A stretch of DNA of 64,000 nt from Halocatena pleomorpha (lineage in GTDB: Archaea; Halobacteriota; Halobacteria; Halobacteriales; Haloarculaceae). A program made the position numbers and the translations under genes. Shown piece by piece: positions 1 to 64,000 of the stretch. The stretch is taken from the NCBI RefSeq assembly GCF_003862495.1, contig NZ_RRCH01000023.1, positions 1 to 64,000 on the forward strand, in the 5' to 3' direction. The notes beneath the pieces are model-generated. The model saw nothing but the letters and a program-made list of their open reading frames with translations, ran no database searches and was not told the origin of the DNA. Position 1 is the stretch's first letter. The number at the start of each line of letters is the position of its first letter.

Positions 1-176
1 TCAGTGGTTTCAGTTGGTGTACCAGTAGTTTTGGTTGGCGTGTCAGTGGTTTTGGTTGGCGTGTCAGTGGTTTCAGTTGGTGTGTCAGTAGTTTTGGTCG
101 GTGTATCGGTGGTTCCGATCGGTGTGTCAGTGGTTTCGGTCGGTGTGTCAGTGGTTTCGGTCGGTGTGTCAGTAGT
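1..176. repeat. 21-bp tandem repeat coding for DTPTETT heptads
   Basis: Eight consecutive 21-bp units run into the window edge. On the plus strand each reads roughly GTGTCAGTGGTTTCGGTCGGT with third-base and occasional first-base changes. They encode the Thr/Pro/Asp linker of the minus-strand surface protein. Confidence 0.85.
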
Positions 177-632
177 CGATTCGTTCGTTTCCGAGGGATC
201 AAAGTTCACTGTGAATGAATAGTTAGTGTATCCATCTCCTTTGATTTCGACGTAGTGCATACCGGGATTCGTGATCTCGGCTGTCAGTTTCCCACCGCGT
301 TCTAACGTAGTGTAGTTGATGAGACGGTGCGTTTCCATCCGATGAACACTAGCAAAAAGCTTTGATTCGTTTCCTTCCGATTTAGAGACGTTTACCGTTA
401 GCTTTCCGGGCTGTTCGATGTCTACCTTGTAGTGGTCGGTGCCTCGAATGTCCTCTACCTCGCCATTGACGGAGTTCCCCGGCTCGACGAGTTTCCCGTC
501 AATGTGTGACTTCGTTTCGATGTTCTCTTGTCCAACAACTTGGTGTGGAACAGTCCACACTGTCGCAACTACCAGTCCAGCTACTATAACGAGCGCAGCA
601 GCGGATGGTATCTCTAATTGATGCGAGGACAT
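1..632 (-). CDS. Secreted or anchored protein with Thr-rich heptad repeats (3' end outside window)
   Basis: Read on the minus strand from ATG at 632, this frame stays open to the window edge, so the C-terminus is missing. The product starts MSSHQLEIPSAAALVIVAGL, a signal peptide or signal anchor. About 120 residues of beta-rich domain follow (key stretches NSVNGEVEDIRGTDHYKVDI and MHYVEIKGDGYTNYSFTVNF), resembling the pre-peptidase C-terminal-like folds seen in haloarchaeal surface proteins. It then enters eight 7-residue units of the type DTPTETT with K/E, I and G variants. Such linkers often precede a C-terminal membrane anchor such as PGF-CTERM, but that part is not in view. The function is unknown; an extracellular location is inferred from the leader and linker. 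Confidence 0.75.
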   Translation of the reverse strand, partial: MSSHQLEIPSAAALVIVAGLVVATVWTVPHQVVGQENIETKSHIDGKLVEPGNSVNGEVEDIRGTDHYKVDIEQPGKLTVNVSKSEGNESKLFASVHRMETHRLINYTTLERGGKLTAEITNPGMHYVEIKGDGYTNYSFTVNFDPSETNESTTDTPTETTDTPTETTDTPIGTTDTPTKTTDTPTETTDTPTKTTDTPTKTTGTPTETT

Positions 633-1018
633 CAAATCACAAATACAATCCGAACAACTTAATAATAACTTTTTGCGAACGAGCAAATCGCTATCTAGTC
701 TATCGTTATTATTGTATCAAATATATTTCATCACGGGTCTGGTCACGGGAAACAATGATCCCATTATAATCACTAGGGGAGCGACGGTGGGTTGCGGTGA
801 TGGCTGGAACTTCGGAGTCTTTGGATTAACGTCTTTGCGACGCGTTTTTGCGGTCGTGCGCCTGCGACTTCTCAGATCTCTCTTCGTGCGTTGCTTTCTG
901 GGGAATCACTCCGGCAACTGCGAGCTCGTTGTGTCTCCCTGAATTATTTATTAATAATTAGACACTCTATTCTCGACCTGTCTCCATATCACATGGACGA
1001 ACCGACAAGGTCGTGTCC
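633..1018. other. AT-rich intergenic stretch, no gene recognised
   Basis: The left part (about 640-760) is AT-rich and would hold the promoter of the minus-strand surface protein. An AT dyad, AATTATT-TATT-AATAATT, lies at 942-959, about 60 bases beyond the 3' end of the next minus-strand gene. Short open frames here have basic, low-complexity products and no usual start signals; I do not call them. Confidence 0.5.
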
Positions 1019-1438
1019 TCACTGTTTGTCCGGTGTCGTGTCATCCTCGTTATCACGCGCCGCCCGCATCGTGTACACCGTTTCGATCGCCTCGTCGAGA
1101 TCCGCGAGGACAGTTTCATCAGTGTCGAGAACGTGCGTAGCAAGATCGATTTCGACGCGCTGCTGATGGCTGTACAGTCGGTCTAACTCGTGCCCAAATG
1201 TCTTCCACTCTTCGTATAGCGTGTCGAATGAAGGCAATCCGTCCGAAACGTGTTCGTCCCTAATCTCGCGGACGAGGTGGGGATCTTCAGCGGATCGCTC
1301 GTCAATCATTAATAACAGGAGGCGGAGCTCGGTCTCCGTCCGTTTCTGTCGGATTCGCTCTTGTTGGTCGATGTACTGTTCTCGTTCCTCAAGTAGTGAT
1401 TCGATTCGCTGTGCAGGTGGGCGATACTCGTTGCCCAT
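1019..1438 (-). CDS. Hypothetical coiled-coil protein, 139 aa
   Basis: The product is acidic and almost wholly helical. Heptad-like Leu/Ile spacing and many Glu/Arg pairs (for example QRIESLLEEREQYIDQQERI) predict a coiled coil through most of its length. It has no signal peptide, membrane segment or Cys/His metal site. The ATG at 1438 is the first in frame and the composition is typical of haloarchaeal cytoplasmic proteins. I do not recognise the family, and the neighbours give no functional hint. Confidence 0.6.
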   Translation of the reverse strand: MGNEYRPPAQRIESLLEEREQYIDQQERIRQKRTETELRLLLLMIDERSAEDPHLVREIRDEHVSDGLPSFDTLYEEWKTFGHELDRLYSHQQRVEIDLATHVLDTDETVLADLDEAIETVYTMRAARDNEDDTTPDKQ

Positions 1439-1757
1439 TTTAGTCTCAACGGAGTGTTTGTGGGCGACACACGAATCACCATCGATTGCCCCCTTCCTTC
1501 TCCGCTAGTACCATGAGCACCTTCTACCAGTGGTAGTAGATCAACTTATATCAGATCACATATGGCTATGAAGAATCCAATACTTATCAGTAACACTTTA
1601 GGATGTCACTTATCCGGCTCTTGATGGAACTTCTTATCGCATCATTAACTACACATTAATTCGAAAATTATTTTTACAATGGTCGATATCTGAATTATAT
1701 GGGCTCTGAATGTCGATCATCGAATCAGCTCAGAAATAGTCATCGGGGTGGGGGATA
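1439..1757. other. AT-rich divergent promoter region
   Basis: This gap of about 320 bases separates divergent genes and is rich in A/T between 1540 and 1700. A perfect dyad CTACCA-G-TGGTAG sits at 1524-1536, a possible operator. A G-rich run (GGGGTGGGGGATA) lies directly before the ATG at 1758 and could act as a ribosome binding site. Confidence 0.4.
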
Positions 1758-2366
1758 ATGCACCGTCGCGGACACGTCGGGATCACATTGTTAGGTGTTT
1801 CCCCAGTGCTGTATCTCCTACTGCCTGACCGACCATTTCTTTCCCTCCTGTCGCTCGGTGTGTTCGTTGTCGAACCGTTGCCGGATTACGACCAGCGAAT
1901 CGAGTGGTTCGAACACCGGAAAACGAGCCATTCGTTGTTGACTGCTGGTATTATCGGCGGTGTGTGTGCGGGTCTCGGGTGGATGGGCGGATCGCACGTG
2001 ACCGTACCGGTAGCCGACTGGTTGCTGTCGATCGCTGCCAGTGATGACACTACCCTAGCGTGGATCGCCGCCCAGTTGGGACTGTTGGATGCCCCGACGC
2101 TCGCGCTCGTGGGTGTGTGGATCGGTACCGGTGGTGTATTGTTACACCTTGCTGGCGATATCATCACGGTGTCGGGAATTCAACCGTTGCTTCCGTTCTC
2201 TGGAAGAACGATCTCTCTCTCATCGCTGTACGCCGACAACAGGACGGCAAACATCGGGTTCTTTTTGCTCGGTTGGCTGTCGCTCCTTGTGGTTTCACTC
2301 CTCACCACTCCGCTCGGTGACGCCGTCCGTACGATCAGTGAGATAATTCCCGGAATCTGGACGTGA
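1758..2366 (+). CDS. YdjM-like membrane-bound metal-dependent hydrolase family protein
   Basis: This 202-residue integral membrane protein has about four or five hydrophobic segments. It carries the family signature near residues 45-65: an acidic PDYDQ motif, then EHRKTSHSLLTA with the conserved His pair. These His/Asp residues define the YdjM/DUF457 family (annotated LexA-regulated membrane-bound metal-dependent hydrolase), whose real substrate is not established. A later HLAGD motif (about residue 130) is also conserved in the family. The ATG at 1758 is preceded by a G-rich stretch. It is transcribed alone, about 80 bp ahead of the S9 peptidase gene. Confidence 0.75.
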   Translation: MHRRGHVGITLLGVSPVLYLLLPDRPFLSLLSLGVFVVEPLPDYDQRIEWFEHRKTSHSLLTAGIIGGVCAGLGWMGGSHVTVPVADWLLSIAASDDTTLAWIAAQLGLLDAPTLALVGVWIGTGGVLLHLAGDIITVSGIQPLLPFSGRTISLSSLYADNRTANIGFFLLGWLSLLVVSLLTTPLGDAVRTISEIIPGIWT

Positions 2367-2446
2367 TCCCTCTTTGGACTTTTTCCTGCATTTCCATGGG
2401 CCGACAGCGCCGGTAACACTAACCGGGTACGGCGAGAACCCGATCC

Positions 2447-4237
2447 ATGGCGTACGATATCGAACGGTATCTTGCTATCCAGAGTGCTGGCAGGCCGTCG
2501 TTCGGTCCGAACGGACAGATCGCTTTTCTCATGGACACGACCGGCGTTTCACAGGTGTGGTGTCTCACCGGTGCTCAGGAATGGCCCCAACAGCTCACGT
2601 TTCACCCAGAACCAGTCACGTTTGCGTCGTTCTCACCGACGCGCGATGAACTCGTCTACGGCATGGACGACGGTGGCAACGAACGTTGGCAGTTGTTTCG
2701 ACTTTCAGACGACGGCAGCGAGGTGGTGAATCTCACCCATCAACCCGATGCAATCCACCACTGGGGTGGCTGGAGTCACGACGGCGAGTACATCGCATAC
2801 ACGGCTAACCGCCGTTCGCAAGATCGTTTCGACGGCTACGTTCAACACCGCGATGACACGGACGCCAATCTCGTCATCGATGGATCGGATAAGGAACTCC
2901 TCTCCATTGTGGGCTGGAGTCCAGATGACGAGCGTCTTCTTGCCCGTGAAGTTCATTCGAACCGGAACCACGATCTCTACTGTTTCGATCGTTCCTCCAG
3001 TACGATAACACGGCTCACCGATCAGGACAGAGAGGTTCGATATCCGTCGGCTGCGTGGGGACCTGACGGCGAGAGTATATACGTCACGACCGATTGGGCT
3101 ACTGACACACTCGAACTCGCCACGCTTGATCCCGAAACTGGCAACGTAACCGTGGTGTATGAGGGAGGGAATTGGAACGTTTCTAGTGTTCACGTCGACC
3201 ACGACTCACGAACGCTCGCCCTCGCCCGCAACGTCGAAGGATACACTGATCTCTCGTTGTTCGAACTCGATTCCGATCGGGAGCTACAGCCGCTTGTTAC
3301 TCTCGACCGTTCTGATGGTGTGCTCTCGGGGCCGTCGTTCGGTCCCGATGGCGAACGACTCGCGGTTGCCGTCTCAGCACCGACAGTGAATACGAACGTT
3401 TTCGTCTTCGACTGGAGTGGGTCACACACTCAGTGGACAGACGCCGCAACAGCGGGTATCCCACCAGAGACGTTTCGTACGCCCGAACTCGTCCGATTCG
3501 ACTCTTTCGACGGGTTAGAGATCCCTGCGTTTCTCACACTCCCCGGAACCGACGACGGACCGTATCCGGCCGTCGTCGACATTCACGGCGGACCCGAAGC
3601 CCAACGCCGTCCATCGTTTCGCGCGCTCCGCCAGTATTTCGTGGACAACGGATACGCGGTGTTCGAGCCGAACGTTCGGGGCTCTTCGGGATACGGACGG
3701 ACGTACGTGGATCTCGACAACGCAGAACAGCGAATGGACGCCGTCACGGACATCAAAGCCGGCGTCGAGTGGCTAACTGACCGCGAGGAAATCGACGGTT
3801 CGCGGGTGGTCGCCCTTGGAGGTTCCTACGGCGGCTTCATGGTGCTCGCATCCCTGACCGAACATCCGGAGTTGTGGGCCGCTGGCGTTGATATCGTTGG
3901 CATTGCCAACCTCGTTACGTTCCTCGAAAACACCGGACCGTGGCGTCGCCGGCACCGCGAAGCCGAGTACGGATCGCTACAGGAGCAAGAGTTTCTCGAA
4001 TCCATCTCCCCGATCAATTCGATCGAGAATATTAGCGCTCCCCTCTTCGTTCTTCACGGCGAGAACGATCCTCGCGTTCCGGTGGGTGAAGCCGAACAGA
4101 TCGCCACCGAGGCGAGTGAACACGTCCCGACTGAAACGCTCATCTTCGAGGATGAAGGCCACGGGATCAGCAAGCTCGAAAACCGCATCACTGCTTATCA
4201 GCGCATTATTTCATTCCTTAACGAACACGTCTCTTGA
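2447..4237 (+). CDS. S9 family prolyl oligopeptidase / acylaminoacyl peptidase-like
   Basis: This 596-residue cytoplasmic serine peptidase has two parts. Residues 1 to about 340 form a beta-propeller with recurring WSHDGEYIAYTAN- and FGPDGERLAVA-type PD40 blades. The C-terminal alpha/beta-hydrolase domain carries the nucleophile in GGSYGGFM (Ser460), Asp541 in HGENDPRVP and His572 in DEGHGIS, so the catalytic triad is complete. Family members cleave short peptides or N-acylated residues; the exact specificity cannot be read from sequence. There is no signal peptide. The ATG at 2447 gives the usual MAYDIERYLAIQSAG start. It is convergent with the regulator gene downstream, with a hairpin between them. 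Confidence 0.88.
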   Translation: MAYDIERYLAIQSAGRPSFGPNGQIAFLMDTTGVSQVWCLTGAQEWPQQLTFHPEPVTFASFSPTRDELVYGMDDGGNERWQLFRLSDDGSEVVNLTHQPDAIHHWGGWSHDGEYIAYTANRRSQDRFDGYVQHRDDTDANLVIDGSDKELLSIVGWSPDDERLLAREVHSNRNHDLYCFDRSSSTITRLTDQDREVRYPSAAWGPDGESIYVTTDWATDTLELATLDPETGNVTVVYEGGNWNVSSVHVDHDSRTLALARNVEGYTDLSLFELDSDRELQPLVTLDRSDGVLSGPSFGPDGERLAVAVSAPTVNTNVFVFDWSGSHTQWTDAATAGIPPETFRTPELVRFDSFDGLEIPAFLTLPGTDDGPYPAVVDIHGGPEAQRRPSFRALRQYFVDNGYAVFEPNVRGSSGYGRTYVDLDNAEQRMDAVTDIKAGVEWLTDREEIDGSRVVALGGSYGGFMVLASLTEHPELWAAGVDIVGIANLVTFLENTGPWRRRHREAEYGSLQEQEFLESISPINSIENISAPLFVLHGENDPRVPVGEAEQIATEASEHVPTETLIFEDEGHGISKLENRITAYQRIISFLNEHVS

Positions 4238-4244
4238 CCCACGT

Positions 4245-4265
4245 TTCTCGCCTCCATTGCGAGAA
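4245..4265. terminator. Hairpin between convergent genes
   Basis: A perfect 7-bp inverted repeat, TTCTCGC (4245-4251) and GCGAGAA (4259-4265) with a 7-base loop, fills the 31-bp gap between the convergent peptidase and regulator genes. It could serve both strands. Archaeal termination usually relies on T-rich tracts, so a role is only suggested. Confidence 0.4.
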
Positions 4266-4268
4266 TTA

Positions 4269-5465
4269 TCAATTCCTATATATAAAATCGTAACTGCATC
4301 GGTCTGACGATTCATCTTCGCGTCTGGCGTGGTCGAGAGTAGTGGACAACGGTGGTCTGTTCGACGCTTCTGTGGTGATTGCATCTAACCATTCAGGTGT
4401 TATTTTTGTGGCCTGTTCGTGGAGATGTTCGTAGTAATCCTTGATCCATGTGAGTGCTGCGTCACTGTCAGCATGAAACGCACCGATGACCGACTGGTGG
4501 TCGTCGTAGACGAGAACTGAACCACCCAGTCCGGCGTCGGTCGTGCTCAGTATGAGACCGAACGGCGGCGTCGTTCCCGTGGATGTAGTGATCGAGCCAG
4601 TAGTGGCGTCGGTCATTTCCGCGAGGAGTCTCGGAAACTCGTCCGTGAGCGTATCGGCTAACGCCGGGGTAGTGATGAGTTCGAACGTCGTTCCGCGCTG
4701 TATGACCTGTCGGTGACAGACACTAAGAAACTGGGGTGTCGGAAGCGTCGGGAGTACAGCCCTGATCCGCTCGGCAGCAACGAGGTGCTCGCGTAGTCCT
4801 TTGAGGAGATGATACGGCACTGTCCGCTCTGCTCGTTCGATATCAATTCCACCGAACAGCGCTGGAGGAAACATTTCATCCGTCGGAAGGTAGCGAAGCA
4901 AATCACGTACAGCGAGTACGTCTGCGATCGCCTCGTGTGCCACATGATATCGAGCGGTGATCCACTGTCCAACGTCAGTCGTCGCGTACCCGGCGGCAGT
5001 TCGCTGGATAAGTCCTGCCTGTTCTAGCTCACGGACAGCCCGATCGACGGTGGAGCGCGCGTACGGTAATTCCGTGACGAGCGTGCGTTTTGTCCGTGCA
5101 GTTTCAGCGTATTCGAGGAGATCGATTCGGGTTGTAACTAGCTTTACGGCATCGGCTCCTGTACCTACTGCGCTCCAAGAGGGACTGTCAGGGGGAAGGT
5201 TTCGCCCTACAGCTCCGACCTCCGTCTCGAAATCGGTGTAGACCTTTCCAACGAGACGAGCGAACAGAGTCGGCTCGATCCGATCCGAATCGGAAACGAT
5301 CAGCCCCCACTCTTTGAATGCTGAGAGTGCTCGATCGATCGTTGAGCGGGAAACCGATACTGTCTGGGTGAGGGTGGACGCGTCTGTTGGCCCCTCAATC
5401 ACTCGTGATAGCACGTTATTACGCTGACCCAAGAGTCTCACGAGGTTCGTGGCTGTGTGTTTCAT
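4269..5465 (-). CDS. FilR1-like transcriptional regulator with two winged helices
   Basis: This 398-residue protein has two helix-turn-helix units. The first (residues about 10-60) contains VSRSTIDRALSAFKEWGLI; the second (about 120-170) contains ARSTVDRAVRELEQAGLI. The C-terminal half, with ITTSTGTTPPFGLILSTTDA and VLVYDDHQSVIGAF, matches the layout of the methanogenesis regulator FilR1 (DUF1724) family, which binds an unknown ligand. It is divergent from a Tat-secreted protein gene, about 150 bp away, which it may control. A decayed copy of its 5' part lies at 6180-6410 beside a copy of that same neighbour, so the pair was duplicated together. The start ATG at 5465 agrees with the first HTH being complete. 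Confidence 0.75.
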   Translation of the reverse strand: MKHTATNLVRLLGQRNNVLSRVIEGPTDASTLTQTVSVSRSTIDRALSAFKEWGLIVSDSDRIEPTLFARLVGKVYTDFETEVGAVGRNLPPDSPSWSAVGTGADAVKLVTTRIDLLEYAETARTKRTLVTELPYARSTVDRAVRELEQAGLIQRTAAGYATTDVGQWITARYHVAHEAIADVLAVRDLLRYLPTDEMFPPALFGGIDIERAERTVPYHLLKGLREHLVAAERIRAVLPTLPTPQFLSVCHRQVIQRGTTFELITTPALADTLTDEFPRLLAEMTDATTGSITTSTGTTPPFGLILSTTDAGLGGSVLVYDDHQSVIGAFHADSDAALTWIKDYYEHLHEQATKITPEWLDAITTEASNRPPLSTTLDHARREDESSDRCSYDFIYRN

Positions 5466-5487
5466 TGGAGGATCGAACGAGTTGGCA

Positions 5488-5617
5488 TATGATATGGATG
5501 TACTACGTTTATATTTTTCTAAGAATTTATATACTAATGATAATGGGTGACTAGTTTCACGATCGGTTAGGTAACTATCCGTCTGTGATTAATGCTTTTG
5601 TGGTGAACTAAACCACA
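5488..5617 (+). promoter_or_regulatory. Promoter and start-site dyad of the first Tat-secreted protein
   Basis: An A/T-rich TATA-like zone (about 5505-5545, with ATTTATATACTA) is followed by TTAGGTAACTATCCG (5567-5581). A dyad TGTGGT-GAACTAA-ACCACA lies at 5599-5617, its last base being the A of the ATG. All three elements recur before the paralogous gene at 6558, while the sequence between them has drifted, which argues that they are under selection. Confidence 0.5.
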
Positions 5618-6153
5618 TGCCAAACGACGAAACGGCTCAATCGATTGCACCGGATAAAGAAACTCACGCTGGCGCTTCACGCAGTCGACGTGGCTTCCTC
5701 CGCAAAGTGGGGACTACTGGTCTGTTCGGTATGACCGCAGTAACCGCGGTGACCGAGACAGCGAGCGCTACAGAGACGACAGAGAGTCTCTCTGTTCGGG
5801 AGGATCGGTTTCACTCTCTCCGGGACGAAGAGCGAATACGCGTCACTGAGACATCCGACCCGTCCGGCGACGTTGGGACTCAGGCAGCTCAAAACAGGGT
5901 AACTATCGAAGGGATAGCTGACTTTACTGAGTACACACTTTATACCACCGGCCACGTCCACGGCGGAGAGGAGACCGGCGACGGAGTCGATTACATTTTT
6001 TACAATTCTAAAGGATTCAATTATAACGGACGAACGTATCACTTCGAGGTTCACGGATCGATATACGCTAACAATACTGACGTGTACGAGTTCTTTGGAT
6101 ACGTAGCGATTCCGTCTGCTGCGGGTATCTCTTACAATATCGAGGATTTATAA
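5617..6153 (+). CDS. Tat-secreted hypothetical protein, copy 1
   Basis: This 178-residue protein has a twin-arginine leader (SRSRRGFLRKVGTTGLFGMT, then a hydrophobic stretch ending TETASATET), so it should be exported folded. The mature part ends in a conserved beta-rich domain of about 85 residues containing RVTIEGIADFTEYTLYTTG and FFGYVAIPSAAGISYNIEDL. I do not recognise that domain. A paralogue at 6558-7082 shares the leader and the C-terminal domain, while the linker between them differs. The divergent regulator at 4269-5465 is its likely controller. A role at the cell surface is inferred from the leader only. Confidence 0.7.
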   Translation: MPNDETAQSIAPDKETHAGASRSRRGFLRKVGTTGLFGMTAVTAVTETASATETTESLSVREDRFHSLRDEERIRVTETSDPSGDVGTQAAQNRVTIEGIADFTEYTLYTTGHVHGGEETGDGVDYIFYNSKGFNYNGRTYHFEVHGSIYANNTDVYEFFGYVAIPSAAGISYNIEDL

Positions 6154-6179
6154 TCGTTTTTGTATCATTGGTTCGGCTA

Positions 6180-6410
6180 TCTGCGCTCTAAGAGGATCGG
6201 GTGGATGTCCCGCTGCGGACCTGACTTCTGTCTCGAAATGGGTGTAGACCCTTTCCGACGAGGCGGGCGAAAAGAGTCGCCTCGATCGTTGAGTGGGAAA
6301 CCGATACTCACTCAGAGAGTATGGATGTGTCTGTCGGCCCCTTGACCACTCGTAACAGCACGTTATTACGCTGCCCAAGAAGCGTTGCGAGGTTTATGGC
6401 TACGTCCTCT
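6180..6410 (-). pseudogene. Decayed 5' fragment of the FilR1-like regulator gene
   Basis: The plus-strand text here aligns closely with 5160-5470, the 5' part of the intact regulator gene. Shared blocks include GTCTCGAAAT-GGTGTAGACC, GGGAAACCGATACT and AGCACGTTATTACGCTG. Read on the minus strand it still shows VYTHFETEV, matching VYTDFETEV in the intact protein. About 70-90 bp of the HTH region are deleted, the original ATG is lost and frames are broken. It is bounded by the two Tat-protein genes, so it is a relic of a tandem duplication of the regulator plus target pair. Confidence 0.75.
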
Positions 6411-6429
6411 ACTGTAGACAATAAATCAC

Positions 6430-6558
6430 ATTCATGTGTGTATTGTATTTATACTTTTATAAATATTTATATACTAGAGACAATATGTGGTTAATTTTCC
6501 AATCGATTAGGTAACTATCCGCCTAGGTGTAGGAACACTTGTGGTGAACTAAACCACA
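6430..6558 (+). promoter_or_regulatory. Promoter and start-site dyad of the second Tat-secreted protein
   Basis: It mirrors the upstream region of copy 1: TATA-like TTTATAAATATTTATATACTA within about 6453-6475, TTAGGTAACTATCCG at 6507-6521, and the dyad TGTGGT-GAACTAA-ACCACA at 6540-6558 ending in the start codon. Confidence 0.5.
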
Positions 6559-7082
6559 TGCCAAACGACGAAACGGCTCAATCGACCGTACTGGACGCTC
6601 CTGACACTTCGCGCAGTCGACGTGGGTTCTTGCGCAAAGTGGGTGCCACAGGTTTCTTCGGAATGACAGCGATGACCGCGGTAACCGAGGCAGTGAGCGC
6701 TACAGAGACGACAGATTCCTCTGTCCGGGAGGATCGAGCTCGTTCCTTCCCGGATGGAGAACGAATACGTGTCACCGAAACATCCGAACCAACCAACGAC
6801 CTCGGAACGCAAGCTACTCGAAACAGGGTGACTATCGAAGGGATAGCTGACTTCACGTACTACACGCTTTATACCACTGGAGATGTCTACGGTGGAGATA
6901 GTAGTGGTAACGGTGTAGATTATATTCTTCACTACCCTAATGGCTTCGATTACAATGGACGAACGTATTACTACCTGATTGACGGAGCGATATACGCCAA
7001 TAACGCTGACGTGTACAGGTTCTACGGATACGTAGCGATTCCGTCTGCTGAAGGCATCTCCTACAATATCGAGGATCTGTAA
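6558..7082 (+). CDS. Tat-secreted hypothetical protein, copy 2
   Basis: At 174 residues it is the paralogue of the protein at 5617. The first 13 codons are almost identical (MPNDETAQS), and the twin-arginine leader (SRSRRGFLRKVGATGFFGMT) and C-terminal domain (RVTIEGIADFTYYTLYTTG; VAIPSAEGISYNIEDL) are strongly conserved. Changes concentrate in the linker and in the middle of the terminal domain (Y/H and charged residues). Its own divergent regulator copy has decayed, so it may answer to the intact regulator at 4269-5465. It is convergent with copA. Function unknown. Confidence 0.7.
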   Translation: MPNDETAQSTVLDAPDTSRSRRGFLRKVGATGFFGMTAMTAVTEAVSATETTDSSVREDRARSFPDGERIRVTETSEPTNDLGTQATRNRVTIEGIADFTYYTLYTTGDVYGGDSSGNGVDYILHYPNGFDYNGRTYYYLIDGAIYANNADVYRFYGYVAIPSAEGISYNIEDL

Positions 7083-7186
7083 TAGCGTTCTCGGACTGAA
7101 ATTAGTGGTATCGACTCTTCACCGGTTTCTGTGGTTTCGTGGTGAATTTTGTTATGAGCGGTCAGCCATACGACAGCGAACACGGT

Positions 7187-9778
7187 TCACCGGAGCGCGC
7201 CGAGTAGTTTGTAGTCGTGATCGGGTGTGTACCGCCGGAACAGCAGGCTGTTCGTGAGCACCGACACGGAGGAGAGCGCCATGGCTCCTGCAGCAAGCGC
7301 CGGCTGAAGCAGTCCGAGCGAGGCAAGCGGGATCATTGCCGTGTTGTATCCCAGCGCCCAGAACAGGTTCTGTTTGATTTTCTGGAGCGACCCGTCCGAG
7401 ATCCGGATCGCTTTCACCACGTCGAGCGGATCGTCGCGCATCAGCGTCACGTCTGCAGCCTCGATTGCGACATCGGTGCCCGAACCGATCGCGGTACCGA
7501 CGGCAGCGGCCGCAAGTGCGGGTGCGTCGTTGACGCCATCACCGACCATCATCGCCCGGTTGTCGTTCGACTGTACGGCGTTGACCGCGTCGGCCTTGTC
7601 TTCCGGCAGGACTCCAGCACGAACGTTTTCCGGGTCGATTCCGATACGCTCTGCGACCGCATGGGCAGTCTGCTCGTTGTCGCCGGTGATCATGCGAACC
7701 TCAATTCCGCGGTCCCTGAGCGTAGAGACGGCGTGTCTCGCGTTCTCTTTGATCGTATCAGCGACAGCGACGATACCGATGAGTTCACCGCTGGTCGTGT
7801 CACTAGACGCGCGCGCGACGAGCATCGCGGTTTTTCCGTCCGCTTCGAGGCGTGTCAGGGCGTCTTCTATTGGTGACGGATCGATACCGTACTCACGCAT
7901 GAGTTTGCGATTGCCGACGAGCACCGCCATGCCGTCGACAGTCGCCCGGACACCGTGGCCGGGAACGTTCTCGAATCCGGTCGGTTCACTCGGTTCAATG
8001 CCCTGCTCGTTCGCTTTCTCAACGATCGCCTGGGCAAGCGGGTGCTCAGACCCTCGTTCGGCGCTCGCAGCAACACGGAGTATCGTCTCTTCGTCGAGTC
8101 TCTGTTGGTCTTCGAGCATTGCCCCTCCGTCTGAAACCAATTCGGTTTCTGTTCGATCTACGGCACGGACATCAGTGAGTTCCATTTCGCCTTTCGTCAG
8201 CGTTCCCGTTTTGTCGAACACGACCGTATCGATGTCTTTCGTGCGTTCGAGAACGTCACCGCCTTTGAACAGCACGCCGTTTCGTGCACCGATCGAGGTG
8301 CCGACCATCGTTGCGGCCGGCGTTGCGAGTCCGAGCGCACACGGACAGGCGATCAACACGGCTGACGCGAACACCACTACCGCAAACTCGAACAGCGAGA
8401 TGCTTCCTCCCACGAGCGCGGGTCCACCGGCGACGAGTCCCCATAGCGGGAGTGCACTGACGACAGTTGCAAGCAACTCCGGAACGAGGTACCACGCGAG
8501 CCCCCATACTATGGCGTTGGCGATCACGATCGGAACAAAGTACGCCGAGATACGGTCAGCGAGGGTTTGGATGTCCGGTTGGCGGGATTGGGCTTCCTTA
8601 ACCGTCTGAACGATCTGCTGGAGCGCCGTGTCACTGCCGACATTCGTCGCCTCGACGGTCAATACACCGTTCTCGTTGATAGTCGAACCAACGACTTCAT
8701 CTCCAACGGTCTTTTCAACCGGAACGCTTTCACCGGTAACCATCGATTCATCGACCGCGCTTTGCCCATTGATCACGACGCCGTCCGTCGGGATCTTCTC
8801 TCCCGGTCGAACTTTCATTCGATCACCGACAGCGACTTCCTCCAACGGTATTTCCTGCTCCGTACCGTCCTCGTCAACGATGGTCGCCGTGTCGGCTTCC
8901 ATCTCAAGGAGCTGCTGGAGTGCCTCGCCGGCTTGTCCTTTCGAGCGAGCTTCGAGATAGTTGCCCAGCGTGATGAACACGAGGATCAGCGCCGCGGTGT
9001 CGAAGTACAGACTCCCGGCGACTAGTTCTAACAACACCGCGACCGAGTAGAGGTACGCGGTTGAGGAACCGAGTGCGATCAACACGTCCATGTTGGCGGT
9101 CCGGTTGTTGATCAGCGCGTTGTAGGAGTTTTTGTAGAACGGCCAACCCAACACCAGTTGTATCGGAGTCGCTAGCAGGAATTCGACCCAACCGAATTCG
9201 ATCCCGAACACCGTCTCAGGGAGTATCCCGCCGCCGAAGAGGAACGTTTCTACGAGAAACGCAAGCAGTGGAACAGAAAACGCCGCGCCGAACAACGTCA
9301 GACGCCACTGACGACGGATCTCCTCGCGCTGGGCCGCGTTCCGTTCAGTGTCGTCGTCCTCACGCACAGGTGAGTAACCGGCTGTCTCGATGGCGTCGTA
9401 AAGCCGATCGGGCGTGGTCTCCGCCGGATTGTATTCGACGGTCGCTTCCCCGGTTGCGTAGTTGACATCCGCTGCGATCACCCCGGACACGTCTGTGAGC
9501 GCGTTTTCATTGGTCGTCGCGCAGTTTGCACACGACATGTCGGTGATCTCGATCGAAATTGAGTTCTTTACGGCGCTGTATCCCGAATCGTCAATCGTCT
9601 CGTAGAGTTCTGTGAGTGATGTCTTTGTGGGATCGTATTCGACCCGTCCCTCGTCAGTAGCGGCGTTGACGGTCGCTTCCGACACTCCGTCTACCTCTTC
9701 TAACGCTTCTGTTATTGTTTGAGAACAGTTTGCACAGCTCATTCCCTGTATACCGAACTGTGCGGTCTGTGGTGCCAT
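7187..9778 (-). CDS. copA: Copper-translocating P1B-type ATPase CopA
   Basis: This 863-residue heavy-metal ATPase exports Cu(I) across the cell membrane. Two N-terminal metal-binding domains carry GMSCANC (Cys15/Cys18) and DMSCANC (Cys83/Cys86). Eight membrane segments are expected. The ion-channel motif CPCAL lies near residue 480, the actuator motif TGES is present, the phosphorylation site DKTGTLT is near 521, and GDGVNDAP is near 746. The CPC motif together with the paired CxxC domains favours copper or silver over zinc. Length and order match the haloarchaeal CopA family. No copper chaperone or copper-responsive regulator gene is adjacent. Confidence 0.93.
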
Positions 9779-9962
9779 TATCTCTGTATAGGGGCTCCCC
9801 TTTCAATGGCCTTTCTACTGTGATATCCGGCTTCAGTCGCGATCTCATGCCGATATCCGAGACTTATAGCTGGGTAATGTTTGCATTCCAAAGCAGAAGT
9901 AGTCATATTCGAACGCCTGTACTACTGTGCGTCAATCATTGTCTCACCGCCGATCTGACTTC

Positions 9963-10256
9963 TCACTCCTGGTGATCAACGGTGTCGGTGCTGTTACTCC
10001 CATCTGTCCTTTTATCGACTGACTCCGAATCTCCTCCTCCCGTGCCAAATACGAACGCTCCTGTATCACCAGGGATCTCGTCCTCATTGTTTGTGCTGCT
10101 GTCGGTACCATCCCCTCGACTCTCTTCGTCCTTGTGAGTAGTTCGCATCCACCACCATCCAACTCCCAAACCGAGACAAAGCAACCCGACGCCAATGAGA
10201 AGAAGGCCGAAACTGTTAGCGGGGGTGCTGACGACCGGCACTTGTACCGGATCCAT
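9963..10256 (-). CDS. Small single-pass membrane protein, 97 aa
   Basis: The product has a short N-terminus, one strong membrane helix (LLLIGVGLLCLGLGVGWWWM, about residues 18-38) and an acidic, Ser/Gly/Asp-rich tail of about 55 residues. The charge pattern places the acidic tail in the cytoplasm. The ATG at 10256 is preferred because it opens directly before the helix. No family is recognised. It is divergent from the MFS transporter gene. Confidence 0.55.
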   Translation of the reverse strand: MDPVQVPVVSTPANSFGLLLIGVGLLCLGLGVGWWWMRTTHKDEESRGDGTDSSTNNEDEIPGDTGAFVFGTGGGDSESVDKRTDGSNSTDTVDHQE

Positions 10257-10506
10257 AGATGTCGTATGGAACGGTCATACTACTGTATTGTGGCTTGCGA
10301 ATGTAGTTAGTTATTAGTGACATATAAGTCGTTCTCGCACTGTCCGATTGAGGAATGTCGACGACTGGACCAACGCGTCAGTCGTTCTCCTCGTACGCTT
10401 TCACTCGAAAGCCGACTGGAGCAGTAGCTATACTGTCGCAAAACTTTATTTTCTTATGATGCTACTGGATTCGGTCAGATGATCTCGGGTTCGCCACGTT
10501 CATACG

Positions 10507-11766
10507 ATGCTCGTTCCATCGTCGAAACGGATGCAGTCTGTCGGTGATGTGCTCAGGCAGCAACTTGCGAGAACCGGGCGGCTGTTGAGCAACGGGCGAG
10601 GATGGACGTTGTTCGTCGTGGCAGCCGGATGGCTTTCTATCCTCGGTGGTCGATACCTCTTTCCGGTGGTGCTTCCGCAGGTCAGACGATTTTTTGAGGT
10701 TAGCAACGCCGCTGCTGGCACAGCGATCACGGTGCTCTGGGCTGGGTATGCCCTGATGCAGTTCCCCGCCGGCGCGTTAACCGATCGGTTTGGCGAACGG
10801 CGACTTCTCGCTGGGAGTCTCCTGACCGGAGCGACAGCGATCGTAGCAATCTGTTTCGCGCCGACGTTCTGGCTGTTCGTCGTCGGCTGTGGACTGTTCG
10901 GTCTTGGGACCGGACTGTACGGTCCCGCTCGTGGGATCGTCATTTCCAGAACGTTCGGTGAACACGATGGGACCGCAATCGGCGTTGTGCTCGCCACCGG
11001 ATCGATCGGTTCAGCGACGATTCCGTTGATTGCCAGCCGATTCGTCGGTTCGATCGGCTGGCAACCAACTGTTGGGATGCTCATCGTTCCGTTTCTGCTC
11101 GTCGGCATCGGTGTTTGGGTCGTCGTATCACAGCCTCCGATCGATCCGGACGGAAGCGGATTGTCCCCAGAATTCCTCCGAACAGTCCAAACGGCCGTTA
11201 CACGGCGTGCAGTTGCAATTGCTACAACCGCTGTCACGCTCATGTTGTTCGTGGCACAAGGATTGACAGCCTTTCTCCCGACATACTTTGTCATGATAAA
11301 GGGACTCGAACAGACGACTGCTGCTGGACTGTTCTCGCTGTTCTTTCTGAGCGGTGCGGCCTGTCAGTCGCTCGCGGGCAACGCAGCCGATCGGTTCGGC
11401 AGTCCGACGGTGCTGATGACTGTTGCTGGCGTGAGTGTCGTGCCGTTGCTCGCGTTGCCGTTCGTCGAGGAACTCGTCCCGTTGGGCGTGTTGACCGTGC
11501 TTCTCGGCTCTCGATTAGCGATCAATCCTGTCAGTAACGCCTACATCATCGCCGTAGTTCCCGACGCCGTTCAAGGAACGGCGTGGGGATTTCTCCGCAC
11601 GAGCTTTTTCCTTCTCGCCGCAACCGGTTCAACTGTTGTCGGAGCGCTGTTCGACGCGCAGTTGGCGAACGCCGCGATCATCGGTCTTGCTGCACTCAGT
11701 GCCGTCGCAACCGGGTTGTACGTGTTCCTCCCCACACGGACCGCTGTCGATTCAGGTAGCGTTTGA
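10507..11766 (+). CDS. Major facilitator superfamily transporter
   Basis: This 419-residue membrane protein has about twelve hydrophobic segments. The loop between segments 2 and 3 reads GALTDRFGERRLLAG, the MFS motif A, with a weaker repeat NAADRFGSPTVLM between segments 8 and 9. That fixes the superfamily but not the substrate or direction of transport. The ATG at 10507 leaves a 35-residue cytoplasmic N-terminus. It is transcribed alone. A long open frame on the opposite strand (10500-11294) is antisense shadow. Confidence 0.8.
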   Translation: MLVPSSKRMQSVGDVLRQQLARTGRLLSNGRGWTLFVVAAGWLSILGGRYLFPVVLPQVRRFFEVSNAAAGTAITVLWAGYALMQFPAGALTDRFGERRLLAGSLLTGATAIVAICFAPTFWLFVVGCGLFGLGTGLYGPARGIVISRTFGEHDGTAIGVVLATGSIGSATIPLIASRFVGSIGWQPTVGMLIVPFLLVGIGVWVVVSQPPIDPDGSGLSPEFLRTVQTAVTRRAVAIATTAVTLMLFVAQGLTAFLPTYFVMIKGLEQTTAAGLFSLFFLSGAACQSLAGNAADRFGSPTVLMTVAGVSVVPLLALPFVEELVPLGVLTVLLGSRLAINPVSNAYIIAVVPDAVQGTAWGFLRTSFFLLAATGSTVVGALFDAQLANAAIIGLAALSAVATGLYVFLPTRTAVDSGSV

Positions 11767-12022
11767 CATCCAGACCGTTGTGGATCTGATCGAGTTGACG
11801 CGATCACGCACCGACGCGATCACGCGCCGAAACTGTGTCGACGCTCTTTAGGGGACTCGCCTACGAACCAGAATCGACTGGCGATCGTGTCACTAGCGGT
11901 TCCGTATCCGTTGGATTTCACGAACCAACTCGATCTGATGGATACGACTGATTCGCATATCGAACGATCATAGCGTGTGATCCCAATCCTTTTCAGCCGT
12001 TTGCGCATTTTGGTCGATAACC
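11767..12022. other. Intergenic stretch with a 13-bp direct repeat
   Basis: GACGCGATCACGC occurs at 11797-11809 and again at 11813-11825, 16 bp apart. I see no gene; the remainder would hold the promoter for the PolD subunit gene. Confidence 0.4.
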
Positions 12023-13570
12023 TTGAATCGCCGAATCCAGGTTGTAAGGACACTAGCAAGACAGGGGTACAACGCCGACCGAGAGGCTGTAACGCTCCTT
12101 ACGTCGTCGGAGTCACCGTCGCACGTGATCGAAACGATGGCTGACCATCTCCCGGAGGACACGCTTCGCGTCACGGCTGACAACGTACGGGAGGCACTCA
12201 ATCAGTTGGGGAGAGAGATCGATACGACCGCTTCGGTCACTGTCGATCCAGCCAACGTACCGACATCTCAGGGATCGGCCACCACGGACGAGACCGACCA
12301 AAACGGTGTGGCCGACGCCGAACGACATTCCGACCCGGCTAACCGTGACCGTTCGACGCGCGATGACCGTGGTTCCGTAATCATCTCTGGAGACGTTACT
12401 GGTGAGAGCACCGGCACTGGAACGTACGAGACGTTCGTCCAGACGTTTCGGGACCGGTATCAGCGTCTCTCCGAGCAGTTGCGGGGTCGATTGAACCACC
12501 GGCCAGCAGAAACCTTAGCGGAGATGCCGGGCCAGAACGAGGCTGCGATGATCGGCTTGGTAAACGATATCCAGTCGACAAAAAACGGTCACTGGCTGAT
12601 CGAACTCGAAGACACTACCGGAACGTTCAGCTGTCTCGTGATGAAAGACCGGGAGATCGCAGACGCTGTAAACGAGCTGTGTTTCGATGAGTGCATCGGC
12701 GTGGCGGGAACGCTGTCGAACGACGGTGAGATCCTGTTCGTGGACGACATTCACTTTCCAGACATTCCCCACACGTATCGGCCGTCGACGGCCGACCGAC
12801 ACGTCCAAGCCGCGCTCATCTCTGACGTTCACGTCGGCAGTCAGGAGTTTCATGCGGCGGCCTGGGAGCAGTTCACCGATTGGCTCCACACCGAGGAGGC
12901 CGAACGCGTTGAGTATCTGCTCATCGCTGGTGATATGGTCGAAGGCGTCGGCGTCTATCCCGAGCAGGACGAGGAGCTGTCGATCGTCGACATCTACGAT
13001 CAGTACGAACGGTTCTCGGAGTTGCTGAAAGCGGTTCCTGGTGATATGGAGATCGTCATGATCCCTGGCAATCACGACGCCGTCCGGTTGGCCGAACCAC
13101 AACCGGCGTTTGACGAGGAACTCCGGGACATCATGCGCGCCCACGACGCCCGTATCACAGGTAACCCCTCCACGGTCACAATTGAGGGTGTATCCGTACT
13201 GTTGTATCACGGCGTTTCTCTCTATGAGGTGATCATCGACACGCCTGACTTGGATCTAGAGCATCCCCATGAGGCGATGTGCAACCTCCTCAAGAAACGC
13301 CACGTCGCGCCTCAGTACGGCGGCCAACTCCGACTCGCGCCTGAAGAGCGGGATTATCTCGTGATCGACGAGATTCCTGATGTGTTCCATACTGGCCATC
13401 TCCACAAGTTCGGTTGTGGATCCTACAACAACGTATTGGCCGTCAATTCGGGCTGTTGGCAGAAGCAAACGTCATACCAACGCTCACAGGGAATCGATCC
13501 TGACGTTGGCTACGCTCCGATCCTTGATCTCGACACTCACGAAATGACGATCCGGAAGTTCACCGCGTAA
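12023..13570 (+). CDS. polD1: DNA polymerase D small subunit (DP1)
   Basis: This 515-residue protein is the proofreading subunit of archaeal replicative polymerase D. The N-terminal helical region (RIQVVRTLARQGYNADREAV) is followed by an acidic linker and an OB-fold. A calcineurin-type phosphoesterase domain from about residue 265 carries ISDVHVGS, IAGDMVEG, MIPGNHD, LYHG and HTGHLHKFG, the two-metal site of the 3'-5' exonuclease. The only plausible start is TTG at 12023: the reading frame has a stop at 11978-11980 and no ATG or GTG between. It works with the large subunit DP2, which is not in the window. Confidence 0.92.
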   Translation: MNRRIQVVRTLARQGYNADREAVTLLTSSESPSHVIETMADHLPEDTLRVTADNVREALNQLGREIDTTASVTVDPANVPTSQGSATTDETDQNGVADAERHSDPANRDRSTRDDRGSVIISGDVTGESTGTGTYETFVQTFRDRYQRLSEQLRGRLNHRPAETLAEMPGQNEAAMIGLVNDIQSTKNGHWLIELEDTTGTFSCLVMKDREIADAVNELCFDECIGVAGTLSNDGEILFVDDIHFPDIPHTYRPSTADRHVQAALISDVHVGSQEFHAAAWEQFTDWLHTEEAERVEYLLIAGDMVEGVGVYPEQDEELSIVDIYDQYERFSELLKAVPGDMEIVMIPGNHDAVRLAEPQPAFDEELRDIMRAHDARITGNPSTVTIEGVSVLLYHGVSLYEVIIDTPDLDLEHPHEAMCNLLKKRHVAPQYGGQLRLAPEERDYLVIDEIPDVFHTGHLHKFGCGSYNNVLAVNSGCWQKQTSYQRSQGIDPDVGYAPILDLDTHEMTIRKFTA

Positions 13571-13572
13571 CT

Positions 13573-13850
13573 GTGAACGAAGCCGTTCCACTGGCGTTGA
13601 ACTCCTTGGAGAACCAATCGATGTCCCCTTGTTGTGTGAGCTCACCACTGACGGTAGTCCCGTTGATCGCTGTCAGCCTCCTGACCGTCGTTCGGCTTGT
13701 TTTCACTCTGGCTTTGGGCGAGTGCTCCTGTGGGTATCATCGCTCCGAGAACCAACAGCGCCAAAAAGGCGACGTTGGCATGTAATACATCGATGTATAG
13801 CTGTCTGTGTGATCTAGTTTCATGATAAATACCTTCACATTCAAAAAATC
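13573..13850 (-). pseudogene. Possible remnant of a secreted protein
   Basis: On the minus strand one frame gives HANVAFLALLVLGAMIPTGA followed by LAQSQSENKPND, which looks like a signal peptide and cleavage site. It ends in a stop near 13660. After a +1 shift the next frame continues as SGELTQQGDIDWFSKEFNAS, resembling a domain of the pre-peptidase type. An ATG-headed start upstream (about 13831) is in yet another frame. Two frame breaks suggest a decayed gene. The plus-strand frame at 13573-13785 is probably only its shadow. Confidence 0.35.
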
Positions 13851-13913
13851 ACGTCATATAATTTGTGTGGGTGTGAGCGGGACTTTTTACGCAGAGAGTG
13901 ACTAGCTCCATCA

Positions 13914-14075
13914 ATGGCTCCCGTCGACTACCGATGTCCTTGTGGTGCCACGCTTCGATTCAAACAGGATCTCACGAAGGAGGGTGCGATCCGACCCACG
14001 TGGAAATGCAAGGACTGTGGGACGCCGGTTCCCGGACAGACCGCTGAACAGATCAGGCATCAACATCCCTCCTGA
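13914..14075 (+). CDS. Small zinc-ribbon protein, 53 aa
   Basis: The ATG at 13914 opens a 53-residue product starting MAPVDYRCPCGATLRFKQDL. Two Cys pairs, CPC (residues 8-10) and CKDC (residues 32-35), form a likely four-Cys zinc site, as in the abundant small CPxCG-related proteins of haloarchaea. A TATA-like CATATAATTT lies about 55 bp upstream, with a 5' leader between. The specific role is unknown. Confidence 0.7.
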   Translation: MAPVDYRCPCGATLRFKQDLTKEGAIRPTWKCKDCGTPVPGQTAEQIRHQHPS

Positions 14076-14283
14076 ACAGTGCAGCCTAGATTTGCGCGTT
14101 CGCCTCTCCAACATGGATGAGAGCTGAGCCACCAACTTATTTTGTATGTCTTCTCACACGTCAGTGCGCCTTGCTGAGCACACGTAGACAGAGCTTGAAC
14201 GGCCCTTGAAGACGGAACAGGGACAGCGATCGTGCGATCGGGTCGGTCGAACAACATGGACCACACCTCCCGCTGATCATCAA

Positions 14284-14330
14284 GATACAAGCGGGACCCC
14301 TCGGCCCTTTAGGGCGGAGAAGGTGACGGA
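14284..14330 (+). mobile_element. Possible right-end relic of an IS200/IS605-family element
   Basis: A GC-rich hairpin-forming segment, GCGGGACCCCTCGGCCCTTT then AGGGCGGAGAAGGTGACGG, resembles the subterminal structure found just after tnpB in haloarchaeal IS200/IS605 elements. No transposase coding sequence remains, so this is based on pattern memory only. Confidence 0.35.
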
Positions 14331-14492
14331 TACGCTTGCAGGCGACGCGCTTTCCCGACGCATTGCCAAGAGGCTCGGTGACGCGCTAGCTGCTCCCACT
14401 GTACGCTCCGACTGCTCGGGCCACCACATGGAGTGTCTCGGAACGATCACGATTCTGGCGTCGACGTTGATGGAACTGATATGTGCCCACTG

Positions 14493-14681
14493 TCAGTCGT
14501 TGAACGAACACAGCTTCGAGTACATCGTTCTCGTTCTGACCCACGGCGGAAACTTCGCCCCGACGAACACCGTTGCTCCTGAGATCGCCCGCAACATCGA
14601 CGCACCGTGATCACCCTCGCGGATCTTGAGCAACTCATGGAGCTGCAGAACGAGGGCCTCAGAACGGCTGGTGTCGACCAT
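14493..14681 (-). CDS. Hypothetical short frame, possibly a gene fragment
   Basis: The frame begins MVDTSRSEALVLQLHELLKI and runs about 62 residues to a stop at 14493, with an ordinary amphipathic composition. No family is recognised. Continuing past the stop in the same frame gives more protein-like text (VDARIVIVPRHSMWW), so this may be the front of a longer gene broken by a nonsense change. It overlaps a plus-strand frame that looks less protein-like. Confidence 0.3.
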   Translation of the reverse strand: MVDTSRSEALVLQLHELLKIREGDHGASMLRAISGATVFVGAKFPPWVRTRTMYSKLCSFND

Positions 14682-14733
14682 CACAGCCGATACTGTTTCC
14701 CCCGAATGAGTCCTCCTCTGACGCAGCAGGGTG

Positions 14734-14878
14734 TCGCGCTGTGAATACGTTTACGACAGTATGTGAATTCCAAACTGTGTATACGCTTTACACAGTTCAC
14801 ACTGTACAACGAATCTGAGACTGTTCGAACGGTACTAACGGTGTTCGAAGTTAGTACTGTCCAAACAGTGTAGACGGT
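14734..14878. repeat. 9-bp tandem array, left arm (about 16 units)
   Basis: Cutting the sequence every 9 bp gives units such as TCGCGCTGT, TACGACAGT, CCAAACTGT, TTACACAGT, TCACACTGT, TCGAACGGT, ACTAACGGT, TAGTACTGT, CCAAACAGT and GTAGACGGT. The consensus is about NNNNACNGT, with one 10-bp step at 14815-14824. The array ends 4 bp before the stop codon of the small ParA-partner gene. It is not coding. It is a candidate centromere or operator array. Confidence 0.85.
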
Positions 14879-14882
14879 AGAA

Positions 14883-15290
14883 TTAGGGGAGGTCGTCCAC
14901 AGCGTCTGGGTCCAGGTCGCGTGCTTCGAGGACGAGCTCCGTTACTTTTTGTGGGTGTTCGTGGGCGAAACGGACCATCGCGTCGTGGGCTTCCCGAACC
15001 TCGAAATCGTCGTGGCCCAGCGCAATCAAGTTGTTCTCGACACTGTTGCACAACACCTTGATGAGTCGTGCGGTCTCCTCATTCGGATAGATCGAGAGTT
15101 TCTTGCTCGTTTGAGCGGCAAACGCCGGCCCTGTGGTCTCGCTTGGATCTGCTGTTTCTGTTTTTGAATCAGTTGCTGATTCGTCCGTTGTGGTTTCGGT
15201 TTCGTTTCCAAGATCCTCGTCAGCTTCGTCCTGTTCACTTGCTCCCTCTTTCACTTGATCCAGTTGGTTTCGTAGATTGCTGCTGTCCAT
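14883..15290 (-). CDS. Small acidic partner of ParA, candidate centromere-binding protein
   Basis: This 135-residue protein is encoded directly after parA: parA ends at 15292 and this ATG is at 15290, so translation is probably coupled. The first 70 residues are acidic and disordered (Asp/Glu/Thr-rich). The C-terminal half begins with a short strand, SKKLSIYPNEETARLIKVLC, and continues with two or more helices (REAHDAMVRFAHEHPQKVTE). A strand followed by helices would suit a ribbon-helix-helix-like dimer, and a flexible N-terminus that stimulates the ATPase is typical of small ParB-equivalents such as ParG. It has no canonical ParB/Spo0J motif. A role as DNA-binding adaptor is inferred from position and from the 9-bp arrays on both sides. 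Confidence 0.6.
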   Translation of the reverse strand: MDSSNLRNQLDQVKEGASEQDEADEDLGNETETTTDESATDSKTETADPSETTGPAFAAQTSKKLSIYPNEETARLIKVLCNSVENNLIALGHDDFEVREAHDAMVRFAHEHPQKVTELVLEARDLDPDAVDDLP

Positions 15291-15291
15291 A

Positions 15292-16155
15292 TTATGCACG
15301 CTCCGCGACGATCCCCGCTAAGGTATCGAAATGTTTGATCTGATCGCACGATGAATCGTACTCCGCCACCGGCTTGTTCTCGGTGAACGAATCTGACAGG
15401 GCGTCACGTTCACGGATACCCGGAAGTGGGATATCACCCCGTCCCTGGTCGTCGATCTGTTCCCATTGCTCATCAGTGATACGCGCGTACTGCGGCAGGT
15501 AGTCGACCCAGTTTTCGTTGAGATCTTCGAGTAGACGGCGGTCCGGTTTCCTCGGTCGGATCGATTCACTCAACATGTTTGGCGTGATCGCGAGGATATC
15601 GGCTGCGCCGTCGGTCGCTTCGATGATCGGTAGTAGTTGCGATTCCATGATACGTTCGAGACCGCTGATGCTTCCCTGACCGGGGATGACCGGCACGATG
15701 AAACTCTGAGCAGCGACGAGCGCGTTGTCGGCCACTTTCGAGGGATCTCCGGGTGTATCTAAAACGACGTACTCATACCCCTCCCCACGCAGCGGATCGA
15801 CAATCTCGTTTTTGAGAATAACGTCGGCGTTCATCTGGTTTTTCATCCGGTCATTGATGGTCGACATCTCTGTAGAACTGGGGACGACGCTGAATCCCCA
15901 TTCCGTCTCGATGAGGAGTTCGGATGGATGTGTGTCTCGGAAAATGACGTTTTCGAGCTGTCCGTTTTTATTGTACGCCTCTCCGAACCCGAGAAACTCC
16001 GTTCCGTGTCCGTTCTTATCGACATCGACATACACCGTTTTCCCATGATTCTTCTGAAGACGGTGTGCGAGATTGATTGCGATTGTCGATTTCCCCATTC
16101 CCCCTTTCAAAATACATACTGCAACGACGCCGTTCTGTGATGTTTGTGGTTCCAT
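15292..16155 (-). CDS. parA: ParA/Soj-type partition ATPase
   Basis: This 287-residue P-loop ATPase belongs to the ParA/MinD superfamily. The deviant Walker A is LKGGMGKST with the signature lysine at residue 17; Walker A' is VYVDVDKNG, and the switch motif VVLDTPGD lies near residue 115. Its C-terminus (GIRERDALSDSFTENKPVAE, then YD) is typical of plasmid and chromosomal Soj proteins. Such ATPases bind DNA non-specifically with ATP and move cargo held by a centromere-binding partner. The ATG at 16155 is chosen over the upstream TTG because it directly precedes the domain. Its promoter lies inside the 9-bp array, which suggests autoregulation by the partner protein. Confidence 0.88.
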   Translation of the reverse strand: MEPQTSQNGVVAVCILKGGMGKSTIAINLAHRLQKNHGKTVYVDVDKNGHGTEFLGFGEAYNKNGQLENVIFRDTHPSELLIETEWGFSVVPSSTEMSTINDRMKNQMNADVILKNEIVDPLRGEGYEYVVLDTPGDPSKVADNALVAAQSFIVPVIPGQGSISGLERIMESQLLPIIEATDGAADILAITPNMLSESIRPRKPDRRLLEDLNENWVDYLPQYARITDEQWEQIDDQGRGDIPLPGIRERDALSDSFTENKPVAEYDSSCDQIKHFDTLAGIVAERA

Positions 16156-17012
16156 ATGTCTCAAAAACTGTGTGAACTGTCTGTACTGTATGAGAGTTCC
16201 CGCAATACTGTACAGACGGTCTATGACGTTAACACATCATAATAATCCCGGTTTACTACGCTTGTTAGTACTGTACAAACAGTGGTAACAGCATACACAG
16301 TTCTTACTGTATCTCTGTGGTCGTCACCCGGGTCGAATGGATACGCCCACCAATGGAATTCTATACTGTCCATACTGTATAGGCTTTGAATTGGACCATC
16401 CGATTACTTCTTCCGAGGATCTTACCAGTGACCACTGTCGAAACGGTATTCACTGTATTCACGGTGTGGAACGTTTAGATCATATCTCCCACTGCGGTTC
16501 CTGATACGGTAACCACTGCTTATACTGTGAGTACAGTGTACACTGTGTTCACCGTATTCGCTGTGTGGTGGCAGCCATAGCTGGTACAGATACACAGTTG
16601 AAGCGGCATAACGCGGTATCGATCAGAGTGGTACAGTAGAGAACGTTTGCACTGTATTCACTGTGTGTAACCGGATTCAAAGCGTTTCCATACTGTTGTT
16701 ACAGTGCTCACGTTTCACACAGTCTAAACCGTGACTACTGAGAGAACAGCTAATACTGTACACGCAGTGTACTATTATCTGTTGTCCGTTTGTCTCCGCA
16801 GATCGATCTAGTCAAACAGTTCACACAGTTACCACTGCTATAGCTGTACTTACATCATCAGCTGTCCATAACGTGTGTACATCACGCACTGCGTACACCG
16901 TATAGACTTTTCAAACATTAAGCAACGTCCAAAGCGTAGCAACGTTTCAAGAACAGCACGGAACCGTGGTTCGGCGGGAAGTCGTATTGATCCGTCGGTG
17001 GTAGCCAATGAC
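16156..17012. repeat. 9-bp tandem arrays, right arm (about 60 units) covering the parA promoter
   Basis: The sequence between parA and the ParA remnant is almost filled by 9-bp units ending in ACNGT. In-phase runs lie at 16163-16198, 16203-16319 (13 units, middle ones degenerate), 16361-16387, 16421-16564 (16 units), 16629-16673, 16688-16768 (9 units) and 16812-16946 (15 units). Clear units include TTATACTGT, GAGTACAGT, GTACACTGT, GTTCACCGT and ATTCGCTGT in direct succession at 16520-16564. Phase changes separate the runs. The first unit starts 8 bp before the parA ATG. There is no open frame of note. Confidence 0.85.
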
Positions 17013-17160
17013 CTAGTCGAATCGATCAGCACCGATGTAGTCGATCGTCTCCTGTAAATACTGTTTGAGTTGCTCACCGGCGCTTCGTTGATCGTACTCC
17101 GCAAACGGCTGTTCGTCGGTCGATGGCTTGACCGACGGACGATTTTGAATGTGCGTTCGA
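17013..17160 (-). pseudogene. C-terminal remnant of a second ParA
   Basis: On the minus strand this frame ends in RPSVKPSTDEQPFAEYDQRS followed by AGEQLKQYLQETIDYIG, closely resembling the tail of ParA proteins. The intact ParA nearby has ENKPVAEYDSSCDQIKHFDT at the same place. No Walker A or other ParA part precedes it; upstream it runs into the aldehyde dehydrogenase gene. It is a truncated relic of a different parA, not a duplicate of its neighbour, and it bounds the 9-bp array region. Confidence 0.55.
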
Positions 17161-17203
17161 TTCGTGGTTCGTACACGGCTGAGACGATGTCCGGTTCGGT
17201 CTG

Positions 17204-18757
17204 CTAGAACGGATACTCTCGGGATTCGTGTTGGATCGAGATCCACTTCGGTTGCGTAAACTCTTCACGGACGTATTCGCCGTTAAACCGACCGATTCCC
17301 GATCCCTTGTAGCCACCGAATGGAACGTGGGGTTCATCGTTTATCGGCTGGTCGTTGACGTGGACCATCCCAGCGTCGATCTCGCTGGCCACCCGTTCAG
17401 CACGGTTCACGCTGCCACACACCGAGGCAGCGAGACCGTAGTCGGTGTCATTCGCCAGTTCGATCGCGGTGTCCTCGCTGTCAAACGGGATTACTGGTGC
17501 AATCGGTCCAAAATGTTCGTTACAGGCCGCACTCATGGCGTTCGTCGCGTCTGATAACACCGTGGGGAGAACGAACAACCCGTTTGAATCCCCCAGCGAG
17601 TGGTCAGCAGAGAGCTGACCGGCCGGCGTCGTTTCCTCGATGGCTGCATTCGAGACGGCTGCACCGCCCGTTTCGAGCGTTGCCCCGGCGTCGACCGTCT
17701 GTTCCACGTAGTTGAGCATCTGCTCCCGTTGGCTCTCGTTGATAACCGGACCGATGACCGTTTCCTCGACGGCCGGATCACCGACCGGGAGCGCCTCGGC
17801 CCTAGTGGTGAACTGCTCGACATAGTCACCATACAGAGATTCGTGAACGAGATGGCGGTTAATGGAGATACAGAGTTGGCCTTGATGGAGGAACGATCCG
17901 AACACACCGGCGTCGACGGCTGTCTCAACATCGGCCGATTCGAGAACGACGTGCGGTCCGTTTCCACCGAGTTCCATCGCCGGATACGCGAGGTGGTCGA
18001 CGGCCTGCTTTGCGACCTGACGCCCAACGGTCGTCGAACCAGTGAATGCGATGACGCCGGCGTCTGGATGGCCTGCCATCGGATCCCCGATCTCCGATCC
18101 CCGTCCCGGGACGACGTTTAATAGCCCGTCAGGAAGACCAGCGGCTTCGAAGATCCGTGCAATGAGCAGTCCACCGGTGATCGGCGTTTCTGAGGACGGC
18201 TTGAGGACGACACCGTTGCCGACTGCTAACGCCGGTGCAACCGCCCGGATCGAAAGATGGAGTGGATAGTTCCACGGCGAGATGACTCCAACGACACCGA
18301 CCGGCTCGCGTTTGACGAGATGCTCCTTCCCAGCAATATTTGATTCACGATGGTCTCCAGACACCCGAGTAGGAAAGCCGGCCGCTTGTTGGGTGATAGC
18401 GCTCGCGGCCCTGATCTCGTTTCGTCCTTTGAGTCGACTGGAACCGGCCTCAACAGTCAACAGTTCGAGAATCTCGTCCTCCTGATCCCGAAGCACGCTG
18501 ACCGCGCGAGAAAGCACTGCTGCTCGTTTCGCTGGCGTCTGTGTTGCCCACTCCGACTGTGCCGTCGCCGCAACATCATAGGCGTCGTCGATGTCCTGTG
18601 GCGTGCCCTTTGGGACCGCCGCGATCTGCTCGCGAGTCGCTGGGTTCTCGACTGCAAGCGAGTCCCGGCCGTCCGGTTCGCGCTCACCATCGAGAAAGAG
18701 CCGGTTCCACTCCGCGTCGACGCCAATCGCCGGTGTTGATTCGGTGGTCCCCGACAT
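17204..18757 (-). CDS. NAD(P)-dependent aldehyde dehydrogenase
   Basis: This 517-residue enzyme of the ALDH superfamily oxidises an aldehyde to a carboxylate. The cofactor-binding segment has SPWNYPLHL and FTGSTTVGR; the general base is in MELGGNGPH, and the catalytic Cys is in HQGQLCISINR. The C-terminal PFGGYKGSGIGRFNGEY is typical of benzaldehyde/vanillin- and succinate semialdehyde-type ALDHs. I chose the ATG at 18757 (MSGTTES), because longer versions would run into queC. The substrate cannot be fixed. 2-Oxoglutarate semialdehyde from the uronate pathway 20-40 kb away is conceivable but not shown by context. Confidence 0.85.
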   Translation of the reverse strand: MSGTTESTPAIGVDAEWNRLFLDGEREPDGRDSLAVENPATREQIAAVPKGTPQDIDDAYDVAATAQSEWATQTPAKRAAVLSRAVSVLRDQEDEILELLTVEAGSSRLKGRNEIRAASAITQQAAGFPTRVSGDHRESNIAGKEHLVKREPVGVVGVISPWNYPLHLSIRAVAPALAVGNGVVLKPSSETPITGGLLIARIFEAAGLPDGLLNVVPGRGSEIGDPMAGHPDAGVIAFTGSTTVGRQVAKQAVDHLAYPAMELGGNGPHVVLESADVETAVDAGVFGSFLHQGQLCISINRHLVHESLYGDYVEQFTTRAEALPVGDPAVEETVIGPVINESQREQMLNYVEQTVDAGATLETGGAAVSNAAIEETTPAGQLSADHSLGDSNGLFVLPTVLSDATNAMSAACNEHFGPIAPVIPFDSEDTAIELANDTDYGLAASVCGSVNRAERVASEIDAGMVHVNDQPINDEPHVPFGGYKGSGIGRFNGEYVREEFTQPKWISIQHESREYPF

Positions 18758-18809
18758 GGCAACCGTGCATACGTTTGCCACACTCATAGACGTTCGGCCG
18801 TGGTTGATC

Positions 18810-19496
18810 TCAGGCGTACTCTGGCCGTTGCTCGTACTGAATCGGGTCTCGGACTCCGATTCGCTGGAACGCTTGGAGCCGGTAGGCACACGCATCGCAC
18901 GTTCCACACGCCGGTTCGTCATTTCGGTAACAGCTCCACGTCAGTTCGTAGGGAACACCGTGTTCGACGCCGTAGGCCGCGATATCCGTTTTTGACCGAT
19001 CGGAAAACGGTGCTTCAATGGTGATCGCTGTCTCGTCTTTCGTACCAGTGTCGACGACGCGTTGAAACGCTTCGAAAAACGCCGGGCGACAGTCTGGATA
19101 GCCCGAGAAATCCTCTGAATGTGCCCCAATAAACACCGCGTCACAGTCGTTTGCTTCAGCGTATGCGACCGCCATCGAGAGGAGGTTTGCGTTTCGGAAG
19201 GGAACGTACGAGTCCGGAACTTCCTCGCTATCGAGATCGGCAGCAGAGACGGTCATCGACTCATCCGTAAGACTCGACGCACCGATTTTCGAGAGGTGAT
19301 TCGTTGTCAACGTTAGGAAGTCCGTCGCTCCGAACCGGTCGGCTTGGGCCATCGCGCACTCGTGTTCTTTCGCTTCGGTTCGTTGTCCGTAGGAGGTGTG
19401 GAGCATGTACAACTCGTATCCCTGTTCCTGTGCGACTGCGGCAGCCGTTGCGCTGTCCATTCCACCGGAGGCGAGCACGACAGCCCGATCATTCAT
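18810..19496 (-). CDS. queC: 7-cyano-7-deazaguanine (preQ0) synthase QueC
   Basis: This 228-residue enzyme converts 7-carboxy-7-deazaguanine to preQ0 using ATP and ammonia. The N-terminal PP-loop motif is SGGMDSATA, and the C-terminal zinc site is CYRNDEPACGTCDAC. In archaea preQ0 is inserted into tRNA position 15 by TgtA and converted to archaeosine. It is the last gene of a queD-queE-queC operon read on the minus strand. Length matches the family. Confidence 0.94.
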   Translation of the reverse strand: MNDRAVVLASGGMDSATAAAVAQEQGYELYMLHTSYGQRTEAKEHECAMAQADRFGATDFLTLTTNHLSKIGASSLTDESMTVSAADLDSEEVPDSYVPFRNANLLSMAVAYAEANDCDAVFIGAHSEDFSGYPDCRPAFFEAFQRVVDTGTKDETAITIEAPFSDRSKTDIAAYGVEHGVPYELTWSCYRNDEPACGTCDACAYRLQAFQRIGVRDPIQYEQRPEYA

Positions 19497-19574
19497 CAGC
19501 GATCACCGTATTGGCTCCTCGTGTTCGGAAACGGTGCGTCGTTCGTCCGTCATCTAGCAGTCGTTCAGCTGAAC

Positions 19575-20339
19575 TCATGTTCCTGGGGCGTCGTTCCAGA
19601 GGTCGACGTGGAGCCGAGGGGTGTATCGATATCCGTTGTCCATCGCCAGTTGCGCCACCTCATTCCGTCGTTCATCGATCGATTCTCGGGTTGTTCCTTC
19701 CGGCATCAACAGCACGTCCGTATCGGTGACCGTGGTTTGTGTCGCGCGTCGCACTCGGTCAACGATCCGCTCGATTTCAGGCAGATCGTCGGCGTCAGTC
19801 ACGACAAATTTGAGCTGAAACTCGTAGGCGTCGAGGAGAGTTGCCAGCGTATCGATGTCGATGCGCTGTGTTTCATGGCGATCGGCCCATTCCCCGTTGC
19901 CTGCCGGATCCCGCGCCGCTACCGGCGTGCTTGAGGAGAGTTTCGGACTGATGCTGAGGAGATCAATCGGTGCTTCCTGATAGATCGTGCCGTTCGTTTC
20001 GACCGTGATGTGGTAGCCCAACTCCGTGAGTCGTTCCATCAGTGGGACTGTCTCGGTGTGAATAAGCGGTTCGCCACCCGTCAGCACGACGTGGTCTGCG
20101 GGGTGGGACTGGATCTCCGAGACGATTGTTTCGAGCGACCACTGGGCGTGGACTGGCTCCCACGACGTATGGTAGGAATCACAGAACCAACACCGGAGGT
20201 TACAGCCGCTCGTTCGGACGAATACGCTCGGCGTTCCAGCCAACTGACCCTCTCCTTGCAAGGAGTAAAACAGCTCGTTGATCGGTAACGCCTCGCTATC
20301 GGATTGATCGGTAGTAGGAATCGAATCGTTGACAGGCAT
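19575..20339 (-). CDS. queE: 7-carboxy-7-deazaguanine synthase QueE (radical SAM)
   Basis: This 254-residue radical SAM enzyme contracts the ring of 6-carboxy-tetrahydropterin to 7-carboxy-7-deazaguanine. The iron-sulfur cluster motif CNLRCWFC (CxxxCxxC) follows SVFVRTSG. VLTGGEPL and VETNGT are the usual SAM-binding motifs, and FYSLQGEGQLAG is the family's N-terminal signature. The start is taken at the ATG at 20339 (MPVNDS), immediately after the queD stop codon, which supports co-translation. It is the middle gene of the preQ0 operon. Confidence 0.93.
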   Translation of the reverse strand: MPVNDSIPTTDQSDSEALPINELFYSLQGEGQLAGTPSVFVRTSGCNLRCWFCDSYHTSWEPVHAQWSLETIVSEIQSHPADHVVLTGGEPLIHTETVPLMERLTELGYHITVETNGTIYQEAPIDLLSISPKLSSSTPVAARDPAGNGEWADRHETQRIDIDTLATLLDAYEFQLKFVVTDADDLPEIERIVDRVRRATQTTVTDTDVLLMPEGTTRESIDERRNEVAQLAMDNGYRYTPRLHVDLWNDAPGT

Positions 20340-20341
20340 GG

Positions 20342-20791
20342 TTACTCGATCGATCCGGCGCACAGTTCGGACGTTTCGCGGACCTGAACCGAAACGGTGC
20401 TCACGGTGTCGGGGAGCGTCTCATAAAGCCGGGCTTCGAGATACGCCGCCATCACTTCCGCTGTCGGTGGATGATCGAATACGATGACGGCGTCTCCGTC
20501 TCCGCTCTGTTCGAACGCATCGATCAGGGGATCGCCTTCTTCGAGTAAGAACCGGTGATCCCACTCGTGGATAACAGACGTCACGTCACCCTTGTCGACC
20601 ACCCAGCCGTCCGTGAGTGATCCCGTGATCTCGACAGAAATCGTGTAGTTGTGGCCGTGTGGACGGCTACATTTGCCATCGTGGTGGAGAAGACGATGGC
20701 CGGAACTGATGCGGATCGGCCGTTCGGTACCGATCCGTAGCGTGCGGACTCGATCACCCATTTCTGGTGGTGCGACCGTTCGATCGGACAT
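20342..20791 (-). CDS. queD: 6-carboxy-tetrahydropterin synthase QueD
   Basis: This 149-residue member of the 6-pyruvoyl-tetrahydropterin synthase family makes 6-carboxy-tetrahydropterin, the first dedicated intermediate of preQ0. The zinc ligands and catalytic Cys are seen in SSGHRLLHHDGKCSRPHGHN; the second zone has DHRFLLEEGDPL, and near the C-terminus RETSELCAG carries the substrate-anchoring Glu. The ATG at 20791 is chosen over an upstream frame extension that crosses the TATA-like ATATATTC. It is the first gene of the operon, overlapping or abutting queE. Confidence 0.92.
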   Translation of the reverse strand: MSDRTVAPPEMGDRVRTLRIGTERPIRISSGHRLLHHDGKCSRPHGHNYTISVEITGSLTDGWVVDKGDVTSVIHEWDHRFLLEEGDPLIDAFEQSGDGDAVIVFDHPPTAEVMAAYLEARLYETLPDTVSTVSVQVRETSELCAGSIE

Positions 20792-20975
20792 AGGTATGAT
20801 ACAGATATACGCTATATATTCTTGACGGAGTATCGATCGCCAACAGTCGCATATCTGCAGAGACGAAGCGATTTCACAGATCAGGTGATCCACTGGGTCC
20901 AACGAGCAGTTACAGAGTTCCCGCCTCTGGTAATCGCCTCACCCGTGTGTCACTGTCTTACTCAATGAGGCACTG

Positions 20976-22271
20976 TCACTCGTGGTCGAGCAGTCGTTCG
21001 AGTCGTCGTCGGAGGAGATACGCACTCACGAATAGCGGGAGAGCAACGAGCAGTCCGCCCCCGATGACCGACCGCGAGAGTTCAATCGTGATCAGTCCGA
21101 TCGGAATTGACAGAACGGTCACACTACGGATCCACATCCACATGACGATGACCAACGGCACGACGACAAGGAGGTTCCAGACGGTGGGCCGAACACGGTA
21201 GCCGTGCTCGTACCGATCCCGCCACGGAACCGTCGTGAGCGCCCACAGTGCACCCGCGACCCCAACGGTCAGCGAGAGGAACAGTCCGACAGCGAGACCG
21301 AAATTCAACACACTTCCGAGATGCAGCGGACCGACGCGTAGCATCGGCAGCCACGGCGTTCCCTGATTCGATCCGACTGTTTCGACGAACGAAGAGAGGG
21401 TACCGTCCTGCCCGACTGTCGTGAACAGAACGATACCACTACCGAGCACCCCGAGCGCAATGCCGCTTTGTAGTTCCTGAAACGGTTTCGTCGTCCACAG
21501 GGGCATCGCCCGCCCAAGCAGTATTCCTCCCGGAATCCCGACGATGAGACAGCCGATACAAACAATAGGTACGTACAGGAGGGTCATGACAGCATACTCA
21601 ATCCCACTGCTGGATGGATCGATCAGTATCGAAGTCCAAAGGAGTCCGAGTCCACCACTGTAGAACACCAACACGGGCCAGATCGTGATCGACGTACGGG
21701 TGAACTGTTCGCGAGAGCGTGGCTCCTCGAAGGGAAGTGGAGAGAGAACGCCGTATCCGACATAGCACGTACAGAGACTCACCAAGACGACGCCGAGCTC
21801 GGTAGCCGCCGTTACTGTGTTGATCGCTCGAATCGCCTCCGTTACCGCAAGACTGAGAACGACCGTGATAGCGAGCCGGACGGCCGTTGGCGAATACACC
21901 ACATCCAGAGTGATCGTGTGGGGTCGATGGGTGGCTACCCATCGCTTGCCCTCGCCGGGAACCGTTCGCAACTGAGCAACACCGCCAGTTATCAGATTGA
22001 TCATGTTACTGTCGTCGTGGCTGGCCGTCTCATCCGACGGCTCTTCGGAACCCGTTTGAATGTCATGAACCCGGTCGTATCGTCGGCGTGCTCGTGGATC
22101 TAACAGCGTTTCTTTGGCCGCTCGTATCCGAAGGACCCTCTCGTGCGCGTCCGGTTCGTCGTCATTTCCACCGGGCTGGTGTTCGTGTATCTTCTGTCGG
22201 TATGCCCGTTTGATCTCATCTTCGGTGGCATCCGGACTGATGTCGAGAATCTCGTAGTGGGTCTTCGGCAT
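20976..22271 (-). CDS. J-domain membrane protein lacking the HPD motif
   Basis: This 431-residue protein has an N-terminal J-like domain (THYEILDISPDATEDEIKRA, then YRQKIHEHQPGGN and LDPRARRRYDRVHD, residues 3-70). It is followed by about eight hydrophobic segments from residue 115 onward. The loop that normally carries His-Pro-Asp reads HQPGG instead, so it should not stimulate the Hsp70 ATPase in the usual way. Many haloarchaea encode membrane proteins with a J-domain head of unknown function. It is followed by a short gap to the queD promoter region and is probably transcribed alone. Confidence 0.7.
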   Translation of the reverse strand: MPKTHYEILDISPDATEDEIKRAYRQKIHEHQPGGNDDEPDAHERVLRIRAAKETLLDPRARRRYDRVHDIQTGSEEPSDETASHDDSNMINLITGGVAQLRTVPGEGKRWVATHRPHTITLDVVYSPTAVRLAITVVLSLAVTEAIRAINTVTAATELGVVLVSLCTCYVGYGVLSPLPFEEPRSREQFTRTSITIWPVLVFYSGGLGLLWTSILIDPSSSGIEYAVMTLLYVPIVCIGCLIVGIPGGILLGRAMPLWTTKPFQELQSGIALGVLGSGIVLFTTVGQDGTLSSFVETVGSNQGTPWLPMLRVGPLHLGSVLNFGLAVGLFLSLTVGVAGALWALTTVPWRDRYEHGYRVRPTVWNLLVVVPLVIVMWMWIRSVTVLSIPIGLITIELSRSVIGGGLLVALPLFVSAYLLRRRLERLLDHE

Positions 22272-22372
22272 CTCTGTGCGTATACATCATCCAGTTATCA
22301 TATAAAGGTGGCTCCGTGGTGATCAGTTCCTGACAGGTAATCCGACCACGATGGCCGTGGCGTCCGGGGGCG

Positions 22373-23542
22373 TCAGGCAAACTCCTCACCGGAGTCCGGT
22401 CGACGGATCGTCGGCGGACGGCCACCAGTTTGGATGACGTTAAACGCTCGTAAGAGGTCCGTTCGAGAGATAATGCCGACCAGTTGTTCATCGGCATCGA
22501 CAACCGGAAGCCGCCCGACATCGTGCTCTTGAATCCGTTCGAACGCCTCCATCGCGTCAGCACTGGGATCGATCGTTTCGACCGGCGATGACATCACCTC
22601 TCGCACGCGGTAAGCGTCCTGCTCAACGGCCCGAATATCCGCCGCGTCGCCTAGGGTGATCACGCCGACGAGTTCCTCGTCGCGGACAACGGGATAGCCG
22701 ATGTGACCGTCTTCAAACATCCGATCCATGAGTTCAGCGACACTCGTGTCTGCGGAGACGGTTTTGAGATTTTCTTCGGGGGTCATCACGTCACGAACAG
22801 TAATGCCTTCGAACGATGCTTTGATCGATGTCTGTTGTGCTTCTCCGGAGGCGGCGATGTAGATGAAAAACGCCAGGAGGATGAGAAACCAGTTGGTGAA
22901 GACGCCGATGATGCCCAACAGGAACGCGAAGAACTTGCCGACTTCGGCGGCTTGCTGTGTCGCCTGCGCGTGGGGCTGATTTCGAGCGAGAAGTGCCCGA
23001 AGAATCCGTCCTCCATCCATCGGAAAGCCGGGAAGAAGGTTAAAAACGGCCAGCACGACGTTCAGTACCGCGAGGTAGCCAAAGACGAACCGGACCGCTT
23101 CTAACGAGACGGGAGTGGTGAGGAACAACACGTACGATCCGACGCCGAGCCCGATACTCACGATCGGTCCTGCCACTGCGATCAACAACTCGTGACGCCA
23201 GTCTTCGGGAAACTCCGCGAAGTTGGCTACCCCTCCCAGCAACCAGAGCGTGATCGACTCAATCTCATATCCATACCGCATCGCTACAATCGAATGACCA
23301 AGCTCGTGTAACAGCACACCAGCAAACAGTCCGATTGCTGACGCAAACCCCAACGCCCACGGCATCAAGCCGGTCGTCAACTGTCGGGCAGTGATCGTCG
23401 TGGCGAACACCTGATTGAGCAACTGCACCAACTGAGCGATGTCCCATGCGATGAACGCCGCGAACAGGGGAAGTACGATCAGAAACGTCCAGTTGAGTCT
23501 GATCGGGATGGTGAACACCGATCCCACTCGGATCCCTCGCAT
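22373..23542 (-). CDS. Site-2 protease (M50) with C-terminal CBS pair
   Basis: This 389-residue intramembrane metalloprotease belongs to the SpoIVFB-like group. Zinc ligands are HELGH (residues 79-83) and the Asp in NLLPGFPMDGGR (near 180). About six membrane helices span residues 15-235. Two CBS domains follow (DVMTPEENLKTVSADTSVAE; EVMSSPVETIDPSADAMEAF), which in this group bind adenine nucleotides and are thought to gate activity. The substrate is unknown; family members release membrane-held regulators. The ATG at 23542 gives the standard MRGIRVGSVFTIPIRLNWTF start. Confidence 0.88.
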   Translation of the reverse strand: MRGIRVGSVFTIPIRLNWTFLIVLPLFAAFIAWDIAQLVQLLNQVFATTITARQLTTGLMPWALGFASAIGLFAGVLLHELGHSIVAMRYGYEIESITLWLLGGVANFAEFPEDWRHELLIAVAGPIVSIGLGVGSYVLFLTTPVSLEAVRFVFGYLAVLNVVLAVFNLLPGFPMDGGRILRALLARNQPHAQATQQAAEVGKFFAFLLGIIGVFTNWFLILLAFFIYIAASGEAQQTSIKASFEGITVRDVMTPEENLKTVSADTSVAELMDRMFEDGHIGYPVVRDEELVGVITLGDAADIRAVEQDAYRVREVMSSPVETIDPSADAMEAFERIQEHDVGRLPVVDADEQLVGIISRTDLLRAFNVIQTGGRPPTIRRPDSGEEFA

Positions 23543-23668
23543 ACTCTCTGATTAACAACGAGCGGCTTAAAGTAGTGCCATGAATGTTGGTAAAATGATG
23601 ACTAATCCACTCTTGAGCGGACAACTGGCTTTGCGTGACAGTATCGATAATGGAAGATAGACCGCAAT

Positions 23669-23731
23669 GAGTGCAGTACAGACAGTTTATACTGTACGCA
23701 ACGCTACCGCAGTATCCACAGTCTTTAGGGT
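23669..23731. repeat. Satellite cluster of the 9-bp unit (7 units)
   Basis: Seven in-phase units occur: GAGTGCAGT, ACAGACAGT, TTATACTGT, ACGCAACGC, TACCGCAGT, ATCCACAGT and CTTTAGGGT. They match the consensus of the arrays around parA, about 7 kb away, and lie upstream of a small hypothetical gene. Confidence 0.7.
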
Positions 23732-23809
23732 ATTCTACAGAAATTATATGATAATTAAGATACTTTTCAAAATGACTATCTATGTTCGTGTAGATACCAC
23801 TACTGTACC

Positions 23810-24124
23810 ATGTGTGAGAAAGAACTAACAGATGTGTTTATTAAACACGCGGAGTACGAACCGATTTCCACCGTCGAAGAGACGGCTATCGGTCGACAGA
23901 TATTCTTATTCACTAATGGTTGTAACGAGTATATAACATACAACGTATATGATGGCGAATCATTCCTTGCAACACATACTAACCGACAGGGGGTGTCTCA
24001 TTACTTTCGTGTGCATCCCCGGATCAGTCTTCGGGTGTCGACGCTGGTGGTACATCGATACGGATACTCGATAGTTGAGGACTCGACCGATATTGGTTTT
24101 ATGCAAGAAACAGTGAAATCATAG
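23810..24124 (+). CDS. Hypothetical protein, 104 aa
   Basis: A soluble, mildly acidic product with mixed alpha/beta composition, starting MCEKELTDVFIKHAEYEPIS. It has no signal peptide, membrane helix or recognised motif. Its base composition is lower in GC than its neighbours, and it sits between a cluster of the 9-bp unit and a possible insertion-sequence end. That suggests an accessory, possibly transferred gene. The ATG at 23810 is the first start and is preceded by an A/T-rich region. Confidence 0.5.
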   Translation: MCEKELTDVFIKHAEYEPISTVEETAIGRQIFLFTNGCNEYITYNVYDGESFLATHTNRQGVSHYFRVHPRISLRVSTLVVHRYGYSIVEDSTDIGFMQETVKS

Positions 24125-24170
24125 GTTCCGTTTGGTATTCGGGCTGCTATAAACTGTGGATTGCGTAGTC

Positions 24171-24225
24171 GAGTGACGCGATTCACGCCCACCTTAAAGG
24201 GCGGGACTCTCCCGCTGGTTAAAGA
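24171..24225 (-). mobile_element. Possible right-end relic of an IS200/IS605-family element
   Basis: On the minus strand the text CCAGCGGGAGAGTCCCGCCC then TTTAAGGTGGGCGTGAATCG forms the GC-rich hairpin (GGGAGAGTCCC) and tail commonly found after tnpB in haloarchaeal elements of this family. No transposase gene remains beside it. It lies in the gap before the HtrA gene. Confidence 0.4.
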
Positions 24226-24290
24226 TTGCCTGTGAATTCGGGGTATTCACGCATGGTGTTTATTCGGTTGGAGAACCATATTACTGCTCA

Positions 24291-25361
24291 ATGAGTGATG
24301 AACCCCTGTCACGCCGGCAGTGCCTCGGTGCGGTCGCAGGAGTTATGACCGGGCTTGCAGGCTGTTCAGACGTGTTCGGCGGGTTGAATTCTAATAATTC
24401 AAATGAATCGGCACCGACTCCCACGCCCACTCCGACAACATCCACACCTAGTGGGACGGACACGGAGTACACGCGTGTATATCAGGACACGATCAACTCA
24501 GTCATGCAGCTGTCTGTCACCGATTCAACCGGTCGAAACGGTCAGGGGTCGGGGTTCCTATTCCGAGGCCGTCACATCATCACGAACGCGCACGTGGTCA
24601 GTGATATGAGCGAGGTCCACGTGCGGTTTTCGAACGACGAGTGGCGATCAGCCTCGATCACGGGTGTCGATCCATCGAGTGATCTCGCTGTCGTCACGGT
24701 ACAACAACTTCCCGACTACCCGACGCCGCTCTCGTTGCGTGCCGACCAACCGCCGGTCGGCACCGAGGTGGTCGCCATCGGAACCCCCTTTGGTCTTGAA
24801 GGATCCATGACAGCCGGTCTCGTAAGTGGCGTGGATCGATTGATTCCTGCCCCGAACGATTACACGATTCCCGACGCGATCCAGACCAGTGCCCCGGTTA
24901 ATCCAGGGAATTCGGGTGGCCCACTCATGGATCTCGCTGGACGAGTTGTTGGCGTCGTCTCCAGTGGTGGTGGCGATAACCTTGCTTTTGCAATCTCTGC
25001 GGCGCTTATCGAGCGGGTCGTCCCGGCACTTATCGAGGACGGGACGTACGAACACGCTGCCCTCGGCGTTACGGTGCAGTCGGTTACACCCACTGTCGCA
25101 CAACGGCTCGGTCTCGATCAGCCCCGAGGCGTAGTCATCAGAAGCGTCCAGAGTTCCGCTGTGGAGGTGCTCCAGCAGGAGGACGTTATCATCCGTATCG
25201 AGGACACACCAATTAACAGTCGTCAGGAACTGGCGTCGTTTCTCGCGCTCCAAACCTCCCCCGGTGACACCGTCCAGATCTCTGTGATCAGAAATGGAAC
25301 GCGTGAGACCGTCTCTGTCACACTCGGTACGCGCTCGAACCGGAATAATCATAACTTCTGA
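24291..25361 (+). CDS. HtrA/DegP-like serine protease, Tat lipoprotein
   Basis: This 356-residue protein starts with a Tat-type lipoprotein leader (SRRQCLGAVAGVMTGLAGCS) whose lipobox Cys would be lipid-anchored outside the membrane. A Thr/Pro linker (APTPTPTPTTSTPS) leads to a trypsin-like domain with His101 (NAHVVS), Asp131 (SSDLAVV) and Ser208 (NPGNSGGPL). A single PDZ domain follows (about residues 255-345, LGVTVQSVTPTVAQRLGL). The triad is complete, so it should degrade or chaperone misfolded exported proteins. It is transcribed alone upstream of ridA. Confidence 0.9.
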   Translation: MSDEPLSRRQCLGAVAGVMTGLAGCSDVFGGLNSNNSNESAPTPTPTPTTSTPSGTDTEYTRVYQDTINSVMQLSVTDSTGRNGQGSGFLFRGRHIITNAHVVSDMSEVHVRFSNDEWRSASITGVDPSSDLAVVTVQQLPDYPTPLSLRADQPPVGTEVVAIGTPFGLEGSMTAGLVSGVDRLIPAPNDYTIPDAIQTSAPVNPGNSGGPLMDLAGRVVGVVSSGGGDNLAFAISAALIERVVPALIEDGTYEHAALGVTVQSVTPTVAQRLGLDQPRGVVIRSVQSSAVEVLQQEDVIIRIEDTPINSRQELASFLALQTSPGDTVQISVIRNGTRETVSVTLGTRSNRNNHNF

Positions 25362-25460
25362 CAATTCGTCGTCTTCCGTCATAGCACTACTTCTCCACGA
25401 CTCCCGATCGGTGTCATCGGGGACAGCGGGTTTTATCACCGCACCTGGTATAAACAAGGT

Positions 25461-25841
25461 ATGAAACGCGTGATCAGCACGGAATCAGCACCCGCCGCAG
25501 TCGGCGCGTACAGTCAGGCAACGACGGACGGTAACGTTCTGTTTACCGCAGGACAGTTGCCGATGACCGCTGATGGTGAATTGCTTGACGACGAATCTGT
25601 CGCTGCTCAGACTGAACAATCGCTGTCGAACGTCGCGGCGATTCTCGAAGAAGCGGATCTCGACATGACTAACGTTCTCAAGGTAACCGTCTTCCTCGAC
25701 GACATCGAGGATTTCGATGAGATGAACGACACCTACACCACGTTCTTCGAGGAGGAGCCACCCGCCAGGAGCGCTGTCGAAGTGGCAAACGTTCCGAAAG
25801 GCGCAGCCGTGGAAATCGAAGCCATCGCAACGATCGACTGA
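25461..25841 (+). CDS. ridA: RidA family enamine/imine deaminase
   Basis: This 126-residue cytoplasmic protein of the YjgF/YER057c/UK114 family hydrolyses reactive 2-aminoacrylate-type imines. Visible signatures are STESAPAAVGAYSQATTDGN near the N-terminus, FTAGQLPM, and the closing EEPPARSAVEVANVPKGAAV with the substrate-binding Arg in PARSAVEV. The length is exactly that of the family, which forms trimers. It is a short distance from the F420 reductase-like gene on the same strand. Confidence 0.9.
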   Translation: MKRVISTESAPAAVGAYSQATTDGNVLFTAGQLPMTADGELLDDESVAAQTEQSLSNVAAILEEADLDMTNVLKVTVFLDDIEDFDEMNDTYTTFFEEEPPARSAVEVANVPKGAAVEIEAIATID

Positions 25842-25945
25842 GAGCGACGACCACCGAGGACCTGTGGCGGTCCGGAATGCAGTGTACTGAGTGACGGCTG
25901 TCGTCGGAGGGATACGTCTTTGGGGGAGCGGGTCTCACGTCGGAT

Positions 25946-26614
25946 ATGGATATCGCACTCCTTGGCGGAACAGGTGACATCGGTGAAGGACTCGCGTTGC
26001 GGTGGGCCCAAGATACAGACCACACTGTCGTTGTCGGCTCTCGTGATTCCGAGAAAGCAACCCGGAGAGCAGACGACTACGGCACGTTGCTCGGGGAGCG
26101 TGGCGTCGAACACAATGTTGTTGGGATGGGCAACGAGGCAGCCACTGCGCGCGCCGATGTGGTTGTTCTCAGCGTTCCGCCGGAGTACGCCATCTCGACC
26201 GTCGAGACGGTTTCAGACGGACTCACCAGCGACGATGTGCTCGTCAGCCCCGCAGTGAGTATGGACCGCGATGGAGCCGGATTTCACGCAACGCCACCAG
26301 AGGACGGCTCAGTCGCACAAGCCATTGCGGCGGTTGCACCCGAGGACGTTCCGGTCGTTGGCGCGTTCCAAAGCCTCGCTGCTGGTGCGCTCAGTGACTT
26401 GGATACCGAGCTTCGAACAGACACCGTGGTGACCGGTGACGATCCCGAGGCCACGGCGCTCGTGCGATCGCTCGCTGACGCGATCGAGGGGTTGCGAGCG
26501 CTCGAAGGCGGACCGCTCGCGGTAACAGCACTCGTCGAGAGCGTCACGCCGCTGTTGATCAATCTCGCGATGAACAACGAAGGAATGCACGATCTCGGCG
26601 TTCGGTTCCAGTAG
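25946..26614 (+). CDS. npdG: NADPH:F420 oxidoreductase-like protein
   Basis: This 222-residue protein has an N-terminal Rossmann fold, MDIALLGGTGDIGEGLALRW, in which the GGTGDIG loop is typical of F420-dependent NADP reductase (Fno/NpdG). VVGSRDSEKA gives an NADP-type second strand, and VVVLSVPPEYA is also conserved in the family. It would exchange hydride between coenzyme F420 and NADP. Length fits. The flavin/F420-type oxidoreductase at 61240 may use the same cofactor pool. Confidence 0.82.
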   Translation: MDIALLGGTGDIGEGLALRWAQDTDHTVVVGSRDSEKATRRADDYGTLLGERGVEHNVVGMGNEAATARADVVVLSVPPEYAISTVETVSDGLTSDDVLVSPAVSMDRDGAGFHATPPEDGSVAQAIAAVAPEDVPVVGAFQSLAAGALSDLDTELRTDTVVTGDDPEATALVRSLADAIEGLRALEGGPLAVTALVESVTPLLINLAMNNEGMHDLGVRFQ

Positions 26615-26707
26615 CCGTGTTCCCTGGGTCCAACGCATCGATCGCTTCACTCGTGACTGGGGGTGTCTCGAAGCGACACACGGCTCAAGCGGCGCTTATG
26701 ATTGTTA

Positions 26708-28021
26708 TTAGGCCGCCCGCTGAGTTGCTTCGAGATCGAGATCGATAGCGTTCGCTCGTGTTCTGATCTCCTCGGCGTCTGCGGTCGTGAGTTCACCGTC
26801 GCGCATGAGGATGTTCCCGTCAACCATCGAGAACTCGACATCGTCACCGTGGGCGCCGAACACCAGATGGGAAAACACGTCGTGCAGTGGCGTTGCACGG
26901 GTGCGCTCCGTCGTGATACCGATGATGTCCGCACGCCACCCTTCTCGCAGCGCCCCGAGTCGCTCGAAGCCCGCAGCGTTGGCCCCATTGATCGTCGCCA
27001 TCTCGAAGATGGTGCGGGCGGGTGTCGCGGTCGGATCGAGCTGACCGACCTTCTGGAGTAGGCTCGCTTGACGCATCTCGGTGAACGGGTCAAGCGTGTT
27101 GTTACACGGTGGTCCGTCGTTACCGAGCGCGACGTTGATACCACGATCGAGATAGTCCCACACCGGCGCGATGCCCGAAGCGAGTTTCATGTTCGAGGAC
27201 GGACAGTGTGTGACGTGCGTTCCGGTTTCTGCGAGCACCTCGCGTTCTGAGTCGTCGGTCCACACGCAGTGGGCGAGCACGACATCCTCGCCAGTAAGGC
27301 CAACCTCATCGAGCCAATGGATGTTGCGCATCCCGGTGTCGCTCTCGACGGTTTCGATCTCGTTTCTGTTTTCGCTAGCGTGGGTGTGGATGCGGACGCC
27401 GTCGTAGGCGTCAGCGAGTTCGCGCGCGCCACGAAGGCACGCCTCAGTACAGGACACTGCGAATCGTGGCGTGACGGCGTACCGGATGCGGTCGTCGAAC
27501 GATCGGTGATACTTCCGGATGAGCCGTTCGCTCTCGTCTAACGCCCGGTCAGTCGCTTCAAGGAGTCCATCGGGCGATCGCTGATCCATCATGACCTTTC
27601 CGAGCACGGCACGGACACCCATCTCTCCGGCCGCCTCGAACGCACGGTTCGAATGGGTGACCGACAAGTGATCGATGGCGGTTGTGGTGCCGCTCTCGAT
27701 CAGTTCGAGATAGCCAAGTTTGGCTGCGATCTCCATCTCCTCGCCCGTGAGCGACTCCTCCATCGGAAGAATGTAATCGAACAGCCAATCGAGTAGCTCG
27801 GTGTCGTCTGCAATCCCTCGACCGAGGCTCTGGACGGAATGGATGTGTCCGCCGACCAGTCCCGGCATGAGGATGTCATACTTCTCTTCACGGTGATCGG
27901 GGTACCGGTCAACGATCTCCTCGCGGTCACCGACCGCTTCGATCTGTGAATCACGTACAACGACGCTCCCGTCGTGGATGACTGTCGACGAATCGACGAC
28001 GATTACCCCCGATAGTATCAT
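26708..28021 (-). CDS. Amidohydrolase, MtaD/SAH-deaminase-like
   Basis: This 437-residue zinc hydrolase of the amidohydrolase superfamily has metal ligands in GGHIHS (about residue 62), THASEN (about 215) and LAHCVW (about 250), with the catalytic Asp in LGNDGPPCNN (about 300). The architecture and length resemble 5'-methylthioadenosine/S-adenosylhomocysteine deaminases and related chlorohydrolase-like enzymes (TrzA/AtzA group). Substrate choice within this group cannot be judged by eye. It is transcribed alone. Confidence 0.78.
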   Translation of the reverse strand: MILSGVIVVDSSTVIHDGSVVVRDSQIEAVGDREEIVDRYPDHREEKYDILMPGLVGGHIHSVQSLGRGIADDTELLDWLFDYILPMEESLTGEEMEIAAKLGYLELIESGTTTAIDHLSVTHSNRAFEAAGEMGVRAVLGKVMMDQRSPDGLLEATDRALDESERLIRKYHRSFDDRIRYAVTPRFAVSCTEACLRGARELADAYDGVRIHTHASENRNEIETVESDTGMRNIHWLDEVGLTGEDVVLAHCVWTDDSEREVLAETGTHVTHCPSSNMKLASGIAPVWDYLDRGINVALGNDGPPCNNTLDPFTEMRQASLLQKVGQLDPTATPARTIFEMATINGANAAGFERLGALREGWRADIIGITTERTRATPLHDVFSHLVFGAHGDDVEFSMVDGNILMRDGELTTADAEEIRTRANAIDLDLEATQRAA

Positions 28022-28341
28022 ACCACCTCGGGTATGATGATGCGTCGTATAAAATCTTGTTCACCGAAGACACCGCTCCGGTGTGAACGCCTTCGTTCCC
28101 ATGACGCGTCGATCAAAGCGTTCCGAGTGATAGACGAACGAGTAGCCATGAATTCATGTACAATTACGTTTCGAAGCAGTTCACGAATCTACGCGCGTAA
28201 CAGACGTTGCACTAGCCGGCGGGTTGGTCGGGCTGTGTGCCCGGAATATCGTGTAAAACACAGCAGTGATTCTTGATGAATACTACCGGGGTGGTGGAAC
28301 ACTCACACTCGATTTGCTACAGAAGTACTCACAATTATCGA
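28022..28341. other. Intergenic stretch with one hairpin
   Basis: A perfect dyad ACACCG-CTC-CGGTGT lies at 28070-28084, about 50 bp upstream of the amidohydrolase start codon. The rest has no convincing gene; one 80-residue plus-strand frame is highly basic and is rejected. Confidence 0.4.
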
Positions 28342-29364
28342 CTACTTCTTTCCGACTACGATCGATCCTCGGCCTGGGAGGTCACACGCCATCGTCCTTG
28401 AAAAACCAGCTTCCTGAAGCCATGATTGACACTGTTCGTGTGTGTAATCAAATCCGTTTGTTTCGACTTGGATGTACAGATTCATCAATAACGCGTCGTC
28501 GTTTTCGCGGCGTTCGTCATCGATCATCGTTCCGTACACGAGAAGCGCCCCTTCTTCCGGCAGTGCGTCGTGAGCGCGTTGAATGAGTTCTCTCTTATGA
28601 GCAAGATCGAAGTCGTGTAACAGTCGTCCCATCACGAAGACATCGTGTTCAGGCAGTCCGTCCTCGAAGATGTCTCCTGCGTGGAACGACACCCGGTCTG
28701 CGACGCCACTGTTTGCGATGAACTCCGTTGCAATCGGTTCGAGTCGTGGAAGATCGAACGCTGTTGCCTCGATGTGATCGTTCTTTTCAGCCACGATTAC
28801 GGGAACGATACCTTTCGAAGCACCCACGTCACACATCGTCTCGTACTCTTCCCATTCGAAAGATTCAGCGAGAATCTCAGCAACGCGGGAGCTCATCCCC
28901 GCCATCCCGTTTACGAAGCGCTCGAAGAGGGCGTCGTCTCCGTACAGTTCGTCAAACACGTCTTTGTCCTCGCTGTGGGCTGTCTGTGGCTCTCCCGTCC
29001 GAAGTGTCTCCGTGAGATTCCCGAACAACGGATACATCCGTGCGTTCGCCCACTCGAAGTGACTGCCGATGTACGTTGCTTTGTTCCGGTCGAGGAATCT
29101 GTCTGCGTCGGGTGCGTTCCGATACACGCCGTCGTTTCGTTCGAGTAGGCCCAAAGCGACCAACGCATCGAGAAAATCGGCTGCAATCTCAGGATGAATA
29201 TCAAGACGGTCTGTAAGCGCCGTCCACGACGCGGGGTTCTCCGCTAGTTCCGTGAATACACCGAGCTCGACGGCACTCAGAAACGTTTTCGATGCTAGAA
29301 ATCCGAACCCGATCTGACGAATCCGTTCTAGGGCCGGTGCCGGCTCTGGCATAGTTTGAGACAT
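28342..29364 (-). CDS. SAM-dependent O-methyltransferase-like protein
   Basis: This 340-residue protein is built like the acetylserotonin/hydroxyneurosporene O-methyltransferase group. An N-terminal winged-helix dimerisation domain (SAVELGVFTELAENPASWTA; FLDALVALGLLERNDGVYRN) is followed by a Rossmann methyltransferase domain with CDVGASKGIVP (SAM motif I variant), FDLP and FHAGDIFEDGLPEHDVFVMG. LLHDFDLAHKRELI matches the catalytic His region. The ATG at 29364 is preferred to an upstream TTG. It precedes the TetR-type gene on the same strand; the substrate is unknown. Confidence 0.8.
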   Translation of the reverse strand: MSQTMPEPAPALERIRQIGFGFLASKTFLSAVELGVFTELAENPASWTALTDRLDIHPEIAADFLDALVALGLLERNDGVYRNAPDADRFLDRNKATYIGSHFEWANARMYPLFGNLTETLRTGEPQTAHSEDKDVFDELYGDDALFERFVNGMAGMSSRVAEILAESFEWEEYETMCDVGASKGIVPVIVAEKNDHIEATAFDLPRLEPIATEFIANSGVADRVSFHAGDIFEDGLPEHDVFVMGRLLHDFDLAHKRELIQRAHDALPEEGALLVYGTMIDDERRENDDALLMNLYIQVETNGFDYTHEQCQSWLQEAGFSRTMACDLPGRGSIVVGKK

Positions 29365-29427
29365 ACACAACAGACATTAAACCATTTCTATTTATCTGTA
29401 TACTATCTGGTAGGAATCAAACAGCCA

Positions 29428-30063
29428 TCAGTCGGCTGTCAATCCTTTTGCAAGAGTTTCGATCAACGCATTCCGAACGTGTTCGTAATATCCGTGCTTG
29501 ATCCCATCGAGTTCTCTTTCGTACCGTTCGTACTCGTCTTTATGTAATATAAGGAGACCGACCGATCCACCCATGATCCCGAGTACGGTGAGTGGCTCCA
29601 TCTCCGAAATTGGTCCCTCACTTTGTTTCTGGAGGTCCTCGATGATCGGAACAAACTCGGCTAATTCTTGACGTTGAAGCTCCGCAAGTTGATCTTGAGA
29701 GACGTTGCGGAGGATGTCTTGGTAGTTGCCTTTAATGATAGTTTGTTGGATAAATGGGTTTTCCTCACCGAATTCGGCGTAACACCGGAAAAACCGTTCG
29801 AGTCCCTCCTGAGGATTGTCTACTTCAAGCAACTCTGACCGGACGTTAGTCATGTACTCCTCCAGTTCCCGCTGAAGAATAACGAGATACAGATCCGATT
29901 TCGAATCAAAAAATTGGTAAAACGTCGGTTTGGCAATCCTGGTCGGTTCAGTGATGTCCGCAACGGTCGTTTTCTTTGGACCGTACTGCAACAGTAGTTC
30001 GTGTCCGATTTCGATGAGCTGTTCTCTGATGCGTTCCCGTTCTTCGTCAGTGAAACCGGCCAT
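29428..30063 (-). CDS. TetR family transcriptional repressor
   Basis: This 211-residue regulator has an N-terminal TetR helix-turn-helix (TTVADITEPTRIAKPTFYQF) and a helical ligand-binding domain. I take the ATG at 30063 (MAGFTDEERERIRE) as the start, because the longer frame would put 16 extra residues over the operator region. It is divergent from an ABC-2 exporter, separated by about 97 bp that hold matching inverted repeats. Self-repression and control of the exporter are therefore likely. Confidence 0.85.
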   Translation of the reverse strand: MAGFTDEERERIREQLIEIGHELLLQYGPKKTTVADITEPTRIAKPTFYQFFDSKSDLYLVILQRELEEYMTNVRSELLEVDNPQEGLERFFRCYAEFGEENPFIQQTIIKGNYQDILRNVSQDQLAELQRQELAEFVPIIEDLQKQSEGPISEMEPLTVLGIMGGSVGLLILHKDEYERYERELDGIKHGYYEHVRNALIETLAKGLTAD

Positions 30064-30087
30064 GATCGTTGTTTGCTTCCTTACTAC

Positions 30088-30142
30088 ATAACCAAATTGG
30101 TCATCAGTCATGGCTTCATAAACGAAAAAGATATTTGGTTAT
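30088..30142. promoter_or_regulatory. Candidate TetR operator pair in divergent promoter
   Basis: ATAACCAAAT at 30088-30097 and its exact complement ATTTGGTTAT at 30133-30142 flank 35 bp. The first also forms a local dyad ACCAA-A-TTGGT (30091-30101). They lie between the divergent TetR and ABC genes, covering the likely promoters of both. Confidence 0.55.
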
Positions 30143-30160
30143 AGAGTTAATGAGCATGGC

Positions 30161-31075
30161 ATGGACGCGATCGAAGTAACCGAGCTAACCAAGGAGTACG
30201 GGAGCGTTCGCGCCGTCGATTCGCTGTCGTTCACCGTGTCTGAGGGTGAGATCTTCGGCTATCTCGGGCCGAACGGTGCTGGGAAAACCACGACGATCCG
30301 TGCGCTGTTGGGGTTGCTCACGCCGACATCAGGAACTGCGAGGGTGCTCGGGGCCGACGTTCGCGAGGAGGCCGCGCTGATCGAAGCCAAACGCCACATC
30401 GGCTACCTCCCGGCGACTCTCGGCTTTGACGAAGCGGTAACGGGGCGTCGAGTCCTCGATTACCACGCGTCTCTCAAAGGAGATTACCGACGCGACGAAC
30501 TTCTCGAAACGTTCACTCCACCGCTGGACCGACCGATTCGGGAGTATTCAACGGGAAACACACGGATGTTGGGCATCATCCAGACGTTCATGCACGATCC
30601 CGATTTGGTGATTATGGACGAACCGACCGCCGGACTCGATCCGTTGAAGCAGGAGGAATTCAACGAGTTCATTCGAGCAGAACGGAGGCGTGGAACGACG
30701 ATCTTCTTCTCTTCGCACGTGTTAAGCGAAGTCCGCCGTGTTTGCGATCGCGTCGGGATCCTCAGAGCGGGCCGCCTCGTCGGGCTAGAGGAGATCGGGG
30801 CGCTCCTCGATCGCGGTGGCAAACGAGTCCACGTCGTTCCATCCGACGGCGACAGTTTGGGAGTTGCTGATCTCGATGGCGCCGTCGACGTTACGACGGT
30901 CGGTGAGGAAATCCAGTTCACCTACACTGGTGAGTACAACACGTTGCTCGACGAACTCGCGGGCCACGACGTGCGCGATATCGAGATCAGTGAGCCAGCG
31001 CTCGAAGACGTGTTCATGCACTACTACGGTACCGAGCACGAAACGAACCCACCCACGGAGACCGCTGATGTTTGA
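30161..31075 (+). CDS. ABC-2 type exporter, ATP-binding protein
   Basis: This 304-residue ATPase has Walker A GPNGAGKTT (residues 36-44), a signature region YSTGNTRMLGI in place of LSGGQ, Walker B LVIMDEPTAGLD and a switch His in FFSSHVLSEV. The STGN signature variant is common in haloarchaeal ABC-2 systems. It energises export by the permease encoded next, whose ATG overlaps its 3' end by 8 bp. The substrate is unknown; regulation by the divergent TetR protein suggests a drug or lipid-like effector. Confidence 0.88.
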   Translation: MDAIEVTELTKEYGSVRAVDSLSFTVSEGEIFGYLGPNGAGKTTTIRALLGLLTPTSGTARVLGADVREEAALIEAKRHIGYLPATLGFDEAVTGRRVLDYHASLKGDYRRDELLETFTPPLDRPIREYSTGNTRMLGIIQTFMHDPDLVIMDEPTAGLDPLKQEEFNEFIRAERRRGTTIFFSSHVLSEVRRVCDRVGILRAGRLVGLEEIGALLDRGGKRVHVVPSDGDSLGVADLDGAVDVTTVGEEIQFTYTGEYNTLLDELAGHDVRDIEISEPALEDVFMHYYGTEHETNPPTETADV

Positions 31076-31853
31076 GACCGCCCGGTATGAGTGGGAGCGC
31101 CGGTTCCGGGGGACCGTCGTTATCGCTGTCGGAATGACTATTCTCACCGGGTTTTTCGTCTGGTATTTCTCAGTTCTCGACACGGAAAGCTTGCAACGGA
31201 TGGCCACATCGCTCCCGCCAGCGATGCTTGAGGCGTTCGGTATCGAGACGATCGCTACCATCGAAGGATTTCTCGCCGTTGAAGTGTACAATTTCCTTTG
31301 GGTGCTTGGTCTCGGGCTGTATTTCGCATACACTGCAGGCGGGTTGATTGCCGGTGACATCGAACGGAATCGGATGGATCTGCTGGCGTCGTTTCCCGTC
31401 TCTCGGTCACGACTCCTGTTTGATAAGTACGGTTCGTTGCTCCCTCCGATCGTCGTGTTCAACGTTGCCGTCGGCCTAGTCGTGTACGGTAGTGTGGCTG
31501 CGATCGGTGAATCGATCGATCCGATCCATCTCCTGTTGGTTCACGCCCTGTCAATTCCGTACTTACTCGCGTGCGCGGCGATCGGGACCGTCTTCACCGT
31601 GCTTCTCGACCGAGCGGACACCGCAAAACGAGGGGCGGTCGGACTGGTCTTTGCCCTCTTTTTGCTTGACTCTGTTACCGCGAACGCCGAGCGTCTCGGT
31701 TGGGTCGGGAATCTGAGTCCCACACAGTATTACGATCCGAGTGAGATACTCGTTGATGGAACGTACGCCCTCACTGACAGTGGCGTCTTACTCACGATTA
31801 CCGTTGTCTTGTTACTTAGTAGTCAGACTATATTCAAACGGCGTGATATTTAG
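31068..31853 (+). CDS. ABC-2 type exporter, permease
   Basis: This 261-residue membrane protein has about six helices and starts MFETARYEWERRFRGTVVIA. The ATG at 31068 lies inside the end of the ATPase gene (8-bp overlap, ATGTTTGA), which decides the start; a longer frame opening at 30816 is only overlap with the ATPase gene. ISRNRMD-like cytoplasmic loop text (AGDIERNRMDLLASFPVSRS) is typical of ABC-2 permeases. It forms the exporter with the preceding ATPase. Confidence 0.82.
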   Translation: MFETARYEWERRFRGTVVIAVGMTILTGFFVWYFSVLDTESLQRMATSLPPAMLEAFGIETIATIEGFLAVEVYNFLWVLGLGLYFAYTAGGLIAGDIERNRMDLLASFPVSRSRLLFDKYGSLLPPIVVFNVAVGLVVYGSVAAIGESIDPIHLLLVHALSIPYLLACAAIGTVFTVLLDRADTAKRGAVGLVFALFLLDSVTANAERLGWVGNLSPTQYYDPSEILVDGTYALTDSGVLLTITVVLLLSSQTIFKRRDI

Positions 31854-32111
31854 CGATACTAGCATTGACGGCGCCTTTTCTGATATTTATCAGATAACAG
31901 TACTAAATAGTGTGCGATAGTACCTACTCTAACGCCGTCCAAGCGGTATAGATGGTATTCCAAGTATGAAAATTTACATAAGAATACGTTCAATACTTTT
32001 TAAATATACAAGCTTTTTTATACTTTGTGTGTATGGTAGTCGAATACTATGATATACGAACTATTTCAGACGACTGTGATCAAAACCCCGTGGACTGAAT
32101 TCCACTCCCCG
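31854..32111. other. AT-rich intergenic gap with a weak cluster of the 9-bp unit
   Basis: In-phase units TAACGCCGT, CCAAGCGGT, ATAGATGGT and ATTCCAAGT lie at 31930-31965, with looser ones (GATAACAGT at 31893) before them. They resemble degenerate members of the parA-linked array. The remainder (31970-32060) is strongly AT-rich with no gene. Confidence 0.4.
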
Positions 32112-33239
32112 TTAGTTGTATTGTTCGATTGCTGTCGTGTCGACAGTGATCCCAAGTCCTGGTTCCTGTGGCACGTTAAGAACTCCATCAGTCGGATCGA
32201 AGGGCGTTCGGAGGATTTCCGAGCGGAGGGGGTTGTGGCTGCGGTCGAATTCGAGAAACCTCGGTTCCGGTTCGGTCCGGCTATGAGGATACGCCGGCAG
32301 GCTCGCGGCGAACTGGACGGCAGCAGCGAGTCCGACCGCGCTGTTCCAGACATGGGGCGTGACGCCGACGTTTTCGGTCGTAGCCAGATCGGCAATGCGT
32401 CGGGCTTCTGAGAGACCACCACACCGAGCGAGGTTCGGCTGGACGATGTCGACAAGCCGGTCGTCGATGAGTCGCTTGAACGCGAACCGTCCGTAGTGGG
32501 CCTCACCAGCGGCAATCGGGGTGTCGATCGCTCGTCCGACCTCTCGGTAACCGGAGTAGTTCTCCGGTGGCACTGGCTCTTCAATCCACGTGAGATCGAA
32601 TTCCGCGAGCGCACGGGTGCTTTTGATCGCTTGATCGGGCCGATAGTTCCCGTTCATGTCGACCATCAGGTGCGCATCCTCACCGAGAATTTCCCGCGCG
32701 GTACGTACTCGCTCGATATCGGCAGCGACACCGCTGCCGATCTTGATCTTCGCGGCGGTGAATCCCGTTTTGTGAGCTGTTTCGATCGGCTGTTCGATTG
32801 GCCGGTTTTCTTCGGTGAAATACATCGTGGAGGCGTAGGGCGTGAGCGACGTGCGTTCAGTGCCGCCGAGCAGTCGGTGGATCGGCTGCCCGACAGTCTT
32901 GCCGATGATGTCCCAACAGGCAGTATCGACTGCGCTGAGGACGCTCTGGACGAACACGCTCCCACCGAAGTGGTACGGATCCGTGTAGGTCCCTTCCGCT
33001 AGCGATTCAACAGTGAACGGATCCATGCCGATCACGTCGTCCCGAAACAGTTCGTCGACAGTGGCTTGGGCGATCGATCCGGGGACGAACGCCTCTCCCC
33101 ACCCCACAGTACCATCCGATGTTGTCAGTCGAAGCAGCGTCGTTGATCGCGTCCGGCCGAATCCACGCGCATCACCCACCCCTTTCCCTTCGGGCAGTGA
33201 GTGGGTGAGTCCGATCACTCGAATGTCAGTTATGTCCAT
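32112..33239 (-). CDS. Enolase superfamily (mandelate racemase/MLE) sugar-acid dehydratase
   Basis: This 375-residue enzyme has the full active-site set of the mandelate racemase subgroup: KIK (Lys164/Lys166), metal ligands Asp194 (MVDMNGNY), Glu220 (WIEEP) and Glu246 (AGEAHYG), and His296 (TPHVWNS) as the second base. Members dehydrate aldonic or aldaric acids. Placed in a pectin/uronate region, a galactarate or glucarate dehydratase or a cycloisomerase is most likely, by inference. The ATG at 33239 is chosen over an upstream in-frame start because MDITDIRVIG is the usual beginning. It is divergent from the ThuA gene. Confidence 0.82.
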   Translation of the reverse strand: MDITDIRVIGLTHSLPEGKGVGDARGFGRTRSTTLLRLTTSDGTVGWGEAFVPGSIAQATVDELFRDDVIGMDPFTVESLAEGTYTDPYHFGGSVFVQSVLSAVDTACWDIIGKTVGQPIHRLLGGTERTSLTPYASTMYFTEENRPIEQPIETAHKTGFTAAKIKIGSGVAADIERVRTAREILGEDAHLMVDMNGNYRPDQAIKSTRALAEFDLTWIEEPVPPENYSGYREVGRAIDTPIAAGEAHYGRFAFKRLIDDRLVDIVQPNLARCGGLSEARRIADLATTENVGVTPHVWNSAVGLAAAVQFAASLPAYPHSRTEPEPRFLEFDRSHNPLRSEILRTPFDPTDGVLNVPQEPGLGITVDTTAIEQYN

Positions 33240-33345
33240 GCACAGACGGGCGGCGGGACACCGCATATACGTTTCGTTTCATTGATTGATCCCCCTGAAC
33301 GCCGTGGACGGAGGATTTATGACGATCGCCAGCAGGTACACGTAT

Positions 33346-34077
33346 ATGACCACACAGGTCACCGTTTGGAACGAACACGTTCACGAACAGGAAGACGAGT
33401 CAGTTGCTGCGATCTACCCGGAGGGCATCCACGGCGCGATCGCGGACGGACTCACAGCCGACAACTACGCCGTCACCACGGCGACGCTCCACGACGCCGA
33501 GCACGGACTTGATCGGTCAACACTCACGGAGACCGACGTGTTGGTCTGGTGGTCTCACTGTGCCAACGACGCGGTTAGCGACGCTGTGGCTGACCGCGTT
33601 GTTGAACACGTACAGGATGGAATGGGATTCATCGCGTTGCACTCAGGGAAGAACTCCAAACCGTTCAAACAGCTGATGGGAACGTCGTGTGGGATCAAAT
33701 ACCGTCACGGTGGGGAGCTAGAGCGCGTTTGGGTCGTTGATCCCGGACATCCGATCACAGACGGATTGGACGAATATTTCGAGATCCCTGCTACTGAGAT
33801 GTACGGTGAGCCGTACGACGTACCCGAACCCGAACGGACCGTTTTCACGTCGTGGTTCGAGGGCGGTGAGGTGTTCCGGTCGGGCGTCTGCTATCGGCGC
33901 GGACGGGGACGGATCTTCGCGTTTCGGCCGGGGCACGAAGCGTATCCGATCTTCCACCAGTCGGAGATCAAGCGGGTGGTGAGCAACGCTGTGGCGTGGG
34001 CGACACCCACCGCGGGAGCCACTACAAGGGAAGGTTCCGTCGATCCCATCGAGTCGATCGACGGGACTGAACAGTGA
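33346..34077 (+). CDS. ThuA-domain protein
   Basis: This 243-residue protein of the ThuA family (class I glutamine amidotransferase-like fold) is commonly found with sugar-utilisation genes, but its reaction is unproven. Visible features are VTVWNEHVHEQ at the start, VLVWWSHCAND, GFIALHSGKNSKPFK (the pseudo-nucleophile turn) and GRIFAFRPGHEAYPIFHQ near the C-terminus. The ATG at 33346 is preferred over 33286 because it begins at the first strand. It is co-directional with the 628-residue protein downstream (37 bp gap), so the two are probably one operon. Confidence 0.82.
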   Translation: MTTQVTVWNEHVHEQEDESVAAIYPEGIHGAIADGLTADNYAVTTATLHDAEHGLDRSTLTETDVLVWWSHCANDAVSDAVADRVVEHVQDGMGFIALHSGKNSKPFKQLMGTSCGIKYRHGGELERVWVVDPGHPITDGLDEYFEIPATEMYGEPYDVPEPERTVFTSWFEGGEVFRSGVCYRRGRGRIFAFRPGHEAYPIFHQSEIKRVVSNAVAWATPTAGATTREGSVDPIESIDGTEQ

Positions 34078-34114
34078 CCCGAACTTTGATTGTGGCAGGC
34101 GACCGGAACGATGC

Positions 34115-36001
34115 ATGGTCGAGATAACGGCCCGAACGTCGATCGAGCAGCCACCACAATGGGCGTTGCTCCAGCGCAACCTCTTCGATCTGCTCGCGGA
34201 CGCCGTCGATCAGTTCGTTGAGCAGTACTTCGAGGCGAACGGTGAGCCGTTCTGGCCACCACAGGACCACGTCGGATGCGATGGGTTTGATGACGTGGTG
34301 GAGGGGTTTTACAACTGGCCGCTGGTGTACGCAATGGGGGGGCACGAGCGCGTGCTCACCAACGCCCGTACCGTCTATGCGGGCGCACTCCGTCGCGGGC
34401 GACGAACGGAAACACCGTTCGGCCATCCGATGGTGGTCGAGGATTTCGAACACTGTCGTGACTGGTTCCATCTTGGCGAAGGAAACCAGTACACGTACAA
34501 CATGGGTCTTGCGGCCCCCGGCGATGACACGGTCACCAAACGAGCAGAGCGGTTCGCACAGCTGTATTTGGGTGAGAGCGACACCAACAACTACGACGCC
34601 GACAAGCGTCTCGTCCGAGGACCGATGAACGGCTCGATGGGACCGGACTACTGCGATTTCTCGGCATACGAACACCATCCGTACGGCGCTGATTATCGAT
34701 GGGCACGCCACGGACTGCCATGGCGTGATCTGGAGTTCGACAGCGCCACCGATCTGCTTGATCCCGCCAACGAAGCGCGCCTGTTCGAGGTGCTTGACGA
34801 ACGGTGCTCGAAGGGCGATATTCCGCTCAACCTCAATGTAACGAGCCTGATGACCAACGCGTATCTCCACACTGGTGACGACCGGTACCGCGAGTGGGTG
34901 CTTTCGTATCTCGCGGCATGGCGCGAACGGACAGACGCCAACGGCGGACTCATCCCGGACAACGTCGGTCGATCGGGAGCGATTGGGGAGTACACCGACG
35001 GCTCGTGGTACGGCGGCTACTACGGTTGGTCGTGGGGTGGCTGGCATTACGTCGGGATCGGCCCGGTCGTCAGCGCCGAGAACGCCGTGTTGCTCACTGG
35101 CGATCGGGAGCACCTCTCGTTTCCTCGTTCGCAGCTAGACGTTCTGCTGGATGAAGGCGTTCCAGTGAGCGATGGGGAGGGTCACGAAACGTTGTACATT
35201 CCTCACAAGTACGGTGATCCTGGTGATTATCAGTATGACGCCTCGGGTGTACTGACCGACGACAACGGCGAGGTACTGTGGCGCGACGGCTGGTATGAGT
35301 TCCGTCCCCACCGCGATGATCCGTACGCCGTTCATCTCTGGTACCTGTCGATGACAACGGCGGACCGCGAGCGGGTACGCCAACTCCGGGATTGGGACGC
35401 ACGGCCGTGGACATCGGTCGATCCAACACCGTCGACGAAACACGGCGCTGGAGAGGAGTACGCGTGGCTCGCGTATCTCGACGGCGAGTTTCCTCAGTAT
35501 CCAGAGCGATTGCTGGCGGCTACACACGCCCGCGTCTACCGACGCCTCGCTCGGATGCGCGAGGAAGACGAACCGACCGAGATCGATGAGGATTACCTCC
35601 GTGACCGAAATCCTGTGTTCCACCGAGGATTGCTTCAGCTCACCATGGGTGCGCCCCAGCCCGTCTACTACGGCGGGTTGGTGATGGCCCAACTCCGTCA
35701 TTTCGACGCCGAACGTGGTCGACCGGGACTCCCGCCGGGCGTGGCTGCGCTCGTCACCGACGTGAACGACAACGGTATCGAGCTGACGCTGCTCAACAGC
35801 GGCGGCACACGACAGGAACTAGTCGTGCAGGCTGGTGCTTACGGAGAACACCGGTTCGCGCGTGTCGAACACGATGGAGCGACAGTCGTCCCCGACGCAA
35901 ACACCGTTCGTATCGTGCTTCCAAGCGCCACGAAGCTGTCTCTCGACGCCGAGCTCGATCGATTCGTGAACGACCCCACGTACGAGATTCCCGTCGATTA
36001 A
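34115..36001 (+). CDS. Uncharacterised 628-aa protein, possible (alpha/alpha)6 glycosidase
   Basis: A large soluble protein without signal peptide, rich in Trp, Tyr, His and Asp in short loops between helices: EGFYNWPLVYAMGGHERVL, DWFHLGEGNQYTYNMGL, RLVRGPMNGSMGPDY and WSWGGWHYVGIGPVVSAENA. This pattern suggests an (alpha/alpha)6 barrel with an open substrate cleft, followed by a C-terminal beta domain from about residue 540. Families such as GH154 or unsaturated-uronyl hydrolases are the first to compare. I cannot name a catalytic pair. Its operon partner is the ThuA gene, and the surrounding uronate genes point to intracellular processing of imported pectic oligomers. Confidence 0.5.
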   Translation: MVEITARTSIEQPPQWALLQRNLFDLLADAVDQFVEQYFEANGEPFWPPQDHVGCDGFDDVVEGFYNWPLVYAMGGHERVLTNARTVYAGALRRGRRTETPFGHPMVVEDFEHCRDWFHLGEGNQYTYNMGLAAPGDDTVTKRAERFAQLYLGESDTNNYDADKRLVRGPMNGSMGPDYCDFSAYEHHPYGADYRWARHGLPWRDLEFDSATDLLDPANEARLFEVLDERCSKGDIPLNLNVTSLMTNAYLHTGDDRYREWVLSYLAAWRERTDANGGLIPDNVGRSGAIGEYTDGSWYGGYYGWSWGGWHYVGIGPVVSAENAVLLTGDREHLSFPRSQLDVLLDEGVPVSDGEGHETLYIPHKYGDPGDYQYDASGVLTDDNGEVLWRDGWYEFRPHRDDPYAVHLWYLSMTTADRERVRQLRDWDARPWTSVDPTPSTKHGAGEEYAWLAYLDGEFPQYPERLLAATHARVYRRLARMREEDEPTEIDEDYLRDRNPVFHRGLLQLTMGAPQPVYYGGLVMAQLRHFDAERGRPGLPPGVAALVTDVNDNGIELTLLNSGGTRQELVVQAGAYGEHRFARVEHDGATVVPDANTVRIVLPSATKLSLDAELDRFVNDPTYEIPVD

Positions 36002-36193
36002 GGCTGTGACCAACGCATTCGATCGATACCGTCCGTTTGGGACGGCGGAACGACCTGACGACATTGACAACACAATCCGATCCGCCCACTCCGGAGTCCC
36101 GTCGCACGATCGGCCGGGAGACCACGAATTAAGAGCCTTGCGGGATAATCAAGAATCGAATGTCGATCAAAATGCCTGTCTCAGGTGGTATTG

Positions 36194-37165
36194 ATGACTG
36201 AACGACCGGCTGTGGGCGTGCTTCGGAGTGGTGCCCACGGGCAGTCCACCGACGCCCTGACACAGCAGCTCCGCGAACGACTCCCGGACTGTGAAGTTGT
36301 GCGAGCGGCGACACCGAGCGCTGAGCGTGAACTCCTCTCCGACACCTCGGTCGTGGTCGGCCACTGGTTCCGAGAGGCGCTACTCGATCACGCCGAGGGA
36401 CTACGGTTGTTCGCTTGTGCTGCGGCCGGCGTCGGCCATCTCCCGCTTGAGGAACTGCAGGCCCGCGGAGTAGCTGTCACGAACGCCTCTGGCGTCCACG
36501 GTCCACCGATCGCTGAGCAGGTCATCGGCAACATTCTCGTCTTCGTGCGCAACCTCCACATCGGTTGGGAGCGCGGGCGAAAGGGCGAGTGGCGTCACTA
36601 CCAAGGATTTCAGAAGGAACTCGGAGACAGCACAGTTACTGTCGTCGGTCTCGGTGCGATCGGGCAGGCGATCGTCGAACGCCTCGAACCGTTCGGTCCC
36701 CATACCATCGGCGTTCGCTACACGCCCTCGAAAGGCGGCTCCACGGATGAGGTAGTCGGCTTCACTGAAACCGATTTCCACGACGCGCTCGCGCGTACCG
36801 ACTACCTCGTTTTGGCCTGTCCACTGACAGAAACGACGCGCGGACTGGTCGATCGCGCGGCGTTCGAGACGCTCCCTCCCAAATCGGTGATAGTCAATAT
36901 CGGACGCGGCCCGACCGTCGACACCGACGCGCTCACCAACGCAGTACAGCGCAACGCCATCCGTGGGGCGGCGCTGGACGTGACCGATCCCGAGCCACTC
37001 CCTGCCGACCACGACCTCTGGGCGTTTCCGAACGTCCACATCACGCCACACAACGCCGGCTACACCCCCAACTACTACGCCCGCGTCGCTGACATCGTCG
37101 CTCGAAACGTCGATCACGTGGTCGAGACCGGCGAGTATTCGGGTCTCAAAAATCAGGTCGTCTGA
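36194..37165 (+). CDS. D-isomer-specific 2-hydroxyacid dehydrogenase
   Basis: This 323-residue NAD(P)-dependent enzyme of the D-lactate/glycerate dehydrogenase family has the Rossmann motif VVGLGAIGQAIVERL and catalytic Arg in NIGRGPTVD. Glu lies in DVTDPEPLPADHDLW and His in ITPHNAGYTP, so it is complete. It reduces a 2-oxoacid or oxidises a D-2-hydroxyacid. In this context a keto-sugar-acid, glyoxylate or hydroxypyruvate is plausible. The ATG at 36194 is used; a GTG three codons earlier is possible. It is co-directional with the preceding genes, about 190 bp downstream. Confidence 0.85.
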   Translation: MTERPAVGVLRSGAHGQSTDALTQQLRERLPDCEVVRAATPSAERELLSDTSVVVGHWFREALLDHAEGLRLFACAAAGVGHLPLEELQARGVAVTNASGVHGPPIAEQVIGNILVFVRNLHIGWERGRKGEWRHYQGFQKELGDSTVTVVGLGAIGQAIVERLEPFGPHTIGVRYTPSKGGSTDEVVGFTETDFHDALARTDYLVLACPLTETTRGLVDRAAFETLPPKSVIVNIGRGPTVDTDALTNAVQRNAIRGAALDVTDPEPLPADHDLWAFPNVHITPHNAGYTPNYYARVADIVARNVDHVVETGEYSGLKNQVV

Positions 37166-37621
37166 CCTTCGACCGTTTCGGGTGTGCTCGGCGTCGTCAA
37201 ACTCACCGGGTCAGTGACCCCACGACGGGACCGTACGCGCGAGAATTACGGGACTGGAATATTACGCTTGTACGCTTGTAATGCCCGGGATGTCCCGTTT
37301 CGTGCTGTGAACTCAGTTCATCCAGTCGCGTGCATGATCCGTCTGATCATTTGAAGAGAGGTAGCAAAAATATGACGCCAAGTAGATGTTGCTTTGTGTC
37401 CGATTCGAACGCTGTACATTCCCCTTTCGGGAACGATGACTCAGCACAGCTGTCATCCGTGCCGAAGCGAATCGGAGACACTGCCTCTCATTCGAAACAG
37501 TGCTTCCATATCGGTCACACCGACTCCTCATACTAGTCAGCCAAATCATATCTGTTCCCACTGACGGAACGCCACACTACGGTAGGCGGTTCCCCCGCGT
37601 ACCGTTCCAGCAGCGGTGCGA
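37166..37621. other. Intergenic stretch, no gene seen
   Basis: Between convergent genes. A perfect dyad GGGTCA-G-TGACCC at 37208-37220, about 43 bases after the dehydrogenase stop codon, may act as terminator or operator. Short open frames in the rest are not protein-like. Confidence 0.4.
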
Positions 37622-38560
37622 TCACCCGATGAGGGATTCGATGTCGTCGTCAAGTTGGTCGTACAGCCGCTCGGCTCTGCGCTCTTCTTCCTCGGCCAGT
37701 GGTCGAATCGGTTCTCGAACGGAACCACCGTTGAGACCGGCGAGTTCGAGTCCTTTCTTGACGGCTGAGACGCTGATCGCCCCCTCGATCTCGTTTTCCT
37801 GACCGGTCTCATCACGAAAGTTCTGGTACGGCAGGCAGATGTTCCGGAGTTGGCACGCCCGTTCCCAGTCTCCCGCAGAGAGCGCATCGTACAGTTCGAG
37901 ACCGATTTCGGGTCGGAAATTGCTGACTCCTGCTGAAAACCCTTCTGCGCCTTCGGCCCAAAAGGAGACGGCAAACGGCTCAGCGAGTCCGTCGACCCAG
38001 ACAACGTCGTCTGCACCGGCACCGATGCCGGCACCGAGCTTTACCGGGTCTTTCAGTGCGTATTTGATCCCGACGACGCTATCGATGTGGGTGAGGCGAG
38101 CGAGATACTCGACGGATGGATCGAATCCCCGAACGTACGGAACGAGCGGCGTCTCCGTTACTGCCCCGAGTTCCCGGTAGTACTCCAACAATCCTTGTTC
38201 GTGCATATACGTGTGATCGGGCGGCATGATCATCATCGCGTCCGCGTCAAGCCGATCGTACGCTCGGATCAGTTCTTTTGCGCCGGCCGTGCTTCCTCCA
38301 ACGCCGGCCAGCACGCAGGCATCAGACGGTAGCGCTTTCACGCTTGTTTCGACCACAGCCGCGCGTTCGTTCTCGGCCAACGAGTGATACTCGCTGATGT
38401 TCGCGGCCGCTAAAAACGTTCGAATCCCCGCGTCGTACAGCTCTCGTGCGTTTTCTGCAAGATCATCGTGTTGAATCTCGTTTTCATCGGTAAATGGTGT
38501 CAACAATCCTACAGCTACACCCCGGAGACGACTCCGTACCTGCTGGTCTGACAGGGACAT
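37622..38560 (-). CDS. DHDPS/NAL-family lyase or dehydratase 1
   Basis: This 312-residue (beta/alpha)8 barrel is of the dihydrodipicolinate synthase family. The Schiff-base Lys is Lys166 in VVGIKYALKD and the proton-relay Tyr is Tyr142 in LVPYVRGF. LLTPFTDENEIQHDDL is the usual N-terminal motif. Sugar-acid members include 2-keto-3-deoxygluconate aldolase and 5-keto-4-deoxyglucarate dehydratase (KdgD). The uronate-rich surroundings favour one of these, but I cannot decide between them. Immediately upstream lies a decayed Gfo/Idh/MocA gene. Confidence 0.8.
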   Translation of the reverse strand: MSLSDQQVRSRLRGVAVGLLTPFTDENEIQHDDLAENARELYDAGIRTFLAAANISEYHSLAENERAAVVETSVKALPSDACVLAGVGGSTAGAKELIRAYDRLDADAMMIMPPDHTYMHEQGLLEYYRELGAVTETPLVPYVRGFDPSVEYLARLTHIDSVVGIKYALKDPVKLGAGIGAGADDVVWVDGLAEPFAVSFWAEGAEGFSAGVSNFRPEIGLELYDALSAGDWERACQLRNICLPYQNFRDETGQENEIEGAISVSAVKKGLELAGLNGGSVREPIRPLAEEEERRAERLYDQLDDDIESLIG

Positions 38561-39064
38561 AGCTTCCTGATGTGTCGCGCATAGTATAAATGTATCGTCT
38601 AGCTTCGCCAGACAGTGGTTCTAGCAATCTCCCATTCCGATCGCTGAAGTCTAATCATTGTCGTCCAACTGGCGGCAGTCGCGGGGCTGATCGCTACTCG
38701 TGGTCGATATCGGCCCATCTCTCGTGGGTGGCGGCTTTTTGGGCTGCGAACGTGATATCAAGTTCCTTGCGTGCCGTCTTCGGACGGAACCATCGGACCA
38801 CGACCGTTTCGGACGGCTACCACGAAGTTGCGAACTTGACCAGAGATGCCGGTTCCGAACTGGATTCCATGGAGCGCCTGCGTGAAGAGAATCCCGCTGA
38901 CGGTACTCGACGTGTGTTTCGCCGGAAGGAACCCCGCTCGCAGAGGCAATCGTGCTCGCTGTTCTCTGCAGATCGAAGCAAAACAGGATGTCTATTACTG
39001 ATAGATATGATTCTGCGATAAATTTAAGCATTTCAAACGTATGGTTCGTATCGGTGTGTGACAA
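38561..39064. other. Gap holding a decayed gene and the lyase promoter
   Basis: Most of the gap is the Gfo/Idh remnant at 38694-38949. The right part, 38990-39064, is AT-rich with GATAAATTTAAGC near 39020-39032 as a likely TATA element for the pectate lyase gene. Confidence 0.5.
38694..38949 (-). pseudogene. C-terminal remnant of a Gfo/Idh/MocA oxidoreductase
   Basis: On the minus strand one frame reads HGIQFGTGISGQVRNFVVAV then RNGRGPMVPSEDGT; after a 1-base shift it continues KELDITFAAQKAATHERWAD and IDHE before a stop at 38694-38696. This is the standard tail of the Gfo/Idh/MocA family (the intact member at 54548 has the comparable TKAEAFTEAVQEGTTPPITV). The N-terminal NAD domain is missing and at least one frameshift is present, so it is a relic. 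Confidence 0.5.
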
Positions 39065-41137
39065 ATGCCACACGACAGGCGCACGTTTTTGCGTGCGATC
39101 GGAGCGGGGAGTATTGGTCTCTCGATTGGAGCGACGTTCGGTGCCACCGCTGATGCCGCAACGGTCGTCACGATCGAGGGCGGCGGCGCCGACATCTGGG
39201 GAACTGAAGACGCGTTTCAGTACTACTACACGCCGGTCAGCGGCGACTTCGATGTCGCGGTTCGGAGCATCGCTGTCGAGAACACCGACATCTGGGCGAA
39301 GGCCGGTCTCATGGTCCGTGATTCACTCGAAGCCAACGCGTCGAACGCAATGGTTCGGCGGCGGCCGAACGGCGAGGTTTCACTTCAGTGGCGTCCAGAG
39401 AGCGGTGGCGAAACCACGAGCGCCGGTGGAGCAGAAGCTGACTGGTTGCGATTCGTCCGCAGCGGCGACACTCTTGAAGCCTACCGGTCGACCGATGGCG
39501 AAAGCTGGACCACGATCGGTGTCCTGACCGACGCTGATATCGCCCTGAGCGAGAGCGTCTCCGTGGGACTGGCGGTCACGAGCCACTCCGTCGGCACCTC
39601 CTGTACGGCGACGTTTCAGGGACTCACCGGGATCGAACCCGATAGTAACGGTGACATCGGTGACGTGGCGGTCTCGGGCGGCGTCAACGCCCAGACTGGT
39701 GTTCCGCTCGTGTCGAGCACAGAGCCGACGGATGTGACTGCGACTGGTGCGACGTTACGGGGTGAACTGACCGACCTCGGTGGTGCCGACGCTGCGGAGT
39801 GCTACTTTGAGTACCGCGAGGTCCCCCACGAATCGTGGACGACGACCCAGACGCAGACGCTCACCGCCGCTGGCTCGTTCGCAGTCGACGCCGATGGTCT
39901 AACCGATAGACGCTACTACGAGGTCCGGGCGGTCGCGGACACCGACGACGGTGACACCGCCACGGGCGCGGTCGTCCAGTTCAGCACACCCAATCGATCG
40001 AACAGTCAGCCGAACAGCGACGCCGGACCGTCGAGTAGTTCACAGTTCGATCCGGATGATGGATTCGCCCGAGCGGCACCTTGGCTCGACGACGAGACGC
40101 CGATCATTACGATCACGGAACCGACGCGCGATCAACTCGATCGCGCCGTCACGGTCGACGGGGAGCGGCTGATCGTCTTTGAGACCAGTGGTACCGTCGA
40201 CTTGGATGGCACGCAACTGACGGTCACGAACGACGAGCTGTATCTCGCTGGCCAGACCGCACCCTCGCCGGGTATCACGCTCATCGGCGGTCGATTCTTC
40301 CTCGACGCGAACGATTGTGTAATCCAGCACATCCGGATTCGGAAGGGCGATACGGGTCCAACGGGCGAGGGTCCCTCTGATGCGGTTCAGACGGGCGACG
40401 GGACCCGAAACAACGTTATCGATCACTGTACAGCGACGTGGGGAATCGACGAGACGTTCTCGGTGGGGTACGATACCGAGAACACGACGGTGTCGAACTG
40501 CTTGATCGCTGAGGCGCTTCGGTTTCCCTACCCGGACAAGGACGTTCACTACGGGACGCTCGTCGGTGACGGCTCCGAGAACGTCACCCTCGTGGGCAAC
40601 GTTTGGGCGCACAACACCAACCGTCTTCCGCGCCTCAAGGCCGAGACGACAAGCGTCGTCGTCAACAACGTCATGTACCACTACGACGAAGCGACGAACC
40701 TCGGTGAGACGGGAACGGTGTACTCTAGTGTCGTCGGCAACGGCTACCTGCGCGGCGACAACGGGGACACGAACATCGACGGCGGGAACGCCTATCTCGA
40801 TGATAACTACTCTGCCGACCCGGAAACACCGATGACCGAAAACGTCACTGAACTCAACGCGCCACCGCTGTGGCCCGACGGATTGGCGGCGCTGCCGTCC
40901 GAGGAACTCGAAACGCACAACTTGGAAAACGCAGGTGCACGGCCCGCTGACCGGACTGAACACGATGAGCGCGTCATTGATCAAGTCCGTAATCGGACCG
41001 GCTCGTTCATCGACAGCCAAACGGAAGTCGGAGGCTATCCCGATCTGGCAGTTGTCACCCACGAGCTAACCGTTCCCAACGGCGGGACGCGCGCGTGGCT
41101 CCGGTCGTGGGCACGCCGCGTCGAGGAAGGTTCCTGA
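39065..41137 (+). CDS. Tat-secreted multidomain pectate lyase (PL1-like) 1
   Basis: This 690-residue exported enzyme has a twin-arginine leader (DRRTFLRAIGAGSIGLSIGA). Next come a DUF1349-like beta-sandwich (about residues 35-190, GGGADIWGTEDAFQYYYTPV) and a fibronectin-III-like module (about 215-305). The C-terminal right-handed beta-helix has the PL1 features LYLAGQTAPSPGITLIGG, NNVIDHCTATWGIDETFSVG and NRLPRLK. The lyase part should cleave pectate by beta-elimination with calcium. It is closely related to the proteins at 57326, 49014 and 62632; the 57326 protein shares the whole architecture. Confidence 0.85.
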   Translation: MPHDRRTFLRAIGAGSIGLSIGATFGATADAATVVTIEGGGADIWGTEDAFQYYYTPVSGDFDVAVRSIAVENTDIWAKAGLMVRDSLEANASNAMVRRRPNGEVSLQWRPESGGETTSAGGAEADWLRFVRSGDTLEAYRSTDGESWTTIGVLTDADIALSESVSVGLAVTSHSVGTSCTATFQGLTGIEPDSNGDIGDVAVSGGVNAQTGVPLVSSTEPTDVTATGATLRGELTDLGGADAAECYFEYREVPHESWTTTQTQTLTAAGSFAVDADGLTDRRYYEVRAVADTDDGDTATGAVVQFSTPNRSNSQPNSDAGPSSSSQFDPDDGFARAAPWLDDETPIITITEPTRDQLDRAVTVDGERLIVFETSGTVDLDGTQLTVTNDELYLAGQTAPSPGITLIGGRFFLDANDCVIQHIRIRKGDTGPTGEGPSDAVQTGDGTRNNVIDHCTATWGIDETFSVGYDTENTTVSNCLIAEALRFPYPDKDVHYGTLVGDGSENVTLVGNVWAHNTNRLPRLKAETTSVVVNNVMYHYDEATNLGETGTVYSSVVGNGYLRGDNGDTNIDGGNAYLDDNYSADPETPMTENVTELNAPPLWPDGLAALPSEELETHNLENAGARPADRTEHDERVIDQVRNRTGSFIDSQTEVGGYPDLAVVTHELTVPNGGTRAWLRSWARRVEEGS

Positions 41138-41192
41138 TAGCTGCCGTGACCGGCAGATAAACGCTTATTACGGCGTGGCTGTGCCTCTCACC

Positions 41193-41390
41193 ATGGGATT
41201 AGCGCAGTCCATTTCGAGGGTCGTTTTCGGGATCGATGTACTGTTTCTGTTGTTACTCGGATTCTCGCTTCTGCACGTCAAACCGGGCTCTGGGCCGTAC
41301 GTCGTCGCGCTCCTAACGCTCGTTCCGACCGCTCTTACACTCGTGATGAGCGCAGCGGTGCTCTACACGGGCTGGGAGCCGTTCGAGTAA
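41193..41390 (+). CDS. Small two- or three-helix membrane protein, 65 aa
   Basis: The ATG at 41193 opens MGLAQSISRVVFGIDVLFLL, then a second hydrophobic stretch (VVALLTLVPTALTLVMSAAV) and the short tail YTGWEPFE. The product is almost wholly membrane-embedded. No family is recognised. It lies between a lyase gene and the ABC importer operon, but nothing ties it to either. Confidence 0.55.
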   Translation: MGLAQSISRVVFGIDVLFLLLLGFSLLHVKPGSGPYVVALLTLVPTALTLVMSAAVLYTGWEPFE

Positions 41391-41521
41391 TCTAAGCGAC
41401 ACCTGATTCTCTATCGAGCGCGTCTACGGCCGATAATGTTTATTATCCATCATTATGTCGTACGTGAAAATTCTCGCTGGATTTAAGTAGACAAAACGCA
41501 ACGGATATGTGTAACGATACT

Positions 41522-42526
41522 ATGGTGAATATAGGATGGCGAATACGACGTATAGGACAAACAGTGTTTACATTGTGGGTGGTTCTCACCCTGACGTTCG
41601 TTCTGGTGCGGTTGTTGCCGGGCAATCCGATGGGTGCGATGGTCCAGCAGTTGATACAGCAAGGTGTTAATCCTGCTCGTGCACGGCATCTCGTCGAGCT
41701 TCGATTGAGCGTCGATCCGACGAAGCCGATTCCGTACGCCTATGTCGACTACATGGTTAACATGCTCCAGGGGAATCTCGGAACCTCGATGTACTATTCA
41801 GAACCCGTCGTCGATATCATCGCGCGATCGTTGCCCTGGACGTTGTTCGTGCTGAGTTGGTCGCTTTTCATCAGCTTCTTCATGGGTGTCATCATCGGTG
41901 CGTTGATGGCGTACTGGGAAGGAAGCAAGCTCGACGTTGGACTCACTTCGTGGGCAATTCTGATGGGATCGACGCCGTACTACGTGCTAGCCCTCCTGCT
42001 GTTGATCTTTTTCGCCTACCGGTGGGGCATCTTTCCGACGAGTGGCCGACAGCCGACGGGCGTTCCGCCCGGATTCAGTGTGGCGTACGTCACAGGCATC
42101 CTTCGCCACGCCGCGTTACCAGTTTTATCCATGTTGGTTGCGTCCGGCGTCGCCTCGCTCGGCATGCGTGGGAACAGTATTCGTGTTTTGGGTGAGAACT
42201 ACCTCCGCGTCGCACGACTCCGTGGTCTCTCCGATGTGACGATCTCGACCCAGTACGTCGCTCGCAACGCTGTGCTCCCTATGTACACGGCGTTTTTGAT
42301 CAGCCTCGGTGAAATGTTCGGCGGCTCAGTCGTCCTAGAGCAGGTGTTTTCCTACCGGGGACTCGGTTGGTACATGTTATCAGCGACGTATCAGCGTGAT
42401 TATCCACTAATGATGGGGATGTTCACGGTCCTCACAATCGCGGTCGTCCTTGCCCTGCTAATAGCTGATCTGACGTATTCGCTCGTTGACCCACGAGCTG
42501 GAGGGCAGAAGAGTGAAGCATACTAA
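41522..42526 (+). CDS. Dpp/Opp-type ABC importer permease 1
   Basis: This 334-residue permease is of the DppB type. It has an N-terminal helix (GQTVFTLWVVLTLTFVLVRL), the family loop LPGNPMGAMVQQL and five further helices. The coupling-loop region reads RGNSIRVLGENYLRVARLRG, the EAA motif that contacts the ATPase. It is the first gene of a four-gene importer operon (permeases, fused ATPase, binding protein). In thermophiles and haloarchaea such systems often carry oligosaccharides rather than peptides. The setting suggests pectic oligomers. Confidence 0.87.
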   Translation: MVNIGWRIRRIGQTVFTLWVVLTLTFVLVRLLPGNPMGAMVQQLIQQGVNPARARHLVELRLSVDPTKPIPYAYVDYMVNMLQGNLGTSMYYSEPVVDIIARSLPWTLFVLSWSLFISFFMGVIIGALMAYWEGSKLDVGLTSWAILMGSTPYYVLALLLLIFFAYRWGIFPTSGRQPTGVPPGFSVAYVTGILRHAALPVLSMLVASGVASLGMRGNSIRVLGENYLRVARLRGLSDVTISTQYVARNAVLPMYTAFLISLGEMFGGSVVLEQVFSYRGLGWYMLSATYQRDYPLMMGMFTVLTIAVVLALLIADLTYSLVDPRAGGQKSEAY

Positions 42527-42625
42527 TCGTTCCCGAGCAGTACAGCAGAATCAAATGACAATGGATCAGACCATGGACCGTATTCGATCGGACGACTCGA
42601 TCTGGACCGGATCGGAGGAGAACCG

Positions 42626-43696
42626 ATGACGGACGATACCGACTCACGGACGACCGATCAAGACGCGAGATCCGACGGCGGCAACGTGAATTCACCGTTC
42701 GAGATCGTTTCGGAGTACGAGGAATCACGGTGGGACCGGTACCGCAAACTCTACGACGCCTACATCTACGCCCCGGTTGCCATCGTGTGGCGCGACTGGC
42801 GGGCGCGGATCGGCTTCACACTCGTGTTGTTTTATATCCTGATGGGACTTGTCGGTCCACTGTTTATCGAACCGACGGGAGTCACTGAGGGTGATGCGCT
42901 GGTTCAACCGTTCCAGAACTGGGCGTATCCGCTTGGTACCGACAACATGGGGCGCGATATGCTTTCTCAGACGGTTTACTCCACCACGACCATCCTCAAG
43001 ATGATAACGTCGGGTGCGCTGTTCACCGTTGGGATCGGAACGATCGTCGGTTCGATTGCGGGGTACAAGGGTGGCGTCGTCGATACGATACTGAGTTCGA
43101 TCACTGACGTGTTCATCAACCTGCCCGGGTTTCCGCTCGTGATGATTCTGGCTGCGCTGTTGCCGATCGGCGGGAACCCGTATATGGTCGGTATCTTATT
43201 GAGCGTTGGTGCGTGGGGTGGTCTTGCAAGGGCAATTCGGTCGCAAGTGCTCACCATCCGTCACGAGGCGTTCGTTGAAGCGGCCCGTGGGATGGGGATT
43301 CCCACACACCGGATCGTGTTCAAGGAAATCATCCCGCATCTGATGCCGTACGTCGTGATCAACCTCACGAACGCCGCACGGCGGGTCATTTTCGAGGCGG
43401 TGGCGCTGTACTACCTCGCTATTCTCCCGTTCAAATCTTCCAGTTTGAACTGGGGCGTCATACTAAATCAGGCCTATCAACGAGGCGCACACTACACGGG
43501 GGGTGCACTCCACTGGTTTTTGGTGCCGATGGCTGCGATTGTGGGCCTCTCGGTCGGTCTGATCCTACTCGGCCAGTCACTTGACCGCGTGTTCAACCCC
43601 CGTGTCCGTGCACGCCACGAGCGGACGGCGACCGAAGACGGTGGACCCGAATCGAAAGCGAACGACGACGACATGAACATCAATGAAGTTGTCTAA
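42626..43696 (+). CDS. Dpp/Opp-type ABC importer permease 2
   Basis: This 356-residue permease is of the DppC type. A hydrophilic N-terminus of about 60 residues precedes six helices. The signature LGTDNMGRDMLSQTVYS is the typical DppC GTDxxGRD motif, and the EAA loop is EAFVEAARGMGIPTHRIVFK. Its C-terminal tail is acidic. It lies 100 bp after the first permease gene and 3 bp before the ATPase gene, so the operon is tight. Confidence 0.87.
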   Translation: MTDDTDSRTTDQDARSDGGNVNSPFEIVSEYEESRWDRYRKLYDAYIYAPVAIVWRDWRARIGFTLVLFYILMGLVGPLFIEPTGVTEGDALVQPFQNWAYPLGTDNMGRDMLSQTVYSTTTILKMITSGALFTVGIGTIVGSIAGYKGGVVDTILSSITDVFINLPGFPLVMILAALLPIGGNPYMVGILLSVGAWGGLARAIRSQVLTIRHEAFVEAARGMGIPTHRIVFKEIIPHLMPYVVINLTNAARRVIFEAVALYYLAILPFKSSSLNWGVILNQAYQRGAHYTGGALHWFLVPMAAIVGLSVGLILLGQSLDRVFNPRVRARHERTATEDGGPESKANDDDMNINEVV

Positions 43697-43699
43697 TAT

Positions 43700-45877
43700 A
43701 TGACTGTTTCAGAAACTGATCACGAACGGAATATCGAGACAGGAGAAACGATCGTAGAAGTACGAAACGCGTCCGTCACGTTCGACATGGATCGCGGCCA
43801 GTCGCGCGTCCTCGACGATGTCGACATCGATATCGAGCGCAACGAGGTCGTGAGCATCGTTGGGGAGAGCGGCAGCGGCAAGTCGATGCTCGCCTCCGCG
43901 CTGTTGGACGCGGTCGTCGATCCGGGAGTACTCACAGGGGAGATCACATACTACCCTGAGGACGGCGCTCCGGTCGATGTGCTCGAACTCGATAAGGATG
44001 AGCTGCAGGCGTTTCGCTGGGCGGAGATTTCGATGGTGTTTCAGGGGGCGATGAGTTCGTTCAACCCCGTCAGGGAACTCCGCACGCACTTCGTCGAAAC
44101 GCTGAACGCACACGGGTACGATGTCGAGGACGGAATGGAACGAACGCGGGGGATTCTCAAGAATCTCTATCTCGATCCGGATCGAGTGCTCGATTCGTAT
44201 CCACACGAACTCTCCGGCGGCATGAAACAGCGCGCACTGATCGCGCTCAGCCTTGTCCTCGAACCGGAAGTGTTGGTGATGGACGAACCCACGGCCGCGC
44301 TTGATCTGTTGATGCAGCGGTCGATTATCGGGCTGTTACAGGATATCAAAGAGCAATACGACCTGACGATCGTCTTCATCACGCACGATCTCCCGTTGGT
44401 GGCCGACATCGCAGACCGGGTCGGGGTGTTGTATGCCTTCGAGTTTGTCGAGATCGGGCCGACGGATGAAATCCTCACGGATCCATCGCACCCCTATACG
44501 CGATTACTCCTCAAATCCACGCCACATCTCACGTCACCGATCGAATCCATGCGACCGATCGACGGGAGTGCCCCAGATCCAGTAAACGTTCCGTCGGGGT
44601 GTTCGTTCCATCCTCGTTGTCCGGTCGGTGACGAACGGTGTGAGACCGACACACCGGGTCCGTACACCGTCACTGGAGAGCATCACGTTCATTGTCACTA
44701 CTGGGAGGACGCGATCGACACGATCACGATGGAAACCGACGCCGAGCCGGGATCGGAGGATATGATCGGAATGGCCGCGCCGAGTGCGTCCGATCGTTCG
44801 TCCTCCGACCGGTCCGACGCGCCGGTCGTGTCGCTCGATGACATCGAAATCCATTTCGAGACGGAAGGCGGATTCCTCGACATCTTCTCCGATCCGGAAG
44901 TCGTCAAGGCTGTCGATGGAATCTCTCTGGACATCTATGAGAACGACGTGGTCGTTCTCGTCGGTGAATCCGGCTGTGGCAAGACGACGCTCGGCAAGGC
45001 TGCGGTCGGGTTGCAAGAGCCGACTGGTGGCAGCGTCCAGTATCGTGGACACGACATCTGGGACGTGAAAGCGAACGGTAACGAGGAGGTGACGTGGGAG
45101 GAGATCCGGCGGTCGCTCCAGATCGTTCACCAAGATCCGGGAAGCGCGTTGAATCCCCACCGCCGGATCCGCCAATCACTCGAAGAACCGCTCAAGCGGT
45201 GGAACGATGAGCTGGACGGGAACGATCGCCACCAACGTATTTTAGGCCTCCTTGAACACGTCGGAATGACGCCGCCCAAGGACTACATCGAACGATATCC
45301 ACACCAGCTGTCCGGCGGTGAGCAACAGCGCGTTGCCCTCATCCGGGCGATGTTGATGAATCCTGAGCTCATCCTCGCGGAACCAGTAAGCGCGCTCGAT
45401 GTGTCCCTTCGGGTCGAAATGATGGACCTCATGATTGGGCTACAGGACACCTTCGACACGTCGTATCTGTTCGTCTCCCACGATCTCTCGAACGCCCGGT
45501 ATATCGCTGAGAAAACCGGTGGTCGGATCGGCGTCGTCTACCTCGGTGAACTCGTTGAGATCGGACCGCCCGAGCGGATCATCCACGATCCCCAACATCC
45601 CTACACCCAAGCATTACGGTGGGCAACGCCGGAACTCGATTCTGCCGAAGAAAAAGCTGCGGAGGCACCTATTCGAACGATCGACGTGCCTGATCCCACG
45701 AATCCCCCATCGGGTTGTCGGTATCACACACGCTGTCCGGAAGCCCGAGAGATCTGTCGGACCGACCGCCCGACTGTCTTCCCCACAGCCGACGAGGAAC
45801 ACGAGGTAACGTGTTATCGCGCTCTCGACAACCACGATTACTGGGACAGCGACCCGATCACCACTGATACCGACTGA
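43700..45877 (+). CDS. Fused DppD-DppF ATPase of the importer
   Basis: This 725-residue protein carries two ABC domains in one chain. Domain 1 has Walker A GESGSGKS, signature LSGGMKQRALIA and Walker B VLVMDEPTAALD. Its C-terminal Cys cluster (CSFHPRC, ERC, HCHYW) is the iron-sulfur or metal-binding tail of this family. Domain 2 (from about residue 370) has Walker A GESGCGKTT and signature LSGGEQQRVALI, but its Walker B reads LILAEPVSALD, without the usual Asp before Glu. It ends in a second Cys cluster. It powers uptake through the two permeases. Confidence 0.87.
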   Translation: MTVSETDHERNIETGETIVEVRNASVTFDMDRGQSRVLDDVDIDIERNEVVSIVGESGSGKSMLASALLDAVVDPGVLTGEITYYPEDGAPVDVLELDKDELQAFRWAEISMVFQGAMSSFNPVRELRTHFVETLNAHGYDVEDGMERTRGILKNLYLDPDRVLDSYPHELSGGMKQRALIALSLVLEPEVLVMDEPTAALDLLMQRSIIGLLQDIKEQYDLTIVFITHDLPLVADIADRVGVLYAFEFVEIGPTDEILTDPSHPYTRLLLKSTPHLTSPIESMRPIDGSAPDPVNVPSGCSFHPRCPVGDERCETDTPGPYTVTGEHHVHCHYWEDAIDTITMETDAEPGSEDMIGMAAPSASDRSSSDRSDAPVVSLDDIEIHFETEGGFLDIFSDPEVVKAVDGISLDIYENDVVVLVGESGCGKTTLGKAAVGLQEPTGGSVQYRGHDIWDVKANGNEEVTWEEIRRSLQIVHQDPGSALNPHRRIRQSLEEPLKRWNDELDGNDRHQRILGLLEHVGMTPPKDYIERYPHQLSGGEQQRVALIRAMLMNPELILAEPVSALDVSLRVEMMDLMIGLQDTFDTSYLFVSHDLSNARYIAEKTGGRIGVVYLGELVEIGPPERIIHDPQHPYTQALRWATPELDSAEEKAAEAPIRTIDVPDPTNPPSGCRYHTRCPEAREICRTDRPTVFPTADEEHEVTCYRALDNHDYWDSDPITTDTD

Positions 45878-45921
45878 CCGAGTCGACTGCCCATCACGTT
45901 TGTTTCCCATTCTATATCTTG

Positions 45922-45960
45922 CAATTGATGATTAATTATATATAGATCCATTATCAATTG
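45922..45960 (+). promoter_or_regulatory. Promoter with inverted repeat before the binding-protein gene
   Basis: CAATTGATGAT (45922-45932) and ATTATCAATTG (45950-45960) form an 11-bp inverted repeat with one mismatch around TAATTATATATAG, a clear TATA box. The ATG at 45966 follows directly. An internal promoter for the abundant binding protein and an operator are both likely. Confidence 0.5.
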
Positions 45961-45965
45961 GGTGT

Positions 45966-47789
45966 ATGCCAAATTCTACCGACAGGCACAACAGCGTACC
46001 GACCAGACGAGACGTTCTCAAAGCTGGTGTGGCCGGTGGAGTGGCCTTAGTCGCGGGGTGTAGTAGCAGCAACAACAACGCGAACGGTGGTAACACGTCG
46101 CGGTTCACCTACTTTGATCCGGTGGGTGATCCGCCGTCACAGCGTCATTTCAATCCATGGAATCCCTCTCAGAGCGCCGCGTGGCATCCGGGAGCGAACG
46201 TTTTCGATCGCCTTGCGGTCCACTCGCCGGCTTCGAACGAGTCGTTTCCCATCATCGCTAATAACTGGACGATGCCCGACAAGACGACGCTGGAAACTGA
46301 ACTCAGCGATCAGTGGACGTGGCACAACGGTGATCCCGTGGTTGCCCAAGACTGGGCGATGCAGTGGGAGATGGAGATGGCGATCACGTCGTCCGGCGAC
46401 GGCAGCAGTACCACTCCAATGAAATCGATTGAGGTCGTCGACGATCACTTCCTGCGGATCCAACTGAACACGGAACTGTCGGAGATCTACGCCGTTCAGA
46501 ACACGATCGCCTACTACCACGGGGATATCGGTCGCGGGATCTTCACCAAACACGACGACGATCAGTGGAGCGAGTGGCATGACCGCTTGTTAAACTCGGA
46601 GGGCGACGAGTTGACCAGTGTCATCGAGGAGGTGACGACCACGAGCTACCCGAGCCTCGATAAAGGGATCGGTCAGGGTCCGTTCCAGATCTCGGAAGTT
46701 GGTGACGACACTGTTCTCATGAAGAAATACGAGGACCACCCCCGTGCCGGGGACATCAATTTCGACGAGTTCGAGCTGTGGGTCCCAGGCGACGTTTCCG
46801 AACGCGTCCAACCGTACGCGAACGGTATTGTCGACGCCGTTCCCGGCGGCTATCCGATCCAGAAGAACAAACGGAACAAGCTCCCCGAGTCCCACTCGTT
46901 GTACCGGCAAAAGCGGACGGCGAACTCGCTGTTCTGTTTCAACAACGGCCATGGCGTTGAAGGATACGACTCCGCAGTCCAAAACGCCAATGTCCGAAAG
47001 GCGATCTGCCACGTCTTTGATAAACAACAGACGAAGGGGCTACTTCAAGGCGTCCAACAGCTGTTCGATGGGCCGCCGTGTCGGGTTCCGGGACCGATGA
47101 TCAAAGAGGGAAAGCACCCGGCGACCGAGTGGATCAAGGACTTCCCCCGCTACGGCCAAAACGACACCAAGCGCGCGACACAACTGCTCCGTCAGGCAGG
47201 ATACGAGCGTGCCAACGGCGAGTGGTTGACACCGGACGGCGAACGTTTCGAGATCAGTATTCTGAATCCTGCTGAGCAGAAGCACTTTCAGGTACTCATC
47301 CAGAATCTCAAGGACTTCGGCATCGCGGTCAACGCCGAGAACGTTGACACCGCGACGCTTGACGCCCGTCGACAGAACGGCGAGTACGACATCATCCCTG
47401 ACGGTTCCTCAGCGAATGGCGCTTTCGCTATGTGGTCTCCCGGTCTCGTCGTCGATTGGATCCAGTCACTCACGAACTACAAACCCGAGGCCGAGATTCC
47501 GATGCCTGTCGGTGATCCCAACGGATCCAGCGGCACGAAGACGATCAATGTCGCTGACCACATCAATCAGTGGATGACGACTGACGATCAGAAGTACCAC
47601 AAGGAGCTGACGTGGTGGTGGAACCAGACGCTCCCCGAATATGAGGCGCTGTATGAAGTAGACGCTGGTGCCCTCAACACAGCGAACTTCGAGTTCAATA
47701 ACGTCCCAGACGCGATCGTCTCCGGCGTCGACGACGCGGCGTACATCTCGCTGAAACTCGAAGAGGGCACGCTTCGATACAAAGGATGA
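45966..47789 (+). CDS. Dpp/Opp-type substrate-binding lipoprotein
   Basis: This 607-residue solute-binding protein is of family 5. The Tat lipoprotein leader TRRDVLKAGVAGGVALVAGC is followed by an Asn/Ser-rich linker and the mature domain beginning FTYFDPVGDPPSQRHFNPWN. GIGQGPFQISEVGDDTVLMK is a typical motif of the family. The protein would be anchored outside the membrane and pass ligand to the permeases. Its own promoter suggests higher expression than the rest of the operon. The ligand is unknown; oligogalacturonate is inferred from context. Confidence 0.87.
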   Translation: MPNSTDRHNSVPTRRDVLKAGVAGGVALVAGCSSSNNNANGGNTSRFTYFDPVGDPPSQRHFNPWNPSQSAAWHPGANVFDRLAVHSPASNESFPIIANNWTMPDKTTLETELSDQWTWHNGDPVVAQDWAMQWEMEMAITSSGDGSSTTPMKSIEVVDDHFLRIQLNTELSEIYAVQNTIAYYHGDIGRGIFTKHDDDQWSEWHDRLLNSEGDELTSVIEEVTTTSYPSLDKGIGQGPFQISEVGDDTVLMKKYEDHPRAGDINFDEFELWVPGDVSERVQPYANGIVDAVPGGYPIQKNKRNKLPESHSLYRQKRTANSLFCFNNGHGVEGYDSAVQNANVRKAICHVFDKQQTKGLLQGVQQLFDGPPCRVPGPMIKEGKHPATEWIKDFPRYGQNDTKRATQLLRQAGYERANGEWLTPDGERFEISILNPAEQKHFQVLIQNLKDFGIAVNAENVDTATLDARRQNGEYDIIPDGSSANGAFAMWSPGLVVDWIQSLTNYKPEAEIPMPVGDPNGSSGTKTINVADHINQWMTTDDQKYHKELTWWWNQTLPEYEALYEVDAGALNTANFEFNNVPDAIVSGVDDAAYISLKLEEGTLRYKG

Positions 47790-47837
47790 GGATGAAGATG
47801 GTCGTCGGTCACCCTCGATCGTATTCGACATCACTCA

Positions 47838-48866
47838 TCACAAGTGAGCACCGATCGCCGGCCACACGTGATCCGGGTAGTATCGGTGTGCGCCGGAGCC
47901 GACGGACAGCCCACACGCGTTCTCCACACCGACGTTCCGGTAGATCTCCTGTAGCCGGGAGAAGGCGCGTCTCGTTCCGTTGACCGGAAAGATCGGATCG
48001 CCGTCACCGGTGACGACGGTCACCGGTCGAGGAGCGATCGCACCAGCGATATCCCACATTTCACCGAGGCGAAGCAGTCCGGGGACGTAGTTACAGTCAC
48101 AGTGGTCGATGGCGACGATCGAGTCCGCGAACGTACAGAAATACGCGTTCAACACGGCGGGAGCCAGCCGGTCGTCTACGGCCGCTGCGAACAAGGAGAC
48201 CGCCGCTCCCCCTGAGTGTCCCGTGATCGCTATCCGATCGCCATCCAGCGTCGGCTCACTTTCGATGCACTCGATGAGGCGCAGCACGTCCCACGTCCGT
48301 TCGCCCGCCAGCGTCCGACCGAACAGTTGGGCGGTCTTTTGTAGCCGTGTGCACGACCGATAGCCCTCCGGCTCCGGTTCGGGACCTGCCAGCTCACCGA
48401 ACGCTCGCATGTCGGGAGCAAGGGCTGCGTATCCCCGCCGGACGGCTTGGCGAGCGAAATCCCGCCGTTCCTCAGCAATCTCGACCCGCTCGTCGTCAAC
48501 AGCACCGACGGTCAGTGCTTTCCCCTCTTCGCAGTGCCCGTGAATCGTGAGAACCACGGGATACGGTGGCTCTTCGTCGTCTGGCACGAGCAGACAGAAC
48601 GGAACGCGAACTCCCGGCTCTGTTTGGACCTGCCACCGCTGGCGCTCATATCCGTCGTGAGTGATGGTTCCTTGGCGTTCCGGCTCAAGCTCGCAGGCTC
48701 CCGCCGCTCGAATCGCGGGAAAGCCAAGCACTTGCGTCAGTTTCTGCCGTACCGTCTCTTGCCAAGACGTGAACGCTTCCCCTGTCTCTCCATCGTATCC
48801 GTGCTCGCGTGAGGCAGTGCGAATGAGTCGCGCAAGACGCTGTTGAAACGCTGGGTGTGCTGTCAT
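47838..48866 (-). CDS. Alpha/beta-hydrolase, acetyl esterase-like
   Basis: This 342-residue cytoplasmic esterase has the oxyanion region LTIHGHCEEGK, nucleophile in ITGHSGGAAVSLFA, acid in VTGDGDPIFPV and His in GAHRYYPDHVWP. The arrangement resembles acetyl xylan esterase/cephalosporin deacetylase-like proteins with a helical N-terminal lid. In a pectin region, removal of acetyl or methyl groups from imported oligomers is the natural guess. The ATG at 48866 (MTAHPAFQQRL) is preferred to one six codons upstream. It is convergent with the binding-protein gene. Confidence 0.72.
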   Translation of the reverse strand: MTAHPAFQQRLARLIRTASREHGYDGETGEAFTSWQETVRQKLTQVLGFPAIRAAGACELEPERQGTITHDGYERQRWQVQTEPGVRVPFCLLVPDDEEPPYPVVLTIHGHCEEGKALTVGAVDDERVEIAEERRDFARQAVRRGYAALAPDMRAFGELAGPEPEPEGYRSCTRLQKTAQLFGRTLAGERTWDVLRLIECIESEPTLDGDRIAITGHSGGAAVSLFAAAVDDRLAPAVLNAYFCTFADSIVAIDHCDCNYVPGLLRLGEMWDIAGAIAPRPVTVVTGDGDPIFPVNGTRRAFSRLQEIYRNVGVENACGLSVGSGAHRYYPDHVWPAIGAHL

Positions 48867-49013
48867 TGCCCTGTCTCCATACATCTGTTCGACTGACTTA
48901 CTTGTTACCCACGTCGACCGGCGTGCAACGTTGGCAGCAATCTGTCCGGCGAGCCGACGCCTTACCGCGCCTCTGACCGGAACAGATTCGCCGTCTATGT
49001 TAGCTCGTGTATG

Positions 49014-50717
49014 TCATACCGACTCGAACGTCCATCGCTGGTTTTCGCTACCGGTGTCCGGCCACTGGAGGACGTTCGCACCGTCTTCGGTCGAAGCGCC
49101 CTCGACATCGGCGAGCTTGTTGCTGTGCACGGCCTCAAGCGTGTAGACGCTGCCCTCGTCGTTTATATACCACCGCTGACAGGCACAGCCAGTATCCGAG
49201 TATTGGCGAACGTTCGCGCCGTCTGCAGTCGAAGCAGTGGCAACTTCGAGCAACTGACCGCTGTTCTCGTTCACCAGCCGGTACTCGCCGTTTGTGACTT
49301 CCTCCACGTACCACTGCTGTGTCTGATGTCCGTTCGCGGGCCACTGCTGGACGTTCGCGCCGTCCTCGGTCGAAGCGTTAGCAACCTCAAGCAACTGACC
49401 GCTGTTGGCGTTCGTGATCTCGTAGGTTCCCGTCGAGATCGGCCCGCCGCCGCCACCGTTGTCGGGCGGAGAACCATCCTCTTCGACGGCTTGTGCCCAT
49501 CCGTCGAGCCACGCGCGAAGCCCGCTGTCGGGGACATCGAGCGAATGAGTGTTCACCGGCAGGTCGGGATACCCACCAACCTCGTCGTGGTGTCCGATCC
49601 AGTAGTCGTACGGACTGTCAAGGCGGTCGTTGCCCGCCCGGTTAGCGATTTCTCCGACGATCCGCTCGTCGTTGGCGGTTCGCTCAGCAGGGCGTGCGCC
49701 AGCCGTCCCGAGGTTGTGGCTCTCGACATCAGCGGCGGGCATTTCGGTGAGACCACTAGGCCACAGCGGTGGCGAGCCCTCGCTGTCTGGTTCGGCGAAG
49801 TCAGTATCGCTGTCAAGCGACGGATCGGCGGCGTAGTTGTCAGTATGGTAGGCTGTGGGACTGCCTTCGAAGACCGGGTTGCCGGTGTCGAGGGGTCCGG
49901 TGTAGCCGTTGCCAACGAAGCTCATCACGGCAGAGCTGTCGGCGGTGGCCGCATAATCGAAGAAGTACGCGAAGTTGTTGACGATGACCGTTTCGGTGTC
50001 GCTTTTGAGCCGCGGGACCCGTCCGCGGATCTTGGCCCAGACGTTGCCGGCGAACGTGACGTTCGACGCGCCGTCACCGATGAGCGATCCGTAGTTGTGA
50101 TCCGCACTGTTGCCGTAGGGGTCCCACAGTCCTTCATAAATCAGGCAGTTGGTGACGGTCGTGTCCTCCGTGTCATAGCCCACCGAGAGACATTCATCGA
50201 CGCCCCACGAGGCCGTGCAGTGATCGATGACGTTGTTCTGGGTGTCGTCTTGGGTGTTGACCGCGTCGTTACCTTGGATCGACCCGTCGCCCGGTCCGAT
50301 CCGTGAACGGACGTGCTGAACAACACAGTTGTCGGCATCCACCTGCACCATCCCCTTGATGAAGGTGATACCCGGCGAGGGGGCGGTCTGACCCGCTACC
50401 CAACAGTTGTCTTCCGTGATCGCCAGTGTCTCGTTGCCGAGGTCGATCGTCCCGCTGGTCTCGAAGACGACTACGCGTGACCCGCTCGCGGTGAACGCCG
50501 CCTCCACGGCCTCCCGCGTCGGTTCGGTAATCGTGTACACCTCGACACCCTCTTCGAGCCACGATGTGTCTGCGAACCCGTCGTTGAGACCGAACTGCGA
50601 ACTGCTCGCTGATCCGACCTGTGCGGTGGTCGATCCTGAACCTCCACCGAGCACTCCCATGCCGATCAGTACTGATGCTGCCGTTCCCTTCAGATAGCTT
50701 CGCCGTGTTTGTCTCAT
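49014..50717 (-). CDS. Tat-secreted pectate lyase (PL1-like) with ricin-type lectin domain
   Basis: This 567-residue exported enzyme has a Tat leader (RQTRRSYLKGTAASVLIGMG) and a PL1-like beta-helix with CWVAGQTAPSPGITFIKGMV, NNVIDHCTASWGVDECLSVG and RGRVPRLKSD. A Gly-rich linker leads to a C-terminal ricin-B/CBM13-like domain with three QxW-type repeats (QQWPANGHQTQQW, RQYSDTGCACQRW, LQWPDTGSENQRW). The lectin part should hold the enzyme on polysaccharide. The ATG at 50717 places the twin Arg at residues 5-6. It is closest to the lyase at 62632, which lacks the lectin domain. Confidence 0.87.
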   Translation of the reverse strand: MRQTRRSYLKGTAASVLIGMGVLGGGSGSTTAQVGSASSSQFGLNDGFADTSWLEEGVEVYTITEPTREAVEAAFTASGSRVVVFETSGTIDLGNETLAITEDNCWVAGQTAPSPGITFIKGMVQVDADNCVVQHVRSRIGPGDGSIQGNDAVNTQDDTQNNVIDHCTASWGVDECLSVGYDTEDTTVTNCLIYEGLWDPYGNSADHNYGSLIGDGASNVTFAGNVWAKIRGRVPRLKSDTETVIVNNFAYFFDYAATADSSAVMSFVGNGYTGPLDTGNPVFEGSPTAYHTDNYAADPSLDSDTDFAEPDSEGSPPLWPSGLTEMPAADVESHNLGTAGARPAERTANDERIVGEIANRAGNDRLDSPYDYWIGHHDEVGGYPDLPVNTHSLDVPDSGLRAWLDGWAQAVEEDGSPPDNGGGGGPISTGTYEITNANSGQLLEVANASTEDGANVQQWPANGHQTQQWYVEEVTNGEYRLVNENSGQLLEVATASTADGANVRQYSDTGCACQRWYINDEGSVYTLEAVHSNKLADVEGASTEDGANVLQWPDTGSENQRWTFESV

Positions 50718-50750
50718 AGTACCACATCTATACCAATGACACACATACAT

Positions 50751-50777
50751 AAATTATTTTCTACTATAGAATAATTT
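50751..50777 (-). promoter_or_regulatory. AT-rich inverted repeat before the lectin-lyase gene
   Basis: AAATTATT (50751-50758) and AATAATTT (50770-50777) are perfect complements around 11 bp, 34 bp upstream of the start codon. This is where the TATA box and an operator would be expected. Confidence 0.4.
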
Positions 50778-51017
50778 TATACTGTATTGCACACGGTAGT
50801 ATATGACTATATCAGGTGCGCTGCAGGGTAATCGTTCTCGACCGCGCGACCGTCAGTGTCCAGTGTTGCCGCGATCGCGCCGTGAATTCCGTCGGGTGTC
50901 ACCCTACAACCGGCGTGTCCGGTTCGCGGACGTTCTCGTCTGAGACTGTTACCAGAACCTCACCGGTTATCTCTAAGAAGTCGTGGACGGCGATAGGTTG
51001 CGAACCGGTGCTCTGAC

Positions 51018-51953
51018 CTACAGCCGATCGAGATCAGCGAGGATCTGCCGAAGTTGCTCGCGCTCGTCGGGATCGATCTGTTCTTGGGGTGGCAACACGG
51101 TGTCGTACTCAAACACGCCTTGCATCTTCAGGGCGGCTTTCGTTCGGGCACGGTAGCGCCCCTCCGGTTCACCGAAGACGTGATTGGTCAGCGGGAGTAG
51201 TCGTTTGCGAATTTCGCGAGCGCGTTCCATGTCGTCGTTGTGGACGGCTCGGATCTTCTCGACGTGGAGATCGGGCACGAGGTTCGCGTAGCCGATCAGA
51301 CCGGTTTCGGCCCCGAGCTGGTAGGCATGCATAAGGAACGTGTCGTTGCCCGTCATCATCGTACAGTCGTCCCGAAGATGGTTGACTGCGCGGACCGTTC
51401 GATCGTACCGGATTGGATCGAAGGAGGCTTCCTTGAATCCAATGACGTGTGGAAGCTTGCAGATTTCGACGTGCGCGCTGATTGGCAGCCCTGGGCTTCC
51501 CCACGTCGGGAACTGGAAGTTGATCAGCGGCATGTCGACGGTTTCTGCCACATGCTCGAAGTGATTGATCGCCTCCTGTGGAATCTGGTGGGAGTAAACG
51601 TCGAGTGGAAGTAACATGACGCCGTCAGCACCGGCTTCTTTCGCCGCCTGAGCCAGTTTGGCGGCCTCGATTGAGCTTTCTCCGTACACACCCGCAAACA
51701 CGGGCGTGTCACCTGCTGCCTCGACGTGGGTTTCGACGACCTGCCGGTACGTCTCTTCGTCTTGCATTTTCGTTTCGCCCGTGTGAGCGTTGGCGACGAC
51801 CGCCGTGATGCCATCAACGGAGACGAGTCGCTCGACGTGGCGAGTGAGATCGTCCACAACGAGTTCGTACTCGGGCGTCCACGGGTTCGCCGTCGCGGGA
51901 ATGATTCCATCTGCTATCTGCTCTTTGAGTCCTCGGAACTCGTCTTTCAGCAT
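51018..51953 (-). CDS. DHDPS/NAL-family lyase or dehydratase 2
   Basis: This 311-residue barrel enzyme is of the dihydrodipicolinate synthase family. The Schiff-base Lys is Lys174 (VIGFKEASFDP). At the usual proton-relay Tyr position the sequence reads PLINFQFP, so Phe146 replaces Tyr. The N-terminal motif (IIPATANPWTPEYELVVDDL) also departs from the standard TPF form. The divergence suggests a sugar-acid substrate or a different mechanism. It is divergent from the frameshifted enolase-superfamily gene, with which it probably forms a pathway pair. Confidence 0.75.
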   Translation of the reverse strand: MLKDEFRGLKEQIADGIIPATANPWTPEYELVVDDLTRHVERLVSVDGITAVVANAHTGETKMQDEETYRQVVETHVEAAGDTPVFAGVYGESSIEAAKLAQAAKEAGADGVMLLPLDVYSHQIPQEAINHFEHVAETVDMPLINFQFPTWGSPGLPISAHVEICKLPHVIGFKEASFDPIRYDRTVRAVNHLRDDCTMMTGNDTFLMHAYQLGAETGLIGYANLVPDLHVEKIRAVHNDDMERAREIRKRLLPLTNHVFGEPEGRYRARTKAALKMQGVFEYDTVLPPQEQIDPDEREQLRQILADLDRL

Positions 51954-52382
51954 CTCTATCGAAAGGACACGACCAGCCAGTAAAAACGTTCGGTTCGCCT
52001 CACATCTATCGCGACGTTCTGTTCTTCATTCTGTTCCGCCACGGGGAACCTTCCAGCGACACGAACGAGTTTAGCATTACATCGTTACGATTGTAACGGT
52101 AGGACAGAAACGAGCGTTTTCCGTTCGCTGTGACGACAACGCAAGAACGGAGGCGGGATCTGTTCGGATCAGTGGACGGAGTTCGGCTGTTTGTTCCTGT
52201 CTTGAGAACTTCCGACGTGATAGCAACTGCCGTATCGCTTCCGGAAGTGGCCACTCCGTCTGTTCTCTGGGTAGTGTTGGGTGTTCTCCACTCGGGAACG
52301 CCGGGACCGTTGTGGGCGAATCGCGGTGACGTTTCGCTACGAGCACTCGATGTTTTATACTTCTGGAGCAATCGATTCGAAT
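51954..52382. promoter_or_regulatory. Divergent promoter region with an operator-like dyad
   Basis: No gene is seen in these 430 bases. A perfect dyad CGTTAC-GATT-GTAACG lies at 52083-52098. GTTTTATACTTC near 52350-52360 is a likely TATA box for the enolase-type gene starting at 52383. Confidence 0.4.
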
Positions 52383-53620
52383 ATGGACATTGTTAGCGTG
52401 CACGGATACGCGTTGTCCTCTCCGATCGATCCAGTACAGGAACGGCCGTTTTTCGGCGGCGTGCGACGGCTCCGCAAGCGGGATGTCGTACTTGTCGTCG
52501 TAGAGACGAGCGACGGCAATCGTGGCGTTTCGACGGCGGGTGCGTCAAGCTCCGCAATGCGCGAGTATTTCGAGGGTGATTCCCACGGAACGTTCGCTGA
52601 TATCGTTGAAACGACCGTTGCTGACGCGCTCGAAGGGCAATCGATCGAGGAGATCAGCGATGCCCACGAACTACTTGCGTCGACCAATCTCCCCGATCAT
52701 CTCCGGACGAAAGCGATTTCAGCCGTCGACGTTGCGCTGTACGATCTACGCGGCAAGGAAGTCGCGCGCCGATTTACGAACTGCTTGCCACGGCGTGGGA
52801 CACAGAGCCGACGACTGAACTGCCGCTGTACGCGAGCGCTGGGATGTACATGGAGCCGGACGGATACGCCGAACAGGCTGCTGTGCTCGAAGAGCTCGGG
52901 TTTTTCGGCTACAAGTATCGACCGGGAATCGGTCCCGACGGCGACCGTCGGACAGTCGAGCTGCTGGCCAGAACCGTTGATGACATCGAACTCATGCTCG
53001 ATGTCCATACGTGGTGGAAACTTCGGGATTCCTACGGGCGTGATACCGTTCGGTCGCTGGTCGAACACGCCGCTGATCAGGGCGTCTACTGGATCGAGGA
53101 ACCAGTCGCCCCCGATGACCACGCGGGGTACGTCGAGCTGGCCGACACTGGCGCGCCGCTGGCCGGTGGTGAAAGCGAAACATCGCCGTCGGGATTGGTT
53201 GCGCTCGGTCGAACCGGGATCGATTTCCTACAGGGTGACGTTCGCCACCACCGGGGCTTTACCGGCTGTCAGCAGGCGATCGAGTTCTGCGCGGGCCGCG
53301 AGGTCGAGTTCGTTCCGCACAACTTCGGCACGTGGCTTGGACTGCAGGCTAACGCCCACCTCGTCGCTGCCGCGCCAGAGGTACGGCTGCTTGAGTATCC
53401 GGTGTTCGAGAACGATCCGGTGTTGGGCGAGACGACGACTGATCCCGGCATGTACCCGTTCGAACTCGCGTTTGACATCATTGAGGGACAGCCGTCCGTT
53501 GCTGACGGACGCATGACTGTCACCGACGCGCCTGGGCTCGGCGTCAATGTTGATCTCGATGTTCTCGAATCGTATCCGTTCATCGACGGACCGTGGACCG
53601 AATTTCAGTACGAGACGTGA
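52383..53620 (+). pseudogene. Enolase superfamily dehydratase with a frameshift
   Basis: The first part (52383 to about 52770) reads MDIVSVHGYALSSPIDPVQE through SAVDVALYDLRGKEVAR. Near 52768-52771 the frame breaks: inserting one C after GTCGCGCGCC would give RPIYELLATAW and join the second frame, which runs to 53620. The second part has KYRPGIG, LDVHTWWK, WIEEPVAPDD, GGESETSP, LQGDVRHHRG and PHNFGTW, a full set of family metal and base sites. As sequenced the gene is broken. A sequencing error at the short C run is possible, since no other damage is visible. Its neighbour on the other strand is a DHDPS-family gene. Confidence 0.8.
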
Positions 53621-53806
53621 GGGTGCATCGGGCGTAGCTGGATCCGGCCACAGACTACTCGTGTGAACGTCTGCGCTCCTCAGGATCTGGAACCTGCTGA
53701 CGGCTTCTGTCGTATCCACAGGGTGTGGACTCCGAACACGGTTAGCCCGTGCTTCGATTCACTGTCGATGAACCCCAACAGATTTATATTATGAAAAGAA
53801 ATAAAC

Positions 53807-54058
53807 ATGGTAATGAGTTCCACGCAAGACACAGGTAATCACGGAGCGATGTCCCAGCTTCGAGCGGCAGTGATCAATCACCTTCCCGATTCCGTGCTGT
53901 TGAACGTTGCGACAGGGGGCGTACTGCTGTTCGTCACCGGCTGGCTCCTCGATGTGGGATTCAACGAAGGTGTTTGGGCAGCGATTTTCGCCGCTTGGGG
54001 AATCGGATTGATGCTCGCCGGAGTAGGCAGCTACGGAGCCATCTGGTGGCGACGATAA
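53807..54058 (+). CDS. Small two-helix membrane protein, 83 aa
   Basis: A soluble N-terminus of about 30 residues precedes two membrane helices (LLNVATGGVLLFVTGWLLDV; WAAIFAAWGIGLMLAGVGSY) and ends with WWRR, placing the C-terminus inside by the positive-inside rule. The TATA-like TTTATATTATG lies about 20 bp upstream of the first ATG. The start could also be the ATG two codons later. Family not recognised. Confidence 0.6.
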   Translation: MVMSSTQDTGNHGAMSQLRAAVINHLPDSVLLNVATGGVLLFVTGWLLDVGFNEGVWAAIFAAWGIGLMLAGVGSYGAIWWRR

Positions 54059-54061
54059 CTG

Positions 54062-54493
54062 TCACTGTTGCAGCCGCGAAACCTCGCGTTCGTTGGGCCG
54101 CCGTTCGAGTGATAGCCCTGAGAGCTTCCGAATCGTCACCTCACCAAGAACGTTGATCTCACAGCCCGTTTCGAGGTGTCCTCCGACGGTTCGGTCGCCG
54201 TCGAAAGCGGTTACGTGGAGGTGTGGCTCGCCGTCCGCGATGACGCCGTTGATGTCGGTGACTTCCCACGCCCCCTGTAGTTCGAGAGCAACGTTGCGGT
54301 CTGCCCGATCATCGGGCAGTTCCGTTCGGTCGACGTAGTGGATGTGTAGCGTGCTCACCGTTCCAATGCCGGTGACAACGGCACCGGTGTCGATGGCGTG
54401 TTCCGTACAGGCGCGCTCGATCGATTCCAGCACCATGTCACCGCGATCGAGACGGACAATTACGTGTCCGTCGTCGGATTCGAACGATTCCAT
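54062..54493 (-). CDS. PPC/DUF296 domain protein
   Basis: This 143-residue single-domain protein is of the plants-and-prokaryotes-conserved (PPC, DUF296) family. The conserved His residues appear in LHIHYV and GEPHLHVTAFDGD, and GAVVTGIGTVS is the usual early motif. Prokaryotic members form trimers with a possible metal site; their function is not settled, and DNA binding is known for plant AT-hook fusions only. It lies directly after the Gfo/Idh gene on the same strand, 54 bp away, so co-expression is likely. Confidence 0.8.
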   Translation of the reverse strand: MESFESDDGHVIVRLDRGDMVLESIERACTEHAIDTGAVVTGIGTVSTLHIHYVDRTELPDDRADRNVALELQGAWEVTDINGVIADGEPHLHVTAFDGDRTVGGHLETGCEINVLGEVTIRKLSGLSLERRPNEREVSRLQQ

Positions 54494-54547
54494 CTGTTCT
54501 ACGGTGAGTGGCCATCGAAATAAACCTTTGTGGTCCAGTCGGACTGG

Positions 54548-55585
54548 TCAGTGCGCATCAGGCAGTGAAAACCGTCCAGTGAGACCGATCCGTTCTCCAG
54601 TGCGGCCCGATTCGTAGGCTGCCATCGTGACAACTGTCGTCTCAAAGGCGTCCCGAACCGTGATAGGGGGCGTCGTTCCCTCTTGCACCGCCTCGGTGAA
54701 CGCCTCTGCTTTGGTCTGTCGGCCGTGGTAGTCCAGTGCGCGATCGTGCTCGGTTCCCTCGGCGTCGATCGTGTAGCCAGTGCGTTCGTTCCACTCACGG
54801 CCGTCGAGATACACCGCTCCGTTGTCATCCCAAATATGGATGTGCTCACGGGTACACGCCACAACACCAGTATCGGAAACGCTGGCAACCGCGTTGTTGT
54901 CGAACTCGATGGTGATCGATGACTGGGTGTCAAACACCTGATTATCGTCGTGGAACACGACGGCAGCGTCGACGTGCGTCGGTTCGAGACCGGTCACCCA
55001 GAGGATCGCGTCGATGATGTGCGAACCGACGTTCAGAAGATGGCCGCCGCCGCTGAGTTCAGGATCCATCCGCCAGTCGTCCATGGTTTCGTAGTACGAC
55101 CGCCAGTCGTGGGTGATCTCGCCGGTAATGAACGTCGGCTCAGCGTCGCCTGCTGCCCACCGTTCGTGGGCGCTGATGAACGCGGGATTCAGGTGGCGCT
55201 GGTAACCGAGCATCACTACTCGGTCGGTCCGTTGCTCGCGCTGGTAGAGATCTCGGGCGTCCTCGACGGTCGTTGCGAGTGGCTTTTCACACAGCACGTG
55301 GAGATCACGCTCCAGTGCGGCGACCGTCTGCTCGTAGTGGAGTCCATTGGGCGTGGCGATCGCTACCGCGTCGAGTGACGCCTCCTCGACCATCGTCTGG
55401 TAGCTGGTGTACTGACCGGTCACCGCGTCGAATTCGGCGGCTGCCACGGTGAGGTTCTCTTCGTTGATGTCGGCCACTGCGACCAGTTCGGCGTCCGATA
55501 CGTCTTCGAACTGACGCCCGAGTCGCATGCCGAGGCTACCGAGTCCGACGAGTCCGACGCGCAGATCATTGGCTGAGTCATCCAT
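54548..55585 (-). CDS. Gfo/Idh/MocA family oxidoreductase
   Basis: This 345-residue NAD(P)-dependent sugar or cyclitol dehydrogenase has the Rossmann motif VGLVGLGSLGMRLGRQF, catalytic Lys in LCEKPLATT, and a substrate-side motif GGGHLLNVGSHIIDAILWV with the conserved His pair. It oxidises or reduces a carbonyl on a sugar derivative; the substrate is unknown. The nearby GH28 and lyase genes make a galacturonate- or rhamnose-derived sugar plausible. The ATG at 55585 is used; another lies five codons upstream. It precedes the PPC-domain gene. Confidence 0.85.
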   Translation of the reverse strand: MDDSANDLRVGLVGLGSLGMRLGRQFEDVSDAELVAVADINEENLTVAAAEFDAVTGQYTSYQTMVEEASLDAVAIATPNGLHYEQTVAALERDLHVLCEKPLATTVEDARDLYQREQRTDRVVMLGYQRHLNPAFISAHERWAAGDAEPTFITGEITHDWRSYYETMDDWRMDPELSGGGHLLNVGSHIIDAILWVTGLEPTHVDAAVVFHDDNQVFDTQSSITIEFDNNAVASVSDTGVVACTREHIHIWDDNGAVYLDGREWNERTGYTIDAEGTEHDRALDYHGRQTKAEAFTEAVQEGTTPPITVRDAFETTVVTMAAYESGRTGERIGLTGRFSLPDAH

Positions 55586-55658
55586 GCCGTACTCACGCAT
55601 ACATGCAAATAACCTATAATTGTTTCCCCTTGATCAGATCCCACGATTCAAACTGCCA

Positions 55659-57206
55659 TCAGAAACGTTCGACCGTTGCGTCGCTGTCGGGTGTCACCTC
55701 GACGGCGTCAGCAACCGGCCCGTGGCACTCCGCTATCGAGATCGTCTGCGTGTTTGAGCCAGACGCTCGCAGAAACGGCGTCTCCGCCGAGTCGAGACAG
55801 CCACGGATTCGAGTCCTCGTGACATCGTGTACCGAGACGGCAGGCGCATCCTCTGTTTCGGTCTCCATCCCATCGATCCTCACATCGTCGGTCGCTTCGA
55901 ACCGCATTGCGGGACCGTCTGCCGCTCGGATCCGCACGTCACGAAAGGAGATGTCGGCGATCGATTTACAGAACAACCCGTGGCGTTGCTCGTAGCCCGC
56001 AGCCATCGCGGGATCGAGTTCCGTCGCGTCGAGATCGCGGGTGGCGTCGATCCGAACGTCGGAAAAGGAGACGCCCTCGAAATGCTGTTCGGGCAGTCCG
56101 GCGAGAAAGCCGGCCGTTTCGACGCTGCGCGCAGTGATCGATCGAAATGAGACGTTCCGAACCATCGGCGTTCCCTCGGTGACTGGCTGTGGATCGCTGT
56201 CCAGCGGGGTGAAGTAGTAGCCGTTGATGACGAACGGACACGCGATCCGTCGCATGAGTATGTTGTCGAATCGGAGATCCTCGATGACGCCGCCGCGGTC
56301 CCGCTGGGTTTTGATTCGCACGCCACGATCGGTGTCTGTGAACGTGCAGTTCGAAACCGCCACGTCTCGAACGTCGCCGGACATCTCGCTGCCGATGACG
56401 ACGCCACCGTGACCTGACTCGACAGTGCAGTTTGTGACCGTGATCTCCGAGGCTGACTCACCGACTGCACGGCCTTCGGCGTTTTTGCCGGACTTGATAC
56501 AGATCGCGTCGTCGCCCGCGTTGATGTACGTGTCGCTGATCCGTACACACCGCGAAGAATCAATGTCGATTCCGTCTCCGTTGGGCGCGTCCGCCGGGTT
56601 CTCGATGGCAACGTCGTGGATCGTGACGTTCTCGGAGTAGACGATGTGGGTGTTCCAGAACGGCGAGTTGCACAGCCTGATCCCGGACACTGTGACGTTG
56701 TCCGAGTTTGCGATCTGGCACAACGGTGGCCGGTGAGTGAAACTGCTGACATCATCCCCTTTCTCGTTACGACGCTCGAATTCGGCCAAGCGTTCCTGAA
56801 GTCCCGTGGGCCGTTCTGCCGTCGGTGTTTCATACAATTCCCACCAGTACGCGCCGTTGCCGTCGATCGTGCCTCGACCGGTGATCGTCACGTTCTCAGC
56901 GTTCTCGACGAATAGACACGGATGAAAGCCGGCCTGATCCCAACCTTCCCAGCGGCTCTCGACGGTCGGATACGCGCTGTAGTCACCCACAAAGCGCAAC
57001 GTCGCCCCCGGAGCCAGATACAGCGTCGTGTCGCCACCGACCCGCAGCGGGCCGGTCACGTACGTCTCTGATGGCACGTACACCGTCCCGCCCGTCTCGG
57101 CACACGCGTCGAGCGCCGCCTGGATTGCGCCCGTCTCTGGATCGTCTCCGTCGCCCGTCGCGCCGTACTCACGGATGTCGAACCGGTCCGTGTCGGGTAC
57201 TGTCAT
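55659..57206 (-). CDS. GH28 polygalacturonase-like glycoside hydrolase, intracellular
   Basis: This 515-residue beta-helix protein has the GH28 catalytic motifs: PNGDGIDIDS (the NTD-type motif, near residue 208), NAGDDAICIKSG (near 230), SGHGGVVIGSE (near 265) and RGVRIKTQ (near 296). The N-terminal pectin-lyase-like strand FDIREYGATGDGDDPETGAI is typical. The ATG at 57206 is chosen; the longer frame adds no signal peptide. With no export signal, it should hydrolyse imported oligogalacturonates in the cytoplasm, probably from the non-reducing end as exo-acting members do. It is divergent from a secreted lyase gene 119 bp away. Confidence 0.88.
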   Translation of the reverse strand: MTVPDTDRFDIREYGATGDGDDPETGAIQAALDACAETGGTVYVPSETYVTGPLRVGGDTTLYLAPGATLRFVGDYSAYPTVESRWEGWDQAGFHPCLFVENAENVTITGRGTIDGNGAYWWELYETPTAERPTGLQERLAEFERRNEKGDDVSSFTHRPPLCQIANSDNVTVSGIRLCNSPFWNTHIVYSENVTIHDVAIENPADAPNGDGIDIDSSRCVRISDTYINAGDDAICIKSGKNAEGRAVGESASEITVTNCTVESGHGGVVIGSEMSGDVRDVAVSNCTFTDTDRGVRIKTQRDRGGVIEDLRFDNILMRRIACPFVINGYYFTPLDSDPQPVTEGTPMVRNVSFRSITARSVETAGFLAGLPEQHFEGVSFSDVRIDATRDLDATELDPAMAAGYEQRHGLFCKSIADISFRDVRIRAADGPAMRFEATDDVRIDGMETETEDAPAVSVHDVTRTRIRGCLDSAETPFLRASGSNTQTISIAECHGPVADAVEVTPDSDATVERF

Positions 57207-57325
57207 CGTCCGGCTATTTCGGGGAATAGAAATAAACGTTGTGTCCCCAAGCCGTCCGGCGGCTGCTTCTGTAGCAGAGAAACACTTATCAATGACCGTC
57301 CTAATATCGCGGACGGTACGCAACG
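57207..57325. promoter_or_regulatory. Divergent promoter between GH28 and lyase genes
   Basis: A perfect inverted repeat CCGTCC (57296-57301) and GGACGG (57311-57316) lies 10 bp before the lyase start codon. ACACTTATCAATG upstream of it may include a weak TATA element. Shared control of both genes through this dyad is plausible. Confidence 0.4.
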
Positions 57326-59419
57326 ATGAGATTCGATAGACGGGCGTTTCTGCGAGCGGTCGGTGCAGGAGCAGTCGCTCCTGCAGTCGGACTGTTTGAC
57401 GGAACGGCCACGGCAGCGACGGTGGTCACGATCCGCGGCGGTGGTGCCGACATTTGGAACACGGAAGACGCGTTTCACTTCTACTACGAGACAGTGAGCG
57501 GGGATTTCGATGTTCGAGTGCGCAACACGGCGCTCGAACACACGGATCCCTACGCGAAGACCGGCATTATGGTTCGAGAATCGTCGGCTCCCAAGGCGAA
57601 GAACGTGATGCTCAGGCGGACTCCCGACGGTACGGCGTCCGTACAGTGGCGCTCGGGCACCGGTGAAGAGACGATCAGCACAACGTCAAACGGGAGCGAC
57701 GAGAGCGAAATCGATGGTGGAAGTCTTCAGGCGGACTGGCTGCGTCTGCGTCGCCGTGGTGACGTTTTCGAAGCATACGGCTCAGCCGACGGAGTGAATT
57801 GGACGATGATTGCGACTCTCGGTGCGGACGCCATCGGACTGAGCGACGCCGCTCTCGTCGGACTACCGGTCACAAGCCACAACGTCGGTGTGCGCTGTAC
57901 GGCTCAGTTACGGCATCTTTCAGGGATCGATCCCGACACTAACCGGGATATCGGTGACGTTTCAGTGACAGGTAGCGTCGGAACCGAGGCGGGTGTCCCA
58001 TTTGTCACGACGGGCGACGCGACCGATGTCACGGCCACGGCGGCCACGCTTCGTGGCGAACTGACGGATTTAGGTGGGGCCGAGACGGCGAGCTGTTACA
58101 TCGAATACCGGGCAGTACCGAGCGCGGCGTGGACGGCGACGCCTGTCCGGACGCTTAGGGAGGCAGGGACGTTTGCCATCCACCTTGAGGATCTCACGAG
58201 CAGACGGTACTACGAGTATCGGGCGGTTGTCGAGACCGAGGACGGCGACCGCGCGGTCGGGGCGTCCGAAACGATTGGTACGCCCAGCCGGTCGAACGGG
58301 AGAGCAGGGGGCAACGGCCCGGACAGCACTTCCCGTATCGACTTTGCCGACGGATTCGCTGATCCGGCCCCGTGGTTGGACGATGACACACCCATTATCC
58401 CGGTGACCGAACCGACCCGGCGGCAGTTGGCGGCTGCTGTCGGGATCGATGGGCCGCGACTCATCGTTTTCGAAACTAGTGGCACTGTCGATCTCGGTGC
58501 ACAACGCCTGACCGTCACTAACGATGAGCTGTATCTCGCCGGACAGACGGCCCCGTCACCGGGAATCACGCTCGTTCGCGGAGATCTTTGGATTGACGCG
58601 AACGACTGTGTGATCCAACACCTCCGGGTTCGGCCAGGGGACGCGAATCTGCCAGCGGAAAGCGATTGGGAGCCTGATGGGATCAGAACCGGTGACGGCA
58701 CCGAAAACAACGTCATCGACCACTGCACGACGACATGGGCGGTTGATGAGAACCTCTCGGTGGGATATGACACGGCGAACACAACGGTGTCGAACTGCCT
58801 GGTTGCCGAACCACTTCAGGACGCCACCCACCACAAAGGCGACCACGGATACGGATCGTTGATCGGGAACGGAGCCGAAAACGTCACCCTCGCTGGTAAC
58901 GTCTGGGCACACAACTACGACCGCAATCCACGTCTCAAGGAAGGCACCCGGACCGTTGTAGCGAACAACGTGATCTATCATTACAATGATGGCGTCTGGA
59001 TGGATCCGGACACCGAGGCGAGCGTCGAGAGCAACGTCTTCCGTCGACCCGTTAGCGACCAGCCCACCGTCTTCGGAGCGGGTGCGGCCGCACTTGCAGA
59101 CAACGTCACCACCACTCCGACGGCCGGTGATGGAATCACCCAACTCGACGACCGGCCCCTATGGCCGACGGAACTCGACACCGTTGGCTCAGCCAAGGTC
59201 GTCGAGCACAACCTCACGAATGCCGGTGCACGGCCAGCCGACCGGGCTGTCGCTGACGAGCGCGTGCTCGAACAGCTCAAGACAGGAGGAGGTTCATACA
59301 TCGACAGCCAAACGGAAGTCGGAGGGTATCCTGCTCTCGATGTCGTTACCCGGAGCCTGACGGTCCCCCAGAGCGGCACTTGGGCGTGGCTCCGCGCGAA
59401 GGCCCGTGCAGTCGAGTGA
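57326..59419 (+). CDS. Tat-secreted multidomain pectate lyase (PL1-like) 2
   Basis: This 697-residue protein has the same design as the lyase at 39065: Tat leader (DRRAFLRAVGAGAVAPAVGL), DUF1349-like domain (GGGADIWNTEDAFHFYYETV), fibronectin-III-like module, then a PL1-like beta-helix with LYLAGQTAPSPGITLVRGDL, NNVIDHCTTTWAVDENLSVG and DRNPRLKEG. Loop sequences differ throughout, so it is an old paralogue. The start ATG at 57326 is 10 bp after a perfect dyad. Its stop codon directly abuts the end of the convergent uronate dehydrogenase-like gene. Confidence 0.85.
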   Translation: MRFDRRAFLRAVGAGAVAPAVGLFDGTATAATVVTIRGGGADIWNTEDAFHFYYETVSGDFDVRVRNTALEHTDPYAKTGIMVRESSAPKAKNVMLRRTPDGTASVQWRSGTGEETISTTSNGSDESEIDGGSLQADWLRLRRRGDVFEAYGSADGVNWTMIATLGADAIGLSDAALVGLPVTSHNVGVRCTAQLRHLSGIDPDTNRDIGDVSVTGSVGTEAGVPFVTTGDATDVTATAATLRGELTDLGGAETASCYIEYRAVPSAAWTATPVRTLREAGTFAIHLEDLTSRRYYEYRAVVETEDGDRAVGASETIGTPSRSNGRAGGNGPDSTSRIDFADGFADPAPWLDDDTPIIPVTEPTRRQLAAAVGIDGPRLIVFETSGTVDLGAQRLTVTNDELYLAGQTAPSPGITLVRGDLWIDANDCVIQHLRVRPGDANLPAESDWEPDGIRTGDGTENNVIDHCTTTWAVDENLSVGYDTANTTVSNCLVAEPLQDATHHKGDHGYGSLIGNGAENVTLAGNVWAHNYDRNPRLKEGTRTVVANNVIYHYNDGVWMDPDTEASVESNVFRRPVSDQPTVFGAGAAALADNVTTTPTAGDGITQLDDRPLWPTELDTVGSAKVVEHNLTNAGARPADRAVADERVLEQLKTGGGSYIDSQTEVGGYPALDVVTRSLTVPQSGTWAWLRAKARAVE

Positions 59420-60259
59420 TCACGCCGGGGGACCGTCCCACTGTTCGCCGTCGTCTTGTGGCTCGTATCCGATCCGGGTCCGTGCGTGGTCGATGTCGAA
59501 CCACCGACGCCGGTTGTCGCTGACCCCATAGAAGATTCCGTACTCGACAGTCTCGTTCCGGAGGCAGCAGTCCACCTGGTGGGCGAAATCCTGTCTGGAC
59601 TGCCAGAGCGCTTTCATTCGGGTGACTGCGCGATCGTACTCGACGCCGTCCCGTTCGAACGTTCCCTCGTCAACGCCCTGTTCGGCGTCGCCGTACGGAT
59701 GATCGTACGGTGGCATGTTGACCGTTCCGACGCGAAGCGCGTAAAATTGCCGTGGATACTCGTAGTTTTCCACGTAGTAGCGTCCCAGCGCCTCGCCAAA
59801 ACACTTCGAGACGCCGTAGAATGAATCCGGTCTGACCGGATCAGTGTGATCGACGAGGAGATCGAAGTCAGCCGTGTAGATCTCTGGGGCGAACTCCTGT
59901 TCGTACATGCCGACGGCGTGGTTAGAGGAGATGAACACGAACGATTCGAGTTGGTGTGTTCTGGCAGCCTCCAGCGTGTTGTACACGCCGAGGATGTTCG
60001 GCTCGAACACGTCTTTCCACTCCCCACTGGGTGAGGGATAGGCCGCCATGTGGACCATCGCGTCCGTTTCTCGCGTAGCTGTCTCGATCGCGTCCCGGTC
60101 AGCAACATCGGCAACCACTGTTTCGTACCCACCGTACGGATGATCGTCGGATCGATCCGATCGATTGAGATACGTGAAGTCGTATCCCGCTCCGTCGTGG
60201 AGGTGATCGATAACGGCGGTTCCACAACGACCGTACGCTCCGGTCATCAACACGTCCAT
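59420..60259 (-). CDS. udh: Uronate dehydrogenase-like short-chain (extended SDR) enzyme
   Basis: This 279-residue NAD-dependent enzyme is of the extended SDR group. The cofactor loop is MTGAYGRCGTAVIDH and the active-site segment is FISSNHAVGMYEQ. RPDSFYGVSKCFGEALGRYY carries the YxxxK catalytic pair. Bacterial uronate dehydrogenases share SSNHxxGxY, RPDxxYGVSKCFGE and a C-terminal W..DxxH..xGxxPxD motif, which is also visible here. It would oxidise D-galacturonate or D-glucuronate to the aldarolactone, the first step of the oxidative pathway. A sugar-nucleotide epimerase is the main alternative. The start ATG is at 60259. Confidence 0.68.
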   Translation of the reverse strand: MDVLMTGAYGRCGTAVIDHLHDGAGYDFTYLNRSDRSDDHPYGGYETVVADVADRDAIETATRETDAMVHMAAYPSPSGEWKDVFEPNILGVYNTLEAARTHQLESFVFISSNHAVGMYEQEFAPEIYTADFDLLVDHTDPVRPDSFYGVSKCFGEALGRYYVENYEYPRQFYALRVGTVNMPPYDHPYGDAEQGVDEGTFERDGVEYDRAVTRMKALWQSRQDFAHQVDCCLRNETVEYGIFYGVSDNRRRWFDIDHARTRIGYEPQDDGEQWDGPPA

Positions 60260-60339
60260 ACCGGTTTCTCTACCGATCAACTATTAAATCAATGGGTAGC
60301 TGCAACTCACATGGTGATGAGCAACAGCGAGCACAGAGC

Positions 60340-61110
60340 CTACGAGAACTTGGTGTTGAGTTCAATGACGTTCGCGGCTCGTTTGACGTGCTCAGACAGT
60401 TCTTCGATGCGCTCGTCGGTGAACCGACTCGACGGTCCGGTGATGCTGATGGCCCCCAACACAGTGTCCTCCCGTTTGACGGGCGCGGCCACACACCGCA
60501 ACCCCTCAATGTTCTCCTCGTCATCGATCCCGTAGCCTCGCTTTGCGATCACGTCGAGTTCTGCATACAACTCCTGTGGGCCAGTGACTGTCTGTGACGT
60601 GAAGGAAGTGTATTCTATCGACTCGACGATTTCCTCTGTTCTGGAGGACGGCATGAACGCTAAGATCGTTTTGCCCAGCGAAGTCGAATACATCGGCTGT
60701 TGGATCCCGACCCGTGATCGCGTCTCGACCGCCTGCTCCCCGGTTGCCTTGTAGAGGTAACTGGTCCTCCCGTGTTCTTCGATCCCGAACTGAGCGATCT
60801 CACCGGTTTCTTCAGCGAGCTTGTCGACTTCACTTGAGATGACATCGTAGTTGCCGATCTGTTCTCGAACGCTGTTGGCCATATCGAGGAGTCGGAGGCT
60901 CAACCGGTAGCCGTTGTCCTCTTGAACGAGGATACTCCGCTCACGAAGCGTCTGGAGATGACTGTAAATCGTGCTCTTTGAATGATCGAGTTCGTCGGCA
61001 AGCTCCGTCACTCCGACGTGATTTCGTTCCTGCAGCACCTCGATGATGTTGAACGCGATCGTTACCGACCGGATTCTTCGTCCTGAATAGTCGTCTTTCC
61101 GTACCGTCAT
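60340..61110 (-). CDS. IclR family transcriptional regulator
   Basis: This 256-residue regulator has an N-terminal winged helix (VGVTELADELDHSKSTIYSH; LQTLRERSILVQEDNGYRLS) and a C-terminal IclR effector domain with SRVGIQQPMYSTSLGKTILA and GYGIDDEENIEGLRCVAAPV. IclR proteins respond to small acids; homologues such as KdgR govern pectin catabolism in bacteria. Its placement among uronate genes, and divergent from the luciferase-like gene, makes it the best candidate for cluster control. Its promoter region has TCTATATAATGC as TATA element. Confidence 0.88.
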   Translation of the reverse strand: MTVRKDDYSGRRIRSVTIAFNIIEVLQERNHVGVTELADELDHSKSTIYSHLQTLRERSILVQEDNGYRLSLRLLDMANSVREQIGNYDVISSEVDKLAEETGEIAQFGIEEHGRTSYLYKATGEQAVETRSRVGIQQPMYSTSLGKTILAFMPSSRTEEIVESIEYTSFTSQTVTGPQELYAELDVIAKRGYGIDDEENIEGLRCVAAPVKREDTVLGAISITGPSSRFTDERIEELSEHVKRAANVIELNTKFS

Positions 61111-61239
61111 GATATCTCACATGTACTCCATCTATATAATGCTGTTCCCCTCTAGGGAAGATTATTTATCGGTGCGTCGTCTCCAAGGCTGTGAGCACAA
61201 GACGTAAGTAGGCGTCAAACTGAGATCACATCGATCGCT
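61111..61239. promoter_or_regulatory. Divergent promoter of the IclR and luciferase-like genes
   Basis: CATCTATATAATG (about 61127-61140) serves as TATA on one strand, and GATTATTTATCGG (about 61160-61172) on the other. No strong dyad is evident. Confidence 0.4.
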
Positions 61240-62226
61240 ATGAAGTTCGGTTTTTTCCCAATCGAAGGTGGCGACACCTGGGACGGTGTCGTCGAGCAGT
61301 GCCAGTTAGCCGAAGAGCTCGGTTTCCAAGCGTGCTGGGTCAACGACCACCAAGCGACAGAGGGTGACAACTACTGGCCGTCCCCGTTGGTGCGGTTGAC
61401 GAGCATTGCCGAGGGCACCGACTCGCTCGAACTCGTCACGTCTGTGCTCATCCTGCCGCTGTACCATCCGTTGCACGTCGCCCAGCGGGCGGCAATGGTG
61501 GACAACATCTCGAACGGTCGACTCACACTCGGTGTGGGACTTGGCTACGTGGAAAAGGAGTTCGAGGCGTTCGGCGTTCCGATGTCCGATCGTGCCGGAC
61601 GGATGATCGAGGGATTACGGTTTCTGGACGAATTCCTCACCACTGAGGAACCGATCTCCTTTTCATGTCCGTTCTTCGAGGTCGATGACTGGCAGCCCCT
61701 TCCCCGGACCGTTCAAGAGCCTCGGCCCTCGTTGTGGGTCGGCGGCTGGGGTGACAAGCAGCTCGCTCGTTCGGTGTCGTTCAGCGACGCGTGGGTGCCC
61801 GGTGTCGTTGCCGATCTCGACGCGGTCGAACAACGCAAAGACAAACAACGCGATCACATCGAATCGACCGAGCAGGCGTGGTCCTCGATGGATCATCCCC
61901 TGATGCGTGAAGCCGTTATCGGGGAGACCGAAGCTGAAGTACTAGAACGGAAAGAGTATCTCCACCGCACCTACCGCGACGAGTACGGGGGCGAATTCTC
62001 CCATCCGTTGATGACTGCCGACTCCGTCGCGGATTTCTCCGAGCTCGCAGACGATCGATTCATCTACGGCACGCCCGAGCAGATCATCGAGCAGATCGAG
62101 GCGATGCAAGATCGATTCTCGTTGAACCAGCTCGCGCTTCGCTTCCATCATTCCGGGATGCCGCCCGAACTGGTCGAAGACCAACTCCGACTGTTCGGTG
62201 AGGAAGTCATCCCCGCGTTCGACTGA
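61240..62226 (+). CDS. Luciferase-like (LLM) flavin/F420-dependent oxidoreductase
   Basis: This 328-residue (beta/alpha)8 protein of the bacterial luciferase-like superfamily has the features KFGFFPIEGGDTWDGVVEQC, ACWVNDHQATEGDNYWPSPL, LPLYHPLHVAQRAAMVDNIS and LTLGVGLGYVEKEFEAFGV. Haloarchaeal members often use coenzyme F420 rather than FMN. The reaction is unknown. It is divergent from the IclR gene, so it may belong to the same regulon. Confidence 0.82.
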   Translation: MKFGFFPIEGGDTWDGVVEQCQLAEELGFQACWVNDHQATEGDNYWPSPLVRLTSIAEGTDSLELVTSVLILPLYHPLHVAQRAAMVDNISNGRLTLGVGLGYVEKEFEAFGVPMSDRAGRMIEGLRFLDEFLTTEEPISFSCPFFEVDDWQPLPRTVQEPRPSLWVGGWGDKQLARSVSFSDAWVPGVVADLDAVEQRKDKQRDHIESTEQAWSSMDHPLMREAVIGETEAEVLERKEYLHRTYRDEYGGEFSHPLMTADSVADFSELADDRFIYGTPEQIIEQIEAMQDRFSLNQLALRFHHSGMPPELVEDQLRLFGEEVIPAFD

Positions 62227-62631
62227 TCCGCGCTTTCCACTGTGAGCCGTGGTGTCCCCTGTGACCGTTCCTACTATGGGAACGACTATCCCATAACCGT
62301 CCGGATGCGGCGTCACACGCCTGATCTCCGGAAGGAAACGACACTCCGAACGCAGCTATCGTTTGTCCGTAGCGAATCGATCGGTGTGAACCCATAGCGG
62401 GGCCGTGCGTGCTGTATCTTGCAGAATGAAAAATTCAATGAGACGGAAGTGAATAATGGTCGGTGGTCGTCTAGTCATTACAATAGTACGTCTGTAACTG
62501 TTCGGTAGATGGGAACCAGCTGTGTTCCGATCACCATCTGTCTCCATATCCTTTTCCTAACTGTATAATAGTAATTTTTATTGAGATAAGTTTATTATCT
62601 GTGTCGTATATTACTGTAATGGTGTCTATTA
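62227..62631. promoter_or_regulatory. Intergenic region with terminator-like hairpin and lyase promoter
   Basis: TATGGGA (62275-62281) and TCCCATA (62289-62295) form a perfect hairpin 50 bases after the LLM stop codon. Near the right end, AGATAA (62584-62589) and TTATCT (62595-62600) form a dyad within AT-rich DNA about 35 bp before the lyase start, probably TATA plus operator. No gene lies between. Confidence 0.45.
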
Positions 62632-63906
62632 ATGGCACACAACAGACGCACGTTTCTACGTGCGATCGCGGTTGGGAGTATCGGAACCTCTGTCCTCGGT
62701 GGAACCGCCACGGCGGTCCCGACCACCGAGCGCCGGGGATATGAAACGTTCAGCCAGTCGTCCTTTCAGGGGGGAGACGGCTTTGCCACGATGGGACCGT
62801 GGCTCGAAGAGGGTGCCGAGGTGTACACGATCACCGAACCGACGCGGGAGGCCGTGGAGGCGGCGTTCACCGCGAGCGGGTCACGCGTGGTCGTCTTCGA
62901 GACCAGCGGGACGATCGACCTCGGCGGCGAGCCGTTGGTGATCACGGAGGACAACTGTTGGGTAGCGGGCCAGACCGCCCCCTCGCCAGGTATCACCTTC
63001 ATCAAGGGGATGGTACAGATCGGTGCCAACAACTGCGTTGTTCAGCACATCCGCTCACGGATCGGACCGGGTTCTGACGGGAACATTCAGGGCAACGACG
63101 CGATCAACACCCAAGACGACACCCAGAACAACGTCATCGATCACTGCACGGCCTCGTGGGGCGTCGACGAATGCATGTCCGTCGGCTATGACACCGACAG
63201 AACGACGTACTCGAACAACCTGATCTACGAAGGATTGTATGATCCGTACGGAGACGGCTCCGATCACAACTACTGTACACTGATCGGTGATGGAGCCGAC
63301 CACGTCACGTTGCTCGGCAACGTCTGGGCCAAAGCCCGCAACCGGATTCCACGGCTCAAAAGCGACACACGAACCGTCGTCGTCAATAACTTCTGTTATT
63401 TCTTCGACGAGGCGTCGAACACCGACAGCTCGGCTGAAACGACGTGGGTCGGCAACAAGTACACCGGTGTGACGGCTACAGGTGAATCAATCGTCGAAGG
63501 CAGTGGCACGGTGTACAGCGAAGACAACGTCACGGCCGATCCGCCCATCGACTCGGATGTCTCGTTCGTCGAGGGCGACACCACCAGCTCGAAACCGCTC
63601 TGGCCAGACGGATTGACTGCCCTTTCGTCCGATACCGTCGAGAGCCACAATCTCGGGACGGCCGGCGCACGGCCTGCTGATCGGACCGCTAACGACGAGC
63701 GGATCGTTGGTGAGATCACTGACCGGGCGGGTAACGACCGCCTCGACAGTCCGTACGACTACTGGGTCGGCCACCCCGATGAGGTCGGCGGGTACCCATC
63801 GCTCTCGAACAACACGCATTCACTCTCGGTCCCCGGTAGCGGACGTCGTGAGTGGCTTCGAGCGTGGGCGCGCGCCGTCGAGGATCCGAACGCCAGCCCA
63901 CCCTGA
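62632..63906 (+). CDS. Tat-secreted pectate lyase (PL1-like) 3, single domain
   Basis: This 424-residue exported enzyme has a Tat leader (NRRTFLRAIAVGSIGTSVLG) followed by the PL1-like beta-helix alone: CWVAGQTAPSPGITFIKGMV, NNVIDHCTASWGVDECMSVG and RNRIPRLKSD. It is very similar to the lyase domain at 49014, including nearly identical nucleotide stretches, but lacks the lectin domain and has no DUF1349-like module. It is expected to cleave pectate outside the cell. The stop codon is 94 bp before the window end. Confidence 0.87.
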   Translation: MAHNRRTFLRAIAVGSIGTSVLGGTATAVPTTERRGYETFSQSSFQGGDGFATMGPWLEEGAEVYTITEPTREAVEAAFTASGSRVVVFETSGTIDLGGEPLVITEDNCWVAGQTAPSPGITFIKGMVQIGANNCVVQHIRSRIGPGSDGNIQGNDAINTQDDTQNNVIDHCTASWGVDECMSVGYDTDRTTYSNNLIYEGLYDPYGDGSDHNYCTLIGDGADHVTLLGNVWAKARNRIPRLKSDTRTVVVNNFCYFFDEASNTDSSAETTWVGNKYTGVTATGESIVEGSGTVYSEDNVTADPPIDSDVSFVEGDTTSSKPLWPDGLTALSSDTVESHNLGTAGARPADRTANDERIVGEITDRAGNDRLDSPYDYWVGHPDEVGGYPSLSNNTHSLSVPGSGRREWLRAWARAVEDPNASPP

Positions 63907-64000
63907 CCGGACACGCTTCAGCGTCTTCGAGAATCATCCGCTACAACCGGATCGCGGTACCGGCCGATCCGATCGGTGTATCCGTACCGCGTCGCACAAC
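63907..64000. other. Window end, no feature seen
   Basis: The last 94 bases after the lyase stop codon contain no start of a recognisable gene. Confidence 0.5.

Follow-up and report, generated by a model that had tools for sequence, protein, structure and literature searches.

What is the function of the regularly spaced short repeats that lie on both sides of a parA gene and its small partner gene in Halocatena pleomorpha? Haloarchaea carry many large replicons, and how these are partitioned is essentially unknown; a review counts what archaeal centromeres are, and how they are distributed, among the open questions (PMC5120986). The stretch of DNA that was analysed, below called the window, comprises bases 1–64,000 of the 131,584-bp contig C16 in a genome of 3.65 Mb. 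The features of the locus and related arrays are listed in the Table.

Table. Positions of the parA locus, its repeat arrays and further ACNGT arrays (window coordinates unless a contig is named)
Feature	Position	Strand	Description
parA	15292-16155	-	287 aa; deviant Walker A ATPase (ILKGGMGKST); without N-terminal DNA-binding domain
Partner, candidate centromere-binding protein	14883-15290	-	135 aa; directly downstream of parA
Left (downstream) array	14738-14878		10 exact ACNGT cores in 2 phase blocks; 9-bp lattice
Phase blocks, left arm	14756-14805, 14820-14878
Right (upstream, promoter-side) array	16163-16946		32 exact ACNGT cores; several phase blocks
Phase blocks, right arm	16167-16189, 16207-16310, 16365-16378, 16434-16555, 16633-16664, 16692-16759, 16816-16901
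Isolated core in right arm	16594
CGGGATTATTATGATGT, predicted core promoter	16234-16250	-	inside the array; 78-99 bp upstream of parA
Satellite mini-array, ACNGT	23673-23731 (C16:23682)		intergenic; 6 cores with at most 1 mismatch, 3 exact
Other ACNGT satellites in the same genome	C16:109022, C4:11723
Three-unit ACNGT match	C59:32228

The product of parA matches the Pfam family AAA_31 (E 1.4e-26, residues 10–171) and shares 85–94% identity with Halocatena ParA proteins and 34–48% with other haloarchaeal members. The partner frame starts one base past the parA stop codon (a 1-bp gap), and no third gene was seen in the operon. The locus shares with type Ib partition systems a deviant Walker A motif (KGGMGKS) near the N-terminus with AAA_31 from residue 10, a small partner gene directly downstream that is not related to ParB, and iterated short sites at the operon promoter; Pfam and other domain searches detected no ParB domain in the partner, in contrast to ParABS systems with a ParB-CTPase. 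The N-terminal part of the partner is acidic and disordered, with a PFDDL-type stretch that is conserved in most clades, and its C-terminal domain consists, in a structure model (pLDDT 89), of the extended stretch KKLSIYP and three to four helices. The family alignment spans 33 loci, and no sequence relatives were found in Pfam (including any ribbon-helix-helix, RHH, match), NCBIfam or PDB. Fold searches with models of the full-length protein and of the C-terminal domain, in which the helices were confident, gave no significant match; a ParD2 antitoxin appeared among the hits at a non-significant E of 9.7, and the predicted first helix is long (20 residues). It is nevertheless plausible that the partner is an RHH protein, with which the strand-helix-helix order of the model would fit.

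The array unit is a 5-bp core of two-fold symmetry, ACNGT (mostly ACWGT), followed by a 4-bp spacer, which gives 9 bp from centre to centre. A first-pass annotation of the sequence had described 9-bp units here and proposed a test for an excess at lag 9 between 14.7 and 17.0 kb, and such an excess was present against dinucleotide shuffles: the autocorrelation of the right array (16156–16946) reached z-scores of 7.9, 5.7, 3.3 and 3.8 at lags 9, 18, 27 and 36, and that of the left array (14734–14882) a z of 3.7 at lag 9. The 42 exact cores (10 left, 32 right) form 21 pairs at lag 9, 14 at lag 18 and 12 at lag 27, with none around the locus at lags 6–8 and 10–17, and merely five exact pairs at lag 9 occur in the remainder of the window. 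Five exact 9-bp pairs were observed in the left arm and 16 in the right, against means of 0.0 and 0.1 in 1000 shuffles (shuffle maximum 2). With up to one mismatch allowed and a 9-bp neighbour required, the cores number 64 (13 left and 51 right; approximately 1.4 and 7.6 in shuffles). The same annotation had counted more than 70 units in strict phase; the 9-bp spacing stands, the count has to be lowered to about 64, and phase is kept only within approximately ten blocks over both arms, set apart by distances that are not multiples of 9. It had correctly placed the end of the left arm by the stop codon of the partner (last core 14874–14878, stop codon 14883–14885) and the start of the right arm by the parA ATG (16153–16155, first core at 16167). 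Tandem Repeats Finder scarcely detects the array, because the spacers vary freely. The sequence CGGGATTATTATGATGT, which lies within the array and is shared without change by four of the five loci of clade H, 78–99 bp upstream of parA, is probably the core promoter. A 21-bp tandem repeat of approximately eight copies is also present at the start of the contig (window 1–173).

The 9-bp period recurs at other haloarchaeal parA loci, where the first-pass annotation had proposed to look for it. When 85k prokaryotic genomes were scanned with the aligned sequences of the window ParA and its two paralogues, the search yielded 80 loci, haloarchaeal almost throughout, and 58 non-redundant loci were left once near-copies had been dropped, three of them from the window genome. 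In the 300 bp upstream of parA, period 9 ranked first among periods 5–15 in 49 of the 58 loci, and it exceeded z 3 in 49 of 58; it was not the top period in nine, including some of clade X (Haloferax), some of clade N, and clade K. In most relatives the array sits mainly upstream of parA. As a hold-out, 194 Halobacteria genomes were searched with a profile of the partner C-terminal domain; 101 of them, from 44 of 65 genera, gave a match, and a phylum-wide sample gave none outside the order. Twenty loci were then fetched from these hits irrespective of ParA and repeats. A ParA Walker motif lay within reach in 17 of them, and period 9 was the top period in all 17, of which 14 were new to the set and seven lacked the known strand motifs of the partner. 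Viral contigs gave no match to the ParA alignment (A1) at the sensitivity of that search.

The period is shared and the cores differ. When loci were grouped by the extended stretch of the partner (KLSIYP in the window; QHSVYC, QRPFYA, EQFAMF and QAQIYP, for example, in others), every group with more than one member formed a single clade on the ParA tree, partner and ParA clades coinciding. Across the main partner clades the cores are ACWGT, ACATT/AATGT, CTATT/AATAG and CTWAG. Among pairs of cores within 45 bp, for which the chance expectation is approximately 12%, those on the 9-bp lattice amounted to 97 of 108 for ACTGT/ACAGT, 54 of 56 for ACATT/AATGT, 362 of 404 for CTATT/AATAG and 14 of 26 for CTTAG/CTAAG (9 of 9 in another clade). 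Clades H, N, F and D give a diagonal matrix of cores by clades; clade V has the same CTWAG core as clade D, and in clades X, R and K the core is weak or none is clear. A core and its reverse complement occupy one centre-to-centre lattice (55 of 57, 31 of 32 and 114 of 134 mixed pairs), a pattern that a binder with two-fold symmetry about the middle base would require. The same 9-bp spacing with differing cores at related gene pairs looks like a widespread, undescribed family of archaeal centromeres. The partner of locus L151 (stretch KKTVYVR), which is outside the window clade, also has KK in its strand and ACNGT-like cores at its locus, a possible case of convergent specificity that we give as a lead.

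Two paralogous systems are encoded in the window genome, on contigs C12 and C6, with ACATT/AATGT and CTWAG arrays, respectively, so that three paralogous loci in one cell have three different cores. Five-unit patterns of the C12 and C6 cores matched in that genome only their own parA loci, except that the degenerate first pattern overlaps ACNGT. In the C12 paralogue, a piece of the array (L002, 2420–2850) is duplicated near-exactly approximately 250 bp further along. These data bear on two other readings of the array. The partner was assigned as binder on indirect grounds, and a general haloarchaeal chromatin or regulatory protein could be the reader instead; we hold this to be highly improbable, since a shared factor would give one core, whereas three coexist in this genome and, from genus to genus, the core follows the clade of the partner. 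The cores could alternatively be iterons, that is, sites of an Orc1/Cdc6 or Rep initiator next to which parA merely happens to lie. An orc1/cdc6 gene indeed adjoins the array in Halocatena marina and is found within approximately 4 kb in 15 of the 58 non-redundant loci; however, none was found in the examined flank of the other 43 or on contig C16, and the dependence of the core on the partner clade is not what initiator sites would lead one to expect, all of which makes iterons very unlikely.

Selection appears to act on the cores themselves. The upstream arm aligns with that of Halocatena salina at 66% identity where aligned, and the A, C, G and T positions of the cores are conserved in 120 of 132 cases against 36 of 64 spacer bases (Fisher p 7e-8), a comparison that is supportive and not clean, because the aligner favours matching cores. 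In clade F (L023, L032, L035 and others) the array runs in register through the ATG into approximately the first 20 codons of parA, where its units encode x-Asn-Ser tripeptides; the annotated parA start of Haloplanus rallus, 69 bases ahead of the conserved domain, takes in such a stretch. Asparagine codons in the array stretch of this clade are AAT:AAC 77:2, versus 90:173 in the remaining parA (p 1e-26), and serine codons are biased towards AGY (108:32 versus 107:280, p 1e-24), both p-values being inflated by near-copies within the clade. This codon bias argues that the DNA has been selected beyond the protein. A functionless microsatellite, expanded by slippage and then decayed, would account for the tandem arrangement and for a period of three codons. 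It would not account for cores that are kept while spacers vary, that flip orientation yet stay on the lattice, that differ between clades at the same period, and that are preserved by codon bias inside parA, and the chance that slippage explains the array is next to negligible.

Smaller ACNGT arrays, or satellites, are found away from the operon (Table). The satellite on contig C4 is located between an MFS transporter gene and a second gene, and the 532-kb plasmid of H. salina has a satellite at 88.9 kb, likewise between an MFS transporter gene and a second gene; the flanks of the two align at 83% identity, which indicates an orthologous position. Satellites sit mostly on the parA-bearing replicon. 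In Actinarchaeum, four occur on chromosome 2, which bears parA, and chromosome 1 has an intergenic array and a weak match within coding sequence. The chromosome-1 array (G002:C1:1916091-1916158, L114) has approximately eight ACNGT units, is apparently intergenic and is distant from the clade-H parA. Its reading as coding sequence was rejected, as no convincing gene covers it, and with at least one such array on chromosome 1, the main chromosome, the satellites are not strictly replicon-specific. The parA locus of the window is adjoined by homologues of the DNA polymerase D small subunit and of queC/queE/queD (12023–13570 and 18810–20902), and the H. salina plasmid has the same parA locus together with homologues of queC-queE-queD, the DNA polymerase D small subunit and ribonucleotide reductase genes. 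From this gene content the plasmid resembles a secondary chromosome, which suggests that the parA replicon is a secondary chromosome with core genes.

The satellites also weigh against a purely regulatory role, in which the array would serve the partner for autoregulation of parA, with the true site or function of partition elsewhere. The promoter-side array does span the promoter and leader, the array lies chiefly upstream of parA in most relatives, and much of the sequence evidence would look alike if the array were an operator and not a centromere. Dozens of units over approximately 780 bp and a second arm past the partner stop codon nevertheless exceed the need of a single operator, which would explain neither the distant satellites nor the units in frame inside parA, and in omega/parS and ParG the operator itself belongs to the centromere (PMC5016525). 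We therefore consider an operator alone unlikely.

The reading that we favour, and regard as probable on the sequence evidence, is that this is the ParA partition locus of a haloarchaeal secondary replicon, with arrays that would be recognized by the partner and serve both as centromere and as operator for autoregulation. The first-pass annotation had proposed such a dual site, and the lag-9 excess, the same period in homologues, the dependence of the core on the partner, the retention of cores while spacers drift and the codon constraint in clade F make it the best explanation. The partner would bind the ACNGT cores as a two-fold symmetric dimer, and dimers placed side by side each 9 bp would form nucleoprotein stretches flanking the operon on both sides. 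This complex would be the centromere, captured and moved by nucleoid-bound ParA-ATP, to which the N-terminal tails of the partner would be presented and whose ATPase they may activate, by analogy with omega on parS, and segregation would follow. The promoter of parA and its 5′ leader fall within the promoter-side array, so that the partner would also repress its own operon, and the satellite arrays would act as extra attachment sites, mostly on the same replicon.

Several known systems are comparable. The heptad consensus of omega, WATCACW, has 22 matches in the window against 21.75 expected by chance, and none in the arrays. In the δ/ω/parS system of the streptococcal plasmid pSM19035 (type Ib), the ParA ATPase likewise has a separate, small partner that binds DNA. 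Short repeats, contiguous and of either orientation, serve there as centromere and overlap promoters, and several parS sites are dispersed on one plasmid (PMC9499535, PMC5016525). At least four contiguous heptads are needed for omega to activate ParA, and repeat orientations work alike (PMC9499535). In contrast to the locus described here, with a period of 9 bp (5 + 4 bp) and clade-specific cores, omega has a period of 7 and one heptad consensus, is a proven RHH protein, and its gene is transcribed separately from that of delta. The parH site of plasmid TP228 is made of 4-bp boxes with AT-rich spacers at a period of approximately 8 bp. ParF-ParG-parH is like our locus in that its ParA has a small partner encoded downstream, that spaced short boxes precede the operon, and that operator and centromere are adjacent, as is proposed here (PMC5016525); the box and spacing differ, however, and ParG is a proven RHH protein, is shorter, and has no detected sequence relation to the partner. 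Among archaea, SegAB of Sulfolobales and some Euryarchaeota also combines a ParA with a small partner that has a disordered N-terminus, and its sites precede the operon and are also scattered along the chromosome (PMC12284271). The SegB site is, unlike ours, a single 13-bp palindrome, TCTAGASTCTAGA, with no 9-bp lattice; five matches in the window, each with three mismatches, against 9.1 expected by chance, show no enrichment. ParA-ParB-AspA of the Sulfolobus plasmid pNOB8 is similar in that it partitions an archaeal plasmid through a small, site-specific protein able to spread along DNA (PMC5120986), and differs in its three proteins, 23-bp palindrome and ParB-like adaptor.

The locus is thus similar to omega/parS and ParG/parH, both of type Ib, but has a period and a protein family of its own. 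The first-pass annotation had spoken of a new type of centromere, which is apt for the protein family; the principle, an array of short boxes read by a small ParA partner, is already known from bacteria (type Ib). In the open-access literature we found no mention of 9-bp repeats next to parA in haloarchaea, nor a description of the interchangeable cores, the partner family, the overlap with the parA frame or the haloarchaeal spread. A bolder reading, which we hold to be possible and rather doubtful, is that of a distinct archaeal class, in which a haloarchaea-specific DNA-binding family outside the known RHH proteins would assemble into a filament along 5-bp cores set on a 9-bp lattice, paralogues in one cell would switch core specificity and thereby keep their replicons from competing, satellite centromeres would lie along secondary chromosomes, and the centromere could overlap the parA reading frame because 9 bp equal three codons.

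For a family present in 101 of 194 sampled haloarchaeal genomes, the arrays provide a concrete and testable candidate centromere. The natural specificity variants, with at least four cores, permit swap tests of partner and core, and the sequence signature can be used to locate the partition sites of plasmids and secondary chromosomes in haloarchaea and to recognize what may be their incompatibility groups. A repeat of another kind was encountered at locus L005 (G000:C26, approximately positions 1330–1420 of the locus), where 13-bp tandem repeats, approximately four to five copies of TGGTGTTCACTAC, lie upstream of a distant ParA with a different downstream frame of 128 aa, perhaps another type of partition site.
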